64,000 nucleotides of DNA, taken from assembly GCF_900111765.1 (NCBI RefSeq), contig NZ_FOIB01000004.1, forward strand, positions 806,001-870,000, written 5' to 3'. Each line of letters starts with the position of its first letter. Positions within the stretch are counted from its first letter, which is position 1. Under the pieces are notes generated by a model. The model did no database searches and was not told where the DNA came from. It saw nothing but the letters and a program-made list of their open reading frames with translations. This stretch comes from Myxococcus fulvus. Its GTDB lineage: Bacteria > Myxococcota > Myxococcia > Myxococcales > Myxococcaceae. A program made the translations under genes and the position numbers. Below are positions 1-64,000 of the stretch, one piece after another.

Positions 1-1081
1 GCGGGTTGTAGTCCTGGGGCAGGTCCTTCTCGCTCTGCTCCAGCGCGGGGATGGCGCGCTCGGGCGTGCCCAGCTTCATGGCCGCGCCCATGCGGTGCGA
101 GTCGAAGACGGTGCGGGCCTCGGGGTTGGGGGCCTTGGCGGCCTCGGCCTCCAGGAAGGTCAGCCACTCCTCGGCGAGGACCTTCTTGCCGGCCTCGTCC
201 TTGGCCACCTCGCGCGCCATGAGGCGCGCCTCGTACAGCCCCGAGCGGTCATCACCGGACATCTCGATGACGGGAGCCCCCATGGCGTCCACCACCTTGG
301 CCTCCAGCCCAGCGCGCAGCTCTTTCACCCCGGCCGCGTCCTCGGGCATGGACACCGCGCACATCAGGCCGAACATCGCGGCGTTGGCCCACGACAGCGA
401 GCGGGGCGTGCCCGGCAGCAGCTCAAGCGCCTTCTTCGCGCAGGGCTCCACCTGCATCGCGCCGTACATCGCCGTCATGAGCGACTCCAGGGCGCGCCCC
501 CGGCGGGACCAGTCGGCGGGCGCCTCGGCCAGGGCCTCCGTCAGCGTCTCTATCGCTTCGGTGGAGCGGCCCTCGGCATGGAGCGCGTCACCGCGAGCCA
601 GCAGCGCCTCCGCGCCGGTGACGCCGCCCTTGTAGGCGCGCTCGCCGTCCTCGAAGAGCTTCTCCAGCTGCGACACGGTGGCGCTGCCCGCGAAGCGCAG
701 GAGCGGCTTCTCCGCGCGCGGGTCGATGACGTACAGCGTGGGCCAGAACTCGATGGGGAACTTCTCCTGGAACGCCGCGTTCTGGGTCAGGTCGGTGTTC
801 ACCTCCAGCCAGACGAAGCGGTCGGCGTGGCGCGCCAGCGACTTGTCCGACAGGACGTACGCCTTCATGGAGCGACAGGTGTGGCACCACGGCGCCCAGA
901 CGTCGACGAAGAGGGGAATCCCCTTCGCCTTCGCTTCCGCGAGGGCTCGGGCGTAGTCATCCTCGATGAACGGCAGGGGAGCTCCGGCGTGCGCCGCTTC
1001 CGTGGACACGGGCGTGTTCGTGTTCGCGGCGGTGCAGCCGACGAGCCCCCATAGCAGCAGGCTGGCGACAAGGGTGCGCAT
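1..1081 (-). CDS. Thioredoxin-like lipoprotein (cut at window edge)
   Basis: This gene starts at an ATG (1079-1081 on the plus strand) and runs off the left edge, so its C-terminus is missing. The first residues form a lipoprotein signal ending in a lipobox-like L-V-G-C. A thioredoxin-like domain follows, with a W-C-H-T-C active site near residue 60, in the DUF255/thioredoxin_7 style. The rest looks alpha-helical and TPR-like, with repeated alanine/leucine helices. By family it should be a periplasmic or outer-membrane-anchored disulfide or thiol redox protein. The substrate cannot be told. It is divergent from the GTPase gene at 1197, with about 115 bp between them for both promoters. Confidence 0.85.
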   Translation of the reverse strand, partial: MRTLVASLLLWGLVGCTAANTNTPVSTEAAHAGAPLPFIEDDYARALAEAKAKGIPLFVDVWAPWCHTCRSMKAYVLSDKSLARHADRFVWLEVNTDLTQNAAFQEKFPIEFWPTLYVIDPRAEKPLLRFAGSATVSQLEKLFEDGERAYKGGVTGAEALLARGDALHAEGRSTEAIETLTEALAEAPADWSRRGRALESLMTAMYGAMQVEPCAKKALELLPGTPRSLSWANAAMFGLMCAVSMPEDAAGVKELRAGLEAKVVDAMGAPVIEMSGDDRSGLYEARLMAREVAKDEAGKKVLAEEWLTFLEAEAAKAPNPEARTVFDSHRMGAAMKLGTPERAIPALEQSEKDLPQDYNP

Positions 1082-1196
1082 GGCGCCAGACCCTACACCC
1101 GGGACGCGCCGCTCGCTCCTGCCGCGAAACTGACATCCACCACGCAAGCAACTGGGCACCTGCCCGTGCACATGCTCTGGTGTGCGCGGACCTCCG

Positions 1197-2939
1197 ATGC
1201 GAGACCCCTACACCCTGCGTGACGCGCTCGCGTCCGCCCTGGACGCCCTCCCCTCCGCCGAGCGGTTCCCGGACCCCTCCGACGCGGACCTGGCCCGCCG
1301 GCTGGCGGAGCGGCTGCGGCGTGACTTGCTGCCCCGCCTCGGCTCGGCGGACGCGCCCCTGCTGCTGGTGGCCATCGCCGGCCCCAACAATGTCGGCAAG
1401 TCCACGCTGTTCAACGCGCTGGTGGGTGCGTCGCTGTCGCCCGCGAGGCCCGAGGGAGGACTGACGAAGCAGTGTCTGGCGGCGGCCCACCCGGAGACCT
1501 GGACGGGCGCGCTGAAGGACTTCCTCACCCGCCGCTACGACACGGTGCCCGTCGCGTCGGGAGAGTCGGCGCCGGTGGACCAGCCGGGGCCCTCCGGCCG
1601 GCTGTACCTGGTGCTGGCCGAGGACGTGCCGCGCGGGCTGCTCGTCATGGACACGCCGGACTTCGACAGCGTGTACCGCGAGAATCGCGAGCGCGCCGAG
1701 GCGCTGCTCGTCACGGTGGACGTGCTCGTGTTCGTGGTGAGCCGGCAGACGTACCAGAACGCGGCGCTGGTGGACTTCCTGCGCGCGGCGGTGGGCCATG
1801 GGCGGCCGTACCTGCTCGTCTACAACGAGGCCTCTCGCGAGGAGGTGGCGCGCGGGCACCTGGACAAGCTGGCTGCGGATGTCGGCCATCCGCCGCTCGC
1901 GCGCTACCTGGCGCCGCACCAGCCGGAGGTGGAGGCGGGCCTGCGTCCGCTCGCGACGGTGCCGCTGGATGGGAAGCCCGCGCTGGGCTCGCTCCTCGGA
2001 GAGGCCGAGCACGCGCGCGAGCTGAAGGCCCGGGCGCTGGAGGCCTCGCTCGCGGATGCCCGCGCGGAGATGGGCGCGGTGGCGCTCGCGGCGGGGCGCG
2101 CGGCGAGCGAGCCGGAGCGGTTGAGGCAACGGCTGCGTCACGAGCTCGAGGGCGTGGGCGCGGCGGCGGCCTTGAAGGCGGTGCCCGCGGACGTGCTCAT
2201 CGATGCGTTCCGCGACGAGCTGGATGCGCGCAGCCAGTTCCACAAGTGGGTGCGGCTGCCGTTCCGGGGGCTGGCCACGGCGCTGACGTACGTGAGCCGC
2301 AAGGTGCGGCAGTCCTTCACGGGGCCGGAGCCCGAGGGGACCGAGACGCCGACGCGCACGGTGGACGCGACGTTGACGGATGGGGTGCGGCGGCTGGTGG
2401 ACGCCTTCGCGCCGGAGGTCGCCGCGTGGCGAGGGGACCCGGCGACGCGCGAGCTGCTGGCGGAGTCCTTCGGGCCGGTGACGCTGGCGAAGCTGGAGGA
2501 GCCGCTGGGCTTCGAGGCCCTGCATGCCCACGCGGCGGACCGCGCGACGCTGTACGCGTACTGTCGCGACCTGGTGGCGGCCGAGCTGCAGGGGGGCATG
2601 CGCGAGGAGCTGCTCCAGGCGATGACGACGCTGGTGTACTCGGTGCCGTCGGGCGCGGCGGCGGTGGTGACGGTGGCCACGGGAGGCTTCGGGCATGACG
2701 CGGTGGTGTGGGCGGGGACGCTCCTGTCCACGCCGCTGATGGAGCGCTTCGTGGACCTGCTGGGCGCGCAGGTGCGTGCCCGCGTCACCCGCAAGTGGGC
2801 GGACGCGCACGGCGCCACGCTGGCCCGGGCGCTGGAGGCGCGGTTCTTCTCGGGCGTGCTCGGGCACCTCGACGGGCTGGCGGAGGAGTGGAACCACACG
2901 GCGACGCGGCTGGAGGCGACCCGGGCCGAGCTGGCGTGA
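1197..2939 (+). CDS. Dynamin-like GTPase, membrane-associated
   Basis: The product is a 580-residue P-loop GTPase. Walker A/G1 is GPNNVGKST at residues 62-70, and G3 is DTPDFD near residue 150. The expected NKxD G4 motif is degenerate (YNEAS, about residue 208). A long helical region follows, and a hydrophobic stretch around residues 490-520 could insert in a membrane. This layout matches bacterial dynamin-like or YfjP/Era-related GTPases that act at membranes. An in-frame GTG at 1182 is an alternative start; neither start has a good Shine-Dalgarno sequence. A similarly built GTPase lies at 21010-22707. The cellular role is not known. Confidence 0.8.
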   Translation: MRDPYTLRDALASALDALPSAERFPDPSDADLARRLAERLRRDLLPRLGSADAPLLLVAIAGPNNVGKSTLFNALVGASLSPARPEGGLTKQCLAAAHPETWTGALKDFLTRRYDTVPVASGESAPVDQPGPSGRLYLVLAEDVPRGLLVMDTPDFDSVYRENRERAEALLVTVDVLVFVVSRQTYQNAALVDFLRAAVGHGRPYLLVYNEASREEVARGHLDKLAADVGHPPLARYLAPHQPEVEAGLRPLATVPLDGKPALGSLLGEAEHARELKARALEASLADARAEMGAVALAAGRAASEPERLRQRLRHELEGVGAAAALKAVPADVLIDAFRDELDARSQFHKWVRLPFRGLATALTYVSRKVRQSFTGPEPEGTETPTRTVDATLTDGVRRLVDAFAPEVAAWRGDPATRELLAESFGPVTLAKLEEPLGFEALHAHAADRATLYAYCRDLVAAELQGGMREELLQAMTTLVYSVPSGAAAVVTVATGGFGHDAVVWAGTLLSTPLMERFVDLLGAQVRARVTRKWADAHGATLARALEARFFSGVLGHLDGLAEEWNHTATRLEATRAELA

Positions 2940-3009
2940 GGGCGAGCCGTCGCCCTCTTCGTCTGGGAGGAACCGAGACGCTGAGGAAGGGGCGGGACGG
3001 ACGGGCAGG

Positions 3010-3029
3010 ACGGGCGATATTCCGCCCGT
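3010..3029 (+). terminator. Possible weak hairpin after the GTPase gene
   Basis: A 7-bp perfect stem (ACGGGCG/CGCCCGT) with a six-base loop lies 70 bp after the GTPase stop and before the DAC-like gene. No T-tract follows, so termination is uncertain. Confidence 0.3.
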
Positions 3030-3044
3030 GCGTGTGCGGCGACA

Positions 3045-4136
3045 ATGCGTCATGCTGCGCGCGTCATGAATGGCTCGGACCCCGACGCACCGGGCTCCCC
3101 ACCTCCGGTCCTCTCCTTCCGCCACCTGCTGACCGACGCCGTCGGTACGTTCCTGGACGAAGCCGGGATGACGTGCGCGCAGACGGCGGACTCCATCGGT
3201 GAGCTCATCGTCACGCTCTCGCGCTACCGCGAGGAGGGCGCCCCGCTGTTCCCCATGGCCTTCGTGGGGGATGACCTGGCGCGGATGCTCACGCTCCTGG
3301 GCGGGCATGACCCCATCGCCATCGGCATCGGGCCGCGCACGCGCGCCACCATCCAGCGAGCGCTGAAGCAGTGCGCGCAGCTGGGACAGGGACGGTGGTG
3401 GGCGCTGTACCTGCTGCGGGTGCCGGAGGGGTTCGCGTACGGCGTGTTCCGCACGGACCCGTTCCCGCTCGCGGAGTCACCGCTGGAGCGGCTGCGCCGC
3501 GTCGAGGAGGCACAGGCGGGTGTCGTCGGCGTGCTCCAGCTGGCGGACAACATGCTGGAGCTGCGCGCGGGCGGTGGGCTGTGCCGGCACGTGTACCTGT
3601 CCGGCGCGCGCGTGGAGTCGGCGTCGCCGCCGGTGATTCTCGACGAGCTGGCGGACGCCATCACCCAGGGCGTGGCGAGCGCCAGTCGCGAGCGTGCGCG
3701 GGGGTTCTTCCGACGGGTGTTGTTCGAGGTGATGCAGACGTCCCATGGGACGCTGGTGGCGGTGCTGCCTCGCGAGCGCGCGGGCTCCACGTTGTTCGTG
3801 GATGGAATCATCCTGCCTCGGCCGCTGGACGTGGTGGCGTTGCTGGACCGCTACCACGTGGACGCCACGTTCTCGGCGGCGACGGCGGTGCGCGCGACGG
3901 GGCAGTTGCTGCGCGGGATGATGGCCACGGATGGAATCACGGTGCTGCGCGCGGATGGTTGCATCGTGGGGTACAACATCTTCGTGCGACACCCGGAGTC
4001 ACTCGCACACGAGCCCTCCGTGGTTGGGGGCGCGCGGCGACGCACCTATGAGGTCCTGGGCGCGGCCGTGGGCACCGAGCTGACCGCCGCGTTCATCCGC
4101 TCGCAGGATGGGGATGTGGCCTGCCGGCGGGCGTGA
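3045..4136 (+). CDS. Divergent DAC (DisA_N-like) domain protein
   Basis: The product has 363 residues, or 356 if it starts at the ATG at 3066. The C-terminal half resembles the diadenylate cyclase fold. A segment G-T-L-V-A-V and F-V-D-G-I-I-L is followed by M-A-T-D-G-I-T-V-L, in the place of the catalytic DGA motif. Then comes G-G-A-R-R-R-T in the place of the GTRHR motif, and an A-F-I-R-S-Q-D-G strand like the one that follows it in DisA. Both signature motifs are altered, so it is more likely a nucleotide-sensing DAC relative (DACNV-type sensor) than an active c-di-AMP synthase. The N-terminal part is unassigned. It follows the GTPase gene on the same strand by 105 bp. The family call is from motif reading alone. 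Confidence 0.55.
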   Translation: MRHAARVMNGSDPDAPGSPPPVLSFRHLLTDAVGTFLDEAGMTCAQTADSIGELIVTLSRYREEGAPLFPMAFVGDDLARMLTLLGGHDPIAIGIGPRTRATIQRALKQCAQLGQGRWWALYLLRVPEGFAYGVFRTDPFPLAESPLERLRRVEEAQAGVVGVLQLADNMLELRAGGGLCRHVYLSGARVESASPPVILDELADAITQGVASASRERARGFFRRVLFEVMQTSHGTLVAVLPRERAGSTLFVDGIILPRPLDVVALLDRYHVDATFSAATAVRATGQLLRGMMATDGITVLRADGCIVGYNIFVRHPESLAHEPSVVGGARRRTYEVLGAAVGTELTAAFIRSQDGDVACRRA

Positions 4137-4252
4137 CGTCTCGGGGATGGAATGGGGAGGTCCGTGCCGCGTAGGATTCGTGCGCACACGTGAAGAGACG
4201 GGACTTTCCAACTCTTCCGGTTATCTGACACATCCGCGCCGGAGTGGGGGCT

Positions 4253-4279
4253 CAGGTCATCTCGGGAACACCTGACCTG
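4253..4279 (+). promoter_or_regulatory. Inverted repeat upstream of traA
   Basis: Perfect 7-bp arms, CAGGTCA at 4253-4259 and TGACCTG at 4273-4279, are separated by 13 bp, about 80 bp before the traA start. It could be a regulator-binding site. No promoter boxes could be assigned with confidence in the 222-bp gap from 4137 to 4358. Confidence 0.3.
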
Positions 4280-4339
4280 CCACGTCACATCTTCGCTTGA
4301 TGGCCCGTGTGTCCGGGGATTTGAGTTTGTCAGAGGGTT

Positions 4340-4351
4340 CCAGCATGCTGG
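4340..4351 (+). promoter_or_regulatory. Palindrome over the traA translation start region
   Basis: CCAGCATGCTGG is a perfect 12-bp palindrome ending 7 bp before the likely TTG start of traA, where a ribosome-binding site would normally sit. It may bind a repressor or fold in the mRNA and limit translation of this rare-start gene. It could also be chance. Confidence 0.3.
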
Positions 4352-4358
4352 CACCGCC

Positions 4359-6542
4359 TTGAAATCCCCCTTGTTCAGTATCGAGCGGCTCGCGCTCGCC
4401 GTCCTATCGGTGTGCCTCCTGGCTTCCCCTGCCTGGGGCCAGAAGCTACCCGACGTCGTCGTCTCCGGGCCGCCCATCGTCCCCGCACTGAACGAGAACG
4501 GACAGGGCCTGTGTGTCGCGTCCAATGTGTGGACCCGTGCCGTCAATGAGTTCCCCCAGAGCCGGGGCACGTACATCGACGTCATCAACGGGTTCTTCGA
4601 GGAGCCGGCGAGCAGGCAGAGTCGGGTCACCACCGTACTCCGTACGCCGTTCGATCTATCCAACAACCTCAACGACGGACGAACGCTGAGCTACGGCGAT
4701 TTCGAGGGCCAAGCCACATTACCGGGATGCTCGGTTGGCGGATGCAGCTTCAACGTCATCAACGATGAAGATGACACCACGCCCTTCGTCTCTCGGTTTC
4801 GCGGGTACCTGAATATCCCTGCAAGCCTTGCTGGCCAGGTACTGCATTTCGGCTTCTACGCTGACGATGCCATCAGTCTCGTCATCTACGACCGAACGCA
4901 ATCCTATACGGTCATCAATCGCCCCCCGCAGCTTGGTCTCCCGACATGGCGAACCACGAACTCCGTCACCTTCACCGTGCCGGGGCTCTACGCCGTGGAG
5001 ATCATCTACGCCCAGGTCAGCGAGCACGCTGCGCTTGAGCTGTCCATGCGTACGGGAGCGTTCACTGACTTCGAGCGCGCCGCGAATCAGGCGCCCATCG
5101 TCAATCTCTACACCTCGGGCTTCCAGTTGCTCCAGCCCGCGCAGTTCTTCCAGACGGAGAACGGCCTCCCCGCGTACGCCGGTTCCCCCAATCGCTGTGA
5201 GCAGTGCAACCGCGCGGACGCGAACTCCCAAGGTAACAGCACCTGCGGTACCTCCTACTACTGCAACAGCGCCGCGCTCTGCGCACCCTGCGACTCCGCG
5301 CTCTTCTGCGGCGCGTCCTGCACCCGCTGTGGCCCCTCCTCCCCCTACTGCGCCAACCTGAACGGCGTCACCCAGTGCGTGGCCTGCACGGAGGACTCAC
5401 AGTGCCCGAACGGCCGCTGTGACCTGACCGATAACACCTGCCGCGGATGTAACGGTGACGAGGACTGCCCGGACACCGGCCGCTGTGACCTCGCGACCAA
5501 CCAGTGCTCCGGCTGCAACGATGACGACGACTGCCCGGGGAGCACCGTCTGCGACGAGCCCACCGCCACCTGCGTCCCCTGCACCGAGGACGCCCACTGT
5601 CCCAACGGTCAGGTCTGCGCGACCGACCTCAATGAGTGCCGCGAGTGCAACGATGACTCGCAGTGCCCTCGCGGAGAGGTCTGCAGCAATCACCAGTGCG
5701 GCCCCTGCGCCACCGATGACGCCTGCGCCGGCAACTCCTGCAACTGCTGCCCCAACGGCACCCAGTGCGCGGCCCTGACGCCCGGCGCCTCGCCCTCGTG
5801 CGTGGAGTGCACCACCGACGACCAGTGCGCCGAGGGCCAGAAGTGCGACCCGCTCAACGGCACCTGCGTCGCCGCCATCCCCGAGTGCAACACCGCCGAG
5901 GCCTGCGGTCCCGCCTGCGCCAAGTGCCCCGGCGAGCGCCCCTTCTGTCTCGACGGCCAGGTCTGCGTCCAATGCCGCACCGACCTCGAGTGTGGTGACG
6001 GCCAGTTCTGCCTCAGCGGTGAATGCAGCTCGTGCACGACCGACAGGCACTGCGGCTCGCGCTGCGAGGCCTGCGACGTGGACGCGCCCTTCTGCCTCTC
6101 CGACGGCTCGGTCCAGAACAGCGCGTGCGTGGGTTGTCGCAACAATGACGACTGCGGCAGCGGCCAGTGCAACCCCACCACGCGCACCTGCGAGAACGCC
6201 GGCGCCTGCGCGGTGACGTGTGACGCGGGCCTCGTCTGCGACGGCGCCGCCTGCGTGGAGTGCTTCGCCGACGCCCACTGCCCCTGCGGCGGGACGTGCG
6301 ACACCGCGAACAAGACCTGCTCCGAGTCCTGCGAGGACAGCAACGACTGCCTCGGAGTCCAGCACTGCTCCGCCAAGACACAGCAGTGCGAGCGAGGCCG
6401 TCGCAAGCCCGGCACCGACCCTCAGGGCGGCGCCTTCTGCTGCGGCACCACCGAGGACGCCACGCCGGCCGGCAGCGCCACCATCCTCTTCCTGCTCGCC
6501 GCGGGCCTCCTGCTCCTGCGCTCCCACCGCCGCGTCCGATGA
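4359..6542 (+). CDS. traA: TraA, outer-membrane exchange cell-surface receptor
   Basis: The product has 727 residues, with a signal peptide cut near A-W-G (about residue 27). A PA14-like recognition domain follows (about 55-240), then a long stalk of cysteine-rich repeats (about 275-690), many built on C-x-x-C and D-x-x-C-P-x-G-x-x-C patterns. It ends in a MYXO-CTERM-like tail: C-C, a hydrophobic segment, then arginines (S-H-R-R-V-R). This is the known plan of TraA, the polymorphic receptor by which myxobacteria recognise kin and exchange outer-membrane proteins and lipids. The only plausible start near the signal peptide is TTG, with no clear ribosome-binding site. The stop overlaps the traB start, as in the known traAB operon. 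The identification rests on architecture plus neighbour. Confidence 0.9.
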   Translation: MKSPLFSIERLALAVLSVCLLASPAWGQKLPDVVVSGPPIVPALNENGQGLCVASNVWTRAVNEFPQSRGTYIDVINGFFEEPASRQSRVTTVLRTPFDLSNNLNDGRTLSYGDFEGQATLPGCSVGGCSFNVINDEDDTTPFVSRFRGYLNIPASLAGQVLHFGFYADDAISLVIYDRTQSYTVINRPPQLGLPTWRTTNSVTFTVPGLYAVEIIYAQVSEHAALELSMRTGAFTDFERAANQAPIVNLYTSGFQLLQPAQFFQTENGLPAYAGSPNRCEQCNRADANSQGNSTCGTSYYCNSAALCAPCDSALFCGASCTRCGPSSPYCANLNGVTQCVACTEDSQCPNGRCDLTDNTCRGCNGDEDCPDTGRCDLATNQCSGCNDDDDCPGSTVCDEPTATCVPCTEDAHCPNGQVCATDLNECRECNDDSQCPRGEVCSNHQCGPCATDDACAGNSCNCCPNGTQCAALTPGASPSCVECTTDDQCAEGQKCDPLNGTCVAAIPECNTAEACGPACAKCPGERPFCLDGQVCVQCRTDLECGDGQFCLSGECSSCTTDRHCGSRCEACDVDAPFCLSDGSVQNSACVGCRNNDDCGSGQCNPTTRTCENAGACAVTCDAGLVCDGAACVECFADAHCPCGGTCDTANKTCSESCEDSNDCLGVQHCSAKTQQCERGRRKPGTDPQGGAFCCGTTEDATPAGSATILFLLAAGLLLLRSHRRVR

Positions 6543-8161
6543 AACCCTTCCATCTGCCGCTCCTCCTCCTGGCGCTGGGAGGGGCCAGCATCGCCTCCGC
6601 CCAACCGGACGCCCGCTTCGACGTCCAACTGTTCCGCCCGTCGGCCGCGCCCCAGGACCTGGTCGTCGTCACCCAGTCCCGTCCGCTGTCGCACCTGTCC
6701 GTGGCCGCGGGGCCCTACTTCAGCTACTCGCTCAACCCCCTCACGCTCGTCCCCGAGGGCGGTGACCTCGAGAAGATCAGCCTCGTCGGCAACCGGCTCC
6801 AGTTGGACGTCATGGCCATGGTGGGCCTGTTCGACTGGGGCGAGTTCGGCGTGGACCTGCCGCTCATCCTCGCGCAGGGCGGACAGAACCTGGAGGTCAT
6901 CGGCACCGAGGGCAGCGTGGAGAGCTTCGTGCTCGGCGACCTGCGCCTCACCGGCAAGGTGGCCATCCCCGGCATGCGCCGCCCCGCCGAGGGCAAGGGC
7001 TGGGGCGCCGCGATGACGCTCAACGTGAGCTTCCCCACCGGCGCGCAGGACGCGTTCGCGGGCGAGGGCGAGATGACGTGGGCGCCGGGCCTCGTGCTCG
7101 ACTACCGCTTCGGCAACGGCATCCTCCTGGCGCTCAACGGTGGCTTCTGGAAGCGGCCGGACCGCGTCTTCGACGGCGTGGCGCTCGGGGACATGGCGCC
7201 CTTCGGCCTGGGCGCCGAGGTCCCCATCCTGCGCGGCAGCGGCATCACCGCGCTCGGCGCGGTGAACGGCGCGGTGGCCCTGAAGAAGGCGCCCGGCGCG
7301 GAGCGACAGATTCCCGCGGAGCTGCTCATCGGCCTGCGCTGGTACAGCTCCACCGGCGTGACGTTCACCTTCGGCGGTGGCGCGGGCTGCGGGTGTTCGC
7401 TGGCCTCGCCCACGCTGAGCTTCTTCACGTCCATCATCTGGATTCCGGCGAAGACGCGCGAGTGGGAGGCGCTGGAGCGCTTCAAGGAGCCACCCGAGCC
7501 TCCGCCTCCGCCCCCGCCGCCGGTCGACCCGGATGGCGACTCCGTGATTGGGACGGGAGACAAGTGCCCGGACCTGCCCGGCCCGGTGGAGAACGCCGGC
7601 TGCCCGGACACGGACCGCGACAGCGACGGCGTGGTGGACCGACTCGACCGGTGCCCGGACGAGCCCGCGGGTGGCCGCGGCCGACACGGGTGCCCCCTGG
7701 CCCGCCGTGAGAAGAACAAGATCGTCATCCTGGAGCAGGTGAACTTCGCCACGGACCAGGACGTCATCCTCTCGGAGTCGTTCCCCATCCTCGAGGAGGT
7801 CGCCCGGGTGATGAACGAGAACCCGGAGATGGACCGCGTGCTGGTGGAGGGCCACACGGATGCTCGCGCGAGCGATGCGTACAACCTGGACCTGTCACGT
7901 CGTCGCGCGGCCAGCGTGATGCGCTTCCTCGTGGAGGCGGGCGTGGCGGCCGAGCGCGTGTGCTCGCAGGGCTTCGGGCGCAGCCGCCCGCTGTCCGACA
8001 ACGCGACCGAGGAGGGCATGGCGCTCAACCGCCGCGTCGAGTTCACCATCCAGCCGCCGAGCGACGGTCCTCGTCCGCCCTGCCCGGATGACCTGGACAA
8101 GAAGGGCAAGCGCCCCCGGCAGAAGCAGCCGGGCACCAAGCCTCCCGCGCCGAAGCGGTAG
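6539..8161 (+). CDS. traB: TraB, OmpA-like partner of TraA
   Basis: The product has 540 residues. Its ATG lies inside the traA stop (ATGA), so translation is probably coupled. A signal peptide (first ~22 residues) precedes a beta-rich region (about 30-310) likely to form an outer-membrane barrel. A proline run leads to thrombospondin-type-3 calcium-binding repeats (D-x-D-x-D-G patterns, about 320-375). The C-terminal OmpA-like domain has N-F-A-T-D-Q and G-H-T-D-A-R motifs and would bind peptidoglycan. Known TraB has this order and works with TraA in outer-membrane exchange. The reading frame is open further upstream inside traA, but the signal peptide fixes this start. Confidence 0.9.
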   Translation: MKPFHLPLLLLALGGASIASAQPDARFDVQLFRPSAAPQDLVVVTQSRPLSHLSVAAGPYFSYSLNPLTLVPEGGDLEKISLVGNRLQLDVMAMVGLFDWGEFGVDLPLILAQGGQNLEVIGTEGSVESFVLGDLRLTGKVAIPGMRRPAEGKGWGAAMTLNVSFPTGAQDAFAGEGEMTWAPGLVLDYRFGNGILLALNGGFWKRPDRVFDGVALGDMAPFGLGAEVPILRGSGITALGAVNGAVALKKAPGAERQIPAELLIGLRWYSSTGVTFTFGGGAGCGCSLASPTLSFFTSIIWIPAKTREWEALERFKEPPEPPPPPPPPVDPDGDSVIGTGDKCPDLPGPVENAGCPDTDRDSDGVVDRLDRCPDEPAGGRGRHGCPLARREKNKIVILEQVNFATDQDVILSESFPILEEVARVMNENPEMDRVLVEGHTDARASDAYNLDLSRRRAASVMRFLVEAGVAAERVCSQGFGRSRPLSDNATEEGMALNRRVEFTIQPPSDGPRPPCPDDLDKKGKRPRQKQPGTKPPAPKR

Positions 8162-8180
8162 GCCCGAGCCGTCGCCGCTC

Positions 8181-8213
8181 GCGGGCACGTGGGATCTCGC
8201 TCCCCGTGCCCGC
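8181..8213. terminator. Strong hairpin between convergent traB and lipoprotein gene
   Basis: Arms GCGGGCACG (8181-8189) and CGTGCCCGC (8205-8213), extended inward by GGGA/TCCC with one bulged T, give a 13-bp stem with a six-base loop. It sits between convergent genes, so it probably ends transcripts from both sides. No T-tract is present on either strand. Confidence 0.6.
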
Positions 8214-8226
8214 CCGCGTCACGGCA

Positions 8227-9063
8227 TCAGGGAACGACGAACTCCGCGGCGGAGCGGCGACGACCGGCGACCACCGAGACGACGGCGCGCCCAGAACCCA
8301 CGGCCGTCACGCGGCCATCCTTGGACACCGACACCACGGACGCATCCGAGGTGAACCACTCCAGCGGCACGCTGTCGAGCACCACGCCGTTGCGGTTGAA
8401 GGCCCGCGCGAGCAGCAACACCGACTGCCCGCGCCGCTGGAACTGGTGATGCGTCAGGTTCAGTCCGAGCCTCGCGAAGTCCGCCGGCACCACCTGCACC
8501 GCGATGTGCCGCGCCAGATGTCCCAGGCTCGCGCTCACCGTGGCCGAGCCAGGCTTCACCGCGACGACCTGCCCGTCCTCCACCCTCGCCACCGACTCGT
8601 CCGACGAGCGGAACTCCGGCGTGGCGTTCTGGAGTGACGCGCCCTGTTCGTTGCGAGCCACCACGCGCAGCTTGATGGTGCGCCCCACCTCGAGGAAGTC
8701 CGCGCCGGGCGCGCGCACGTCGAGCGAGTTGAGGATGACCAGGTCCAGATTGAGGGCCTCTCGCACCTTGCCGCCCGTCACGCCGATGACCGTCTTGCCG
8801 GACTTGCGCACCGTCATCACGCCGTCCTGGACCAGGGCGACATCCGTCGCGGAGCTGGTCCAGCGCAGCTTCGGCTCGCGCATGCGTTCGCCCTCCGTGT
8901 CGAGGACGACGTAGTCCAGCTTCACGCTCTGCCCGGGCGTGCGCAGGAACTGGGACTCCAGCGGCTGGAAGGTCAGGGACCCGGGCGTCGGACCGCAAGC
9001 GCTCAGGAGCCCAAGGACAACAACGAGGAGGACGGAACGAAAAGGAATGCGCGGCGTCTTCAC
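8227..9063 (-). CDS. Lipoprotein with bacterial Ig-like (Big_2) domains
   Basis: I chose the GTG at 9061-9063 because it opens a compact lipoprotein signal ending in L-L-S-A-C, giving 278 residues. An ATG at 9105 is a longer alternative. The mature part has about three Ig-like units of the Big_2 kind, with repeated S-x-D-x-x-V-A-x-V and G-x-x-V-V-x-V strands typical of cell-surface or adhesion-type proteins. It is likely anchored in a membrane and exposed in the periplasm or on the surface. It is convergent with traB. Function is unknown. Confidence 0.75.
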   Translation of the reverse strand: MKTPRIPFRSVLLVVVLGLLSACGPTPGSLTFQPLESQFLRTPGQSVKLDYVVLDTEGERMREPKLRWTSSATDVALVQDGVMTVRKSGKTVIGVTGGKVREALNLDLVILNSLDVRAPGADFLEVGRTIKLRVVARNEQGASLQNATPEFRSSDESVARVEDGQVVAVKPGSATVSASLGHLARHIAVQVVPADFARLGLNLTHHQFQRRGQSVLLLARAFNRNGVVLDSVPLEWFTSDASVVSVSKDGRVTAVGSGRAVVSVVAGRRRSAAEFVVP

Positions 9064-9217
9064 GGCGGCGTCGACAACGGTAGCGAGGGCGGGAGCAGCG
9101 CCCATCTTAACCACGCTCGCCGTCCCCCGTGATACCCACGGAGCATCTTCGTGCCGTCGCGCGGGAGCATCCGTCCAGACAGGCGGTATCCTCCCGTTCC
9201 CAGCGGCTCCGTGGCCC

Positions 9218-10567
9218 TCAGGCGAAGAGGAAGTGCGGGACGTTGAAGTCACTCTCGGTGGAGTCCAGGGACGCGACGATGTTCAGTCGCTGGCCGGGCT
9301 CCGCGAGGTCGACCACGTAGTCCGCCTTCGTCCGTCCCGCGCCCTGGATGACCCTCACCCGGGGCCTGGCCGCCTGGGCCGCGTCCGAGGGGACGTCCAT
9401 CACCACGCCGAGCTGCCCGCCCGAGAGGCGCACCAGTGTCCCCACCGGATAGAAGCCCGCCACCGAGGTGAACAGCCGCACCACGCGCGCATCGAACCGC
9501 GTCCCGGCCCGGTGGGTGATGAGCCGCAGCGCCGTGTCCGGCGCCAGCCCCGGATGTGGAGGCGCCGGGAAGGTCAGCAGGTCGAACGCGCAGGGCACGG
9601 CCAGCAACCGCCCCGTCAGTCCCACCGGGCGCTGCACCGGGCCGCTCCACGCCGGTTGGAGACAGTCATGCGCGGCCACCACGCGCTCCAGCCGGCTCGC
9701 GTCCAGCGGCCGCTGCAACAGCCGCAGCGCCGTCTTCAATGGCCCGCGCCGGGCCAGCAGCTCATGCGAGGTCCGGTCGAACTCCTGCTCCGGAGGCAGT
9801 GTCGATGCGCCCCGCCCCAAGTCGTGGAACAGGCCACTCAGGGCCAAATCGAGCTGCTGCGCGCGCGACATCCCCATCCGACGCGCCATCAACAGCGAGA
9901 GCACCGCCACCGCCGCGCCGTGCTGACCGCCGTCCACGTCCGTGCGCCGGAAGCGCGTCAGGCCCACCAGGAGCGCCTCATGCTCCACCGAGGCCTCGGC
10001 CAGCCGCAACAGCACGCGTCGGAAGCGCTCCACGCGCACGGGCGCCTGACTGGTGATGACGTGCTTGAGGAGGACGACGAGCCGCGCGTAGTAGCGCAGC
10101 ATCACCTCGCGCGGCGTGAGCACGTTGTGGGAGGACAGCACCTCGCGCAGGCGGATGGGGCCCAGCTTCTCGTTGAGGATGGCCTGGGGCTTCTGGGCGC
10201 GCCGGTGCTTCTGGAACGCGAGCAGGAAGGCACGCAGGTGCTCGCGGCGCAGGCCCGCGCCGAAGGAAATCTCCTGCACCTGCAGGTGCTCCAGGTAGCG
10301 CCGCAGCGAGACGGCCATCTCCAGGTGCTCCTCGCCCAGCTTCATCCTCGCGCCGTTGAGGAAGGGGATGCCGCCCACACACTGCAGCTCCACCGACTTC
10401 TGCCCGCGCAGCTCCGCGTCGAGCAGCGCGCCCAGCTCCTCGAGCCCCTCCTTCACGCCCGCGTTGTCCACGTCGTGCAGGGACACCGTGTTCAGGCAGC
10501 GCACCACCAACCCCATCAATCTGGGGCCCACCCGCGTCGCATCGTCCCGATTCGACTCCGTCTCCAT
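9218..10567 (-). CDS. HD-domain phosphohydrolase-like protein
   Basis: The product has 449 residues from an ATG preceded by GGGGGA at good spacing; the frame is open 54 bp further. The middle holds an HD-type metal-binding pattern: Q-H-G-A, then L-F-H-D-L-G-R-G, then A-A-H-D-C, as in HD-GYP-like proteins, but without a clear GYP motif. The N-terminal ~150 residues are helical and resemble the start of the neighbouring HEAT protein. The C-terminus has short beta-rich strands. It may hydrolyse a nucleotide or act as a sensor. It lies 19 bp downstream of the HEAT-repeat gene in the same direction, probably the same operon. Confidence 0.7.
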   Translation of the reverse strand: METESNRDDATRVGPRLMGLVVRCLNTVSLHDVDNAGVKEGLEELGALLDAELRGQKSVELQCVGGIPFLNGARMKLGEEHLEMAVSLRRYLEHLQVQEISFGAGLRREHLRAFLLAFQKHRRAQKPQAILNEKLGPIRLREVLSSHNVLTPREVMLRYYARLVVLLKHVITSQAPVRVERFRRVLLRLAEASVEHEALLVGLTRFRRTDVDGGQHGAAVAVLSLLMARRMGMSRAQQLDLALSGLFHDLGRGASTLPPEQEFDRTSHELLARRGPLKTALRLLQRPLDASRLERVVAAHDCLQPAWSGPVQRPVGLTGRLLAVPCAFDLLTFPAPPHPGLAPDTALRLITHRAGTRFDARVVRLFTSVAGFYPVGTLVRLSGGQLGVVMDVPSDAAQAARPRVRVIQGAGRTKADYVVDLAEPGQRLNIVASLDSTESDFNVPHFLFA

Positions 10568-10586
10568 GGTTCCCCCAGACAGCGCC

Positions 10587-12323
10587 TCAGCCCACCGGAG
10601 CCAGCTGCGCCAGCGCCTCACGACAGGCCTGCTTGAGGACGCGGGGCGCGAAGAGCTTGCTCGCCACGGCCTCCAGGAGCGGCCGGGCCCTCGGGTCTCC
10701 GAGCACGCCGATGCACCGCGCGCAGTGCGCCTTGAGCTCCACGTCCTGCTCCCGCTCGAACGCCGTGCGCAGCGCCGCGCCCGCCAGGGGCCCGCCCAGG
10801 TCCGCGAGCGCGCGCAGCACCGCCATCCGCTCGCGCGCCTCCAGCTTCACCTCCAGGCGCGACACCAAGGGCCCCACCGCCGCGTCCACACCGTGCCGCA
10901 CCAACAGCACGAGCGCCGCGCCGCGCACTCCCGCCTCCGGGTCCGCCAACAGCCGAAGGAGCGCCGAGCGCTGCGGCTCGATGTCCCGGGGATGCAGCCG
11001 CGACAGCAGCGCCGTGCGCACCTCCGACCTGGGGTGCGCCAGCAGCGCCGCGGTCAACGGCTGGGCCTCGGGGCCCGACTCGCGCAGGAACTGCAGCCAG
11101 TCCAGGTCCTTCTCTCCCAGCGACGCGGCGCGCGTCACCAGCACGCCCAGCGACACACCCCGGCGCACGAGCAGCTTCGCCAGCGCGCCGCGCGCCTCCG
11201 GAGACGGCAGCTCGAACAAGAGGTCCGTGGCCCCCTGGAGCGCGTCGCGAGGCAGCGCACTCAACAGCTCCAGCACGCGCAGCAACATCCCCGGCTGGGC
11301 CGTGACCTGGGCGAGCGCGAAGCGAGGCGCGTCCAGGAAGAACAGCCGCGTGACGGCATACAGGTCCGGCGCGCGGGCCCCGGACGCGCGCGCATCCCGC
11401 GTCATGCCCTGCACCACCTGCGACAGCTCGGCCCATCGGCCATGGGAGACGAGCCCCGACAGCAGCTCCTCCATCCAGCCCAGCAACGCCACGCGCTCCT
11501 CCTCGCGGCACACCGCGAGCAGGCCCCACACCATCCACACGCTCCGCTCGTGCACGCCCGCGCCGCCGCGCTCGCGCTCCAGCAGGGCCCGCAGCTCCGC
11601 CACCTCCGCGTCGCTGGCACCCTCGAACGCCGGGGCCCCCGAGCGCACCAGGTCCTGCGCGCTGACGGGGGCGAGCACCTCCGCCTCCAGGCGCGCGAGC
11701 CACTCGTCGTGCCCCACCGGTCGACGCCGACCCGCGCCCGAGGACTGACGCCGCGTGAGGTCCGCGAACAACTGCTCTTCCCTCTCGGCGAGCTGCGCCT
11801 CCGTCTGCGCCGACTCGCCCGTCTCGGCCGAGGCGGGCACCTCCGCGACGACGAGCTCGATGTCCTCGAACCCCCGCTCCCAGAACCACGTGTAGAAGTC
11901 GTACTCCGGCGGCAGCGTGCGCTGCAGGGCGCGGTGCCACATGGCCAGGAACGCGCCCAGCTCCTCGGCCTCCACGCCCGGCTGCCACAGCACCTCCTGC
12001 ACGCCCTCCAGGAAGAGCGGCCGCGTCACCGAGTCCTTCGCCGACGCGGACTCCACCAGCACCACGTCCCCCAACAGCAACGCCGAGGAGCGGATGTGCA
12101 GCACCACCGCCTCGCCCGTCACCGCGTGGTAGCGACTCACACACTCACCCAGCCGCTGCTGCACCTCCGCCAGCGCGGCATGGCCTTCCGCATAGAAGCG
12201 GTACGCGCCCAGCACCTTGTTCAAGGCGTGCCCCACCTCCGTCGCGGCTTCCTCCGCGGTGAGCACGGGCGCGCCGCCGGAGCTCGGGACGGCCATCGGA
12301 CCTCGGGAGGCGGGAGCGGGCAT
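10587..12323 (-). CDS. HEAT-repeat protein
   Basis: The product has 578 residues. An internal ATG at 12296 has a better ribosome-binding site (GAGG) and gives 569. The C-terminal half has HEAT-like units of the form A-x-x-x-L-L-x-D-P-x-x-x-V-R-x-x-A, consistent with an alpha-solenoid for protein binding. The N-terminal ~120 residues (H-x-A-L-A-E-V-Q-x-R-L pattern, a beta hairpin with L-L-L-G-D, then a P-L-F-L-E-G-V helix) match the layout of the first part of the HD protein downstream. An acidic, low-complexity linker lies between. No enzyme motif is seen. It probably acts as a scaffold with the HD protein. Confidence 0.75.
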   Translation of the reverse strand: MPAPASRGPMAVPSSGGAPVLTAEEAATEVGHALNKVLGAYRFYAEGHAALAEVQQRLGECVSRYHAVTGEAVVLHIRSSALLLGDVVLVESASAKDSVTRPLFLEGVQEVLWQPGVEAEELGAFLAMWHRALQRTLPPEYDFYTWFWERGFEDIELVVAEVPASAETGESAQTEAQLAEREEQLFADLTRRQSSGAGRRRPVGHDEWLARLEAEVLAPVSAQDLVRSGAPAFEGASDAEVAELRALLERERGGAGVHERSVWMVWGLLAVCREEERVALLGWMEELLSGLVSHGRWAELSQVVQGMTRDARASGARAPDLYAVTRLFFLDAPRFALAQVTAQPGMLLRVLELLSALPRDALQGATDLLFELPSPEARGALAKLLVRRGVSLGVLVTRAASLGEKDLDWLQFLRESGPEAQPLTAALLAHPRSEVRTALLSRLHPRDIEPQRSALLRLLADPEAGVRGAALVLLVRHGVDAAVGPLVSRLEVKLEARERMAVLRALADLGGPLAGAALRTAFEREQDVELKAHCARCIGVLGDPRARPLLEAVASKLFAPRVLKQACREALAQLAPVG

Positions 12324-12396
12324 GGTCTAGCAATTCATTGCATGCCATGAACCGCGCCAAAGCCAGAAACCCGCCAGGGATTGTGGGGTGTGCCAC

Positions 12397-15300
12397 TCAT
12401 GGCCGGGGAGAGAGGGCGCCCAGGGCCTGCGTGGCCAGGGCCTCCCCCTCGCGCCAACCCGCGACGCGGGAGCGCTCACGGGCGCGCTCCAATCGCTCTC
12501 GTGCCTCGGCGACCTGACCGCCCGCGCCGAGCAGGCGGCCCGCGTTGTAGTGGATTCGGGCCGCCTCCTGCGAATCTCCCGCCTGCTCCGCCAGGTGGAG
12601 CGCGCGCTCCAGTTCGGTGAGCGCCACCGCGTGGTCTCCCGCGAGGACCCGCAGACCCGCGAGGTTGGAGAGCGCACGCGCCTGCCCCACGAGGCTGCCC
12701 GTGGCGCGCGCCTGCTCGGCGGCGTGGGTGAAGCTGACGCGGGCCTTCTCCGGCTGCTGGAGCCGCAGCTGCAGGCGACCCAGCAGGTTGAGGTGCTCCC
12801 AATAGAAGTCCGGAGCGCGCGCGGGCTTGCCGCCCATGCGCTGGAAGGCCCGCGTGACGAGCTCCACCGCGCCCGCGATGTCACCCCGGGCCTCGCGGGC
12901 ACGGGAGTGCTCGCCCAGGACCCACGCCTCCACCTCCGGCTCCGTGGCGGCGGCCTCACGAATCGCCAGCAGTCGGGCCTCCGCGGCGGCCACCTGCCCC
13001 AGCTTCAGCTCCGCGGCGGCGATGCGGCGCACCAGCTCCGCGCGAGCAGCGGGCGCCTCGGTGTCGGGCAGTCTTCCCAGCCACGGCTCCGCGACGGACG
13101 CCACGGAGGCGGGGTCCACCTGCGTCAGACAGGTGCACGCGCGCGTCAGCATGCCCAGTTGCCAGAGCCGCGCCGCGAGCGTCGCGCCGGGAGACTCGCC
13201 CATGGCGCGTCGGAAGTAGTCGAAGGCGGCCCGCCACTCCCCTCGCGCGGAGAGCCGCTCGCCCGCGCGCTCACAGGCCGCGGAGGCTCCGGGTGCGCCC
13301 GCGGCGAGCAGGTGGTCGGCCACGCGGACCTCGCGCGCGGGCTCGGCGACGAAGGCCTCCTGTCCCAACGCCTCCGCCAACGCGTGGTGCGCGCGGCGCA
13401 GCGCGCTCACGGGCAGCCGCTCCAGCAAGGCCTGGCGGGCCAGCTCCTGCGTGAAGCGCAGACAGCCGGGCAGCTCCTTCACCTCCGCGAGCCACCCATC
13501 CACCACCAGGAGCTCGGGCACATCCGCTTCCACGACCTCGTCCGACAGCGAGGCGCGCACCAGCGCGGCGGAGAAGACGGCCCCCTCGACGGCCGCGCGG
13601 GACAGGAAGCGTTGCAGCGGCGGCGGCAGCAGGTCCAGACGCGAGCCCAGCGCGAGACCCAGGCTGTCGGGCAACACCGCCTCGCCCAGCGGCGCGGTGG
13701 CCTGCAGGGCTCCGCCCAGTCGCTGCACGGCGCCGCGCTCGACGAGGGCCCGCATCAGCTCCAGCGCGAAGGAGGGATTGCCATTCGAACGCTCGAGGAC
13801 GAGCGCCTCCACCTCCGCGCTCGGCGGCGCTCCGAAGGCCGCGGCGAGCAGGGCGCGGAGCTCCGGCCTGGGCATGCCGCCCAACACCGAGAGCGGGAGC
13901 GACGTGATGGCGACGGGCAACGCCTCCGGCGCCGTCGTGGCAATCAGGGAGACACGCGAGCCGGACGCGCGGACCAGCGCCACCAGCAGCTCCAGCGAAG
14001 CCACGTCCGCGTGGTGCGCGTCATCCACGAGCAGCAACAGCCCGCCGGGTCGTGCCGCGCGCAGCAGCGTCTCCGTCAGCGCGGCGTCGGCGGCCTGGAG
14101 CTGCCCCGAGGGCCCGCCCTGGGACAACCGTCGCCAGAGCGCGGCGACCTCCTGTGAGGACAACCCCAACAGGCCGAGCGGCTGGAGCGGCGCCCCCTCG
14201 GGCACGGGGCCCAGCATGCGCGCGAGGCCGGTGAGCACCGAGCGCATCAACCCCATCGCCCCCGCCCCGCGCAGGTCCTCCGCGCTGGTCCTCACCACGC
14301 GCGGTCCCGGCTCGCGAGCGGCCTGCTCCGCCACGGCTTCCAACAGTCGGCTCTTGCCCACCCCCGCCGCACCCGAGAAGAGCCGGGCGCTCCCCTGCCC
14401 CGCCCTCAGCGAGTCCACCACCAGTCGCGCGGCGACCAATGCGTCCTCACGGCCCACGAAGGGTGTGCCGCGCACCACGCCCCCCAGGCCCTCCACGCGC
14501 CAGGCGCCTCCCGAGGCCAGGCTCCGCTCCGGCCCGAAGCGGACTCCCTCCTCCAGCAGGGCCTTCGCCGCGGAGCCCACCAGCACCTCTCCCGGGGACG
14601 CCGCCTGGGCGAGCGCGGCGGCGTGCTCCAGTCCCACGCCCGTCACGCGCCACGGCGCGCGGCCGCCACCTCCACTCACCAGCACGGCGTCGAACTCCAG
14701 GCCCGCTCGCGTCGTCGGCGCGGGGGACACCCCCGAGGTCTCCACCGCGCGCAGCAGCTCCAGGACGCAGCGGACCGCGCGCGACGGGTCGTCCCGACGC
14801 GACACGGGCAGGCCGAACGCCAGGCTCCAGCGCGACTCGGTGAGCTGCACCACCTCCGCCTCGTGTCGCTCGGCGATGGCGGCGGCCAGGTCCATCAACT
14901 GGCCCACGGCCTCCATTCCCTCCTCGGGACCGAGCGCCTTGCGCAGCGCCTCGGCCCCCTCCAGCTCCACCGTGACGATGACCAGCTTGCGCTTGAGCGA
15001 GCCGGCCTCACGCGCCCGCATCCGCACCGTCGCCGCGGGGCCTTCCTCCGTCAGCGGCGCGGACGCCACCCCCGTCACCGTGGCCGGACCGTGGAGCTCG
15101 GTCGGCGGTGCATCCAGGTCGATGAGCTGTCCCTCGGAGACCACCGAGACGTCCTGCGAGCGCGCTCCTTCGGGACGAAGGCTCCTCGTTCGCGACGCGG
15201 CCGTCTCATGGGCTTCCACCGCTCCCACGGAAGCGGGCGGCTCGGCGGTGACGAGCGGAGCATTCGCGTCCGGTGAGCCGGACACCCCACCGGAGATGGC

Positions 15301-16380
15301 CGCCATGGCACTGCCACAGTGCGGACAGAAGCGACTGCTGCCTCGCGTGGACTGGCCACATCGAGGACACGTCACGCTGGACTCGGAGACGCGCGGCAGC
15401 AGGCTGCCCAGGCCCACGCTGGACTCGCGCATCCGGGCGCGGACCATCTCGCCCACCAGCCGCTCGGCGGTCTGGGCGACGTCGTCCTCGGGTCCGCGCG
15501 GCGTCTCGTCCAGGTACTGCTGGAGCGCCCGGGCCACGTCACCGCAGCGCTCGAAGCGCTGCTCACGCGGCTTGGCCAGCATGCGCAGGATGATGTTGTC
15601 GAGCAGCGGGGAGACACCGTCGACGAGCATCGACGGCTTGAGCGCGGGCGTCAGCGCGATGCGGCGCATCGCCTCGGGCGCGTTGTCCGTCTCCACCAGC
15701 GGCCGGTGCGTCACCAACTCCCACAGCACCACGCCCAGCGCATACTGGTCGCTGCGCCCGTCGAGCGGATGGTTGCGCACCTGCTCGGGCGACATGTACC
15801 GCAGCTTGCCCTTGAGGATGCCGGTGCGCGTGCGCGTGGAGCGATTGCTCGCCTTGGCCACGCCGAAGTCCACCACCTTCGTCACGCCGTCCAGCCGCAC
15901 CATGATGTTCTGCGGACTGATGTCACGGTGGACCAGGTCCAGGGACACGCCCTGGGCATCCACGGCCTGGTGCGCATGGTCCAGCCCGAGCGCGGCATCG
16001 CGGATGATGCGCGCGCAGACACCGGGGCTCAGCGCCGCCCCGGAGCGCGAGGCCGCGCGAGCCAGACGCCCCAGGTTCTCGCCCTCGATGTACTCCATGG
16101 CGATGTAGAAGGTGCCCTCCCACTCGCCGACCTCGAACACGTGGACGACGTTGGGATGGTTGAGGCGTCCGGCCACCCGCGCCTCGTCGAGGAACATCTC
16201 CAACGAGCCCTCCTGCTCCAGCAGGTCCGGCAGCAGGCTCTTCAAGATGACGGGCCGCTCGAAGCCGCTGACGCCCACCTGCCGCGCCAGGAAGATCTCG
16301 CCCATGCCTCCCACCGCGAGCCGGTTGAGCACCGCGTACCGGCCGAAGACGAGAGGGACAGGGCTGCTCGTGGTGGACAT
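12397..16380 (-). CDS. Hybrid Ser/Thr protein kinase with AAA and TPR regions
   Basis: The product has 1327 residues. The kinase domain (about 14-290) has the G-loop, H-R-D-I-S-P-Q-N and D-F-G intact, so it should be active. A zinc ribbon follows (C-P-R-C-G ... C-P-H-C-G, about 337-355), then a nucleotide-cyclase-like segment (about 460-640) that looks degenerate. Next is an AAA-type ATPase with Walker A A-G-V-G-K-S near 670 and Walker B L-L-L-V-D-D near 783, then TPR-like helices to the C-terminus. This is the kinase version of the adenylate-cyclase/AAA/TPR regulators that are numerous in myxobacteria. It probably senses a signal through the TPR/AAA part. It starts 72 bp from the HEAT gene, same strand. 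Confidence 0.9.
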   Translation of the reverse strand: MSTTSSPVPLVFGRYAVLNRLAVGGMGEIFLARQVGVSGFERPVILKSLLPDLLEQEGSLEMFLDEARVAGRLNHPNVVHVFEVGEWEGTFYIAMEYIEGENLGRLARAASRSGAALSPGVCARIIRDAALGLDHAHQAVDAQGVSLDLVHRDISPQNIMVRLDGVTKVVDFGVAKASNRSTRTRTGILKGKLRYMSPEQVRNHPLDGRSDQYALGVVLWELVTHRPLVETDNAPEAMRRIALTPALKPSMLVDGVSPLLDNIILRMLAKPREQRFERCGDVARALQQYLDETPRGPEDDVAQTAERLVGEMVRARMRESSVGLGSLLPRVSESSVTCPRCGQSTRGSSRFCPHCGSAMAAISGGVSGSPDANAPLVTAEPPASVGAVEAHETAASRTRSLRPEGARSQDVSVVSEGQLIDLDAPPTELHGPATVTGVASAPLTEEGPAATVRMRAREAGSLKRKLVIVTVELEGAEALRKALGPEEGMEAVGQLMDLAAAIAERHEAEVVQLTESRWSLAFGLPVSRRDDPSRAVRCVLELLRAVETSGVSPAPTTRAGLEFDAVLVSGGGGRAPWRVTGVGLEHAAALAQAASPGEVLVGSAAKALLEEGVRFGPERSLASGGAWRVEGLGGVVRGTPFVGREDALVAARLVVDSLRAGQGSARLFSGAAGVGKSRLLEAVAEQAAREPGPRVVRTSAEDLRGAGAMGLMRSVLTGLARMLGPVPEGAPLQPLGLLGLSSQEVAALWRRLSQGGPSGQLQAADAALTETLLRAARPGGLLLLVDDAHHADVASLELLVALVRASGSRVSLIATTAPEALPVAITSLPLSVLGGMPRPELRALLAAAFGAPPSAEVEALVLERSNGNPSFALELMRALVERGAVQRLGGALQATAPLGEAVLPDSLGLALGSRLDLLPPPLQRFLSRAAVEGAVFSAALVRASLSDEVVEADVPELLVVDGWLAEVKELPGCLRFTQELARQALLERLPVSALRRAHHALAEALGQEAFVAEPAREVRVADHLLAAGAPGASAACERAGERLSARGEWRAAFDYFRRAMGESPGATLAARLWQLGMLTRACTCLTQVDPASVASVAEPWLGRLPDTEAPAARAELVRRIAAAELKLGQVAAAEARLLAIREAAATEPEVEAWVLGEHSRAREARGDIAGAVELVTRAFQRMGGKPARAPDFYWEHLNLLGRLQLRLQQPEKARVSFTHAAEQARATGSLVGQARALSNLAGLRVLAGDHAVALTELERALHLAEQAGDSQEAARIHYNAGRLLGAGGQVAEARERLERARERSRVAGWREGEALATQALGALSPRP

Positions 16381-16462
16381 CGCCAGGACACGCTAGCCAC
16401 CTCGCGCGGACCCTCGCCAGTTCCTATCCTCGACCGCTGGGGTATCTGTTACCCAGTGGCAT

Positions 16463-18373
16463 TCACATCCTCGGGGCCAACCGGCGCAGGCGAGGGACTC
16501 CGCCCGGCGCGGAGCCTCCTGGCGCGAGGGCCAGCGGTTGCAGGTACAGCCCCCGCCGCTCACGCGTCCACCACGCGCCCGTGCGCCGACGCTCCTCGAC
16601 GTCCGTCATCCGGTAGTCGTACAGCACCGCGCGCACCTGTCGGGGCGGCGCGTCCGGGAAGGGATTGCGCGCGAGCAGGGACAGCACCTCGGGCGAGCCC
16701 TCCAGCAGTCGCGCCAGGAACATGATGAACCAGCTCGGCGGCGCGCTCAGCGCGGCGAACCACATCTGCCAGTCGAGCCGGGGTTGATGCGGCGCCACCT
16801 GCACGGGCGGCCGGGTGACCTCATCGACCTTGTAGCGGAAGCCATACGGCTCCCAGTGCTCGCCGTCGCGAGAGCCCTCGACGACGATTTCAGGCCGCTC
16901 CACCGTCATCACGCTGAAGAGGCCATAGCGATTCACCGCGCGCAGCGGACGCGCGCACCCGTGCAGCCACGACAGCGAACGCTGCAACCGCTCCGGCAGA
17001 CGCGCGCTCCGCTCGAACCGCAGGAGGATGTCCGCCGCGCCCAACATCAACAGTGGACTGAAGAGCCCCGCGGTCAGGACCTTGCTCCAGCCCGACCTGC
17101 TCCGCGAGGGGAGTGGAGGCTCACGCAGGAAGGGGAACATCCGTCTCAGGCTCGCGTCGTCCAGGAGCCACAGGCCGAGCACCAGTGATTGCACGTTGAA
17201 GAAGCCGTAGTTGCCCGTGGCCGCGATGGCGAGCTGGAGCGCGGTGAATGCGCCAAAGGCGAGCTGCCTGGGCCGACGCGGCGCGAGCACGAGCGGCGGC
17301 ACCACCACCTCCAGGGCGAGCACCGCCGCCGTCGACGCACGCTGCAGGCTCACGGGCAGATGATGCGCGGACCATCCACCCCGCGTGGGCAAGGGCGCGG
17401 TCTCGTAGTAGTGCCGACAGGCCGTCAGCTCGCGCCAGGTCCTGTCCCCGGACTGCCACTTGCTCAGCCCCGAGCCGAAGTAGAGCCGGAACACGAGCAG
17501 CCGGAAGAGGAGCACCTCCAGCGACGTGGGCGATGCGTGCCCCAACCCCGGCCTCACCCCCGAGGGCGCGGTGAGCGCGGACAACAGGCCCATCTCCAAC
17601 AGCAGGACGTCCCACTGGAACGAGAGGAACTCACGCCCCACCGCCGCATACGAGAGATACAGGCCCCACAGCAGCGCGAGCGCGCTCCGGGGCGCGACGT
17701 TGAAGATGACCGCCAGCGAGAGCAACTGCCCCACCCGGCAGCCTCGCACCAGCGCGGCGTCGGAGGCGTCGAACCAGAACACGGTGGGAAGCCTTCTCCA
17801 GCGCTCGAGCGCCGGTTGCTCGCGCAGGTCCGACTCGACGAGGTCCTTCACGGGACGGATGCCGCGCGCGCTGAACAGCCCCAGCACCTGCGGCCGCAGC
17901 GAGGTGAACGCGATGAGGAACACGCCTCCCATCAGTCGCAGGAAGAGCCAGCGCACCTGGCGCCCGTCCCGCCAAACCACCGTGCTCCCGAAGAGCCAGC
18001 GGTCCAGCCGCGAGGCCGTGCGGCGATTGCGCGCGATGACGCCGTAGACGACCTGGGACACGCCCAGCACGCCGGGCAGCAACCCCAGCTTCGCCATGCC
18101 GCGTGTCAGCCAGCGCGGCGACCGGGCGAGCGCGCGGAAGACCGCCTCCGCGCCCTGCGTCACCCGTCCCGAGGGCTCCACCAGCTGCGTGGCGCGGCGC
18201 ATGTTCCGCCGGGGAATGCCGAGCAGCAGGAGCAGCCAGCTCCGCCCCGGCAGGAAACGGACGCCCCCGTCGCTGCGCTGCTTCCACCGCGCCACCCACC
18301 GGCGGCAGAAGCCACAGTCCGCGTCGTACAGGAGCAGCGAGGGACTCCGCTCGAGCGTGTGTGAACCCACCAT
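16463..18373 (-). CDS. DCC-domain and lipase maturation factor fusion protein
   Basis: The product has 636 residues. The N-terminus is a DCC (DUF393) thioredoxin-like domain with the motif Y-D-A-D-C-G-F-C at residues 16-23, predicted to do thiol-disulfide chemistry. The rest (about 150-636) matches the lipase maturation factor family, with several hydrophobic membrane segments and the conserved W-Q-M-W-F-A-A-L and V-R-A-x-L-Y-D-Y-R segments near the end. The family helps fold secreted lipases in animals; bacterial members are mostly uncharacterised. The fusion of a redox domain to a folding factor suggests inner-membrane maturation of disulfide-containing exported proteins. It is a single gene upstream of the kinase gene, same strand. 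Confidence 0.85.
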   Translation of the reverse strand: MVGSHTLERSPSLLLYDADCGFCRRWVARWKQRSDGGVRFLPGRSWLLLLLGIPRRNMRRATQLVEPSGRVTQGAEAVFRALARSPRWLTRGMAKLGLLPGVLGVSQVVYGVIARNRRTASRLDRWLFGSTVVWRDGRQVRWLFLRLMGGVFLIAFTSLRPQVLGLFSARGIRPVKDLVESDLREQPALERWRRLPTVFWFDASDAALVRGCRVGQLLSLAVIFNVAPRSALALLWGLYLSYAAVGREFLSFQWDVLLLEMGLLSALTAPSGVRPGLGHASPTSLEVLLFRLLVFRLYFGSGLSKWQSGDRTWRELTACRHYYETAPLPTRGGWSAHHLPVSLQRASTAAVLALEVVVPPLVLAPRRPRQLAFGAFTALQLAIAATGNYGFFNVQSLVLGLWLLDDASLRRMFPFLREPPLPSRSRSGWSKVLTAGLFSPLLMLGAADILLRFERSARLPERLQRSLSWLHGCARPLRAVNRYGLFSVMTVERPEIVVEGSRDGEHWEPYGFRYKVDEVTRPPVQVAPHQPRLDWQMWFAALSAPPSWFIMFLARLLEGSPEVLSLLARNPFPDAPPRQVRAVLYDYRMTDVEERRRTGAWWTRERRGLYLQPLALAPGGSAPGGVPRLRRLAPRM

Positions 18374-18515
18374 GAACGAAGCATGGGCGCGGCCAGGGAG
18401 TGAGGCCCGCCCCCGGCACGCAGAAGGTGGTCGCTCCAGGGCCGGGGTGGCGGGCGGGCGAGCGGGAAGGGCCGGTGCCCCCTGGACATCGCCGGGGGGT
18501 GCCTAGCTTCACCGC

Positions 18516-19169
18516 ATGAGTGAGCCGAAGGGGAAGGCGAAGCGACTGGTCGAGCTGGTGCCGGGCATCCACCACTGGACCGTGACCGACAACCGCATCG
18601 GCGGCACGCGCAGCGATGCCTACGCCGTGGTGGACGTGGATGGCGCCGTCATCCTCATCGACCCGCTGCCCATCGACGAGGCGAAGCTTCGCGAGCTCGG
18701 CGACGTCACCGCCATCATCCTGACAGCGGGAAACCACCAGCGCTCGGCGTGGCGCTTCCGTAAGGCGTTCGGCGCGCCAGTGTGGGCTCCGGAGAACGCG
18801 TACGGGCTGGAGGACAAGCCCGACTTCATCTACGTGGCCGGAGACACGCTGCCGGGCGGACTGCTCCCCTTCCACACGCCTGGACCCGCCGTGGCCATGT
18901 TCACGCTGTGGATGCAGAGACATCCTCGTGGCGTCGCCTTCGTCTCAGATTTGCTGACCCACGACAGCCAGGGCACGCCCGAGTTCGTCCCCAGCGAGTA
19001 CCAGGATGAGCCCCTGCGCACGCGGCAGAGCGTCCAGCGCATCCTCGACCACCTCGCCGTGGACATCCTCTGCTTCGCGCACGGCGAGCCCATCTTGAAG
19101 GACGGCGCGAGCGCGCTACGTCGAGCACTCCAGGAGGACATGGACGCCCCCGCCGCGCCCTCGCCGTGA
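18516..19169 (+). CDS. Degenerate metallo-beta-lactamase-fold protein
   Basis: The product has 217 residues with the MBL fold order: I-H-H-W strand, D-A-Y-A-V-V-D strand, I-L-I-D-P, then the metal loop. At residues 70-77 the usual HxHxDH is replaced by T-A-G-N-H-Q-R-S. The later conserved positions are partly kept (H-T-P-G-P-A near 120, S-D-L-L near 144, A-H-G near 188). The loss of most metal ligands suggests it is not a normal hydrolase. It is divergent from the DCC/LMF gene with 142 bp between. Confidence 0.75.
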   Translation: MSEPKGKAKRLVELVPGIHHWTVTDNRIGGTRSDAYAVVDVDGAVILIDPLPIDEAKLRELGDVTAIILTAGNHQRSAWRFRKAFGAPVWAPENAYGLEDKPDFIYVAGDTLPGGLLPFHTPGPAVAMFTLWMQRHPRGVAFVSDLLTHDSQGTPEFVPSEYQDEPLRTRQSVQRILDHLAVDILCFAHGEPILKDGASALRRALQEDMDAPAAPSP

Positions 19170-19184
19170 GCACCGCGGAGAGAC

Positions 19185-19982
19185 TCAGGGCACGCCCTCG
19201 CGCACCAGCACCTGGCCGTCGTGGACCCCCGGCGGCACCAGGTAGAGCTTCTCGCCCGCCTCGGCGCGGTCGAGCAACGCGCTCAGCGCCCCCAGGTCCG
19301 TGACGGCGACTCGACGCGAGTGTGGCAGCGATAGCCGACGCTCCATCGCCTCCGCCACGCGCGCGCCGTCGGACAGGTCCGACTCGTAGACGAAGGTCCG
19401 CTCCCCGTACTCGTGCCCTCCGGGGACCCGTCCCACCAGTCGCAAGGGCCCCAGGCGTGAGTGGACGCGGACGCTCGGGTTGTCCCACTGGGCCACGCCG
19501 CGCAGCCGCTTCGCGCGCAACATGCTCAACGTCAGCGTCTTCACCCACGCGCCCGCGCCCGTCCCCGGCAGGAAGCTCAACAGCGACACGCCGATGAACA
19601 ACCCCGGCGTCACCGAGGGCGCCGCGTAGTACGCCGCGCCGATGGCCGGGTCCTCGTCCGCCAACCCCAGATGCGCTCGCACCTCCGGCTTCAACATCCT
19701 CGCCGGACAGCGCAGGAACCCAATCGCTCCAGGCATCAGGTACAGGTCCGACAGCACCCAGCGCGGCACGCCGATGCCGCCGAACGCGAACTGATTCAGC
19801 GCGAGGTATTGCGCCGCCAGCGACAGGTTGCGCTCCGCCGGCAGGTACGTCGCCGGCAATCCCAACGGAGACAGGTCCATCGACTCGGCGTGCTCACCGG
19901 CGCCCAGCGCCAGGAGCGACACACCTGGATGCGCGGAGAAGAAGGCCTCCGCCTGTCGCGTCAATGCCTCGGTGTCACGCAT
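19185..19982 (-). CDS. Unknown protein coupled to the amidinotransferase-like gene
   Basis: I do not recognise this 265-residue protein. It has no signal peptide and no known catalytic motif. The middle has hydrophobic stretches (L-F-I-G-V-S-L-L-S-F-L) and the end is helical. Its ATG lies inside the last codons of the upstream gene (8-bp overlap), so the two are almost surely translated together and likely work in one pathway. It ends close to the stop of the convergent MBL gene. Confidence 0.7.
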   Translation of the reverse strand: MRDTEALTRQAEAFFSAHPGVSLLALGAGEHAESMDLSPLGLPATYLPAERNLSLAAQYLALNQFAFGGIGVPRWVLSDLYLMPGAIGFLRCPARMLKPEVRAHLGLADEDPAIGAAYYAAPSVTPGLFIGVSLLSFLPGTGAGAWVKTLTLSMLRAKRLRGVAQWDNPSVRVHSRLGPLRLVGRVPGGHEYGERTFVYESDLSDGARVAEAMERRLSLPHSRRVAVTDLGALSALLDRAEAGEKLYLVPPGVHDGQVLVREGVP

Positions 19983-20871
19983 CGGTTTCGATGTCCCTCG
20001 CCACGGCCGCCAGGCGGGCCTCGTCCGGAATGCTCACCGCGCCATCCTCCACCACCGCTCGCGACACGAGACAGCGCGAGGAACCACCACCCTTCTCGCA
20101 GAGTTCTCCCATGTCGAGTGACACCACCCGCATCCCCAGCGCCTCCAGCCGGGAACGTACCGACTCGGGCACCACCGAGGGCGCGAGCAGCTCCCGTCCC
20201 AGCGGCAGGCCGTTCGTGGCGTAGCGACGAATCTCGTCCTCCGTCACCACGAGCAGTCGCGCATCCCCGAAGCGCTCACGCAGCCTCGTGAAGGACTCGG
20301 GCGCGATGACCTCCGGACACACCAACATCCGGTCCACCGAGGGCAGCGGCAGCAGCGCCATGTTGCCGTGGAACGCGGGCTCGCGGACCTGCACGCGCAC
20401 CACCTCGCCGGGGAACCAGCGCGCCGCGGCCTCCAGTCCCTCGAGTTTCGTGCGTCCACCCCAGAACAGGAGCGTGGCGCCGTCGATGTGCGCCACGTCT
20501 CCATGCGCCTCCCAGATGCCCACGCCCGGGTCGACCACCTCGAAGCCCATGCGCTCGGCCAGCGCCGCCCAGTGCTCACGCTCCGCGCGTCGGTGCTCGC
20601 TCATCATCCGGGGCAGCACGAACCAGGGTGCATGTCCCTCGCGCGCCACCACTTGTCCGCACTCCGCCGCGTAGGGCATGCCCGTGAGCAGCTCTGACGG
20701 AGAGGTGAGCGCCACCACCGTGCCACCGCGCGCCTCGATGGCTCGCGCCAGGGCCAGCCACTCGCGGCGAGCCTTGCGCGCATCCACCTGTGGCGCCTCG
20801 CGACTGCGGAAGTTGTTGCGTCCTCGCAGTGCCCAGCCACGTCCCGGCGGCGACATGAGGAAGAGTTCCAT
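19975..20871 (-). CDS. Amidinotransferase/DDAH-superfamily enzyme
   Basis: The product has 298 residues from an ATG with an upstream GGGGG. It has the guanidino-group-modifying fold markers: M-S-P-P at the start, an E-A-H-G-D segment near 121-125, a histidine in A-F-H-G-N-M-A-L at about 168, and a cysteine in G-G-G-S-S-R-C at about 267. These match the catalytic Glu/His/Cys set of dimethylarginine dimethylaminohydrolase, arginine deiminase and related enzymes. The substrate is probably arginine or a methylated or otherwise modified guanidine, but cannot be decided. It overlaps the unknown gene downstream by 8 bp and is divergent from the second GTPase gene. Confidence 0.8.
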   Translation of the reverse strand: MELFLMSPPGRGWALRGRNNFRSREAPQVDARKARREWLALARAIEARGGTVVALTSPSELLTGMPYAAECGQVVAREGHAPWFVLPRMMSEHRRAEREHWAALAERMGFEVVDPGVGIWEAHGDVAHIDGATLLFWGGRTKLEGLEAAARWFPGEVVRVQVREPAFHGNMALLPLPSVDRMLVCPEVIAPESFTRLRERFGDARLLVVTEDEIRRYATNGLPLGRELLAPSVVPESVRSRLEALGMRVVSLDMGELCEKGGGSSRCLVSRAVVEDGAVSIPDEARLAAVARDIETDA

Positions 20872-21009
20872 GCCCCCGGGTTCTACCCGAGAGCGCCCTG
20901 CTCCGGCATCGCCACGCACGAGGCCACCCGCGCGCACTGAACGCTGGCGCACGTCCGGCGACATTCGCGCTGGCCCCGGGGACACGGGCAGGACAGGCTG
21001 TCCCTCCCC

Positions 21010-22707
21010 GTGGACGAGACGAGCCTGCCCGAGCCCGAAGCCCTGCGGTCCCTGTTGCGGACCGCACTGGAACTGCCAGCCCTCCAGCCGCATGCGGCGC
21101 GATTGGAGCGGCTCGTGGACGACTACGCGCGCGGCGTGGCGAACCGGGACGCGCCGCTCGCCGTGGCGCTCGTGGGCGCCACCGGCGCCGGCAAGTCCAC
21201 CCTCCTCAACGCGCTCGCGGGCCAGCCCCTCTCGCGCGAGGGCGTGGACCGTCCCACCAGCACCGTCGCCACCGTGTTCGCCCCCGAGGGCGCCGCGGCC
21301 GACTCGCTGGCCCAGTCCGGCGCCCGCGTCACGACCTACCTCCCCGGCCCCCAGGCGCTCTGGGGCGGACAGGTGTTCATCGACACACCCGACCTCAACA
21401 GCGTGGCCACCACGCATCGCGACGTGGCGCGCGCGGCGCTGGAACGCGCGGATGTCGCGCTGGTGGTGATGCACCGGGGCAGCGTCGCGGAGGCCACCCA
21501 GGTCCAGTTCCTCACCGAGTTCGCCCGCCGCCGCGCGCTCGTGTTCATCCTCAACTTCGCCGACGAGCTGTCCCCCGAGTCGCGCGAGACGCTCAAGGCC
21601 CAGGTGCGCCGCGTCGCCTCGGAGCAGTACGGCCTTTCGCCCCAGGACGTCCCCGTGTTCGCCATCAGCGCGCAGGCGGCGAAGGACGGCCGCGACGTGT
21701 CCGGCGAGTTCGGCCCTCTGCTCTTCCATCTCCGAGGACTCGCCACCCAGGCCATCGCCGCGCGCGTGCGACGCGGCAACGCGATGGGCGCGCTGGAGGA
21801 GGTGTCCTCGCGCGTGAAGGCCGCGCTCGAGGAGACGGAAGCCCTGCTCGGGCGCACGCGCACAGCCCTCGGCTCCGGAATGGAGAAGGCCTCCGAGGGC
21901 CTGCGCGAAGACTTCGACTCACGCCTCAAGCTCGCGCACGGCCACCTGGCCGCGGAGGTGCGACGACAGGCCGGTGGACGCTTCTGGGGGCCCGCGGCGT
22001 GGGGCCTCAGGCTGTCTCTGTGGGGCGCGAGCGGACTGGGCGCGGCGGCGCTCGTCGGACGTGCCAGCCTCCCCGCGGGGCTCGCGGTGGCCGCGGCCTC
22101 CACGGTGGTGGACGCGGTGCGAGGCCACACGCGCGCGCGCGCCGCGGAGAGCACCGTGGTGGAGCCCTTCGAGGACGACTTCGGCGTGGAGTCCGCGGCG
22201 CGCACCGCGCTGGCGGAGGCGCGCAGCATCGCGCGGGCCGGAGGCCTGGAGCCCTCGGTGCTCGGCGTGCCGGACCTGGACGTGCTCCTGGAGGAGGTGC
22301 GCGCGGCGCGGGCGTCCGCGTGGCGCTACACCGTCACCACGGGCGTGGGAGAGGCAGTGGCGGGATGGTGGCGCACCGCGCGGTGGCTGGTGCTGCCACT
22401 CATCAACCTGCCCCTGCTGGTGCTGCTCGGACACATGGGCTACCGCGTGGTGCGGGCCTACGTGGAGGGCCCCCTGTTGCCGTTGGACTACTTCGTCAAC
22501 GCGGGAGCCCTCTTCGTGCTGCTCGCCGGAGCGGGCGCGCTGCTGGCCTCAGCGAGTCTCGCTGGGGCCGCTCGCCGTGCGGGCTCGGGCGGGCGCGCGC
22601 GCTTCGTCGAGACCCTGGCCACCCTGGGCCGGCGGCTGGGAGAGGCCGTCGATGATGGCCTTCGCCCCGGGCGGGAGGCCGCGCGGCGAATCCTCACGCT
22701 CCGGTGA
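21010..22707 (+). CDS. Second dynamin-like membrane GTPase
   Basis: The product has 565 residues from a GTG. The GTPase domain has G1 G-A-T-G-A-G-K-S (56-63), G3 D-T-P-D-L-N (about 125) and G4 N-F-A-D (about 183). A coiled-coil helical region (about 265-330) precedes an alanine/glycine-rich hydrophobic part and two clear membrane segments near 455-480 and 500-525. It is built like the GTPase at 1197-2939 but with a complete G4. A role at the inner membrane in remodelling or cell-envelope traffic is likely but not shown. Its last 159 bp are antisense to the end of the M23 peptidase gene. Confidence 0.85.
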   Translation: MDETSLPEPEALRSLLRTALELPALQPHAARLERLVDDYARGVANRDAPLAVALVGATGAGKSTLLNALAGQPLSREGVDRPTSTVATVFAPEGAAADSLAQSGARVTTYLPGPQALWGGQVFIDTPDLNSVATTHRDVARAALERADVALVVMHRGSVAEATQVQFLTEFARRRALVFILNFADELSPESRETLKAQVRRVASEQYGLSPQDVPVFAISAQAAKDGRDVSGEFGPLLFHLRGLATQAIAARVRRGNAMGALEEVSSRVKAALEETEALLGRTRTALGSGMEKASEGLREDFDSRLKLAHGHLAAEVRRQAGGRFWGPAAWGLRLSLWGASGLGAAALVGRASLPAGLAVAAASTVVDAVRGHTRARAAESTVVEPFEDDFGVESAARTALAEARSIARAGGLEPSVLGVPDLDVLLEEVRAARASAWRYTVTTGVGEAVAGWWRTARWLVLPLINLPLLVLLGHMGYRVVRAYVEGPLLPLDYFVNAGALFVLLAGAGALLASASLAGAARRAGSGGRARFVETLATLGRRLGEAVDDGLRPGREAARRILTLR

Positions 22708-23343
22708 CATGGACACCACCGGCTGACCCGGCGCGTGCGTGCCGTCCGTCGTGGCCATGAGCGTGTCGCGACCGGACTCGCGGCAGATGGGCGCGGCCAC
22801 GCGCGTGTCGCGCACCGGGTCCCCGTAGCCAGCGATGCGCGCGGGCACGGACGGGTTGTTCCACCCCTTGCCCACCTCGCGCGCCACCTTGAAGTGCAGG
22901 TGCGCGCCGCACGCCCAGCCCGTGGAGCCGGAGAAGCCGATGAGCTGCCCCTCCTTCACGCTCTCGCCGGGCTTCACCACCACGGCGCTGAAGTGGAGGT
23001 ACTGCGTCTCCAGCCCATCCCCATGGGAGATGACGACGTAGTTGGCGTAGGGCGCGAACTTCTCGTCGCAGCCACCCTTCGTGCTGTCACCGCGGGCCAG
23101 CCGCACCACACCGTCACGCGCCGCGACGATGGGCGTGCCGTCCGGCATGCGGAAGTCCCAGGCGAACGTGTCGTTGTGTTGGTGACTGCCCGTGTCGTGT
23201 CCCTGGCTCACCGTGTGGATGCGGCCACAGGCAAACGGGACGCCCACTTCCGGCATGCCTTCCGCCGGAGAGGCCATCGAGTTGGAAGCCGCTGGCGCGG
23301 ACGCCAGGAGGGAGCCGACGAGGAGAGCGGAGGAAAGGTTCAT
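22549..23343 (-). CDS. M23-family (LytM-type) peptidase, secreted
   Basis: The product has 264 residues with a short signal-like N-terminus. The M23 zinc motifs are present: H-N-D-T-F-A-W-D as the H-x(n)-D site and H-L-H-F as the HxH site, with Y-L-H-F and G-S-T-G strands between. It would cut peptide cross-bridges of peptidoglycan in the periplasm. The last ~50 residues are low-complexity and overlap the 3' end of the GTPase gene on the other strand, so the real functional domain ends earlier. Confidence 0.85.
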   Translation of the reverse strand: MNLSSALLVGSLLASAPAASNSMASPAEGMPEVGVPFACGRIHTVSQGHDTGSHQHNDTFAWDFRMPDGTPIVAARDGVVRLARGDSTKGGCDEKFAPYANYVVISHGDGLETQYLHFSAVVVKPGESVKEGQLIGFSGSTGWACGAHLHFKVAREVGKGWNNPSVPARIAGYGDPVRDTRVAAPICRESGRDTLMATTDGTHAPGQPVVSMSPEREDSPRGLPPGAKAIIDGLSQPPAQGGQGLDEARAPARARTASGPSETR

Positions 23344-23652
23344 ATCGGGCCGGCGGACAACGGAGACAAGTGCCTGGGGTATTTCCCAGACGAATTATCT
23401 CGAACCCGCGAGGACTATCACCAGGGCCTCTCGGGCTCGCCTGCCCGGCCGCTGGGCCCTGACCCTCTTCGTCCGAGAGCGAGATGCGCCACGGCGGACG
23501 TGCACCTGTCTGCTCGCCCGCCCGAGGTCCCGCCGCGAAGAGGCCCTGGCGCACCGCGCTTGCGACGCGGGTCGGCGCATGTCTCACCGTCTCGGCGGGA
23601 GTGGCCGCGTGGATCACCCTCTCGCACGCGCACCCCCCGGGCTCACGAACTT
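23344..23652. other. Divergent intergenic region, no gene seen
   Basis: About 310 bp between the M23 gene and the tetR operator. The open frames here lack coding character or a start context. It should hold the M23 promoter, but I could not place boxes. Confidence 0.5.
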
Positions 23653-23666
23653 AGTGACTGGTCACT
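23653..23666. promoter_or_regulatory. TetR operator palindrome
   Basis: AGTGAC and GTCACT form a perfect 6-2-6 palindrome ending 16 bp before the ATG at 23683. The local AT-rich context (TTAG ... CAATAAG) is unlike the rest of the region. A TTAGTGAC-type palindrome just ahead of a tetR gene is typical of an autoregulatory operator, and here it would control tetR and the hydroxylase gene together. Confidence 0.65.
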
Positions 23667-23682
23667 CAATAAGTCCGGCGTT

Positions 23683-24372
23683 ATGCTTCGCGTGAAGATG
23701 GCCTCCAAGACTCCCACCCCGGACCGCAAGGCGGCGCGCCCCGCGCGGCGCACGCAGCAGGAGCGACGCGAGACGACGCGGCGCAAGCTGCTGGACGCGA
23801 CCATCGAGACGTTGGTGGAGCTGGGTCACGCCCGGCTGACGACGGTGGAGGTAGCGAAGCGAGCGGGCGTCTCCCAGGGTGCCCTCTTCACGCACTTCGA
23901 CACGAAGGAGGAGCTGCTCGCAGCGGCGGTGGAGCACCTCTTCCCCCGACTCATCCAGGACTACCTGGCCGGCGTGGGTGCTCGGCCCGCGGGCAAGGAC
24001 CGCATCGCCTCCGCGGTGGACATGTTGTGGGCGGCGTATCAGCGACCGGAGCTGCAGGCGGCCATCGAGCTGTACGTGGCGGCGCGCACGGACGCGGAGC
24101 TGCGCGTGGCGCTCGCCGCCGTGGACGGTCCCCACCGCGAGAACATGCACCGGGTGGCGCGCGAGCTGTTCCCCGACGTGGCCTCCGCCTCTCCGGAGTT
24201 CCACTCGGTGGTGGAGCTGGCGCTGGACGCCGTGCAGGGCGCGGCCGTCGGTGGCAGTGCCCGCCCGAACGACCCGGCCCACCGCGGCATGCTGGACGCC
24301 CTCACCCGCTTCATGCGCAGCGCCTTCTCTCCTCCGACTCCTCAACGAGCGCGCACACGCCCCAGGTCCTGA
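23683..24372 (+). CDS. TetR-family transcriptional repressor
   Basis: The product has 229 residues from ATG 23683; ATG 23698 is possible. The N-terminal helix-turn-helix (about 40-65) has the TetR pattern T-V-E-V-A-K-R-A-G-V-S then L-F-T-H-F, followed by an all-helical ligand domain. An operator-like palindrome lies directly upstream, so it probably represses itself and the fatty acid hydroxylase gene 22 bp downstream. The ligand is unknown; a lipid would fit the neighbour. Confidence 0.9.
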   Translation: MLRVKMASKTPTPDRKAARPARRTQQERRETTRRKLLDATIETLVELGHARLTTVEVAKRAGVSQGALFTHFDTKEELLAAAVEHLFPRLIQDYLAGVGARPAGKDRIASAVDMLWAAYQRPELQAAIELYVAARTDAELRVALAAVDGPHRENMHRVARELFPDVASASPEFHSVVELALDAVQGAAVGGSARPNDPAHRGMLDALTRFMRSAFSPPTPQRARTRPRS

Positions 24373-24394
24373 GCTTCATTGAAGGAGGTGTCCC

Positions 24395-25300
24395 ATGGAC
24401 GCCACGCACATCCCCGACCTCATCGCACCCGCCATTCCCGTGTTCATCCTGACGGTGGTGGCCGAGTTCTTCTGGGTGAAGAAGCTGCGCGAGGAGAACG
24501 CCGCCATGGTGGGGCACACCTGGAAGGACTCGCTCGCCAGCCTCTCCATGGGGCTGGGCAACGTGTTCATCAACGTGGTGTGGAAGGGCGTGGCCTTCGC
24601 GGGCTACCTGGCGCTGTACCAGCTGACACCGCTGCGCATGGGCACGGGCGTGCTCGCGTGGGTGCTCCTCTTCTTCGCGGACGACCTCTGCTACTACTGG
24701 TTCCACCGCGTCCACCACGAGAGCCGCTTCTTCTGGGCGTCGCACGTGGTGCACCACTCCAGCCAGCACTACAACCTGACGACGGCGCTGCGGCAGACGT
24801 GGACGCCTCCGACGAGCTGGGTGTTCTGGGCGCCGCTGGCGCTGCTGGGCTTCTCGCCGGTGATGATTGTCGTCATGCAGTCGGTGAGCCTGCTGTACCA
24901 GTACTGGATTCACACCGAAGCCATCGGCCGGCTGCCGCGTCCGCTCGAGTGGGTGCTCAACACGCCGTCGCACCACCGCGTGCACCACGCGGCGAACCCG
25001 CGCTACCTGGACAAGAACTACGCGGGCATCCTCATCATCTGGGACCGGCTGTTCGGCACCTTCGAGCCGGAGGGTGAGAAGCCCGTCTACGGCCTCACCA
25101 AGAACCTGAAGACGTTCAACCCGGTGCGCATCGCGTTCCACGAGTTCGCCTCCATCGCGAAGGACGCGGCGAAGCAGGGCTCGCTGCGGCAACGGCTGAG
25201 CTACGTCTTCCGCAACCCCGCATGGAAGCCAGCGGACTCCTCCACGCCGCGCCAGGGTCCGCCGAGTTCGGAACCGGAGACAGTGAGCCCCTCGGCCTGA
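24395..25300 (+). CDS. Fatty acid hydroxylase / sterol desaturase-type membrane protein
   Basis: The product has 301 residues and a strong ribosome-binding site (GGAGGT). It has four to five membrane segments and three histidine clusters: H-R-V-H-H near 104-110, H-V-V-H-H near 121-125, and H-H-R-V-H-H near 192-197. These bind two irons in the fatty acid hydroxylase superfamily and use oxygen to hydroxylate or desaturate lipids. The C-terminal ~35 residues are low-complexity. It probably forms an operon with tetR. The lipid substrate is not known. Confidence 0.9.
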
Positions 25301-25388
25301 GGCCGGAGCCCATTCGGCTTCCCACGGCCGTTCGGAGGCGCTAAGCCACCTGGCACTTTTCTTCGCGCGAGCACCCCCAGGAGGAGCC

Positions 25389-26978
25389 ATGACCGAGCGT
25401 GAGCTGTGGGAGCGGTACCAGCGTTATCTGAGCGTCGTCCCGTCGCTGGGGTTCTCCCTCGACGTCTCGCGCATGGGGTTCGCGGCGGACTTCCTAGAGC
25501 GGATGCGGCCTCGGCTGGAGGAGGCCTTCAGCCAGATGGAGGCGCTGGAGAAGGGCGCCATCGCGAACCCGGACGAGAACCGCCGCGTGGGGCACTACTG
25601 GCTGCGCGCGCCGGAGCTGGCTCCGGAGCCCGCGCTGTCGAAGGACATCACCGACACGGTGGCCGCGGTGCACGCCTTCGCTCGGGACGTGCACGAGGGG
25701 AAGCTCAAGCCCCAGAAGGCGGCGCGCTTCACGCACCTGCTGCTGGTGGGCATCGGCGGCTCGGCGCTCGGGCCGCAGCTGGTGGCGGACGCGCTGACGT
25801 CTCGGGACGACACGATGCAGGTGTCGTTCTTCGACAACACGGACCCGGATGGGATGGACCGGGTGCTGGGGCAGTTGGGGAGCAAGCTCGCCGAGACGCT
25901 GACGGTGGTCATCAGCAAGTCGGGCGGCACCAAGGAGACGCGCAACGGCATGCTGGAGGCCGAGCGTGGCTATCAGGCGCAGGGGCTCGACTTCAGCAAG
26001 CACGCGGTGGCCGTCACGGGCGCGGGCAGTGAGCTGGACCAGCACGCGAAGAAGCAGGGCTGGCTGCGCATGTTCCCGATGTGGGACTGGGTTGGCGGGC
26101 GCACGTCGGTGATGTCGGCGGTGGGCCTGTTGCCGGCGCGGCTGCAGGGGTTGGACATCGACGGGATGCTCGCGGGCGCGCGGGAGATGGACGTGGCGAC
26201 GCGGCAGCGTGACGCGCTGAAGAACCCGGCGGCGCTGCTCGCGCTGATGTGGTTCCACGCGGGCGACGGGCGCGGCGTGAAGGACATGGTCATCCTGCCG
26301 TACAAGGACCGCCTGCTCCTGATGTCTCGCTACCTCCAGCAGCTGGTGATGGAGTCGCTGGGCAAGGAGAAGGACCTGGACGGCAAGGTGGTGAACCAGG
26401 GCATCGCCGTCTACGGGAACAAGGGCTCCACGGATCAGCACGCGTACGTGCAGCAGCTCCGCGAGGGTGTGCCGAACTTCTTCGCCACGTTCATCGAGGT
26501 CCTCAAGGACCGGGACGGCGAGTCGATGGAGGTGGAGGCCGGCACCACCAGCGGCGACTACCTGCTGGGCTTCTTCCTGGGCACGCGCCGCGCGCTGTAC
26601 GAGAAGGGCCGCGAGTCCATCACCCTGACGGTGCCGGACGTGAGCGCGCGCACGGTGGGGGCGCTCATCGCGCTCTACGAGCGCGCGGTGGGCCTGTACG
26701 CGAGCCTGGTGCACATCAACGCGTACCACCAGCCGGGCGTCGAGGCGGGCAAGAAGGCCGCGACCCGCGTGCTGGACATCCAGAAGAAGCTCACGGCGCG
26801 GCTGAAGGAGGCCAAGGCGGAGGCGCGCTCGGCGGAGCAGCTCGCGGCGGACATCGGTCAGCCGGACGAGGTGGAGACGGTGTTCAAGGTGCTTCAGCAC
26901 CTGGCCGCGAACCCCGGGCGCGGCGTGCAGCGCTCGGGCGGCGCGAGCCCCGCGGAGGCCCGCTTCCACGTGAAGTGA
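25389..26978 (+). CDS. pgi: Glucose-6-phosphate isomerase
   Basis: The product has 529 residues with AGGAGGAG before the ATG. Two SIS-fold sugar-isomerase segments carry the signatures G-I-G-G-S-A-L-G (about 122), the [10 protein letters not shown] region (about 235) and the [11 protein letters not shown] block (about 346). It interconverts glucose-6-phosphate and fructose-6-phosphate in the cytoplasm. The length is usual for the family. It appears to be a single-gene unit ended by the hairpin at 26993. Confidence 0.95.
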
Positions 26979-26992
26979 GCCTCGCGGCGGAG

Positions 26993-27022
26993 CAGGCCCG
27001 GTGCCCTCGGACACCGGGCCTG
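26993..27022 (+). terminator. Hairpin after pgi
   Basis: A perfect 11-bp stem, CAGGCCCGGTG (26993-27003) with CACCGGGCCTG (27012-27022) and an eight-base loop, lies 14 bp after the pgi stop. No T-tract follows, as is common in this genome. Confidence 0.6.
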
Positions 27023-27070
27023 GCCCCAAGAGAGACGTTGGCGTCTCCTCACAACCCTCACAGGAGACGC

Positions 27071-27538
27071 ATGTCGTTTCTCTGGTTCACCCTCAAGGCG
27101 TACCTGTTCGACGTCCTCTACTCCTATGCGGTGGGGCTGATCTTCGTCGCCTTCGCGCTCGCGGCCTCGGCTCGTTCGCGGAAGGCCGTGCGCGGGCATG
27201 ACGGTGAATCCGCCAGCTCCGAGGCCGCGAGGCAGACGGAGAATGTCGTCATCACCAGCGTGTTGTTCATCCTCTGCTCGGTCCAAGGGTTGATTCTCGC
27301 GGGAGCCGTCAAGGCCTCCCTGGAGACTCGCCCGGAGGCGTGGTGGCTGTTGTGGTACGTGGTTGGCTTCGGCGCAGCGCTCCCCGCCGGACTCAGCGCC
27401 GTTCAGCGCGACAAGGACAACGCGACCTCGCAGGGCCTCTGCTACCTGGGCGCCGCGGGGAGTTATCTCGCGGCATGCCTCTGGCCTGGGCTCATCCCCG
27501 CCCTGCTGCTGAAGGTCTCGCGGCTTCTCGCGGTCTAG
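27071..27538 (+). CDS. Small multi-pass membrane protein, unknown
   Basis: The product has 155 residues from an ATG preceded by AGGAGA. Four hydrophobic segments (about 10-30, 60-80, 92-112, 128-150) suggest an inner-membrane protein. No known family was recognised. It lies between pgi and a convergent hydrolase gene that ends 10 bp away. Confidence 0.75.
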   Translation: MSFLWFTLKAYLFDVLYSYAVGLIFVAFALAASARSRKAVRGHDGESASSEAARQTENVVITSVLFILCSVQGLILAGAVKASLETRPEAWWLLWYVVGFGAALPAGLSAVQRDKDNATSQGLCYLGAAGSYLAACLWPGLIPALLLKVSRLLAV

Positions 27539-27547
27539 GCAGGCGGG

Positions 27548-28534
27548 TCAGCTGACGCCCCACAGTCGCCGGGCCTCCTCGGCGATGAGGTCCGGGTAAT
27601 CCTCGGGGAAGAAGAGCTTCGCCCCGGGGATGCGGCGCACGCCCCTCGACGCGCCGAAGGTCTGGTCCAGGTAGTCGGCGCTCGACTGGGAGAAGATGGT
27701 GTCTCCCGTTCCCCAGAGGATGCGCGTGGGCACCTTGCACTCCTGGAGCGCGGGGCCGATGCCCGCGAGCGCGTTGGCCTCCAACCCGAGCGTGTATGCG
27801 TGGGCCTGCGCCTTGCCTCGGGGCGTGCTCACGAGCGGCGCGAAGTAGTACTCGATGGCCTCGTCCGTGGGCTGCGAGGGGTTCGAGTAGCACATGCCTC
27901 CGATGCCCTTGTCCGAGCGCGCCAGCGCCTTGTCCGCGAGCCACGGCGCGAGCCAGGCGTCGACGTACTCGCCCTTGCGCGCCAGCTCGATGACGGGGAC
28001 GACGGCGGGAGGAGGGCACTCGCTCTCCACATCGCAGTTGGTCAGCAGCAGCGTCCGCACCCGCTCCGGATGCCGGGTGACGAGCAACTGCGCGATGGCG
28101 CCGCCGCTGTCGTTCGCGATGACGTCCGCGGATTGGATTCCCAGGCGGTCCATCAGTTCGACGAGCATGTCGACCTGCGCGGAGGGCGCGGAGCTCTGCC
28201 CCTCGGCGACCTCGGTGTAGCCGAGCCCCATGAAGTCGGGGGCGACACAGCGGCGGTAGGGAGACAGTCGCTCGATGGCGCCACGCCACTGGAAGCTGTT
28301 GAGTGGGAAGCCGTGGAGGAACAGCGCGGCCTCGCCTGTTCCACGCTCGACGTAGGCGATTCTGCCGAAGCGACTGTCGAGATAGCGCCGGGATGCGCGG
28401 AACGCCGCCGCGTCCAGCGGGGCTGTGGTCCCCCGCGCGGGCACCGTGGCGCGGGACATACAGCCGGAGAGCGCGGTGGAGGCCAGCGCGCCCGTGGTGA
28501 TGGCGAGAAACTCCCTGCGACGCATCGAGCTCAT
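27548..28534 (-). CDS. Exported alpha/beta hydrolase of haloalkane-dehalogenase type
   Basis: The product has 328 residues. The N-terminus R-R-R-E-F-L followed by L-S-G-C looks like a Tat lipoprotein signal. The alpha/beta fold carries H-G-F-P-L-N (oxyanion region), a nucleophile elbow A-N-D-S-G-G with Asp in the nucleophile position as in haloalkane dehalogenases, and G-T-G-D near the acid. The usual catalytic His near the end is missing: the segment reads G-A-K-L-F-F-P-E-D-Y-P-D, with Leu where aligned enzymes have His. It may be inactive or use another base. It is divergent from the AraC regulator, which likely controls it. Confidence 0.8.
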   Translation of the reverse strand: MSSMRRREFLAITTGALASTALSGCMSRATVPARGTTAPLDAAAFRASRRYLDSRFGRIAYVERGTGEAALFLHGFPLNSFQWRGAIERLSPYRRCVAPDFMGLGYTEVAEGQSSAPSAQVDMLVELMDRLGIQSADVIANDSGGAIAQLLVTRHPERVRTLLLTNCDVESECPPPAVVPVIELARKGEYVDAWLAPWLADKALARSDKGIGGMCYSNPSQPTDEAIEYYFAPLVSTPRGKAQAHAYTLGLEANALAGIGPALQECKVPTRILWGTGDTIFSQSSADYLDQTFGASRGVRRIPGAKLFFPEDYPDLIAEEARRLWGVS

Positions 28535-28711
28535 GACCAAGGTCTTCCCAAAGGGGTGTGGGTGGACGGGGCGGCCCGTCCTGCGACGCGGGCTTGTAGC
28601 CAGTGCGCCTCCATGGCCACTTGGCGAAAATTGCTCAGGGCGCCGGTCTGGGACGAACGGAGGGCGCGCCATTCCCGGACTTCGGGGCTTTGACCTAGGC
28701 TCGGTCGCCGC

Positions 28712-29620
28712 ATGAGCCGCTCGGCGTCACGTCCAGCACCATCCCCTGCGCCTCGGCGGGAAGTGGCCCACGCGGGACTGGTGCGTGTGTTCACGTATGA
28801 CTGCCCGCTGGCGAAGGGTGCGCCGGTCGAGCCGGAGCAGTTCACCCACACCTCCATCTCGATGGTGCGCTCGGGCGTGTTCGGCTTCCGCAGCGACGGT
28901 GGGCCTCAGTTGCTCACCACCGGCTTCGCGATGCTCGCCAACCCGGGACAGCCGTATGAAATCTCGCACGAGCACGCGGGCGGAGACCGCTGCATCATCT
29001 TCCGCTTCGACGAGGCAGCGCTCGAGGAACTGGTGGGCAGTCCGCCTCGCGGCGCCCCACGTCGCTACTTCGCGCGCGCGGTGCTCCCGCCTGTGCCCCG
29101 CATCGAGGCGCTCAGGCATCTCGCCGAGCGGCAGTTCGCTGCCGGTGATTCTCCGCTGGCGCTCGAGGAACTGGGGCTCGCGCTCGCCGCCAACATCGGC
29201 GTTTCGCTCGGACGAGCGCCGAAGCAGCCGAAGCCCCAGGACAATCGTGCCACGCGGGACAGCGTCTACGCGGCGCTCCACCTCATCGAGCATGCGTCCG
29301 ACCGCGAGCTGCGGCTGGATGAACTGGCGGGCGTCGCGGGCCTGAGTCCGTTCCACTTCCTGCGCGTCTTCAAGCGGGAGACGGGCGTGACGCCTCACCG
29401 GTTCCTCACGCAGACACGCGTGCGGCGCGCGCTCGAGCTGCTGCGCGACACCTCCCGACCCGTGACGGACATCGCCTTCGACGTGGGCTTCGGTGACCTG
29501 TCGAACTTCATCAACACGTTCCGAAGAGAAGTCGGAGCGCCTCCGGCTCGCTTCCGCACCACGTCGCCCCGGGACTGGGCCGCTCGCTCTCGTACGGCGC
29601 ATCCCACGGCTCGCGACTGA
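28712..29620 (+). CDS. AraC-family transcriptional regulator
   Basis: The product has 302 residues. The N-terminal half is a cupin-like ligand domain. The C-terminal ~100 residues hold two helix-turn-helix units with L-D-E-L-A-G-V-A-G-L-S-P-F-H-F-x-R-x-F-K and V-T-D-I-A-F-D-V-G-F-G-D-L-S-N-F, the AraC signature. It is divergent from the exported hydrolase gene (177 bp gap), its likely target. A partial copy of its 3' end lies just downstream. Confidence 0.9.
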   Translation: MSRSASRPAPSPAPRREVAHAGLVRVFTYDCPLAKGAPVEPEQFTHTSISMVRSGVFGFRSDGGPQLLTTGFAMLANPGQPYEISHEHAGGDRCIIFRFDEAALEELVGSPPRGAPRRYFARAVLPPVPRIEALRHLAERQFAAGDSPLALEELGLALAANIGVSLGRAPKQPKPQDNRATRDSVYAALHLIEHASDRELRLDELAGVAGLSPFHFLRVFKRETGVTPHRFLTQTRVRRALELLRDTSRPVTDIAFDVGFGDLSNFINTFRREVGAPPARFRTTSPRDWAARSRTAHPTARD

Positions 29621-29722
29621 CAGCAGCACCCGCATCTGAGCGTGGATTCCCGCCGAGCCGTCGCCACACGTTCAGCGGGATGCAGGCGCCCTTCCGCCCC
29701 GAGACTGGGCCGCTCGCTCCCG
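29566..29722 (+). repeat. Partial duplication of the araC-type gene's 3' end
   Basis: A 27-bp block at 29566-29592, inside the gene and coding P-R-D-W-A-A-R-S, recurs at 29696-29722 with two mismatches, 130 bp further on and after the stop. The bases before the second copy also loosely echo the gene. It looks like the remains of a tandem duplication. Confidence 0.6.
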
Positions 29723-29747
29723 CGCGTCACACTCCTGACCGCGCCTC

Positions 29748-30650
29748 TCAGCGCCCGCGAGGCTCCGTGCCGGACAGGCCCGCCTTCTCGCGCTTGCACA
29801 CCTCCGCCACCCACTCCGCCGTCGCGCGAACGCGCAGGCTCCGCTGCAAATCCTTGTGGAACGTCAGCCACAGGGGCCGCTTCGCGAGCACCTCCGCGCC
29901 CACGCGCGTCAACCTCACATCCCGCCCACCCGTGAGACACGGCAGCACCGCCACGCCCAGCCCCGCCGCCGCGGCCTCTCGCAACGCCGACGTGCTGTTG
30001 CTCTGCAGCAACCGACGCCCTCCCGCCGTCACCCGCTTGAGTTCCTCGGACTCCTCGCCCGAGGTGAGCCCCATCCGGTACACGAGCACCGTGTGCCCCT
30101 TGAAGTCCCCGGGCCGGGGCGCGCCATGTCGCCGCAAGTAGCCCCGCGACGCGTACATCGCGAACGCCATCTCGCCCACCTTGCGCACCACCAGCGCGTC
30201 CCCTCGCGGCGGTATCAACCTCAGCGCCATGTCGGCGTCCCCGCGCTGGAGGTCCACCAACTCCGTCCCCACCAAGAGCTCCACGTTCAGCCCCGGATGA
30301 CGCGCATGCAGAATCCCCAGATGCGCGGCGAACAGCGCCTGCGCCAGGTGCTCCGTCGCGGAGATGCGCACCGTCCCCTCCACCCGCGCCTCCGCCGACA
30401 CGGCGTCGTGCAGCGAGCGCAGCGAGTCCTCCATCTCCCTCGCCCGCGCGACCACCGCCTCGGCGTCCTCGGTCAGCCCCAGCGTCCGCGAACCCCGCAG
30501 CACCAGCCGCGTCCCCAGCGCCTTCTCCAGCGCCGTCAGCCTGCGCCCCACCGTGGTGGCGTCAACGCGCAGCTCCCGCGCCGCCCCGGCGAGCGAGCCC
30601 TGGCGAGCCACCGAGAGCAGGTAGCGCAGGTCGTCCCATCGCATATCCAT
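29748..30650 (-). CDS. LysR-family transcriptional regulator
   Basis: The product has 300 residues. The N-terminal winged helix-turn-helix has the LysR pattern L-L-S-V-A-R-Q-G-S-L-A-G-A-A-R-E-L then V-G-R-R-L-T-A-L-E. The rest is the periplasmic-binding-like effector domain. It is divergent from the alpha/beta hydrolase at 30763 with 112 bp between, the usual layout for a LysR regulator and its target. Confidence 0.92.
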   Translation of the reverse strand: MDMRWDDLRYLLSVARQGSLAGAARELRVDATTVGRRLTALEKALGTRLVLRGSRTLGLTEDAEAVVARAREMEDSLRSLHDAVSAEARVEGTVRISATEHLAQALFAAHLGILHARHPGLNVELLVGTELVDLQRGDADMALRLIPPRGDALVVRKVGEMAFAMYASRGYLRRHGAPRPGDFKGHTVLVYRMGLTSGEESEELKRVTAGGRRLLQSNSTSALREAAAAGLGVAVLPCLTGGRDVRLTRVGAEVLAKRPLWLTFHKDLQRSLRVRATAEWVAEVCKREKAGLSGTEPRGR

Positions 30651-30762
30651 GCCTGCAATGGTGCAGCAAAGCCCTGCATTCCCGCAGCACTTCCAGCGCT
30701 ATCTCGAACCAGGACAAGCGGCGGCACCCAAGCAAGCGCCGCATGCAACCCAGGAGAACACC

Positions 30763-31737
30763 ATGTCCATGGCTCATGCGCCGGTGCTGGAACAGGACGC
30801 GGGCCCCGCGGTGCGCGGCCTCCCCCAGGAGGAGCGGCTGACGGTGGCGGACACCCACCCGAGCACCGGAGTCCCCTTCCGGCTCCAGGCCCTGGACGGC
30901 TACCCGCTGTCCGCCACCCTCTTCCCCCACGAGGGCGCGGAGGTGGGCGCGGTGGTCCTCATCAGCAGCGCGACCGGCGCCCGCCAGCGCTACTACGCGC
31001 GCTTCGCCGCCTTCCTCGCCCGGCGCGGCTTCCCCACCATCACCTTCGACTACCGCGGCATCGGCGGCTCCCGCCCCGAGAAGCTCGAGGGCTTCGAGGC
31101 GAACATGGAGGGCTGGGGACGCCAGGACCTCGCGGGTGCCATCGCCGCCGTGCGCGAGCGCTTCCCCGGCCGCCGGCTCCTGCTCGTCGGCCACAGCGTG
31201 GGAGGCCAGCTCCTCGGCCTCGCCGAGAACGCGCGCGAGGTCTCCGCGCTGCTCACCGTCGCCGCCGGCTCCGGCTATTACAAGCTCTTCCCCCAGCGGC
31301 TGCGCATGGCCCTCAACTGGCGCGTGCTGACACCCACCCTCACCCGCGCCTTCGGCAAGCTGCCCGGCTGGGCCGGCACCGTGGAGGACCTGCCCGCGGG
31401 CGTGGCCCGACAGTGGGCCCGCTGGTGCCTGGACCCCAACTACCTCCTGAGCGAAGGCGGTGAGCCCCGCCGCGAGTCCTACGCGTCGCTCTACCTGCCC
31501 GTGCGGGCCTACAGCTTCTCCGACGACCCCATCGCCTCGAAGGCCGCCGTGGAGCACCTGCTGGGCTTCTACGCGGACGCGCTCGTCGACCACCGCCGGG
31601 TGACGCCCAAGCAGGCCGGCCACCCCATCGGCCACTTCGGCTTCTTCCGAGAAGGCTCCCGCGCCTCTCTCTGGGAGGAGGCCGTCGAGTGGCTCGCCAT
31701 CCAGGCCCTCACGCCCCGGCCGGTGAACCCCCGGTAA
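30763..31737 (+). CDS. Serine alpha/beta hydrolase
   Basis: The product has 324 residues from an ATG with AGGAGA at good distance; the frame is open upstream. It has the nucleophile motif G-H-S-V-G-G near residues 144-149, an F-D-Y-R-G-I-G-G-S strand before it, and a terminal P-I-G-H-F region for the catalytic His. Family members cleave esters or amides; the substrate is unknown. It is controlled probably by the divergent LysR gene. Confidence 0.85.
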   Translation: MSMAHAPVLEQDAGPAVRGLPQEERLTVADTHPSTGVPFRLQALDGYPLSATLFPHEGAEVGAVVLISSATGARQRYYARFAAFLARRGFPTITFDYRGIGGSRPEKLEGFEANMEGWGRQDLAGAIAAVRERFPGRRLLLVGHSVGGQLLGLAENAREVSALLTVAAGSGYYKLFPQRLRMALNWRVLTPTLTRAFGKLPGWAGTVEDLPAGVARQWARWCLDPNYLLSEGGEPRRESYASLYLPVRAYSFSDDPIASKAAVEHLLGFYADALVDHRRVTPKQAGHPIGHFGFFREGSRASLWEEAVEWLAIQALTPRPVNPR

Positions 31738-31818
31738 CCGGACCGGGCCGTCGAATGTCGTGCATCCCCCACACTCCGTCCCATTTCCCCCATGTGCCCT
31801 GAAGTAGAACGCGGGCCC

Positions 31819-32589
31819 ATGAACCTGGAGCTCAAAGGCAAGGCGGCCCTCGTGACGGGGAGCAGCCGGGGAATCGGTCGAGCCATCGCGGCCACGCTCG
31901 CCAAGGAGGGCGCGCGGGTGTGCCTGAGCGCTCGCGGCGCGGAGGCCCTGGAGGCCACCGCGAAGGAGCTGCGCTCCTCGGGCGCGAGCATCGCCACCGT
32001 CGTCGCGGACGTGTCCACGAAGGAGGGCGCGAAGGCGGCGGTGGACGCGGCGGTGGAGGCGTTCGGCTCGCTGGACATCCTGGTCAACAACGTGGGCGGC
32101 AGCGGCGGCGCGGGCGCGTTCGACATGGCCACCGCCGAGCAGTGGTCCACCGTGCTCCATGGCAACCTCCTGTCCGCGGTGTGGTGCAGTCAGGCCGCCG
32201 TGGAGGTCATGCGCGCCAACAGCGGCGGCTGCATCATCCACATCAACTCCATCTACGGCCGCGAGTACGCCACCAGCGCCCCCTACACCACGGCCAAGGC
32301 GGGCCTGACGGCGCTGACCAAGGAGATGGCCGTGGACCTGGCGCGCCACCACATCCGCGTCAACGGCGTGGCCCCCGGCTCCATCCTCTTCCCCGGCGGA
32401 AGCTGGGACAAACGCCAGAAGGCGGACCCGGAGAAGGTCGCACGCATGGTGCGCAACGAGCTGCCCTGGGGCCGCTTCGGCACCCCCGAGGAGGTGGCGG
32501 ACGTGGTCGTCTTCCTCTGCTCGGAGCGCGCCCGCTGGGTGACGGGCGCCACGCTTCCGGTGGACGGTGGACAGGGCCGCGCCTTCTGA
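31819..32589 (+). CDS. Short-chain dehydrogenase/reductase
   Basis: The product has 256 residues, starting at the ATG before N-L-E-L-K-G-K. The cofactor motif T-G-S-S-R-G-I-G is at 14-21, N-N-V-G-G replaces the usual NNAG, and the active site is S-I-Y-G with Y-T-T-A-K. It is an NAD(P)-dependent oxidoreductase, with a fold and length like FabG. It may be co-transcribed with the hydrolase upstream (81 bp gap). Confidence 0.92.
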   Translation: MNLELKGKAALVTGSSRGIGRAIAATLAKEGARVCLSARGAEALEATAKELRSSGASIATVVADVSTKEGAKAAVDAAVEAFGSLDILVNNVGGSGGAGAFDMATAEQWSTVLHGNLLSAVWCSQAAVEVMRANSGGCIIHINSIYGREYATSAPYTTAKAGLTALTKEMAVDLARHHIRVNGVAPGSILFPGGSWDKRQKADPEKVARMVRNELPWGRFGTPEEVADVVVFLCSERARWVTGATLPVDGGQGRAF

Positions 32590-32643
32590 ACGCGGCGGAC
32601 CCCCAGCGTCATGCTATGCAGGGCCCTCCCCTGGGGTCTTACA

Positions 32644-33156
32644 TTGCTGAAGCTTTACAAGAAGGAAGGCGACCGCCTCCGTTACTGGGAGGCGTGGGTC
32701 CATGAGGGCGTGCTCACCACGCACTGGGGCTTCGTCGGCGAGGTGGGCGAGCAGAAGGACGCGCCGCTGCCTCCGGAAGAGGACCCCGACTTCGCCATCG
32801 CCGACGTGGCCGGCCCGTTCATCGAGGAAGGCTACGACGAGGTGGAGCCCGACAGCCTGTCCACGCTCATCGTCCAGTACCCCATCGAGGGCAAGGGCAC
32901 CGGCCACGACGTGGAGAAGCGCGTCGCCGTGGAGGAGCTGCTCACCGACGCGCTCGGCTGGACGGGCAACGGCGAGGTGGAGGGCGGCGAGCTGCGCGAA
33001 GGCCACCTGCGCGTGTACTGCCTGGTGATGGACGAGAAGGCCGGCGTGTACACGGTGCTGGAGGCCCTCGACTCGGAGGACCTCGCGGACGACGTCAGCG
33101 TGCTGGTGGCCAAGGGCGACGAGGAGCCCCGCGTCGCCTGGCCCCAGACGCCCTGA
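32644..33156 (+). CDS. WGR-like domain protein
   Basis: The product has 170 residues from a TTG giving M-L-K-L-Y-K-K-E-G-D; an ATG at 32611 would add 11 residues. The first ~45 residues look like a WGR domain: aromatic-rich strands with H-W-G-F-V-G-E-V-G-E, although the third WGR residue is Phe not Arg. WGR domains bind DNA ends or nucleic acid in other proteins. The rest is acidic and mixed alpha/beta with no known match. Confidence 0.65.
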   Translation: MLKLYKKEGDRLRYWEAWVHEGVLTTHWGFVGEVGEQKDAPLPPEEDPDFAIADVAGPFIEEGYDEVEPDSLSTLIVQYPIEGKGTGHDVEKRVAVEELLTDALGWTGNGEVEGGELREGHLRVYCLVMDEKAGVYTVLEALDSEDLADDVSVLVAKGDEEPRVAWPQTP

Positions 33157-33162
33157 GCGACG

Positions 33163-33567
33163 TCAGGCCCCGGCCGGACGCGCCTGGGCCACCGGCTCCG
33201 CGCTGGCACCCGACGACACGCGGTGCCAGAGCTGGTGCGACGCGATGAGCAGCGCGAACAAGGCGACGGGCGCGACGGACTTGCCCGCCGGGTCCCCCAT
33301 GGCCGTGTGAGACACCGCCGCCGCCACGAAGTCGATGGCGAAGCCGGCGTAGGCCCACTCACGCACCGTGCGCGGCAGCGGCGCCCACAGCGCCACCACG
33401 CCCAGCAGCTTGGCGATGCCGAGCAGGGTGCGGAAGTACGCCGGGTAGCCCAGGTGCTCGAAGGCGGAGACCATCGCCGGCGCGTCGGTGAGGTACAGGA
33501 AGGCGGAGCCCGCGGCCGACAGAGACACCAGCCCGGTGACGACCCAGTACGCGACTTTCAGCTTCAT
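33163..33567 (-). CDS. DoxX-like membrane protein
   Basis: The product has 134 residues with GGAGG before the ATG at 33567. Four membrane segments and the pattern L-G-Y-P-A-Y-F-x-x-x-L-G-I-A-K-L-L-G match the DoxX/DUF417-like family of small inner-membrane proteins. Its stop is only 6 bp from the end of the convergent WGR-like gene. Confidence 0.85.
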   Translation of the reverse strand: MKLKVAYWVVTGLVSLSAAGSAFLYLTDAPAMVSAFEHLGYPAYFRTLLGIAKLLGVVALWAPLPRTVREWAYAGFAIDFVAAAVSHTAMGDPAGKSVAPVALFALLIASHQLWHRVSSGASAEPVAQARPAGA

Positions 33568-33627
33568 GCACACGCCTCCAAGAAGCACATGGGCTGACTC
33601 GCAGCCCCCCGCGCGCGACGATATGGG

Positions 33628-36420
33628 CTACAAATCCGCGGTCGCAACCGGGCCGACCTGACCCGCCCCCTCGGCCTCCACGAGGCTCCGGCCGTCGAAG
33701 GGCCGGTCCGGCCTGCGCCCCCGGTCGAGCTCATCCCGGTCGAGCATCCCGTCCTCGTCCTGGTCCACGCCGATGCGCCGCTCGGAACCCGCGGGCACCA
33801 CGGTGTAGGTCAGCTCCGCGCCAGTGCGGATTCCCGCCAAGAGCAGATACGCGCCCACCTTCTCGGAGGAGCGGTCCGACTGGAAGACACCGTTGCCCAC
33901 GTAGGTGAAGCCGCGCGGCTCACCCTGGCGCATGCCCTTGGCCACCAGTCCCACCTTGCCCTGCTCGGCCAGGGACATGAACTGGAGCACGCGCACGAAC
34001 TGAGCGGGCGTCGCCGAGGACAGCGTCACCTGCTGCCCCACCGCCGCGTGGGAGTCCTTGGAGTCGGGCCCCGGCGGCAGGAACATGTCCGTGGCCGAGC
34101 CGCGCGGCAGCTCCGAGCCCGCGAAGGACAGCAGGAGCGCGGTGAGGTCCGCCACCTCCTGGTCGCTCTCCGGGTTGAAGGTCGGCTCGGTGATGAAGCG
34201 CGACAGCGAGTCCACGCTGCCGTCGTGGATGAAGGCGAAGCCCGCCAGGCTCTCCTTCTGCGTCAGCTCCATGCCGACCTTCTCATAGAGGTTGCGCAGC
34301 TGCGGCACCTTGAGCGTGACGTTGGTGCTGCCGTCGGTGGACACGAGCGCGTGGTGGGACTCGCCCATCGCGCCCTTCGGCAGCGGCATCCACTGGGCGC
34401 CGTTCCACTGCGCGCTCACCGCGAGCCCGGACGGGAAGGTGTGGCAGGTGTTGCACGCGAAGAGCCCCTGGGCCAACAGGCGCGGCGGACGGAACAGCGC
34501 GAGCCCCCGCGTCGCGTCTCCGTTGGGCAGCGGCTTGCCCACGGGCGCGAAGCGGCCCGTCGTGTAGTGGCCCGGCAGCGGCAAGTCACGCGGCAGCGAG
34601 TTGTCCAGGTTGCGGAACGGGTTGGGCGGGAAGGTGAGCGTGGCGAGGAAGGAGCGCAGCTCGCTCATCTCGCGCGGGGTGAGCTGGGTGTCGTCGCCCT
34701 GCAGGCCCTCGAAGGCGGGGTTGAACTCCTCCAGGCTCGCGCGGTCTCCGCGCCAGTGCAGCGGCTCCTTGCCGATGATGTCCTGGAGCGTCTGCGTCGT
34801 CATGGGGCCCTTCATCGGGTGCCACGCCTCGAAGGGCGGCAGCGGCAGGCCCATGCCCAGGTTCTGGCCGTCCAGCGCCTTCACCGTCCCGCTCGGGTCG
34901 CCCAGGTCCCACGCCAGCCGGTCCATGCGCCCGTCCACGTGGCACGACGCGCAGGACACGTGCCCCAGGCCCGACGTCTTGTGCGTGTCGTAGAGGTGCT
35001 TGCGGCCCACCTTGATGGCCTTGGGTGACGGGTCGAAGAAGGCCACGCGCGACAGCTCCTCGAGCCGGTCCGCGTTGACCACGGAGATGCTCCCGCCGAA
35101 GTGGTTGAGCACGTAGAGCCGCTCGCGCCCCGCGTCGAGGACGATGCCCGTGGGGCCCTCGCCCACCTGCACCTGTCCCAGCCGCGCGCCGCCCTGCCCC
35201 ACCGCCACCACGTTGTTGGAGCCCAGCCCCGTCACGAAGGCCCGCGTGCCGCGCGCGTTCCACACCACGCCGCGCGGGTCACCGATGGAGAGGTTCCGCA
35301 CCGACTGCGGCACCGTGGGCGTCGAGTAGTCGAGGTGCGGATTGAGGTCCTTCACCGTGGAGGCCGACGGCCGGCGCGGGTCCACCGTCGCCATCAGCAC
35401 GCGCAGGAAGCGGCCGTTGACGTTGGGCTCGAAGCGCACCTCGTTGCGCGCGTCCGTGCCCACCACGGTGACGGTGCCGGACGGGTGCACCGCCAGCGCC
35501 ATGTTCAGGTTCATCAGCCGCGTGGCGTAGGTGACGTCGAGCGACGCCGTGTCGATGATGGCCAGGTCGCGGTCCGGCAGGTCCCAGCCCTTGAGACGAC
35601 CGGACGCGGAGGCATTCACGCCGCTCACCAGGTCCGTCCAGTCGCCCCGGTTGTCGTCGAACCACTGACCGCGCGCGTTCTTGCGCACGATGAGGCCCAC
35701 GGGCGGAGGGGGCGGGTTGGCGGGGTTTCGCGCGGGGACGAACGCGTCGCCCGCGTTGGGCGGAGGGTTGACGCCGCCGTAGGGGCCTCGCGAGTCGCTC
35801 ACCGCGTTGGGCGGGTACGCGTCCGGAATCAGCGAGCCGCCGCCGAGGATGGTGGTGCCGTTGCCGGACTCGAAGATGGCGGCGTAGACGAAGCGCCCGT
35901 CGGGGCTCACCGCGAGCGCGCGCGGGTCCTCGCCCTTCAGGGTGAGGCGGTGGGGCGTCGCGTCGGGGCGTCGCGGGTCCACCACCAGCACGCGGTTCAC
36001 CTGGGAGCAGGTGATGAAGGCGCGCTCGGGGCGGCCGGCGAAGACGACGTCCGCGGGCTCGTCATCGGTGTGCACGGTGGCCGTCACGGCGGCGCGGCGC
36101 AGGTCGACGACGCTGACGCTGTCCGAGACGTGGTTCACCACCCAGGCCTCGGTGTTGCTCCTGGCCCGCACCGACACCGGATCCAACCCCACGGGGATGG
36201 ACGCCACCAGCTCCAATCCCTTGCGCGACGTCGTGTCGAACACCAGCAGCCGATTGTCCGCCGTGTTCACCGCCAACAGCAATCTACCGTCAGGAGTCAA
36301 ATCCAGCGGGTGCACATGGGGGGTCTCCCAATTCACGAAGGACTCACTCGCGTGAGACATCCCCGGGAGCAGGAGCGCAACGAAGCACAGCGACACGACC
36401 GCGCGACGGACGACACCCAT
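33628..36420 (-). CDS. Beta-propeller and di-haem cytochrome c protein, secreted
   Basis: The product has 930 residues. GGAGG lies 8 bp before the ATG at 36420. A signal peptide (first ~24 residues) leads to a YVTN-type beta-propeller (about 30-470, repeated D-G-R-x-x-x-x-A, V-V-D and V-G-x-x-P strands). A cytochrome-c-peroxidase-like part follows with two haem sites, C-A-S-C-H near 490 and C-N-T-C-H near 655. The C-terminus has an E-F-hand-like D-Q-D-E-D-G-M-L-D calcium site. It probably does periplasmic electron transfer. It is upstream of cydAB on the map but separated from it by the cydB stop. Confidence 0.85.
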   Translation of the reverse strand: MGVVRRAVVSLCFVALLLPGMSHASESFVNWETPHVHPLDLTPDGRLLLAVNTADNRLLVFDTTSRKGLELVASIPVGLDPVSVRARSNTEAWVVNHVSDSVSVVDLRRAAVTATVHTDDEPADVVFAGRPERAFITCSQVNRVLVVDPRRPDATPHRLTLKGEDPRALAVSPDGRFVYAAIFESGNGTTILGGGSLIPDAYPPNAVSDSRGPYGGVNPPPNAGDAFVPARNPANPPPPPVGLIVRKNARGQWFDDNRGDWTDLVSGVNASASGRLKGWDLPDRDLAIIDTASLDVTYATRLMNLNMALAVHPSGTVTVVGTDARNEVRFEPNVNGRFLRVLMATVDPRRPSASTVKDLNPHLDYSTPTVPQSVRNLSIGDPRGVVWNARGTRAFVTGLGSNNVVAVGQGGARLGQVQVGEGPTGIVLDAGRERLYVLNHFGGSISVVNADRLEELSRVAFFDPSPKAIKVGRKHLYDTHKTSGLGHVSCASCHVDGRMDRLAWDLGDPSGTVKALDGQNLGMGLPLPPFEAWHPMKGPMTTQTLQDIIGKEPLHWRGDRASLEEFNPAFEGLQGDDTQLTPREMSELRSFLATLTFPPNPFRNLDNSLPRDLPLPGHYTTGRFAPVGKPLPNGDATRGLALFRPPRLLAQGLFACNTCHTFPSGLAVSAQWNGAQWMPLPKGAMGESHHALVSTDGSTNVTLKVPQLRNLYEKVGMELTQKESLAGFAFIHDGSVDSLSRFITEPTFNPESDQEVADLTALLLSFAGSELPRGSATDMFLPPGPDSKDSHAAVGQQVTLSSATPAQFVRVLQFMSLAEQGKVGLVAKGMRQGEPRGFTYVGNGVFQSDRSSEKVGAYLLLAGIRTGAELTYTVVPAGSERRIGVDQDEDGMLDRDELDRGRRPDRPFDGRSLVEAEGAGQVGPVATADL

Positions 36421-36667
36421 ATCGGCGACCTCCACGTCAGGAAGAAGCGGTGCTTCTTTCTGTCATGCATTCATCAACGCCACGGTTGCAACTCCTTGCG
36501 TGAGAAAACACAAAAACCACATCCGCCCTCACGAGATGTTTCACCTCGGGAGCCAAAGATACGAGCGGCCTGGAAAAGGATGCGGGGCGTCATTCACGCC
36601 GAGCAAAGACAGACACCCGGCGCGGACCTCCCACTCGGGCACTCCAACGAGACGGGATTTTTCTGTC

Positions 36668-37693
36668 TCACCCTTGGGGGTGTGGAGCGGACATGCCCTC
36701 GGGTCGGGGGCGGAAGACGCGGAAGAGGAGGATGACGGAGGGGATGACGATGAGCGCGCCCACGCCGATGGCGACGAGCAGCAGCTTCAAGGTGCCCGGG
36801 CTCGCCGCCGCGGCCCGCAGGGTGATGTCCGGGACCACCAGATAGGGGTACTGGGACGCGGCCCAGCCCAGGACGATGAGCCCCGCCTGGAGCGCCGCCG
36901 CCAGCCGTGCCCACGCGAAGCGCCGCGTCCACAGGAGCGCGAAGGCGGCCGCCGCCGACACGCCCGTGGCCGCGTGCAGCACCCGCGCGAAGGGCGAGCG
37001 CGACAGTCCCTCCCACACCCGGGGCGCACCGTCGCGCGCCAGCACCAGCACGAGCACCGCCGCCACGAAGACGGCCACGCCCGCGCCGAGCGCGCGCGCA
37101 CGGAAGTCCTCGCGCAGCCCTGGCGTGGAGGACTCGTGCGTCAGGTACACCGCCGCCAGGAAGGCGAAGAGGGCCAGGGCCAGCACGCCCACCGCCCACG
37201 CGAAGGGCGACAGCCACGAGGCGAAGAAGCCGCTCATCACCACGCGGCCCTCCACGTGGATGGAGCCGCTCACCACCGCGCCCACGCACATGCCGAGCAG
37301 GAGCGGCGCCACGACGCTCGCCCCGCTGAAGACGAGCCCCCACCGACGCTGGGCCACGTCCCCCCGCGTGTCATAGGTGCGGAAGGTGAACGCCGCGCCC
37401 CGGAACACGATGCCGAGCAACAGCAGCGTCAACGGGACATGCAGCGCCACGCTCAGCGCGGCGAAGGCGCGCGGGAAGCCCGCGAACAGCAACACCAGCC
37501 CGACGATGAGCCAGACGTGGTTCACCTCCCACACCGGGCCCATCGCCCGGGCGATGAGCGCGCGCTGCTCCGCCTTGCGCGGCCCGAAGGCCAGCAAATC
37601 CCAGACGCCGCCGCCGAAGTCCGCGCCACCGAAGAGCGCGTAGAGGACGAAGGTCCCCGCGAGCAGGAAGCCGAGGAGGACGTCAGTGGACAT
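36668..37693 (-). CDS. cydB: Cytochrome bd-type oxidase subunit II
   Basis: The product has 341 residues from an ATG with GGGAGGTGAG; a GTG at 37702 is the next alternative. It has about eight membrane segments, with the CydB start pattern L-L-G-F-L-L-A-G-T-F-V-L-Y-A-L-F-G-G-A-D-F-G-G and G-P-V-W-E-V-N-H-V-W-L near 60. It forms the heterodimer with CydA. Its start overlaps the cydA stop by 11 bp. Confidence 0.93.
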   Translation of the reverse strand: MSTDVLLGFLLAGTFVLYALFGGADFGGGVWDLLAFGPRKAEQRALIARAMGPVWEVNHVWLIVGLVLLFAGFPRAFAALSVALHVPLTLLLLGIVFRGAAFTFRTYDTRGDVAQRRWGLVFSGASVVAPLLLGMCVGAVVSGSIHVEGRVVMSGFFASWLSPFAWAVGVLALALFAFLAAVYLTHESSTPGLREDFRARALGAGVAVFVAAVLVLVLARDGAPRVWEGLSRSPFARVLHAATGVSAAAAFALLWTRRFAWARLAAALQAGLIVLGWAASQYPYLVVPDITLRAAAASPGTLKLLLVAIGVGALIVIPSVILLFRVFRPRPEGMSAPHPQG

Positions 37694-38993
37694 GGGCCTC
37701 ACCTCCCTCGCCGTGCTTCGCCTCGCGCCCCGGCAGCGTGCCCGCCACCTGGCTCAGGAGCAGCGACACCACCACCGCGCCGAGGAACAGGTACACGGCG
37801 GTGAAGGTCCAGAACGGCGCCGCGAGATGCGGCACGGGCGTCACCGCCTCCGCGGTGCGCATGACCCCTCGGACAATCCATGGCTGCCGTCCCCACTCGG
37901 TGACGAGCCACCCCGCCTCCAGCGCCACCAACCCGAGCGGCCCCGACACCAGCCACGCCCGCATCATCTTCGGCCCCGAGGGCCATGCTTTCTTTCGCCA
38001 CCGGTGCACGAGCGTCACCAACGCGAGCAGCGCCATCAGCGAGCCCGTGCCCACCATCACCTGGAAGGCCCCGTGCACCTTGGCCACCGGTGGCCACGTG
38101 TCGCGCGGGAACTCGTTGAGCCCCTTCACCTCCGCGTCTGGATCTCCAAAGGCCAGGATGGACAGGGCCTTGGGGACCTCCACGCCGCCCAGACGCAGCG
38201 GCGCGCCGCGCTCCGTCTCGAAGTGGCCCTCCATCGCCGCGAGCTTCACCGGCTGCGCCTTCGCGACATGCTTCGCGGACAAGTCACCCACGAGCGGCTG
38301 GAGCAGCGCGGTGACACACGCGAGCGGCAGCGCCACCGACAGCGCCTTGCGATGGAACGCCGCGCCGGGATGGCGCAGCAGCACGAAGGCGTGGATGCCC
38401 GCCATGGCGAACGCGCTCGCCTGATAGCAGGACAGCAGCACGTGCGCCGTCTGGTACGGCCAGCCGGGGCTGAACATCGCCACCAGCGGCTGGATGTTCG
38501 TCGGCCCCTCGGGCGTGGCCACGAAGCCCGACGGGTCGTTCATGAAGACGTTGACCAGCGTGACGAAGAACGCACTCGCCGCGCCGCTCAAGGCCACCAT
38601 GACGCCGGAGAACAGGTGGAGGTTGGGCGACACCCGCTCGCGGCCGTACAGGTAGATGCCCAGGAAGATGGCCTCGGTGAAGAAGGCCACGCCCTCCAGG
38701 CTGAAGGGCAGGCCAATCACCTCGCCGTAGCGGCCCATGAACTCCGGCCACAGCAGGCCCAATTCGAAGGACAACATCGTCCCGCTCACCGCGCCCACCG
38801 CGAAGAGGATGGCCGTCCCCTTCGCCAGCTTCTGGCTCAGCTTCACGTAGTCCGCGTCACCGGTGCGCCGCGCCTTCCAGTCGCTCAACACCATGAGCAC
38901 CGGCAACGCCACGCCCGCCGCCGCGAAGACGATGTGGAACCCGAGCGACAGCCCCATCTGCGCCCGCGCATAGAGCAGGTCCGTCATGCGCAT
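37683..38993 (-). CDS. cydA: Cytochrome bd-type oxidase subunit I
   Basis: The product has 436 residues, near the lower end for CydA, with no long quinol-loop insertion, as in the short (cyanide-insensitive, CioA-like) class. Conserved haem-ligand regions are present: M-G-L-S-L-G-F-H-I near the start, and G-R-Y-G-E-V-I-G-L-P and L-E-G-V-A-F-F-T-E-A-I-F near 95-110. It oxidises quinol and reduces oxygen at the inner membrane. The start is ATG 38993 or 38987. No ribosome-binding site is visible because a palindrome sits there. Confidence 0.93.
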   Translation of the reverse strand: MRMTDLLYARAQMGLSLGFHIVFAAAGVALPVLMVLSDWKARRTGDADYVKLSQKLAKGTAILFAVGAVSGTMLSFELGLLWPEFMGRYGEVIGLPFSLEGVAFFTEAIFLGIYLYGRERVSPNLHLFSGVMVALSGAASAFFVTLVNVFMNDPSGFVATPEGPTNIQPLVAMFSPGWPYQTAHVLLSCYQASAFAMAGIHAFVLLRHPGAAFHRKALSVALPLACVTALLQPLVGDLSAKHVAKAQPVKLAAMEGHFETERGAPLRLGGVEVPKALSILAFGDPDAEVKGLNEFPRDTWPPVAKVHGAFQVMVGTGSLMALLALVTLVHRWRKKAWPSGPKMMRAWLVSGPLGLVALEAGWLVTEWGRQPWIVRGVMRTAEAVTPVPHLAAPFWTFTAVYLFLGAVVVSLLLSQVAGTLPGREAKHGEGGEAHVH

Positions 38994-38996
38994 CAG

Positions 38997-39013
38997 AATG
39001 CGTTATACGCATT
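38997..39013. promoter_or_regulatory. Palindrome directly before cydA
   Basis: AATGCG (38997-39002), five bases, then CGCATT (39008-39013), with a third CGCATT half-site at 39019-39024. It fills the 39-bp gap between cydA and the gene before it, so it is a strong candidate operator for the oxidase genes. It is not the same spacing as the NsrR palindrome at 43681. Confidence 0.5.
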
Positions 39014-39032
39014 TCTGGCGCATTTAGAGATT

Positions 39033-39542
39033 CTACTCGGGCAGGGTAGCGGGGCTCGGAGGCTGGCGAGCAGGCACGAGCGTCTGCACGGAGTTCTTGG
39101 CGACGGCGGTGGCCAGCGCGGTGGCGAAGATGAGGACCAGCTTGCGGCCCAGCTCCACGCCGATGGGGCGCTCCTTCGCGCTGGAGGCGACCTGGTCCGG
39201 GTTCTCCCACGCGCGCTGGAGGGCCTTGCGGCGCTTCTTGCGAAGAATCTCGTCGCGGCGACGCGCGCGGTAGATGGCCAGGCCCACGCCCGAGCCCACC
39301 AGCACCATGGCGACGGCGCCCGCGGCGACGAGCGCGCTGGAGTGCTGCTGCACCTGGTAGCGCACGTCGAGCATCCGCCCTCGGCGCCGGTCCAGCTCCT
39401 CGAGCGTCAGCAGGAGCTCGTCGCGGATGCGGTCCGCGGTCTGCTCCACCTGCTTGCGGTCATCCATGCCACGGGTGATGCGATGGTCGACGTGCTGCTG
39501 ACGCTCCGCCAGCTCGCTGCCGCCTGGGCCGTTGTCCTTCAT
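39033..39542 (-). CDS. Small membrane-anchored helical protein
   Basis: The product has 169 residues. A charged coiled-coil-like N-terminus (about 20-75) is followed by one membrane segment (about 80-100), a basic stretch R-A-R-R-R-D-E and a second weaker hydrophobic part near 140-155. The form recalls YqjD/ElaB-like envelope proteins, often next to a holin-X-like gene as here. Its ATG overlaps the stop of the gene before it (ATGA), so the two are co-translated. Confidence 0.75.
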   Translation of the reverse strand: MKDNGPGGSELAERQQHVDHRITRGMDDRKQVEQTADRIRDELLLTLEELDRRRGRMLDVRYQVQQHSSALVAAGAVAMVLVGSGVGLAIYRARRRDEILRKKRRKALQRAWENPDQVASSAKERPIGVELGRKLVLIFATALATAVAKNSVQTLVPARQPPSPATLPE

Positions 39543-39943
39543 TGCAGCGTCTCCCGCGTGAGCTGGTAGTCGAGCTTCAAGCGCTCCTGGGTGTGCGCCA
39601 GCGGCTTCTTCGGCAGGCGCTTGGTGCCCATGAAGAGCATCCCGCCGGCGACGGCGAGCAGCACCACGCCCACCAGCAGCACGCCCAGCGCCGCGCCCAG
39701 GGGCAGCGCCAGCCCCAGCGCCACGAAGAGCACCGCCAGCGACGTGAGCGCCAGCACGGCGCCCGCGCCTATCAGGATGCCCGCGGTGCGCGCGGCCTTC
39801 AGCTCGTCGCGCAGCTCCTTCTTGGCGTGCAGCACCTCGGCGCGCACCAGCAGGCGCGTCTCCGCCAGAGCGTGCCGGATGAGCTCGGCCGTGGAGAGTG
39901 ACTCCAGTTGGCTGCGCTCCAGGCGTTCGGATTCGAGGTCCAC
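39539..39943 (-). CDS. Holin-X (DUF1469) family membrane protein
   Basis: The product has 134 residues from a GTG preceded by GAGAAGGA. An amphipathic N-terminus (E-L-I-R-H-A-L-A-E-T-R-L-L-V-R-A-E) leads to two adjacent membrane helices (about 60-85 and 88-110), the plan of the phage-holin-like family found in many stress operons. It is the first gene of the coupled pair. Its real job in bacteria is unknown. Confidence 0.8.
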   Translation of the reverse strand: MDLESERLERSQLESLSTAELIRHALAETRLLVRAEVLHAKKELRDELKAARTAGILIGAGAVLALTSLAVLFVALGLALPLGAALGVLLVGVVLLAVAGGMLFMGTKRLPKKPLAHTQERLKLDYQLTRETLQ

Positions 39944-40112
39944 GACGTCCTTCTCCCGCGCTCGCGGAGGGGGACTCCCGGGTGCTCGCTCGTTTGCTCG
40001 GCCGCACCTGACCCCACTCCTCCGGACAAGGTGGGCAGGGCGGACGAGCGAGAGAAGCCCGTCCGGGAGTGTGGTGTCGAGCCCGCCTGCCCGCCCGCCC
40101 TGGGGGAACCCC

Positions 40113-41141
40113 TCAGCGCCGACGCTGGTGGGCCAGCGCCGTGGCCAAGGTCTCGCGCACCTGATGGGCACGGAACAGTCGGTCCGCGGTGTCCACCAGG
40201 TTGTCCATGTAGAGCACCGCCTTGCGCAGGCGCGCGGGGATGGCGCGGGTGCCCAGGTGGGCGCCCACCAGCGCGCCCGTCAGCGCCGCCGCCACGTCCG
40301 CCTCGCCGCCGCAGCGCAGCACCAGCGCCACCGCCTCGCGGAAGTCGTGGGGCACCCGCAGCGTGGCATACAGCGCCGTGAGCAGCACCGGCACCACGTG
40401 CGCGGGCAGCCCGTCCACGCCCTTGAGCTCGCTGGGGGGCACGCCCACCTTGCGCAGCTGCGACAGGGCGCGCGTGGTGTCCCACGTGAGCAGGCGGGGC
40501 AGGTGGCGCACCTCCTCGGCCAGGCCCTTGTCGTGCACGGCCGCCGCCAGCGACAGCTGCTCGCAGAAGGCGGCGGGCGTCAGCGGCTCCTCCTCCATGC
40601 CCAGCGCGGCGGCCTGCGCGAAGGCGGCGGCGGCGGCGGCACAGACGGGGTCCTTGTGGGTGATGACGGTGAGCACGCCCGCGTCATGCGGCAGCTTCGC
40701 GCGCTGGCCGCTCTCGAAGAGCCCCACCACCAGCGCGCGGCTGAGCACCGACGGGCACAGCGTGCCCAGGGGCGCGCCCGCGCTCATCCACGGCACGCCG
40801 CTGGAGAGCCGCTGGAGCGACTCGGCCAGGCTGCGCGGCGGCTGGAGGATGATGCCCTCCTGCCACAGCCACGCCAGGTGCGCCGCCGAGCTGCGGCCGT
40901 CCACGCGGCCCTCGCGGATGACGCTCTCCGCGGCGGCGAGCAAGAGCTGCGTGTCGTCGCTGAACTGGCCCTTGGCGAACTTGCCGCGAGGCCTGGGCGC
41001 GAAGTCCTCCGCCAGCCCGGGCAGCCGCGCGAGGCTCGCGGGCGGGATGCCGCGCAGCGGGAAGCCGAGCGCATCTCCGATGGCGAGCCCCACGAACGCC
41101 GCATGGAACCTGTCCTGGCGCTCGGAGGGAGTCAGCGGCAT
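40113..41141 (-). CDS. ADP-ribosylglycohydrolase-family protein
   Basis: The product has 342 residues. The family metal sites are present: G-L-A-I-G-D-A-L-G near 18-26, F-S-D-D-T-Q near 59-64, and G-G-E-A-D-V-A-A-A-L-T-G near 278-289. In the family this last block is usually G-G-D-x-D-T, so one aspartate has become glutamate. It would remove ADP-ribose from proteins or small molecules such as ADP-ribosylated arginine. It stands alone on this strand. Confidence 0.88.
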   Translation of the reverse strand: MPLTPSERQDRFHAAFVGLAIGDALGFPLRGIPPASLARLPGLAEDFAPRPRGKFAKGQFSDDTQLLLAAAESVIREGRVDGRSSAAHLAWLWQEGIILQPPRSLAESLQRLSSGVPWMSAGAPLGTLCPSVLSRALVVGLFESGQRAKLPHDAGVLTVITHKDPVCAAAAAAFAQAAALGMEEEPLTPAAFCEQLSLAAAVHDKGLAEEVRHLPRLLTWDTTRALSQLRKVGVPPSELKGVDGLPAHVVPVLLTALYATLRVPHDFREAVALVLRCGGEADVAAALTGALVGAHLGTRAIPARLRKAVLYMDNLVDTADRLFRAHQVRETLATALAHQRRR

Positions 41142-41545
41142 GGAGTCGAGGAGATTAACCGAGGCTCAGGGCTGGACGGACAGCGAGAAGCGCGCGAAAC
41201 GCGCGAAGCTCGTGGTGGATTGGCGTGCGTGGGGGCTTGACTCGCGCGGGAGGAGCACACTCGCGTTCGCCACACGAGCGATTCCGACGCCACACTCCAG
41301 GCCGCACGCCATCATCACCGTCCACCCTTCCTGGTTCGAGCCCATCCGCCGACGCGTGCGCGGGGTGGGCTGACTACCGCAACCTGCACGCGCGCGGCAA
41401 GTCCGAGCACCCGGGCTCCAAGGCACACCTGTACACGTGTCCAACTCCCGAAGCTTGAGCGCACGGACTCGCACGGAGCGCATGGCGCACGAGGAGTGGT
41501 GAGGTGGCAGCGGCGCGCGCAAGTCGGCACACGCGCCGTCACGCG
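41142..41545. other. Gene-free gap
   Basis: About 400 bp between the ADP-ribosylglycohydrolase and the NsrR operon end. Open frames on both strands are low in coding character (proline/arginine/serine-rich). A near-palindrome ACACCTGTACACGTGT at 41425-41440 is the only local structure seen, and it may be chance. Confidence 0.5.
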
Positions 41546-41806
41546 TCACGCGTCGTCGCGGCCCAGGTTGACGACGGCCTGGAGTCGGGCCACCACGGCC
41601 TCGGCGCCCTGGTGCAGCTGCTTGCCGTCCCAGAGCGCGGGCGTGGCGTGGCCGCCGTGCAGCGTCCAGTCCAGCTCCGCCTCGGCGTACACGAGGTTGC
41701 GGAAGATGACGCGGTCCTCCAGCGCGTGGTCGACGATGTAGCGGCGCGCCACGGCGGAGGGCGGGTCGGCGATGCGGTGGAACAACTCGAGGGGAGCGGA
41801 GGTCAT
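41546..41806 (-). CDS. Thioredoxin-fold protein without a redox cysteine pair
   Basis: The product has 86 residues. The pattern (E-L-F-H-R beta strand, D-P-P-S-A-V-A-R-R helix, H-A-T-P-A-L-W-D-G-K then G-A-E-A-V-V-A-R-L) fits a glutaredoxin/thioredoxin-like fold with a cis-proline (A-T-P) but no CxxC. Its start overlaps the nsrR stop by 4 bp, so it is the last gene of the NO-response operon. Confidence 0.65.
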   Translation of the reverse strand: MTSAPLELFHRIADPPSAVARRYIVDHALEDRVIFRNLVYAEAELDWTLHGGHATPALWDGKQLHQGAEAVVARLQAVVNLGRDDA

Positions 41807-42249
41807 GGCGCCATCACCGGGAGGAACAGGTCGGCCAAATCCCCGCGGGAGCGGCCCACCAGGTCCGCCAGTGTGTACCGGTCCAGCACCGCGAGGAAGG
41901 CCTCACGTGCCTCCGCGAGCACGCCCTTGAGGCCACAGGCGGGGGCGATGGGGCAGGTGTTGCGCTCGCGGTTGAAGCACTCCACCAGCTCGAAGTCCGG
42001 CTCGGCCGCTCGCAGCACGCGGCCCACGCTGATGTCCTTCGTCGCCTTCGCCAGCGTCACGCCGCCCGAGCGCCCCGCCTTGACCTCCACGAAGCCCTCG
42101 CCCGCGAGCGTCTGCACCACGCGCACCAGGTGGTGCTTGGAGATGCCGTACGCGTCCGCCAGCTCCTGCGTGGAGGCGAGTCTCCCGGGGCGGGCGGCGA
42201 GGTAGAGCAGGACGCGCAGCGAGTAGTCGGCGTGGAGGGTGAGGTGCAC
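41803..42249 (-). CDS. nsrR: NsrR-type Rrf2 transcriptional repressor, nitric-oxide sensor
   Basis: The product has 148 residues from a GTG. The N-terminal winged helix-turn-helix starts L-T-L-H-A-D-Y-S-L-R-V-L-L-Y-L-A, and three cysteines (C91, C99, C105) in the C-F-N-R-E-R-N-T-C-P-I-A-P-A-C-G-L-K pattern are those that hold the iron-sulfur cluster in NsrR. NO destroys the cluster and lifts repression. The operon promoter carries a perfect NsrR-type site. It is 21 bp after the reductase gene. Confidence 0.88.
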   Translation of the reverse strand: MHLTLHADYSLRVLLYLAARPGRLASTQELADAYGISKHHLVRVVQTLAGEGFVEVKAGRSGGVTLAKATKDISVGRVLRAAEPDFELVECFNRERNTCPIAPACGLKGVLAEAREAFLAVLDRYTLADLVGRSRGDLADLFLPVMAP

Positions 42250-42270
42250 GGTCAGCGGGCTCCGACGGCC

Positions 42271-43242
42271 TTACGCCCTGGGCGCGCTCGGCAGGAAGAC
42301 GTCCGCGTGGAGGTCCTTGAGCGAGAGCCCGGAGAGGAAGAGCTTCTTGCGCAGGGATAACACCAAATCGGCGTCGCCGCAGAGCCACGCGCGGAAGCCC
42401 ACCGGCTTGGGGCACTCGGCGCGGATGACGGCGTCGAGCGCTCCCTCGGCCACGTCCCGGGAGCCGCCCGTCAGCACGCTCGGTCGATAGTGGAAACCCG
42501 CGTATTGCTCGGCCAGCTCGCGCAGCTCGCGCGTCAGGTAGAGGCCCTCGGGCGTGCGCGCGCCGTGGAACAGCCAGATGGGGCCCTGGTGGCCCGCCTC
42601 CAGCGCGTCGCGCGCGATGCCGTACAGCGGCGCGAGCCCCGTCCCCGCGCCCGCGAGAATCAGCGACTGCTCGGGGCGGCCGTCGACGTAGAAGCAACTG
42701 CCCGCGGGCCCCTGCACGGACACGGCGTCACCGACGCGGGCCTCGCGAGCGAGCCAACCGCTCATCTCGCCGCCTGGCACCAGGCGCACGTGCAGCTCCA
42801 GCAGGCCCTCGCGAGGGAGGCTCGCCAGCGAGTAGCTGCGGGCCAGGCCATCCGCCCGCAGGAGCGACACGTACTGGCCCGCGCGGTAGTCCAGCGGCGC
42901 GTCCGTGGACAGCCGCACGCGCAGGACGCTGGGGGACAGCGGGTCCAATGCGGCGATGCGCGCGGGGGCCCTGAGTGCGTCCGCGCCGGAGACCTCCAGC
43001 GCGGTGTCCGCCGAGGGGCGGCACATGCAGGCGAGGAAGTAGCCCTGCGCGCGCAGCGTGTCCTTGAGGCCCACGCGCGCGGCCTCCGGGACGTCGCCCG
43101 ACGTCGCGCGCATGAGGCAGGACTGACAGGCGCCGGCCCGGCACGCGTGGGGCACGGCGACGCCCTGTCGCAGGAGCCCGTCCAGCACGCTCTCCTCGGG
43201 CTCCAGCGGATACCACCGCGACTCGTGCTTCACCGTGGCCAT
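42271..43242 (-). CDS. Ferredoxin-type flavin reductase, electron donor to globin
   Basis: The product has 323 residues. The N-terminal plant-type 2Fe-2S domain has Cys at 34, 39 and 42 (C-R-A-G-A-C-Q-S-C) and a fourth at 72 or 74. The FAD domain has R-S-Y-S-L-A-S (about 136) and the NAD domain has L-A-G-A-G-T-G-L-A-P (about 195). It resembles the reductase part of flavohaemoglobin but with a ferredoxin module instead of a fused globin. It should reduce the truncated globin made from the gene 20 bp upstream. Confidence 0.85.
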   Translation of the reverse strand: MATVKHESRWYPLEPEESVLDGLLRQGVAVPHACRAGACQSCLMRATSGDVPEAARVGLKDTLRAQGYFLACMCRPSADTALEVSGADALRAPARIAALDPLSPSVLRVRLSTDAPLDYRAGQYVSLLRADGLARSYSLASLPREGLLELHVRLVPGGEMSGWLAREARVGDAVSVQGPAGSCFYVDGRPEQSLILAGAGTGLAPLYGIARDALEAGHQGPIWLFHGARTPEGLYLTRELRELAEQYAGFHYRPSVLTGGSRDVAEGALDAVIRAECPKPVGFRAWLCGDADLVLSLRKKLFLSGLSLKDLHADVFLPSAPRA

Positions 43243-43262
43243 GGCGAGTCTCCCGGCCTGCG

Positions 43263-43646
43263 TCAGCGGTTGAGGACGTCGGCGCGAGCGCCGCCCGCGA
43301 TGGCCAGCACGCGCGCCACCAGCGGCTCGGGCACGCCCAGCTCCCGGAGCGTCGCGCTCAGGTGCTCCACCACCGCGTCGAAGTGCACGTCGTTCAGCCC
43401 GCGCTTGACCAGGTGCGCGTGGCCCGCGCGCATGTCCTTGCCCGAGTAGTTCGACGGGCCGCCCGTCACCATCGTCAGGAAGGCCTTCTGCTTGGCCGAC
43501 TGGCGCTCCATGTCCACGTCCTCGAAGAAGTGGCTGATGCGGTCGTCCGCCAGCACCTTCCGGTAGAACACGTCGACCGCCGCCGCCATCGCCGGCTCTC
43601 CGCCAATCTGCTCGTAAACGCTCTTCTCCTGCGCTGCCGTGCTCAT
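43263..43646 (-). CDS. Truncated haemoglobin (group I), NO dioxygenase
   Basis: The product has 127 residues from an ATG after AAGGAG; the frame also has a start at 43679. The 2/2 globin pattern is V-Y-E-Q-I-G-G-E, V-F-Y-R-K-V (B-helix Tyr) and M-R-A-G-H-A-H-L with the proximal His. It binds haem and, given NADH via the reductase, would convert NO to nitrate. It is first in the operon. Confidence 0.9.
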   Translation of the reverse strand: MSTAAQEKSVYEQIGGEPAMAAAVDVFYRKVLADDRISHFFEDVDMERQSAKQKAFLTMVTGGPSNYSGKDMRAGHAHLVKRGLNDVHFDAVVEHLSATLRELGVPEPLVARVLAIAGGARADVLNR

Positions 43647-43680
43647 CGCGTCCGCTCCTTCCGCCCGGCTCGGGCTCAAA

Positions 43681-43699
43681 GATGCATTTCAAATGCATC
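43681..43699. promoter_or_regulatory. NsrR-type operator
   Basis: GATGCATTT-C-AAATGCATC is a perfect 9-1-9 palindrome 34 bp before the globin start. It matches the published NsrR box consensus (AAGATGCATTT-N-AAATGCATCTT) almost base for base, including the A before GATG. Together with nsrR in the operon this supports negative autoregulation by nitric oxide. Confidence 0.88.
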
Positions 43700-43785
43700 G
43701 ATTTGAATCGGACGTCAATTCGGAAAGACAAGACAAGCGAATCGAGGGAATCCGCCAACAACGCGGCGCAACGTTTGCGCGAGCG

Positions 43786-44412
43786 TCACGTCTCCGCGCG
43801 AAAATTGCGTCCGAGGCCGGGCCCGGTGCCGACGTAGTGACGGAAGACATAGAGCAGCGGTTGCCACCGGGTGACATCCACGTGGTGGGTGTCGGGCACG
43901 GTGACGTGCTCGTGCGCGTGGACGCGGGTGACGCGCAGCTCGGCGATGACGAAGTCGGAGGGATGCTCTGGCGTGGGGGTGGCCATGTGCGCTGCCAACA
44001 AGACGGCCTCCAGTTGCAGCGGACACTCGGCCACGCGTGGCGGGGAGACAGTGTCCGAGGGCAGTGGGGTGAGGCCCGCGCGTTCGAACTTTCGAGGCTC
44101 GTGTTCGTAGCCCCTATCGCGCTTCTCGTCGGGCACGGGGAAGCGGCCCGTGGTGGGCGCGAGGCGCTCGACGTGGGGCCACAGCGCGGCGGAGGGCAGG
44201 TTCACCACCGCCTCACGCGTGCGTCGCAGGTTCTCCAGGCCCTGGCCCAGCATCCCCAGTCCGAGCACCAGCCTGTCGTCGAGGGCCCACGCGGAGGACA
44301 GCGGCGTGAGGTTGGGCGAGCCGTCCTCATTGAGCGTGCTCAAGAGGGCCACGGGCGTGCCGAAGTAGAGGATGCGGGGCGCAATCACACGGTGTCGCGG
44401 CGTGTCGGTCAT
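43786..44412 (-). CDS. Flavin reductase-like domain protein
   Basis: The product has 208 residues. The FMN-binding split-barrel pattern is T-P-V-A-L-L-S-T-L-N-E-D-G-S-P-N-L-T-P-L-S-S and L-G-M-L-G-Q-G-L-E-N-L-R-R-T-R-E. It is probably an NADH:flavin oxidoreductase-like or flavoprotein component. It ends 139 bp before the NsrR operon and is divergent from the ArsR gene, which is likely its regulator. Confidence 0.85.
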   Translation of the reverse strand: MTDTPRHRVIAPRILYFGTPVALLSTLNEDGSPNLTPLSSAWALDDRLVLGLGMLGQGLENLRRTREAVVNLPSAALWPHVERLAPTTGRFPVPDEKRDRGYEHEPRKFERAGLTPLPSDTVSPPRVAECPLQLEAVLLAAHMATPTPEHPSDFVIAELRVTRVHAHEHVTVPDTHHVDVTRWQPLLYVFRHYVGTGPGLGRNFRAET

Positions 44413-44447
44413 GCCCGCGTGAGTAGTGCGCGCGGCCACTCCGATGC

Positions 44448-44489
44448 TTCGGTGCGCGCCGAAACTGGGATACTTCGGTGTACGCCGAA
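44448..44489. promoter_or_regulatory. Two operator repeats between flavin reductase and arsR
   Basis: Two 16-bp imperfect palindromes, TTCGGTGCGCGCCGAA (44448-44463) and TTCGGTGTACGCCGAA (44474-44489), are spaced 26 bp apart centre to centre in the 111-bp divergent gap. Spaced identical palindromes are typical binding sites of an ArsR dimer, here the product at 44524. Confidence 0.7.
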
Positions 44490-44523
44490 ACGTCCTCGCA
44501 TCCGCACAGCACAGACTCCCGCC

Positions 44524-45201
44524 ATGCCCCACCCTCTCGACCTCGCCCTCACCGCCTCGCTCATCGGAGACCCGGCCCGCGCGGGCATGCTGTCGCGCCT
44601 GCTCGAAGGGCCCGCGCGCACCGCCGGCGAGCTCGCGCAAGAAGCCCGCATCTCGCCCCAGACGGCGAGCGGACACCTCGCGAAGCTGCTCGAAGGCGGC
44701 CTCGTCCGCGTCGAGGTCCAGGGACGCCACCGCTACTACCGGCTCGCCAGCCCCGACGTCGCCCGCGCGCTCGAGGCGCTCAGCCTGCTCGTCCCGACGA
44801 GGCAGAGCACGGTGCGCGTCCCGGAGCCGCTGCGCTTCGCGCGGACCTGCTACGACCACCTGGCGGGCACGCTCGGCGTCGCGCTGGCGGAGGGCCTGGA
44901 GCGCCGTGGCCTGCTGGAGACAGGCGACGACAGCTACGCGCTGACACCCGAGGGCGCGCGCTTCATCACCCGGTGGGGCGTGGACGTGGACGCGCTGTCA
45001 CAGGGCAGGCGCGCCTTCGCGCGACGATGTCTGGACTGGAGCGAGCGCCGCGCTCACATCGGCGGGGCGCTGGGCGCCGCGCTGGCGGAGCGTCTGTTCA
45101 AGCGGCGCTGGATTGCGCGCCGGCCCGAGGGCCGCGGAGTGCGGCTCACCGTCGAGGGCCGGCAGGGATTCGACCGGGAGCTGGGGTTGTCCTGGCCTTG
45201 A
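44524..45201 (+). CDS. ArsR-family transcriptional regulator
   Basis: The product has 225 residues. The N-terminal winged helix-turn-helix reads D-P-A-R-A-G-M-L-S-R-L, then T-A-G-E-L-A-Q-E-A-R-I-S-P-Q-T-A-S-G-H-L-A-K-L and H-R-Y-Y-R-L. No metal-binding cysteine pair is seen at the usual place. A long C-terminal extension looks alpha-helical. It likely represses the divergent flavin reductase. The gene's last ~91 bp are repeated after the stop. Confidence 0.88.
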   Translation: MPHPLDLALTASLIGDPARAGMLSRLLEGPARTAGELAQEARISPQTASGHLAKLLEGGLVRVEVQGRHRYYRLASPDVARALEALSLLVPTRQSTVRVPEPLRFARTCYDHLAGTLGVALAEGLERRGLLETGDDSYALTPEGARFITRWGVDVDALSQGRRAFARRCLDWSERRAHIGGALGAALAERLFKRRWIARRPEGRGVRLTVEGRQGFDRELGLSWP

Positions 45202-45296
45202 GCTGGCGCGCCGGCCCGAGGGCCGCGGAGTGCGGCTCACCGTCGAGGGCCGGCGGGGATTCCACCAGAGCGCTGGGGTTGTCCTGGCCCTGAAGC
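45115..45296 (+). repeat. 91-bp tandem duplication of the arsR-type 3' end
   Basis: The block 45115-45205, holding the last codons and the stop, is followed at once by a second copy at 45206-45296 with a few changes and one inserted base. The first ~48 bp of the copies differ by no more than one base. The second copy is not translated in frame with the gene. Confidence 0.85.
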
Positions 45297-45311
45297 GGCC
45301 AGGACACCGAC

Positions 45312-45719
45312 TCAGCCGCGAGCGCCCGCGGCGCCGATGCGAGCCGTCTCGCGGCGCACCGTGGCCTGCTCCAGCGCGTAGCGGGCGTCCTCGGAGGACA
45401 GGCCCTTCAGGCGCTCCTGCGCCTCGCCCAGGCGCTTGCGCGCGCCCTCCACGTCGATGCCGGACACGTGCTCGGCGGCGTCGGCCAGCACGAGCACCTT
45501 GTCGTTGGCGACCTCCACGAAGCCACCGGCGATGAAGTACACGTCGCGCTTGCCGCCATCCATCAGCGTCAGCTCGCCCGGCTCCATCAGCGACAGGAAG
45601 GGGGTGTGGCCCGGGCGCACGCCAAACAGGCCCGTGCCGCCGGGCACGATGGCCTCGTCGGCCTGCACCGACAGGATGCGCTTCTCGGGGGTGACAATCT
45701 CCACAGTCAGCTTGGCCAT
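45312..45719 (-). CDS. atpC: ATP synthase epsilon subunit
   Basis: The product has 135 residues with GAGGAG before the ATG. It has the epsilon beta-sandwich (V-E-I-V-T-P-E-K-R start, P-G-G-T-G-L-F-G-V-R-P-G-H-T-P-F-L) followed by a helical hairpin. It is part of the F1 stalk and couples rotation to catalysis. It is separated from atpD by a secreted-protein gene rather than following it directly. Confidence 0.95.
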   Translation of the reverse strand: MAKLTVEIVTPEKRILSVQADEAIVPGGTGLFGVRPGHTPFLSLMEPGELTLMDGGKRDVYFIAGGFVEVANDKVLVLADAAEHVSGIDVEGARKRLGEAQERLKGLSSEDARYALEQATVRRETARIGAAGARG

Positions 45720-45741
45720 GAGGCTCCTCGCACTACCCACT

Positions 45742-46305
45742 TCAGAAATTGAGCTGCCGGGTGGTCCCACCCACCGGCTCGAACTCGACCACCCCGGCGT
45801 CCGTCAGCCGAGGCCCCTTGCCAGGGATGCCGAGCGTGCCCTCCAGCCACTTCAGGTGGTGCGTCATGTGCCGCACCTCGGAGAGCTGCTTCGCGGGGAC
45901 CAGGTCCGTCAGACGCCGCTCCAGGATGCGCTGTCCGTCGCGGCCATACTGCCCCGCCACCAGCACCTCCGTGGCCCAGTCCGGCGGCCCCTTGGGCTTC
46001 TTGCCCTTCTTCGTCTTCGGCGCGGGCCGGGCCTTCCCCTTCTCCACCAGGGGCCACAGCACCCAGACCCGCTCGCCGTCGTTGGAGACGAAGTAGAAGT
46101 CGTCCACCGTCCCCAGGCACTGCTCCAGCTGCCAGACGGGTCCGCTCTCCTTCGTCACCTCCAGCCGGCACTTGCCCGGCCCCACGTCCACCATGCGCAC
46201 GCTGTACAGCCCGTTGGCGCTCACCCGGGCGCGTCCCTTGCGCTCCTCCGCCAAAGCGGGGAGCGACAGGACACAGAGGAACAGGGCGAGCGCCGCGTGA
46301 CGCAT
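45742..46305 (-). CDS. Secreted protein of unknown function inside the atp cluster
   Basis: The product has 187 residues from an ATG after GAGGTG. A signal peptide (first ~21 residues, cut near A-L-A) leads to a mixed beta region with two cysteines and a lysine-rich linker (about 105-125). No known domain was recognised. It lies between atpD and atpC, 31 bp after atpD and 22 bp before atpC, so it must be in the same transcript. Confidence 0.8.
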   Translation of the reverse strand: MRHAALALFLCVLSLPALAEERKGRARVSANGLYSVRMVDVGPGKCRLEVTKESGPVWQLEQCLGTVDDFYFVSNDGERVWVLWPLVEKGKARPAPKTKKGKKPKGPPDWATEVLVAGQYGRDGQRILERRLTDLVPAKQLSEVRHMTHHLKWLEGTLGIPGKGPRLTDAGVVEFEPVGGTTRQLNF

Positions 46306-46336
46306 GGTCACCTCGGTGGAGGGTGGGACAGCGAGT

Positions 46337-47950
<1,614 letters not shown>

Positions 47951-48745
47951 CTATTTCCCATCCACCTGGTAGACCAGCGGCAGGTTGCCCCTCGAGCCGC
48001 CGCCCACCACGACCACCTTGGCGTTGGGGCTCTGGGCGAGCTTCTCGGTGGCCTCGATGCCCTTGAAGCGCAGGTACTCCTCGGTGAGGCCCTGGCGGAC
48101 GATGGTCTGGTACTTGGCGATGCCCTCGGCTTCGATCTGCCGGCGCTCGGCCTCCTGGCGCTCCTTGTCCAGGGTGAAGCGCATCTTCTGGCTGCGCTGC
48201 TCCTCGGCCAGCTTGTCGGCGATGGCCTCGCGGATGGACGCGGGCAGGGACACGTCGCGCACCAGGATGGCCTCCACGACGACGTGCTTGCCCTGCAGGG
48301 CGCGGGTGACCTCGTCGTAGATCTCCTTTTCGATCTGCTCGCGCTTGGTCGAGTAGATCTCCTCGGGCGCGTACCGGCCGAACACCTTGCGCGCCTCCGA
48401 GCGGACGATGGGGGCGATGAGGATGTCCGCGTAGCGAGGGCCCGTCTGCGTGTGCAATTCGAACAGCTTCAGCGGGTCCACGCGGTAGCGCACGCTGGAG
48501 TCCACCTTCAGGTCCAGGCCGTTGTTGGACAGCACGTTGAGCTCGTCCTTCATCTCCTGGACGCGCAAGTCATAGGTGATGAGCGACTTGCCCGGCCGCA
48601 TCACGTGCAGGCCTTCGCCGTAAGGCTCGCGCTGGGTGCCGCTGCCGAACGAGTCGAAGCCGATGCCCCCATGGCCGCTGGCCACCGTGTCGAAGCCACA
48701 GCCGCCCAGCAGCACCGCTCCCAGCACCACCCACAGTCGCTTCAC
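47951..48745 (-). CDS. SPFH/prohibitin-like lipoprotein
   Basis: The product has 264 residues from a GTG. The signal ends in L-L-G-G-C, a lipobox. The rest is an SPFH (band 7) domain with V-D-S-S-V-R-Y-R-V-D-P and L-R-F-K-G-I-E-A-T-E, and a long charged helix (K-L-A-E-E-Q-R-S-Q-K-M-R) typical of prohibitins. Family members form ring scaffolds at membranes and bind proteases. Its place inside the ATP synthase genes is unusual. Confidence 0.85.
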   Translation of the reverse strand: MKRLWVVLGAVLLGGCGFDTVASGHGGIGFDSFGSGTQREPYGEGLHVMRPGKSLITYDLRVQEMKDELNVLSNNGLDLKVDSSVRYRVDPLKLFELHTQTGPRYADILIAPIVRSEARKVFGRYAPEEIYSTKREQIEKEIYDEVTRALQGKHVVVEAILVRDVSLPASIREAIADKLAEEQRSQKMRFTLDKERQEAERRQIEAEGIAKYQTIVRQGLTEEYLRFKGIEATEKLAQSPNAKVVVVGGGSRGNLPLVYQVDGK

Positions 48746-48800
48746 GCAGGTACCCCTCTCGAGGGCCCTGGACGGGCCCGACGAGGCCCTTAAACGCGAA

Positions 48801-48830
48801 GGGCCCGCTCCCAAAAGTGGGGGCGGGCCC
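48801..48830 (-). terminator. Hairpin after atpG
   Basis: GGGCCCGCTCCC, a six-base loop and GGGGGCGGGCCC form a 12-bp stem with one mismatch 25 bp downstream of the atpG stop on the minus strand, followed by CGCGTTT. It probably terminates or attenuates atpG before the SPFH gene. Confidence 0.6.
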
Positions 48831-48855
48831 GGGTGCGACGAGGTGACGCTCGGGA

Positions 48856-49737
<882 letters not shown>

Positions 49738-49967
49738 GGGACGGGGAACTCCTGTGGGACGTTCTGCCGGGTGCGCCGGGGTGGGAGCATGGCAGTCTGA
49801 CGGCGGGGCCCCCTATATAAGCGGGGCGGGAGCCGGTCAACGGCAGTCCTCCCGGGGCTTTCCGGACACGTGAGCCAGGGCCTCCCAGGGACCTCCCACG
49901 AGGGGCGACCGGGCGACCTGCGCCCCCGAGGGCTCACGGGTGTGCCCCCAGGCCCTACCTTCCTGTC

Positions 49968-50393
49968 ATGGGGCCTGCCGACGCCGGACCGCTGCTCATC
50001 GTGGAGGATGACCTGGACATCCGTGAGGCGCTCCAGGGGTATCTGGAGCTCCAGGGGTACCGGGTGCTCGTGGCGGACCACGGGCGGGAGGCGCTGGTGC
50101 ACCTGGCGGGAACGCCCCGGCCCTCGCTCATCCTGTTGGACATGGGGCTGCCGGTGATGGACGGGCACCGGGTGCTGACGGCGCGCAGGAGCGACGCCTC
50201 GCTCGCGAAGGTGCCCGTGGTCATCCTGTCGGCGGAGACGGCGGAGATGAGTCCCCGGGACAGGGCGGTGTACGCGGCCAGCCAGGGGGTTTCCGCCATC
50301 CTGTCGAAGCCGGTGGACCCCCGGCAGTTGCTGGAGACGCTCCGGCGGCTGCTGCCGGGGCAGGCCGCTCCCCAGGCGGACGCGCCCGCGTGA
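49968..50393 (+). CDS. Stand-alone response regulator (CheY-like)
   Basis: The product has 141 residues with only a receiver domain. It has the acid pair E-D-D near 13-15, the phospho-acceptor in L-L-D-M-G-L-P near residue 57 and the L-S-K-P-V-D lysine near 107. It is a single-domain phosphorelay protein. No kinase is adjacent. Confidence 0.9.
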   Translation: MGPADAGPLLIVEDDLDIREALQGYLELQGYRVLVADHGREALVHLAGTPRPSLILLDMGLPVMDGHRVLTARRSDASLAKVPVVILSAETAEMSPRDRAVYAASQGVSAILSKPVDPRQLLETLRRLLPGQAAPQADAPA

Positions 50394-50473
50394 CGCGCAG
50401 GGCCCACACAGGGCTTTTCGAGGGCGGCGGGCCGTAACACAATGGCGCCGGGTGCGGTGTCACCCCTGGGTCC

Positions 50474-51121
50474 ATGAAGCCAACCCGAGCGAGCGGTGTC
50501 TGGGCGCGCAGGGCCCTCTTCCTCCTGCTCGTGGGCGCGGTGAGCCTGCTCGTCCTCTCGCACTGGGTGCGGGTGAGCTACGAGGAGCGCATCGTGAGCC
50601 TGGCGGACGCGCCGGATGCGCCCGTGGCGCTGGTGTTCGGCGCGGGACTGGCGCCGGGGGCGGTGCCTTCGCCGGTGCTCGCGCAGCGGTTGGACATGGC
50701 GATGGCGCTGTGGCGCGAGGGCAAGGTGGGCTCGGTGCTGGTGAGCGGCGACGAGGTGAAGCCGTTCCACCACGAGACGCGGGCCATGCGCCGCTACCTG
50801 CTGGAGCGCGGGATGCCGGCGGAGCTGGTGCTGGGGGACGAGGCGGGGCTGTCCACGTACGACAGCTGCCTGCGGGCGCGGGGCGTGTTCGGCGCGAAGC
50901 AGGCGCTGCTCGTCACGCAGCGCTTCCATCTGCCGCGGGCGCTGTTCATCGCGAACTCGGTGGGCATCGACGCGTGGGGAGTCCCGGCGGACGAGGGGCG
51001 CTCGACGCCCTGGCGCTACACGGTGCGCGAGACGCTGTCGCGCGTGCTGGCGCTGGGGATGGTGCTGCTGGAGGTGGAGCCCGTCTACCCCTCGGGCCGC
51101 GCGGCGGTCCCCAAGGGCTAG
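50474..51121 (+). CDS. SanA/YdcF-like DUF218 membrane protein
   Basis: The product has 215 residues, with one N-terminal membrane segment (about 12-32) and a DUF218 domain carrying V-F-G-A-G-L, V-L-V-S-G-D, E-T-R-A-M-R-R-Y-L and T-Q-R-F-H-L-P-R-A. The family contains SanA, needed for envelope integrity to vancomycin, and YdcF. It probably acts at the periplasmic face of the inner membrane. Confidence 0.85.
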   Translation: MKPTRASGVWARRALFLLLVGAVSLLVLSHWVRVSYEERIVSLADAPDAPVALVFGAGLAPGAVPSPVLAQRLDMAMALWREGKVGSVLVSGDEVKPFHHETRAMRRYLLERGMPAELVLGDEAGLSTYDSCLRARGVFGAKQALLVTQRFHLPRALFIANSVGIDAWGVPADEGRSTPWRYTVRETLSRVLALGMVLLEVEPVYPSGRAAVPKG

Positions 51122-51229
51122 GCGGACGAGCCCGGCAGGCGGCCGGCCGGCTCGAATTGCGGTGGGGCGCGCGGGTTCTCATTGTTGAGACACGGCGGCC
51201 GGCCCACCCCGCTTTCGCGAGGAGACACC

Positions 51230-51502
51230 ATGCGATTCAAGAAGCTCGGCTCGGAGGACGTGGGCGAGGCCACCTCGCGACGTCATGTGAACCAGGACAC
51301 CGGTGAGGAGGAGATCAACATCTCCGACCAGGACCTGGCGGCGACCCCTCCGCTGGAGGAGGAGCCTGACTTCCGCGACATCCTGCCGGACCAGATTCAC
51401 GAGTTCCGGCGCGGTGACGAGGAGCCGGAGGAAGTGGAGCTGACGGCGCAACCCGAGGAGCGGCTGCGCCCGGCGCGCAGGGACCAGCTTCCGGAGAGCT
51501 AG
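51230..51502 (+). CDS. Small acidic protein, unknown
   Basis: The product has 90 residues from an ATG with GAGGAGA before it. It is rich in Glu and Asp, with repeated E-E-P patterns and no membrane segment. It lies 108 bp after the DUF218 gene. It is probably a soluble, partly disordered protein. Confidence 0.7.
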   Translation: MRFKKLGSEDVGEATSRRHVNQDTGEEEINISDQDLAATPPLEEEPDFRDILPDQIHEFRRGDEEPEEVELTAQPEERLRPARRDQLPES

Positions 51503-51512
51503 GTTCGCGCCC

Positions 51513-51663
51513 GCGCGGTTCCCGACGTTGGATGCGCGGATGCGTCCGTGCCCTGACGCGGTCTCGGCACGCGGGGCCCCGCTTCTCGGAGGCGGGGTTC
51601 GCGCCTGCGTGAGGCGCGGTCCCGACGTTGGATGCACGGATGCGTCCGTGCCCGAACGCGGTC
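51513..51663. repeat. Two copies of a 50-bp direct repeat
   Basis: GCGCGGTTCCCGACGTTGGA and the following bases at 51513-51563 recur at 51614-51663 with few changes. Between them lie a CCCCGC/GCGGGG hairpin (51577-51597) that may end the small-acidic-protein transcript, and after them the hairpin at 51658. It is likely a tandem duplication of about 101 bp of intergenic DNA. Confidence 0.7.
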
Positions 51664-51685
51664 CCATCTCGAGGGATGGGACCGC
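51658..51685. terminator. Strong hairpin after the SUKH/H1-like gene
   Basis: GCGGTCCCATC (51658-51668), six bases and GATGGGACCGC (51675-51685) form an 11-bp perfect stem 16 bp after the minus-strand stop. The hairpin lies between convergent genes and probably serves both strands. It has no T-tract. Confidence 0.6.
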
Positions 51686-51701
51686 GCTGATGCGAACAGG
51701 T

Positions 51702-53372
51702 TCAGCGCTTCGACTTCGGCTTCTTGGAGGCGCTCTTCGCCGAGGACTTCTTGGCGGGTGCCTTCGAGGGTGCCGACTTCCTGGCGGGCTTCGTGCCCGT
51801 GGACTTCTTCGCGGCACTCTTCGTGGGCTTCGCCCCTGCGGGCTTCTTCGCGGCACTCTTCGTGGGCTTCGCCCCCGCGGCCTGCTTCGCGGGCTTGGAA
51901 GCCGCGACCTTCTTGCTCGCGATCTTCCCAGCGGACTTCTTGGCCGCGGGCTGCTTCCCGACGGACTTCGCAGCGGGCTTCTTCGCAGCGGACTTCTTCG
52001 TGGTGGGCTTCGCCCCCGCGGACTTCTTCGCAGCGGCCTGCTTCGTGGTGGACTTCGCCGTCGCCGCGGGACTCTTCGCAGCGGACTTCGCCGTCGCGGG
52101 CTTCGTTGCGGCGGACGTGGCCTTCGCAGACGTCTTCGCCACGGGCTGACTGGTCGCGGGGCTCTTCGTCGCGGGAAGCACCGCGGACGTCTGCGTCACG
52201 GGCTGAGCGGCGGGCTTCGCCTTGGGCTGCGTCACCTCCACGGCCTTCACCACGGTCTTCGTCGTCGCTGTGGCTGCCGCGTCGACCAGCTTCGTGGCAG
52301 CGGACTTCGTCGCCCTGGCGGCCTTCTCGACGGGCTTCGCGACCGCATCCTTCACCGCCTCGACGGGCTTCGTGACAGCGGCCTTCGTCGCCTTGGCGGC
52401 CTTCTCCACCGGCTTCGAGACCGCGTCCTTCACCGCCTCCGCGACCTGCGCCACGGGCTTCGCGACGGCGTCCTTCACCGTCTCGGCAATCGTCGCCACG
52501 GGCTTGCTGGCCTTGGACTTCGCGGCGGGCTTCTTCGCCGTCTCGGGCCCCAGCTCCTTGCGCAGCGCCTCCTGCATCGTCGGCCGCACGAACAGCTCCA
52601 CCTGCGTCACCGAGGACCTCGACACCGGCTTCTTCCCGCCTCCCGACTTCGCCCCGAAACGACCGAAGCCCCCGGACTCGTCCTGTCCCCCACCCCTGCG
52701 CCCTCGCGAGACATCGTCGTCGTACTCGTACGCGAGCTCTCGCTGCGCGCCCGTGTCCTCTTCCTCCTCCTCGACCTCCACCTCGGTGGACTCCGCGACC
52801 TTCTCCTCCTCGGACTCCTCCTCGCCAGACATGCCCGAGAGCGCCTCCTGCAGCACGGCGTTCATCGCCCGCGCGAAGGTGCGCTCACCGAAGCTCTCGA
52901 CCTCCGCGGGAGGCACCAGCACATCGAGCATGTCCTTGAGCGAGCGGTACAGCCGCATCTCCCGCTTCTCGCTGTCCCAGGTGCCGTAGAGCCAATCCTC
53001 CTCACCCAGCGCGTCCACCCAGCCCGGCAGCGGCCCGCCCCCATCCCCCTGCTCCACCATCGCCGACTTGCGCGCGGAGAACAGGTGCCGGTGCGGCCCC
53101 TTCATCCCGATGCGCCACACGCCCGCGGCCGGCAGCCCCACCAGCTTCAGCCGCGTCTTCTCCAACACGCTCACGGAGCCCTCGGGCCCATGCAGCGGGA
53201 AGAGGCTCACGTCGCCGTGGAGCTCGCCTCCGTCGAAGGTCAGGTACAGATGGCCGAGGTCCTCGGGAAAGGGGACGCCACACTCCGTCTCCGCCCGCCG
53301 GACCTCATCCGCGGACACACCCGATGACGCGGCCTTCGCTGACTTCCGCAGTGCCTCCAACCACTCGTGCAT
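51702..53372 (-). CDS. SUKH-like domain protein with histone-H1-like tail
   Basis: The product has 556 residues from an ATG with GGAGGGG. The N-terminal ~150 residues look like a SUKH (SMI1/KNR4) fold: F-P-E-D-L-G-H-L-Y-L-T-F-D-G-G-E-L, with W-L-Y-G-T-W and S-L-K-D-M-L-D at the end. A very acidic stretch (about 185-220) and a glycine-rich part (about 225-255) follow. From ~285 to the end it is almost all Lys, Ala, Pro, Ser and Thr in repeated A-K-K-P-A-A-K and K-D-A-V-A-K-P-V-E units, like histone H1 and bacterial H1-like proteins. The tail should bind DNA. SUKH domains are known mainly as toxin-immunity modules. The joined pair is unusual. Confidence 0.8.
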   Translation of the reverse strand: MHEWLEALRKSAKAASSGVSADEVRRAETECGVPFPEDLGHLYLTFDGGELHGDVSLFPLHGPEGSVSVLEKTRLKLVGLPAAGVWRIGMKGPHRHLFSARKSAMVEQGDGGGPLPGWVDALGEEDWLYGTWDSEKREMRLYRSLKDMLDVLVPPAEVESFGERTFARAMNAVLQEALSGMSGEEESEEEKVAESTEVEVEEEEEDTGAQRELAYEYDDDVSRGRRGGGQDESGGFGRFGAKSGGGKKPVSRSSVTQVELFVRPTMQEALRKELGPETAKKPAAKSKASKPVATIAETVKDAVAKPVAQVAEAVKDAVSKPVEKAAKATKAAVTKPVEAVKDAVAKPVEKAARATKSAATKLVDAAATATTKTVVKAVEVTQPKAKPAAQPVTQTSAVLPATKSPATSQPVAKTSAKATSAATKPATAKSAAKSPAATAKSTTKQAAAKKSAGAKPTTKKSAAKKPAAKSVGKQPAAKKSAGKIASKKVAASKPAKQAAGAKPTKSAAKKPAGAKPTKSAAKKSTGTKPARKSAPSKAPAKKSSAKSASKKPKSKR

Positions 53373-53667
53373 GACCCCTCCACGACACGTCCGATGCCGC
53401 CACCTTACGGCGGCTGTGCCCCTCAGCGCAGTGCGCACTTGAAGCTTTTGACGCCCCGCGAACCCACCCCGGGACCTATCACGACAACCGCCAACCCGGG
53501 CTGCCTCCTTCCACTCCCTCGCAAGCAAGCCCCTCCACCAGCCCGAGGCCCTCGCCTCCCGCTTCCCTGATCCACGCTCCCCGGGACGCCCGCCCGCCCC
53601 CGGGAAGCCAGCCCCTCGGGGCCCCACCCGGCTTGAAGGCCGACGGGCGGACCGTTACCCATGGGGC

Positions 53668-54012
53668 ATGGCACATCCGGTCAGCTACGAGGGAACGGCG
53701 GAGAACTTCGACCAGCTCGTCATGGAGCCCCAGGGCGAGCTCGTCGTGGTGGACTTCTGGGGCGACGGCTGCCCGAACTGTGAAATCTACGCGGCCGCCG
53801 AGCCCGAGCTGCTCTCCGAGCTGGACGGCGCGAGGATGCGCGTGGTGAAGGTGAACGCCTATCAGCACGAGTCCCTGGCCCACCGCTTCGGGCTCTACGG
53901 CATCCCCACGTTCCTCCTGTTCCGCGATGGGAAGCTCATCGGGAAGATGAGCCAGTACTACGGGAAGGCGTACTGGCTGGGCGTCGTCCGCGAGCACCTG
54001 CCCGCCGCGTGA
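53668..54012 (+). CDS. Thioredoxin-like protein
   Basis: The product has 114 residues. A thioredoxin fold with V-V-D-F-W-G-D-G-C-P-N-C active site near residues 27-38 and cis-Pro in G-I-P-T-F-L-L-F. No signal peptide, so it is cytoplasmic. It probably reduces protein disulfides. It is divergent from the SUKH gene over 295 bp with no other gene. Confidence 0.9.
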   Translation: MAHPVSYEGTAENFDQLVMEPQGELVVVDFWGDGCPNCEIYAAAEPELLSELDGARMRVVKVNAYQHESLAHRFGLYGIPTFLLFRDGKLIGKMSQYYGKAYWLGVVREHLPAA

Positions 54013-54074
54013 CCCAGGCCATCGCGCCCCACCCTTTCGCGATGCCACTCCAGGGAATCGCCTAGGGTGGCGCC

Positions 54075-54704
54075 ATGAAGAAGACACCCAAGAAGCCTCG
54101 TCACACGCCCCAGGTCCGCCCGCTCTCGACACCTTCCGCGGAGCTGGCGGAGCTGCTCGGGCGACTCGAGTCGGGTGACGGCGATGCGCGCTGGGAGGCC
54201 TCCATGGCGTTGATCAAGGTCGGTGATGCCGTCGCGGCCGAGCACGTGGCCCGGCTGCTGCGCACCGCCGCCGACGTCCGGGCGCGCGAGGTCGCCGCGT
54301 GGCTGTTGTGCAGCCTCGGCGATGGCAAGCCCTCCATCATCGACGCGCTGCTCCAGTCCGCCGAGGACACCTCCGAGAGCATGGACGTGCGAGGCCAGGC
54401 CATCGAGGCCCTGGGCTCCCAGCGCACGATGGTGCCGGCCCTGCGTGAGCGCGTGCTGGGCATCCTCGTCGACCTGCTGGAGCACCCCGCCGCGGAGCTG
54501 CGCTTCTGGGCCTGCTTCGCGCTCGGCGCGTTCCGCTACCGCCCCGCCCTCCCCGCGCTGCGCAAGGTGGCCCAGGAGGATGAGCGGGTGAATCCCGGCT
54601 GGTGGTACGTCAGCGAGGAGGCGCTCGACGCGATTGCCCAGATCGAGTCACGGGAGTACCCAGACCGTATCCCCGTGCTCCAACGTGGCCGCGTCTCGAC
54701 CTGA
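54075..54704 (+). CDS. HEAT/PBS-lyase-repeat protein
   Basis: The product has 209 residues. The first 20 are basic. Repeats of the kind A-x-x-L-x-x-A-x-D-V-R-A-R-E-V-A-A-W and E-L-R-F-W-A-C-F-A-L-G-A-F form an alpha-solenoid, as in PBS lyase HEAT-like proteins. It is likely a protein-binding scaffold. It lies 62 bp after the thioredoxin gene on the same strand, possibly the same transcript. Confidence 0.8.
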   Translation: MKKTPKKPRHTPQVRPLSTPSAELAELLGRLESGDGDARWEASMALIKVGDAVAAEHVARLLRTAADVRAREVAAWLLCSLGDGKPSIIDALLQSAEDTSESMDVRGQAIEALGSQRTMVPALRERVLGILVDLLEHPAAELRFWACFALGAFRYRPALPALRKVAQEDERVNPGWWYVSEEALDAIAQIESREYPDRIPVLQRGRVST

Positions 54705-54794
54705 CACACCGGCTCCCCGTACGAGGCGCCGCCACCTCCCGAACGCCTCCACCGACAGCGGGACGGCCTGACGCCTCCCCGCGCTTCACACGGA

Positions 54795-54844
54795 CCCGGG
54801 CCCACGTCCTCCACTGCGTGGACCTGTGCCCGGGGAACGTGGAG
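54795..54844 (+). terminator. Long imperfect hairpin after the HEAT gene
   Basis: CCCGGGC (54795-54801) pairs with GCCCGGG (54838-54844), with an inner GTCC/GGAC pair and mismatches. It lies between the HEAT gene and the beta-helix gene and may end the former. Confidence 0.4.
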
Positions 54845-54948
54845 CGCATGGGGTTCCCACCCTTCGGGGCAGCGTGGTTGATGTGACGCGCCCCCGTTAC
54901 GAACATGGAACCTCGCGGTTGGCGGTCCAATCAGGGGGGCAGTGCAAA

Positions 54949-56484
54949 ATGACGAAGCATCGACTGGGGCGAAGGCTCACGCATCTGGCTTGTCTGTTGT
55001 CGCTGTGGGCGGGGGCCATGGCCTGCGGAGAGGGACACCTGGAGGCGCCGGAAGCAGCCGCGCCGGTGGACGGACTGGAGACCCGGACCGCGAGGCAGAA
55101 TCCAGCCTTCACCGAGGACCTCTTCTACGACAACTGTCCGGCCGCGTCGGCCGCGCAGGGCCCCACGCTCTACGTGTCGAAGAACGGCCCGAGAGATCCA
55201 TCCAAGCCGCTCGGCTCCGACCTGAACCCCTACAGCACCATCATGGCCGCGGTGAAGGCGGCCCGGCCGGGCAACATCATCCTGGTGCGCCAGGGCGACT
55301 ACAACGAACAGGTCGCCATCACCGCGCCGAAGGGAGCGCGTCCCGGCACCGCCACCGCGCCCATCGTCCTGCGCGGAGAGCAGGCAGGCCGCCCGCGCAT
55401 CCTCCCCGCCGCGACCAACGTGGGCAGCCTGGTCCAGGTCAGCCAGCCCTACTGGGTCGTCCAGTTCTTCGAGGTGGACGTGCGCGAGCGGCCCTCGTTC
55501 GCCGTGCTCTTCGAGAACACCACCACGTGCTCCCAGGTCCTCGACTCCAAGCTGCACGGCGGCCGCGCGGGGGGCGGCGTCGTCACCAGCTACGCGGACT
55601 TCGTCCTCATCGACAACAATGAAATCTACGACTTCTCCAAGCAGAACACCGACTCGCACGGCGTGGCGATTCGCGGCGTGACGCGGGACGTGTTCATCGT
55701 GGAGAACGACATCCACGACGTCTCCGGGGACGCGGTGCAGTGTCAGCCCAATGGCGGCCGGCCGGCCATCATCCTCGTCGAGCGCAATCGCTTGCACGAC
55801 ACCGGGGAGAACGGGGTCGACGTCAAGGCGTGCGACGACCTGCTCCTGCACGAGAACAAGATCTACAACTTCCCCAACCTCGCGAAGTACCCCTGGCAGG
55901 CGAACAGCTCCGCGGCGGAGGGGGTGCTGGTGCACGAGGACGCGACGAACGTTCAAATCCTCTACAACGAAATCTGGAACGCGGGTCGGGGCATCTCCAT
56001 CGGTGGCAACAACGTCATCGACATGCCGGTGAACGTGCAGATCGAAGGCAACCACGTGCACGACATCTATGACTATGCGAGCCGCAACAACGGCCAGGGC
56101 ATCCGCATCGTCAAGGCGAAGGGCGTGACGCTGCTGGGGAACATCATCGAGCGGACGTACGACGCCGGACTGCGCCTGGCGGCGGACCCGCCCAACGTCG
56201 TGCCGGGGCTCCTGGTCTACAAGAACACCCTGCGGGACATGCGGCTGTTCGTGCGCCTGGGCGCCAGGGCATACCGGCCCGGTCTGGGCATGGACCTCAA
56301 TCGTTACGAGGGCGCCTCGGGGGTGTTCACCATCACCGACGAGCTGTGGGAGGGAAGCCACGTCCGCTGGCGCGCGGTGCTCGCGCCGCTCTACCTGGAC
56401 CAGTACTCCGAGCGCATCATCCCTGGCTCCCGCCCCAAGGAGCTGACGGACGACGAGGGCACCACGTCGACCCCGGGTGAGTAG
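54949..56484 (+). CDS. Secreted right-handed beta-helix lipoprotein
   Basis: The product has 511 residues from an ATG after AGGGGGG. The signal ends in A-M-A-C. The body (about 70-440) is a parallel beta-helix with repeated I-x-x-N-x-I-x-x and V-x-I-x-x-N-x-I-H-D coils, like polysaccharide-binding or lyase-type proteins (pectate-lyase/NosD-like). No catalytic residues can be assigned. It probably acts outside the inner membrane on a carbohydrate. The last ~60 residues are not helical repeats. Confidence 0.85.
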   Translation: MTKHRLGRRLTHLACLLSLWAGAMACGEGHLEAPEAAAPVDGLETRTARQNPAFTEDLFYDNCPAASAAQGPTLYVSKNGPRDPSKPLGSDLNPYSTIMAAVKAARPGNIILVRQGDYNEQVAITAPKGARPGTATAPIVLRGEQAGRPRILPAATNVGSLVQVSQPYWVVQFFEVDVRERPSFAVLFENTTTCSQVLDSKLHGGRAGGGVVTSYADFVLIDNNEIYDFSKQNTDSHGVAIRGVTRDVFIVENDIHDVSGDAVQCQPNGGRPAIILVERNRLHDTGENGVDVKACDDLLLHENKIYNFPNLAKYPWQANSSAAEGVLVHEDATNVQILYNEIWNAGRGISIGGNNVIDMPVNVQIEGNHVHDIYDYASRNNGQGIRIVKAKGVTLLGNIIERTYDAGLRLAADPPNVVPGLLVYKNTLRDMRLFVRLGARAYRPGLGMDLNRYEGASGVFTITDELWEGSHVRWRAVLAPLYLDQYSERIIPGSRPKELTDDEGTTSTPGE

Positions 56485-56612
56485 TCAGAAGGCCTCGCTG
56501 ACGGACAGGGCCCACGGTCCCGCCGCGGATTTCCGGGGTGGCCATCCGTGACCTTCAGCTTCGCGTCCGCATTACCTAAGCTCGCGTGCTCCTTTCAACG
56601 AGGAGCACGCTG

Positions 56613-57191
56613 GTGGCTCGCATCGCATTCGTGGTGATTCCCCCCTTCGCGGACTGGGAGCCGGCGCTGCTGGCCGCGGGGGCTCGGGATGACTTCCGTG
56701 ACCAGGTCTCCTGGTGGTCCCCGGGAGGCCGTCCCGTGCCGTCCATCGGGGGCATGACCATCCAGGTGGATGGCGCGGTGGAGGACTTCTCCCCGGAGCA
56801 GGCGGACGCACTGGTGCTGATTGGCTCGAGCACCTGGATGACGCCGGAGAGCCCGGACCTGACGCCCCTGCTGCGCCGCTCGGTGGAGGCGGGGCTCGTC
56901 GTCGCGGGCATCTGCGGCGCGACGCTGGCGCTGGCCCGCGCGGGACTGCTCGAGGGGCGCGCGCACACGAGCAACGACCTGGCGTTCCTCCAGAAGCACG
57001 CCCCGAACTACCAGGGCGCCGCGCATTACCGCGACGTGCCACAGGCGGTGCGGGACGGACGCATCATCACGGCGTCCGGAGCGGCGCCCACCACGTTCGC
57101 CACCGAGGTGCTCGGCGCGCTGCACCCCGACGCGAGCCAGGCGATGGTGGACTTCCGCGCGTTCTTCGCTCGCGAGCATCAGGCCGCCTGA
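56613..57191 (+). CDS. DJ-1/PfpI-family protein
   Basis: The product has 192 residues from a GTG after AGGAG; the frame opens earlier at 56586. The family nucleophile is Cys in G-I-C-G-A-T at about residue 101 and a Glu near 15 (A-D-W-E). It belongs with type-1 glutamine amidotransferase-like proteins such as PfpI, glyoxalase III or deglycases; the exact activity is not known. Confidence 0.88.
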   Translation: MARIAFVVIPPFADWEPALLAAGARDDFRDQVSWWSPGGRPVPSIGGMTIQVDGAVEDFSPEQADALVLIGSSTWMTPESPDLTPLLRRSVEAGLVVAGICGATLALARAGLLEGRAHTSNDLAFLQKHAPNYQGAAHYRDVPQAVRDGRIITASGAAPTTFATEVLGALHPDASQAMVDFRAFFAREHQAA

Positions 57192-57204
57192 AGCGCTCTC
57201 CACC

Positions 57205-57444
57205 ATGACGATTCTGGAACCCTTCCTGCTCGCCACCGGAGCCCTGGGCGGCCTCACGGGCGCCATCCTGGGCGTGCGCGCCGAGCCCTGGTGGGGCGTC
57301 GATGGAGTCCTCGGCGGCGTCATGCGAGGACTCGGCGGCTTCGTGGGCGGCGCGCTCGCGCTGCCCCTCATCTCGGGCGTGATGCTCTACGTGCTGGGGC
57401 TGCTGCTGACGCGCCGCGAGGCGAGGAACAAGCCGAGGTCCTAG
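57205..57444 (+). CDS. Small membrane protein, unknown
   Basis: The product has 79 residues with two glycine-rich membrane segments (about 5-25 and 45-70). It lies 13 bp after the DJ-1 gene in the same direction, so it is likely co-transcribed. No known family. Confidence 0.7.
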   Translation: MTILEPFLLATGALGGLTGAILGVRAEPWWGVDGVLGGVMRGLGGFVGGALALPLISGVMLYVLGLLLTRREARNKPRS

Positions 57445-57462
57445 GCACCTCGGCCGCGCGTC

Positions 57463-59325
57463 TCAGTCCTGGTAGCCCCGCGCCTGCAGGCGGAACAGGT
57501 GCGCGTAGCGGCCGTCCTTCGCCATCAGCTCGTCGTGGCTGCCCAGCTCGTCCACGCCGCCGTTGTGCAGCACCGCGATCTGGTCCGCCATCCGCACCGT
57601 GGAGAACCGGTGCGAAATCACGATGGCGATGCGGTCCGCCGCCAACGCCTGGAAGCGCTCGAACAACGCGTGCTCCGCCTCCGCGTCGATGCTCGCCGTC
57701 GGCTCGTCCAGAATCAGCACCTCCGCGTCGTCCCGCATGAACGCCCGCGCCACCGCCAGCTTCTGCCACTGCCCCGCCGACAGCTCCTGCCCCTTCTCGA
57801 ACCACCCGCCCAGCATCGTGTCGTACTGCCCCGGCAACGCCTCGATGACCCCGCTCGCCCCACCCAGCTGCGCCGCCTTCACGATGCGCTCCCGGTCCTC
57901 CAACGCCGGCACATGCCCCAACCCGATGTTCTCCGCCACGTTGAACTGGTAGCGCACGAAGTCCTGGAACACCGCCCCGAAGCGCGAGCGCAAATCCCCC
58001 ACGTCCATGTCCCGGATGTCCACGCCCCCGTACAGAATCGCCCCCTCCGTCGGCTCGTACAGCCGCAGCAGGAGCTTCACCAACGTGCTCTTCCCCGCCC
58101 CGTTCTCCCCCACCAACGCCAGCTTCTGCCCCGGCCGCAACGTCAACGACACGTGCCTCAACGCCCACGCCTCCTTCCCCGGATAGCGGAAGGACACGTC
58201 GCGCAACTCGATGTCGTTGGTGCGCCCCCGGGGCGCGGACTTCGGCGGCGACACCCGCGCCACCTCGCTGCCCGTCGGTATCTCCAGGTACATGAAGAGG
58301 TTGCTCATGAAGAGCGCGTCCTCGTACATGGAGCCCACGCTCGTCAGGATGCCCTGGAACGCCGCCTGCCCCTGACGGAACACCCCCAGGTACAACACCA
58401 TGTCACCCACGCTGATGGCCCCGTCCGCCGCGCGCCCCGCGACGAACAGGTAGCAGCCGTAGAACGCCGCCAGCGACAACAACCCCAACCCCAACCCCCA
58501 CCCCATCCGCTTGAAGGCCAGCGCCCGGTCCTCCGCGAAGAACTTGCGGAACAAATCCCGATAGCGCCCCAACACCAATTCCCCCAACCCGAAGAGCTTC
58601 ACCTCCTTCACGTGGCTGTCCCGCGTGAGGATCCACTCCAGGTAGTTGAGCTTGCGCCCCTCCGGCGCGCGCCACGAGTACAGCCGGAAGCCCGCCATCG
58701 CCAGCCGCGCCTCCGCGATGAACGCCGGAATCGACGCCGCCACCAGCACCACCACGCTCCACGGCGACAGCGCAATCAACAGCGCCGCGAACGTGGAGAG
58801 CGTTATCGCGTTGCGGACGATGGAGAACGCCTGCATCACCAGCGACAGCGGACGACTGCTCGCCTCGCGCCGGGCGTTCTGCATCTTGTCGTACGTCTCC
58901 GAGTCCTCGAAGTGCCGCAGCTCCAGCTCCAGCGCCTTCTTCAAGATGCGCTCGTTGAGCAGGTTGCCCAGGTTGGCGCGCAAGAGCTCCCGCGTCAGCG
59001 TCAGCCCGCGCTCCACCACCCCGGAGCCCAGCATCAGCGCGAACTCCAGCCCCACCAGGCCGTAGACACGCGAGTGCGCCTCGGCCGAGCCCTGCGCCGC
59101 CGCCACCACCGCGTCCACAATCAGCTTCCCCACCCAGGCGATGGCCGCCGGCAACACCGCCGCCACCAGCGTCAACAGCCCGAGCACGACGGCGCCCCGG
59201 GGGCTGGCCTGCCAGAAGATGCGGAACGTCCCGGGGAGCTGACGGAACAGGCTTCCGGCGCTCTTCAGCCGCTCCTTGAGGGAGCTCTTCGCGGGGAGGG
59301 TGGACTCGAGTGGACGGGGAGACAC
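57463..59325 (-). CDS. ABC exporter (fused permease and ATPase)
   Basis: The product has 620 residues. The N-terminal ~340 residues contain six membrane helices; the ATPase has Walker A G-E-N-G-A-G-K-S-T (about 402), signature L-S-A-G-Q-W (about 510), Walker B L-I-L-D-E-P-T-A-S-I-D and an S-H-R-F switch. It is a homodimer-type or half exporter. The substrate cannot be told from the sequence. It is convergent with the small membrane-protein gene. Confidence 0.93.
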   Translation of the reverse strand: MSPRPLESTLPAKSSLKERLKSAGSLFRQLPGTFRIFWQASPRGAVVLGLLTLVAAVLPAAIAWVGKLIVDAVVAAAQGSAEAHSRVYGLVGLEFALMLGSGVVERGLTLTRELLRANLGNLLNERILKKALELELRHFEDSETYDKMQNARREASSRPLSLVMQAFSIVRNAITLSTFAALLIALSPWSVVVLVAASIPAFIAEARLAMAGFRLYSWRAPEGRKLNYLEWILTRDSHVKEVKLFGLGELVLGRYRDLFRKFFAEDRALAFKRMGWGLGLGLLSLAAFYGCYLFVAGRAADGAISVGDMVLYLGVFRQGQAAFQGILTSVGSMYEDALFMSNLFMYLEIPTGSEVARVSPPKSAPRGRTNDIELRDVSFRYPGKEAWALRHVSLTLRPGQKLALVGENGAGKSTLVKLLLRLYEPTEGAILYGGVDIRDMDVGDLRSRFGAVFQDFVRYQFNVAENIGLGHVPALEDRERIVKAAQLGGASGVIEALPGQYDTMLGGWFEKGQELSAGQWQKLAVARAFMRDDAEVLILDEPTASIDAEAEHALFERFQALAADRIAIVISHRFSTVRMADQIAVLHNGGVDELGSHDELMAKDGRYAHLFRLQARGYQD

Positions 59326-59376
59326 GTCCCCCGTTCATAACGCGCTCACCCGACATCCGCTCGAAAGAGCCGCCCC

Positions 59377-60309
59377 TCACCCCACCGCGGGCCGCTCGTG
59401 TCGGGACACCAGGACGTCGCACGAGGACTGCGCCAGCACCCGCTCCGCCAGCAACGCCTCGTCCCCGGCCCCTCGCGGGCCCGCCAGCACCAGCAGGTCC
59501 GAGCCCAGCTCGACCGCGTGCGCCAGGAGCGCCTCGCCCGGCTCCCCGGAGCGCAGCCGGGCCTCCAGCTCGCACCCCGTCTCCCGGTACGGCGCCAGGA
59601 AGCGGGCGAGCTCCAGGCGCGCGTCGAGCTCGCGCTCATGGCGCAGCATCAGGAAGCGCTCCGGCGGTGCTCCCCGGGCCCGCAGCGCCGCCTCCTCCTC
59701 GCGCGTGTCCACCACGTGCAGCACGGACACCGGCGTCAGGGGACACAGCCGCATCGTCAGCTCCAGCGCCCGCCGGGACTCGCGCGTGAAGTCCACCGCG
59801 ACCAGGGGGTTCTCATACGGCCTCGCCGGATGGGGCAGCACCGCCAGCATCGACGTGTCCAGCCGACGCAGCGCGCGCCGCACCATCGAGCCCTCTCCCA
59901 GCGACCGGCCCGGCGTCAGCACCCGCTCACCGCCCAGCACCACCAGTTGCGCGCCCTGCTCGCGCGCCACCGCCGACAGCGCGTCCAGCGTGTCGCCCTG
60001 GCGCAGCTCCTCGCGCACCGTCACGTCCGGCCGGTGGCGCAGCCTCCGACACGCCGCGTGCACGGCCTTGCGCAGACAGCCGCCTCCCAACACCACGCCT
60101 CCGGGCGAGCCCTCCAGCACCGGCCCCGCGTGCAGCAGCGTGAAGGTGGCGCCCAGGCCCAGGGGCAACCGCAGCGCCCGGGACAGGGCGAGCTCGGAGC
60201 GCAGCGAGAAGTCCGTCGCCACCACCAGGCGCGTCAGCCCCCTGGGGCCCCGGAAGGTCCCCGCCTGCAGCAACGGAATATCCACACGGGTCAGCACATG
60301 CTGCCTCAT
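59377..60309 (-). CDS. Tandem universal stress protein
   Basis: The product has 310 residues with AAAGGAGG before the ATG at 60309; a GTG at 60312 precedes it. There are two UspA-like domains (about 22-140 and 155-305), each starting with V-V-A-T-D-F-S or L-V-A-V-D-F-T. The second domain keeps the G-x-R-G-A-G-D ATP-binding-like end. It is likely cytoplasmic, for stress survival. Confidence 0.88.
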   Translation of the reverse strand: MRQHVLTRVDIPLLQAGTFRGPRGLTRLVVATDFSLRSELALSRALRLPLGLGATFTLLHAGPVLEGSPGGVVLGGGCLRKAVHAACRRLRHRPDVTVREELRQGDTLDALSAVAREQGAQLVVLGGERVLTPGRSLGEGSMVRRALRRLDTSMLAVLPHPARPYENPLVAVDFTRESRRALELTMRLCPLTPVSVLHVVDTREEEAALRARGAPPERFLMLRHERELDARLELARFLAPYRETGCELEARLRSGEPGEALLAHAVELGSDLLVLAGPRGAGDEALLAERVLAQSSCDVLVSRHERPAVG

Positions 60310-60889
60310 CACGAGACCCTCCTTTCAATGGCCTTGCTGCTTCAGCGTCGGCGCCGTGGGGGCGGCGTGACACGCCCTCCCATGCGCCCGACATGGACCT
60401 GTCGCGAGCCATTGCCCGCCGGTCCGCCGCTCCTCGCGGCCCAGGCCCCGTGGAGCCCTCATCTCGAAGATTCAGGCGGCCGCGCCGGGATGCCACCCTC
60501 GCTCCGGGGACGCCGTGTGCACGAGCGGGCGAAGAAGCCCTCGCGCTCCCGTGCTCGCGTGTGACGGCCAGCGCCACACGACTCGTCCTGGGGTGAGGGT
60601 GGAGCACGACTCCTGTCCCACGGGGCCGTGCGGAGCAGGGGCGGACGCCCCCCTCACACCGTGGGGTGTCCCCCTGAAAAAACTCCAGGCGCGCCGCGTC
60701 CGTATCCCTCGCGGGAGTTCCACGCGCGCATTCCTGCCTGGAGATTGGCGCGCTTGGCACGTTCGCGGAGCAACAGAGCGTCTTCAGCGGGCCGCGCGGG
60801 GAGCGGCCGGAGCTTTGCAGAAGGGCTCCCACGACAGCGCGGTGGGTGGTGGCGGGATCGGACGGGAAGCTGAAGAAGGGGGAGGACCA
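60310..60889. other. Long gap without recognised gene
   Basis: About 580 bp between the stress gene and the 52-residue gene. Open frames are basic and low in coding character. A small hairpin (ACACC/GGTGT at 60656-60669) is seen. It should hold promoters for both divergent genes; a TGGCACG sequence near 60757 lacks the matching -12 element of a sigma-54 promoter. Confidence 0.5.
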
Positions 60890-61048
60890 ATGCGCGGCGT
60901 CATCACCGGAAGAGAGGTGGTCACCAATCTGGGTCTCATCTACCGAGAGTTCGGCGCGGGCTGTGTGCTGCGCTGCTTGTGGGTGATGCTCAGCGGGAAG
61001 ACCACGACGTTCCTCGAGGTGGCGTGTCCGCCCGAGGTCAAGCGCTAG
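60890..61048 (+). CDS. Small protein of 52 residues
   Basis: A 52-residue frame starts at an ATG with a strong GGGGGAGGA site 5 bp before it. The product starts M-R-G-V-I-T-G-R-E, has a hydrophobic/cysteine part (G-A-G-C-V-L-R-C-L-W-V-M-L) and ends basic. No family is recognised. The ribosome-binding site and the composition suggest it is real. It may belong with the stress genes on either side. Confidence 0.6.
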   Translation: MRGVITGREVVTNLGLIYREFGAGCVLRCLWVMLSGKTTTFLEVACPPEVKR

Positions 61049-61110
61049 CAACGGCGACGGGCCGCGAGGAGCGCCTCCCCGCGACCCGACCGTGTGCTCG
61101 TCGCTGAAAA

Positions 61111-61302
61111 TCAGGGCTCGTCGCGGCGCGGCTTGTCGTCGTCCACCGCGTCCCGGACGGCGCGCTTGGCGTCCTCCAGTTTCTCCTTGGCGTGGCCCTT
61201 GGCCGTGTCGACCTTGCCCTCGGCTTCCAGCGAGCGGTCGCCGGTGGCCGCGCCCACGGTCTCCTTGATCTTGCCCTTGGCCTTGTCGATCAACTCACCC
61301 AT
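61111..61302 (-). CDS. CsbD-family stress protein
   Basis: The product has 63 residues, with G-K-I-K-E-T-V-G and repeated E-G-K and A-K-G-x-A-K-E-K helices, the CsbD pattern of small, abundant general-stress proteins. AGGAGAG lies before the ATG. It is hydrophilic and has no membrane segment. Its promoter is in the 335-bp gap before the chemoreceptor gene. Confidence 0.92.
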   Translation of the reverse strand: MGELIDKAKGKIKETVGAATGDRSLEAEGKVDTAKGHAKEKLEDAKRAVRDAVDDDKPRRDEP

Positions 61303-61637
61303 GTCACTCTCCTGTGGCTGTGAGCTCGTGAGAGCCGTTGTGGAGTGAGTGTGGGCATGGCCCTGGAGTCGTGCAGGAGGGCCAGGCCGCTCGCCTGCTC
61401 GGGGGGCGGGGCTGGCCCCTTCCAGAAGCAGTCCCGCAATTCAAGGAAAATACCCAGACATTCAGGCGAGCGAAGCACGGCCACGGACTTGCGGAGGTGC
61501 GGCGGGCCCAGTGGAATGGGGGGAGCCCGAGACGCTCCCTGGTTGGAATCCTTCCCCCCTGCTGAAACGGGACATTGACGCAAGGCGCGCTGCCCCGCAC
61601 GCTGAAGTCACTGCCACCCCGGAGTCACTGCTTCCCG
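61303..61637. other. Divergent gap, no gene seen
   Basis: About 335 bp between csbD-like and chemoreceptor genes. It has no convincing coding frame and should hold both promoters, which I could not place. Confidence 0.5.
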
Positions 61638-63413
61638 ATGTCCACCCCTCCGCTTCCGACCCCTGGCGCGCTGTTCCGGCGGATGTACCTGTTGCGCTCC
61701 CTCATCACGACGGTGGCCTTCTGCCCGGCCCTGTACGTGGACATGCAATTGCTGTCACTGGAGGGGCCGAAGGCGACGCGCATCCTGCTGGGAGTCATCA
61801 CGCCGCTGGTGCTGGGGCTGTGCGCGGTGGCGCAGCCGATGGTGGTGCTGCCGTGGCTGCTGAAGCGGGCCATGGCGACAGAGGGGCGCCTGCGGGTGGA
61901 GCGGTTGATCCGCATCCCGTCGCAGCTGGCGTTCGGCGAGTCGATGGTGTCGTGGTTCATCGGCGGGGTGCTGTTCAACGGGGGCGTGGCGTTCCTGTTG
62001 GACCGGCCGATGTCGGTGGTGCCGGTGGGCGTGGCGGTGTCGATGAGCGCGGGGCTGTTCAGCAGCCCGCTGCTGTACATGCTCTATGAGCAGGTGCTGA
62101 TGCCCACGGTGCTGGACGCCTACCAGAAGGCGCCCAGCGCGCGGCCCGCCGGAGAGGGCTTCGCGCCCCGGCAGCTGTGGCTCCTGCCCGCCACCGTCGT
62201 CTCCGCGCTGCTCGTCACGTGTCTGACGAGCGTCGTCACGCTGAACCTGCGCATCGAGCGGGAGCTGGGGGCGCTGGCGAAGGACATCGAGTCGAAGGGC
62301 CAGGCCGCGTCGGCGGACCAGGTGCGCGCCACGGTGGCGCCGCTGCAGAGGGACCTGGTGCTGCCGGTCGTCATGTTCGGCGGCTACGCGGCGCTGGGCT
62401 CCATCCTCACGGCGGCGTGGGCGGCGCGGCGACTGGCCAAGGGCTCGCGCGCGGTGGGCGCGTCGCTGGAGGCGCTGGTGGAGGGCCGCGCGGCGCCGCC
62501 GCGGTGGGTGTCCACGGACGAGCTGGGAGACCTGGCCGCGACCACGTGGCAGCTCTACCAGCGGCTGCAGGAGCTGCCGCGCTCGCTGCGCACGTCGGCG
62601 GGGGACCTGGCGCAGGCGGGCACGCGGCTGTCGGAGGCGAGCAACCAGCAGAACCAGACGCTGTCGCGACAGGCGGCGGCGCTGCACCAGGCGCGCGCCA
62701 CGGCGCAGGAGATTCAGCAGGCGTCCCACGTGGCGGCCTCTCGCGCCACCAGCATCCTCCAGGTGGCCGAGCGCGCCGCCGCGGTGGGCCGGCTGGGCGA
62801 GGAGTCGCTGCAGGGCACCGAGAAGGGCCTCGCCTCCATCCGCGACATCGCCGACGGGCTGCATGGGCAGATGCAGGACCTGGAGCAGCGCGCGCGCGAG
62901 GTCGGCCGCGTGTCGGAGGTGGTGAAGGCGCTGGCGGACCAGTCGCACATGCTGGCCATCAACGCGGCCATCGAGGCCACGCGCGCGGGTGAGCACGGCA
63001 AGGGCTTCGGCGTGGTGGCGCGGCAGATGCGCGAGCTGGCGGACCAGTCCGTCCAGGCGACGAACCAGGTGCGCGGGCTGTTGGAGACGATGGCCTCTGC
63101 GGCCACCCAGGCCACGGCGATGACGGACCGGAGCGCGGCGGGCGTGGAGACGGCGCTGGCGCCGCTTCGCACCAGCGGCGAGCGGCTGCGCGAGTTGGCC
63201 ACGCTGTCGCGCGAGTCCGCGTCCGCGGTGCGGCAGATCGCCGAGGCCGTGGCCCAGCAGCACCAGGGCGTGGACCAGCTGTTCGCCGCCGTGCGAGAGC
63301 TGGATGAGCTGACCACGGACACGCTGCGCCACCTGGACACCACGCAGCAGGCGGCCGTCGCCGTCACCCACGCCACCGGACAGGTGTCGCAGCTGGCCCA
63401 GCGCTACGTCTGA
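61638..63413 (+). CDS. Methyl-accepting chemotaxis protein with multi-pass membrane part
   Basis: The product has 591 residues. The N-terminal ~260 residues have about six membrane segments and no long periplasmic loop, so the signal may be sensed in the membrane. The rest is a HAMP-like linker and a long helical signalling domain with the conserved tip L-A-I-N-A-A-I-E-A-T-R-A-G-E-H-G-K-G-F. It would couple to a CheA/CheW system for motility control; none is in this window. The frame is open upstream to 61575. Confidence 0.9.
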   Translation: MSTPPLPTPGALFRRMYLLRSLITTVAFCPALYVDMQLLSLEGPKATRILLGVITPLVLGLCAVAQPMVVLPWLLKRAMATEGRLRVERLIRIPSQLAFGESMVSWFIGGVLFNGGVAFLLDRPMSVVPVGVAVSMSAGLFSSPLLYMLYEQVLMPTVLDAYQKAPSARPAGEGFAPRQLWLLPATVVSALLVTCLTSVVTLNLRIERELGALAKDIESKGQAASADQVRATVAPLQRDLVLPVVMFGGYAALGSILTAAWAARRLAKGSRAVGASLEALVEGRAAPPRWVSTDELGDLAATTWQLYQRLQELPRSLRTSAGDLAQAGTRLSEASNQQNQTLSRQAAALHQARATAQEIQQASHVAASRATSILQVAERAAAVGRLGEESLQGTEKGLASIRDIADGLHGQMQDLEQRAREVGRVSEVVKALADQSHMLAINAAIEATRAGEHGKGFGVVARQMRELADQSVQATNQVRGLLETMASAATQATAMTDRSAAGVETALAPLRTSGERLRELATLSRESASAVRQIAEAVAQQHQGVDQLFAAVRELDELTTDTLRHLDTTQQAAVAVTHATGQVSQLAQRYV

Positions 63414-64000
63414 GCGAGCGCGGCTTCCTCTGGGGACACGGGCGGCTCGGGTTGGAGTCGCCCGTCGGGCCCCAGCACCGGGGCGCGCAGCAGCACCACC
63501 AGCCGGCCCACGAGCAGGCCCAGGCGGCCGAGGCGCTCGCGGGGCTCAGGGCCGTCCTGCTCGAAGCTCGCCGCGTCCAGGTAGGTGAGCTGGACCTCGG
63601 CCCTCGACTGGAGCGCGCCCACGCGGGTCTCCAGCGAGGTGAGCCGCGTGAGCAGGGCCTCGAGGAACTCCGTGGCCTGGCGGAGCGTCGCCGCGCAGGC
63701 GTCCAGCTGGCGCACGCGGGCCTCGTCGGTGTCCTCCACGGTGCTCGCGGCGGCCCACGGCGCCGCGGCCTCGAACAGGGAGACCCCATCGAGCACCACC
63801 GGGGCCGCGTCCTCCTGCAGCCAGCCTCGCTCCATCCACGTGAGCACGGGCTCCCAGCCGGGTGTCACGGGCGCGCCCGCGCCCAAAAGGGGCCACGCCC
63901 GGCGCGCGGCGCGGGAGACGGGCTCCGAGGGCAGCGCCTCCAGGGCCGCGAGGGCCTCGGGCGGGAGCACGTCCTCCCGCTTCGCATGCTCCCAGCGCTC
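63404..64000 (-). CDS. Helical protein of unknown function (cut at window edge)
   Basis: The reading frame is open to the window edge and its start lies outside. The visible ~198 residues are helical with a likely coiled coil in the middle (about 75 residues before the end of the visible part, rich in L, E, R). No known domain. It overlaps the end of the chemoreceptor gene by 10 bp on the other strand. Confidence 0.6.
   Translation of the reverse strand, partial: ERWEHAKREDVLPPEALAALEALPSEPVSRAARRAWPLLGAGAPVTPGWEPVLTWMERGWLQEDAAPVVLDGVSLFEAAAPWAAASTVEDTDEARVRQLDACAATLRQATEFLEALLTRLTSLETRVGALQSRAEVQLTYLDAASFEQDGPEPRERLGRLGLLVGRLVVLLRAPVLGPDGRLQPEPPVSPEEAALAQT

Follow-up and report, generated by a model that had tools for sequence, protein, structure and literature searches.

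A locus of Myxococcus fulvus raises the question of whether the task of the one-chain flavohaemoglobin Hmp, the removal of nitric oxide (NO), can be shared by two separate proteins under a repressor that is encoded beside them. The locus lies in a stretch of 64,000 nucleotides, termed the window here. Four tightly spaced minus-strand genes, which run down to position 41546, lie downstream of a palindromic site. By their coordinates, 20 bp separate the globin and reductase genes and 21 bp separate the reductase gene and nsrR, and the last gene overlaps nsrR by 4 bp. The bacterium most likely removes NO with a separate small globin and its own NADH reductase, which would be switched on by an NO-sensing repressor. 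The features of the locus are the following.

43714–43718, minus strand: TTGAC, a likely −35 element, found ahead of the operator in 49 of 53 family cassettes
43679–43701, no strand assigned: predicted NsrR-type operator, 33 bp ahead of the start codon of glbN
43263–43646, minus strand: glbN, group I truncated haemoglobin of 127 aa, with PF01152 and PDB matches
42271–43242, minus strand: NAD(P)H reductase of 323 aa, with N-terminal 2Fe-2S, FAD and NAD domains
41803–42249, minus strand: nsrR, Rrf2-family repressor of 148 aa, with Cys 91, 99 and 105 and Asp 8
41546–41806, minus strand: 86-aa thioredoxin-like-fold protein without CXXC, its gene overlapping the nsrR stop

The globin matches PF01152 (66.4 bits, cut-off 21), and in the PDB it matches cyanoglobins and group 1 truncated haemoglobins best, which places it in group I. 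Tyr28, Gln49, Gln53 and His76 align to the same residues of the cyanoglobin structure 2hz2, and position 52 is Lys where 2hz2 has His. These residues correspond to the proximal His and a Tyr/Gln distal pocket. Tyr/Gln/Gln/His pockets of the cyanoglobin type are linked to NO dioxygenation. Profile searches of the reductase reveal Fer2, FAD_binding_6 and NAD_binding_1 domains; its 2Fe-2S cysteines are Cys 34, 39, 42 and 72, and residues 117–319 align to the reductase half of Hmp. The M. fulvus genome has four matches to the fused Hmp model (NF009805), none above the cut-off, and the globin and the reductase are separate genes. Like fused Hmp, the pair joins a haem globin to an FAD/NAD reductase; unlike it, the pair consists of two chains, its globin is of the truncated type, and its reductase carries an extra 2Fe-2S domain.

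Upstream of glbN is the perfect 19-bp palindrome GATGCATTTcAAATGCATC at positions 43681–43699. The site at 43679–43701 agrees at 20 of 22 positions with AAGATGCATTTNAAATGCATCTT, which we take to be the NsrR consensus. None of 100 shuffled windows has a match to the operator pattern within three mismatches. In the 10.8-Mb genome the 19-mer is found within three mismatches at one place, 43681–43699, and a reversed control pattern also has one match. A looser operator pattern gives nine places at three or fewer mismatches vs three for the control; the cassette site has no mismatches and the next best has two. The initial annotation had placed a perfect NsrR-type palindrome ahead of a globin, a 2Fe-2S/FAD reductase and nsrR, and both the sequence match and the profile hits uphold this description.

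The arrangement is conserved in the family. The sample consisted of all 96 genomes returned by a search for the window's family, some of which may be incomplete, and this could hide genes; co-occurrence counts over it treat related genomes as separate observations. A glbN gene at 69–100% identity is present in 53 of the 96 genomes, and the same 53 carry NsrR at 63–100%. When the DNA of all 53 cassette loci was taken in, the reductase match was found to start 16–38 bp after the globin match in every one. The nsrR gene stands behind the reductase in 51; in the other two (L182 and L183) the contigs end first, and NsrR is on other contigs. An operator-like site is upstream in 53 of 53, with scores of 15–22 out of 22 (49 score at least 18, and four score 15–16), and in 5300 single-base shuffles of the cassette upstream stretches, 7 reach 15, 2 reach 16 and none reaches 17. 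In the DNA taken around more distant family globins (L190–L194 at 48–56% identity, L195 and L196 at 37%), no match to the reductase, NsrR or the thioredoxin-like protein was found. Several genomes of genus g5 have a second truncated-globin match, about 35% identical (e.g. G117:C1:5794387), which lies inside long open frames of 579–867 aa; these are possible fusions.

The promoter region shows a further conserved property. Of the 53 family cassettes, 49 have the sequence TTGAC in the 50 nt that precede the operator, vs 3.8% of shuffles. Its offset is −17 or −18 in 41 cassettes and −22 in two, and it is absent in four. In six genomes of genus g17 it is at −42, and a second operator-like site, which scores 15–18, follows it. 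The spacing of TTGAC from the operator suggests that the repressor most likely covers the promoter, and if TTGAC is the −35 element, the −10 element of the cassette would likely overlap the operator. In these six g17 loci (L050, L171, L173, L174, L175 and L179) the two operator-like sites ahead of glbN are spaced by 25 bp.

Beyond the family, genome contigs were scanned with the globin alignment, and the best 80 of at least 182 relatives were kept. In 63 of these best 80, a reductase match is on the same strand no more than 250 bp downstream of glbN, and all 63 adjoining reductases have the CX4CX2C motif; one more reductase is 680 bp away. The other 16 of the best 80 loci have no reductase in the DNA taken, and two of these are on contigs that end within 460 bp. 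An NsrR-like match is near 38 of the best 80 (upstream and divergent in 30, upstream in the orientation of glbN in 2, and downstream in 6), and the six downstream loci are all from Acidobacteriota. Among the same best 80 of at least 182 relatives, operator scores are higher when an NsrR is near (p 3e-12, with kinship ignored), and two loci without a near NsrR still score 16 and 18. On Methylocystis plasmids (L052 and L053) the glbN-reductase pair is found near an RNA polymerase sigma-factor gene, and no NsrR is annotated within 4 kb.

In trees that include 13 of the 53 family cassettes, the 13 form one group. Their nearest neighbours in the NsrR tree are the Acidobacteriota (96/91), and five of the six Acidobacteriota loci also take this place in the tree of the reductase (99/98). 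The simplest reading is a single cassette passed on by inheritance, with possible exchange between these phyla and possible movement within the family.

These distributions bear on whether the reductase serves the globin at all. The globin might remove NO while general cellular donors reduce it, with the neighbouring reductase working for another acceptor. The protein does resemble reductases that are partners of oxygenases, such as BenC and MmoC, as well as a P450 reductase, and the 16 loci without an adjoining reductase among the best 80 of at least 182 would fit this reading. However, the reductase is beside glbN in every family cassette and in 63 of those 80 wider loci, and no oxygenase gene was found between the operator and nsrR at the window's locus. 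We regard a different acceptor as unlikely, and favour the reductase as the partner of the globin.

Full-length fused Hmp, at 81% or greater identity to the query, is present in seven of the 96 family genomes and in none of the 53 cassette genomes. The hypergeometric probability of zero overlap between cassette and Hmp is 0.0027, a value that is indicative only, as the genomes are related. In genus g3 three genomes have the split cassette and four have Hmp. A NorR that scores above the curated cut-off divergently adjoins hmp in all seven Hmp genomes; one genome (G070) has NorR above the cut-off and neither cassette nor Hmp. Neither module is found in 36 of the 96, including G084, which has a partial and diverged Hmp-like match. 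NsrR control of Hmp in the sister genomes was considered and rejected: no NsrR match at E 1e-4 was found at the seven Hmp loci or at the partial G084 locus, and at the seven NorR is there instead. The best operator-like scores at these eight loci are 13–15 of 22. In the window's family the split pair appears to take the place of the one-piece Hmp.

NO removal by the pair has also to be weighed against other globin chemistry. The module could provide O2 or reduce nitrite or NO anaerobically, with NO as a signal and not a substrate. The function of a single-domain globin is not readable from its sequence alone, and Gardner (2012; PMC3820574) asks for demonstrated turnover before an NO dioxygenase (NOD) function is accepted. 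A distribution that is exclusive with that of fused Hmp argues against these other roles, which we hold to be improbable, and NO detoxification remains our preferred reading.

The regulator encoded by the third gene is a member of the Rrf2 superfamily by its model score (110.5 bits vs a cut-off of 73.3). It is below the curated NsrR cut-off (NF008240; 120.8 bits vs 182) and below the RirA cut-off too (129.9 bits vs 193), the latter score being slightly above that with the NsrR model. These model scores alone do not decide between NsrR and RirA. The best solved relative is the NsrR of structure 5n07; Cys 91, 99 and 105 align with it, and Asp 8 is also present. We take these four residues to be the Fe-S ligands, as in NsrR.

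The predicted targets of the regulator in related genomes are more informative. The core pattern TGCATTYNNRATGCA at one mismatch has matches in 90 of the 96 family genomes and is too loose for target counts, and the stricter palindrome AAGATGCATTNNNAATGCATCTT, at no more than three mismatches, was therefore used. It is found in 52 genomes, all of them cassette carriers (52 of 53 with the cassette vs 0 of 43 others), and its reversed control has no match in any of the 96. The palindrome is at the cassette in 49 of the 52. The cassette carrier G108 has none, and G121, G125 and G129 have it elsewhere only, at four sites in all; the cassette operators score 15 in G108 and G121, and 16 in G125 and G129.

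All four of these off-cassette copies adjoin NO or nitrite reductase genes. Three precede a gene for a quinol-type NO reductase (qNor). The G129 protein matches chains named ‘Nitric oxide reductase subunit B’ with a best E of 6.5e-243 (phmmer), PF22085 and COX1 are found in both the G129 and G125 proteins, and the G121 protein shares 96% identity. From the site in G121 and G129, a cytochrome-like gene and nosZ are oriented in the opposite direction. The fourth copy, in G121, is between a lipid kinase gene and the gene for a copper nitrite reductase (TIGR02376, 360.6 bits, cut-off 296.3). Perhaps the operator has shifted in denitrifying members. The off-cassette NsrR-type sites in relatives with weak cassette operators are at L198 3498, L199 3155, L200 2983 and L201 3074.

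The qNor genes were also looked at as a group. Twelve are 77–100% identical to the query, and all are in cassette genomes. In each of the twelve the best operator-like site is 122–149 bp upstream, with scores of 13–21; two score 13 and one scores 14, values that are reached by 48 and 10 of 1900 shuffles, respectively. Seven more distant qNor-like genes, of which five come from genomes that lack the cassette and two from genomes that have it, score 10–14; ten further weak or partial matches were left out of the scoring. No qNor match was found in the genome of the window itself, and at this stringency the cassette operator is the sole predicted NsrR target there. A precedent for such a regulon comes from Magnetospirillum, where gel shifts showed binding of NsrR to nor and nos promoters (PMC11014258). 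The sites at NO and nitrite reductase genes are the strongest sequence evidence in support of a regulator that answers NO. The initial annotation had also proposed a split flavohaemoglobin-like pair under its own NsrR, and the proposal gains support from the conserved gene order and operator, from the finding that Hmp is never in the same genome, and from these sites in relatives.

The same evidence bears on RirA-type control, whereby the regulator would sense iron or Fe-S status and the operon would answer iron stress. The slightly better RirA model score, although it too is below its cut-off, is what speaks for it. The NsrR type of the operator and the regulon in relatives, with its off-cassette copies at NO and nitrite reductase genes, favour NsrR instead, as does the NsrR nature of the best solved relative, so that control by iron is judged very unlikely.

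The fourth gene is a different matter. Searches of Pfam and NCBIfam gave no match for the 86-aa protein, and none of the PDB sequences matched it. A thioredoxin/glutaredoxin-like fold is predicted by the best of five models (pLDDT 90.6; the other four have 75.5, 56.3, 47.4 and 39.5), with a best Foldseek E of 2.9e-3. The CXXC (or CXXS) active site is absent in all eight aligned sequences. Of 146 genomes sampled from the phylum, 68 encode a member of its family, and many of these 68 lack the cassette.

All 14 loci of the window's genus among L032–L046 have atpD, a hypothetical gene, atpC, up to two further genes, the cassette and then the thioredoxin-like gene, and in 13 of the 14 an ADP-ribosylglycohydrolase gene is next. 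In six loci from five genera (L160–L165), the thioredoxin-like gene is between atpC and the ADP-ribosylglycohydrolase gene, and the cassette is absent. In genera g5 and g2 the cassette is located elsewhere, without these three genes. Since the gene is beside atpC also where there is no cassette, it is probably a native part of the ATP synthase neighbourhood that has come to lie behind the cassette, and a bystander of the NO module. Between the cassette and atpC the window has a flavin-reductase-like gene (PF01613; 43786–44412, minus strand) and a divergent ArsR-type helix-turn-helix regulator gene (44524–45201, plus strand), both of which vary in presence among the genomes of the genus. Cytochrome bd oxidase subunits II and I (36668–38993, minus strand) are encoded some 2.5 kb past the thioredoxin-like gene; bd oxidases tolerate NO.

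A functional role of the thioredoxin-like protein in the NO circuit might be suggested by the overlap of its gene with the nsrR stop and by the location of that gene no more than 2 kb from glbN, on one contig, in 25 of 25 sampled genomes of the window's genus. From synteny, such a role is judged to be highly improbable, given the loci that have one without the other and the missing CXXC. The self-contained circuit of the initial annotation is supported in part: the regulator is inside the operon and has a conserved operator, but the thioredoxin-fold member finds no support.

The split glbN-reductase arrangement is already known and was proposed for Legionella in 2005. In Rodionov (2005; PMC1274295), the Legionella glbN-lpg2536 operon is the sole NsrR target, and NO oxidation like that by Hmp is suggested; Gardner (2012; PMC3820574) repeats the glbN-reductase proposal. 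As far as these sources describe it, the L. pneumophila operon resembles that of the window in having a truncated globin followed by a reductase, an NsrR site upstream, and the status of sole or nearly sole NsrR target. In both operons the transfer of electrons from reductase to globin for NO oxidation is a proposal. The two differ in that nsrR is the third gene of the operon in the window, whereas the NsrR-like gene of Legionella is divergent. In seven loci of or next to Legionella, the pair is 3–53 bp apart with a divergent NsrR-like gene, and operators score 18–20 of 22. The window reductase has 38–40% identity to the Legionella-group reductases, the L. pneumophila operon itself being compared by description.

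Closer in gene order are six Acidobacteriota loci (L069, L071, L079, L103, L108 and L127), which have the same glbN-reductase-nsrR order and NsrR proteins that are 56–60% identical. They differ in that no thioredoxin-like gene adjoins them at E 1e-6, and their operators score 17–19 of 22. The present analysis adds how the cassette is distributed in the family, that it does not occur together with Hmp-NorR, and that operator-like sites lie at genes of denitrification; no earlier report of these was found in the open-licence literature. No experimental study of such a globin-reductase pair was found in that literature.

The gene identities and order, the operator, the conservation, the absence of Hmp from cassette genomes and the operators at the denitrification genes of relatives are read directly from sequence. 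On this ground we consider it probable that glbN, the reductase gene and nsrR form a three-gene NO-detoxification module under its own NsrR, and we infer its steps of NO sensing, derepression, NO dioxygenation and reductase-to-globin electron transfer. Without NO, NsrR with an intact Fe-S cluster would sit on the palindrome and cover the promoter of its own operon. NO would attack the cluster, NsrR would leave, and globin, reductase and more NsrR would be made. The oxy-globin would convert NO to nitrate. Electrons from NADH would then pass through FAD and the 2Fe-2S centre of the reductase to the resulting ferric globin, and the work of the one-chain Hmp would be shared by two proteins. Once NO is gone, the extra NsrR would close the operon again.

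We incline, by a little, to a broader view as well: that a large class of group I truncated globins, spread over several phyla, has the 2Fe-2S reductase as its dedicated native electron donor, that the cassette is transferable and replaces Hmp-NorR with the regulator included, and that NsrR controls NO and nitrite reduction in denitrifying relatives. The reductase is fixed beside the globin (53 of 53 in the family, and 63 of the best 80 of at least 182 relatives), and this makes the two a defined pair to test. In addition, the either/or occurrence of the cassette and Hmp-NorR within one family means that their functional equivalence would be testable by a module swap.
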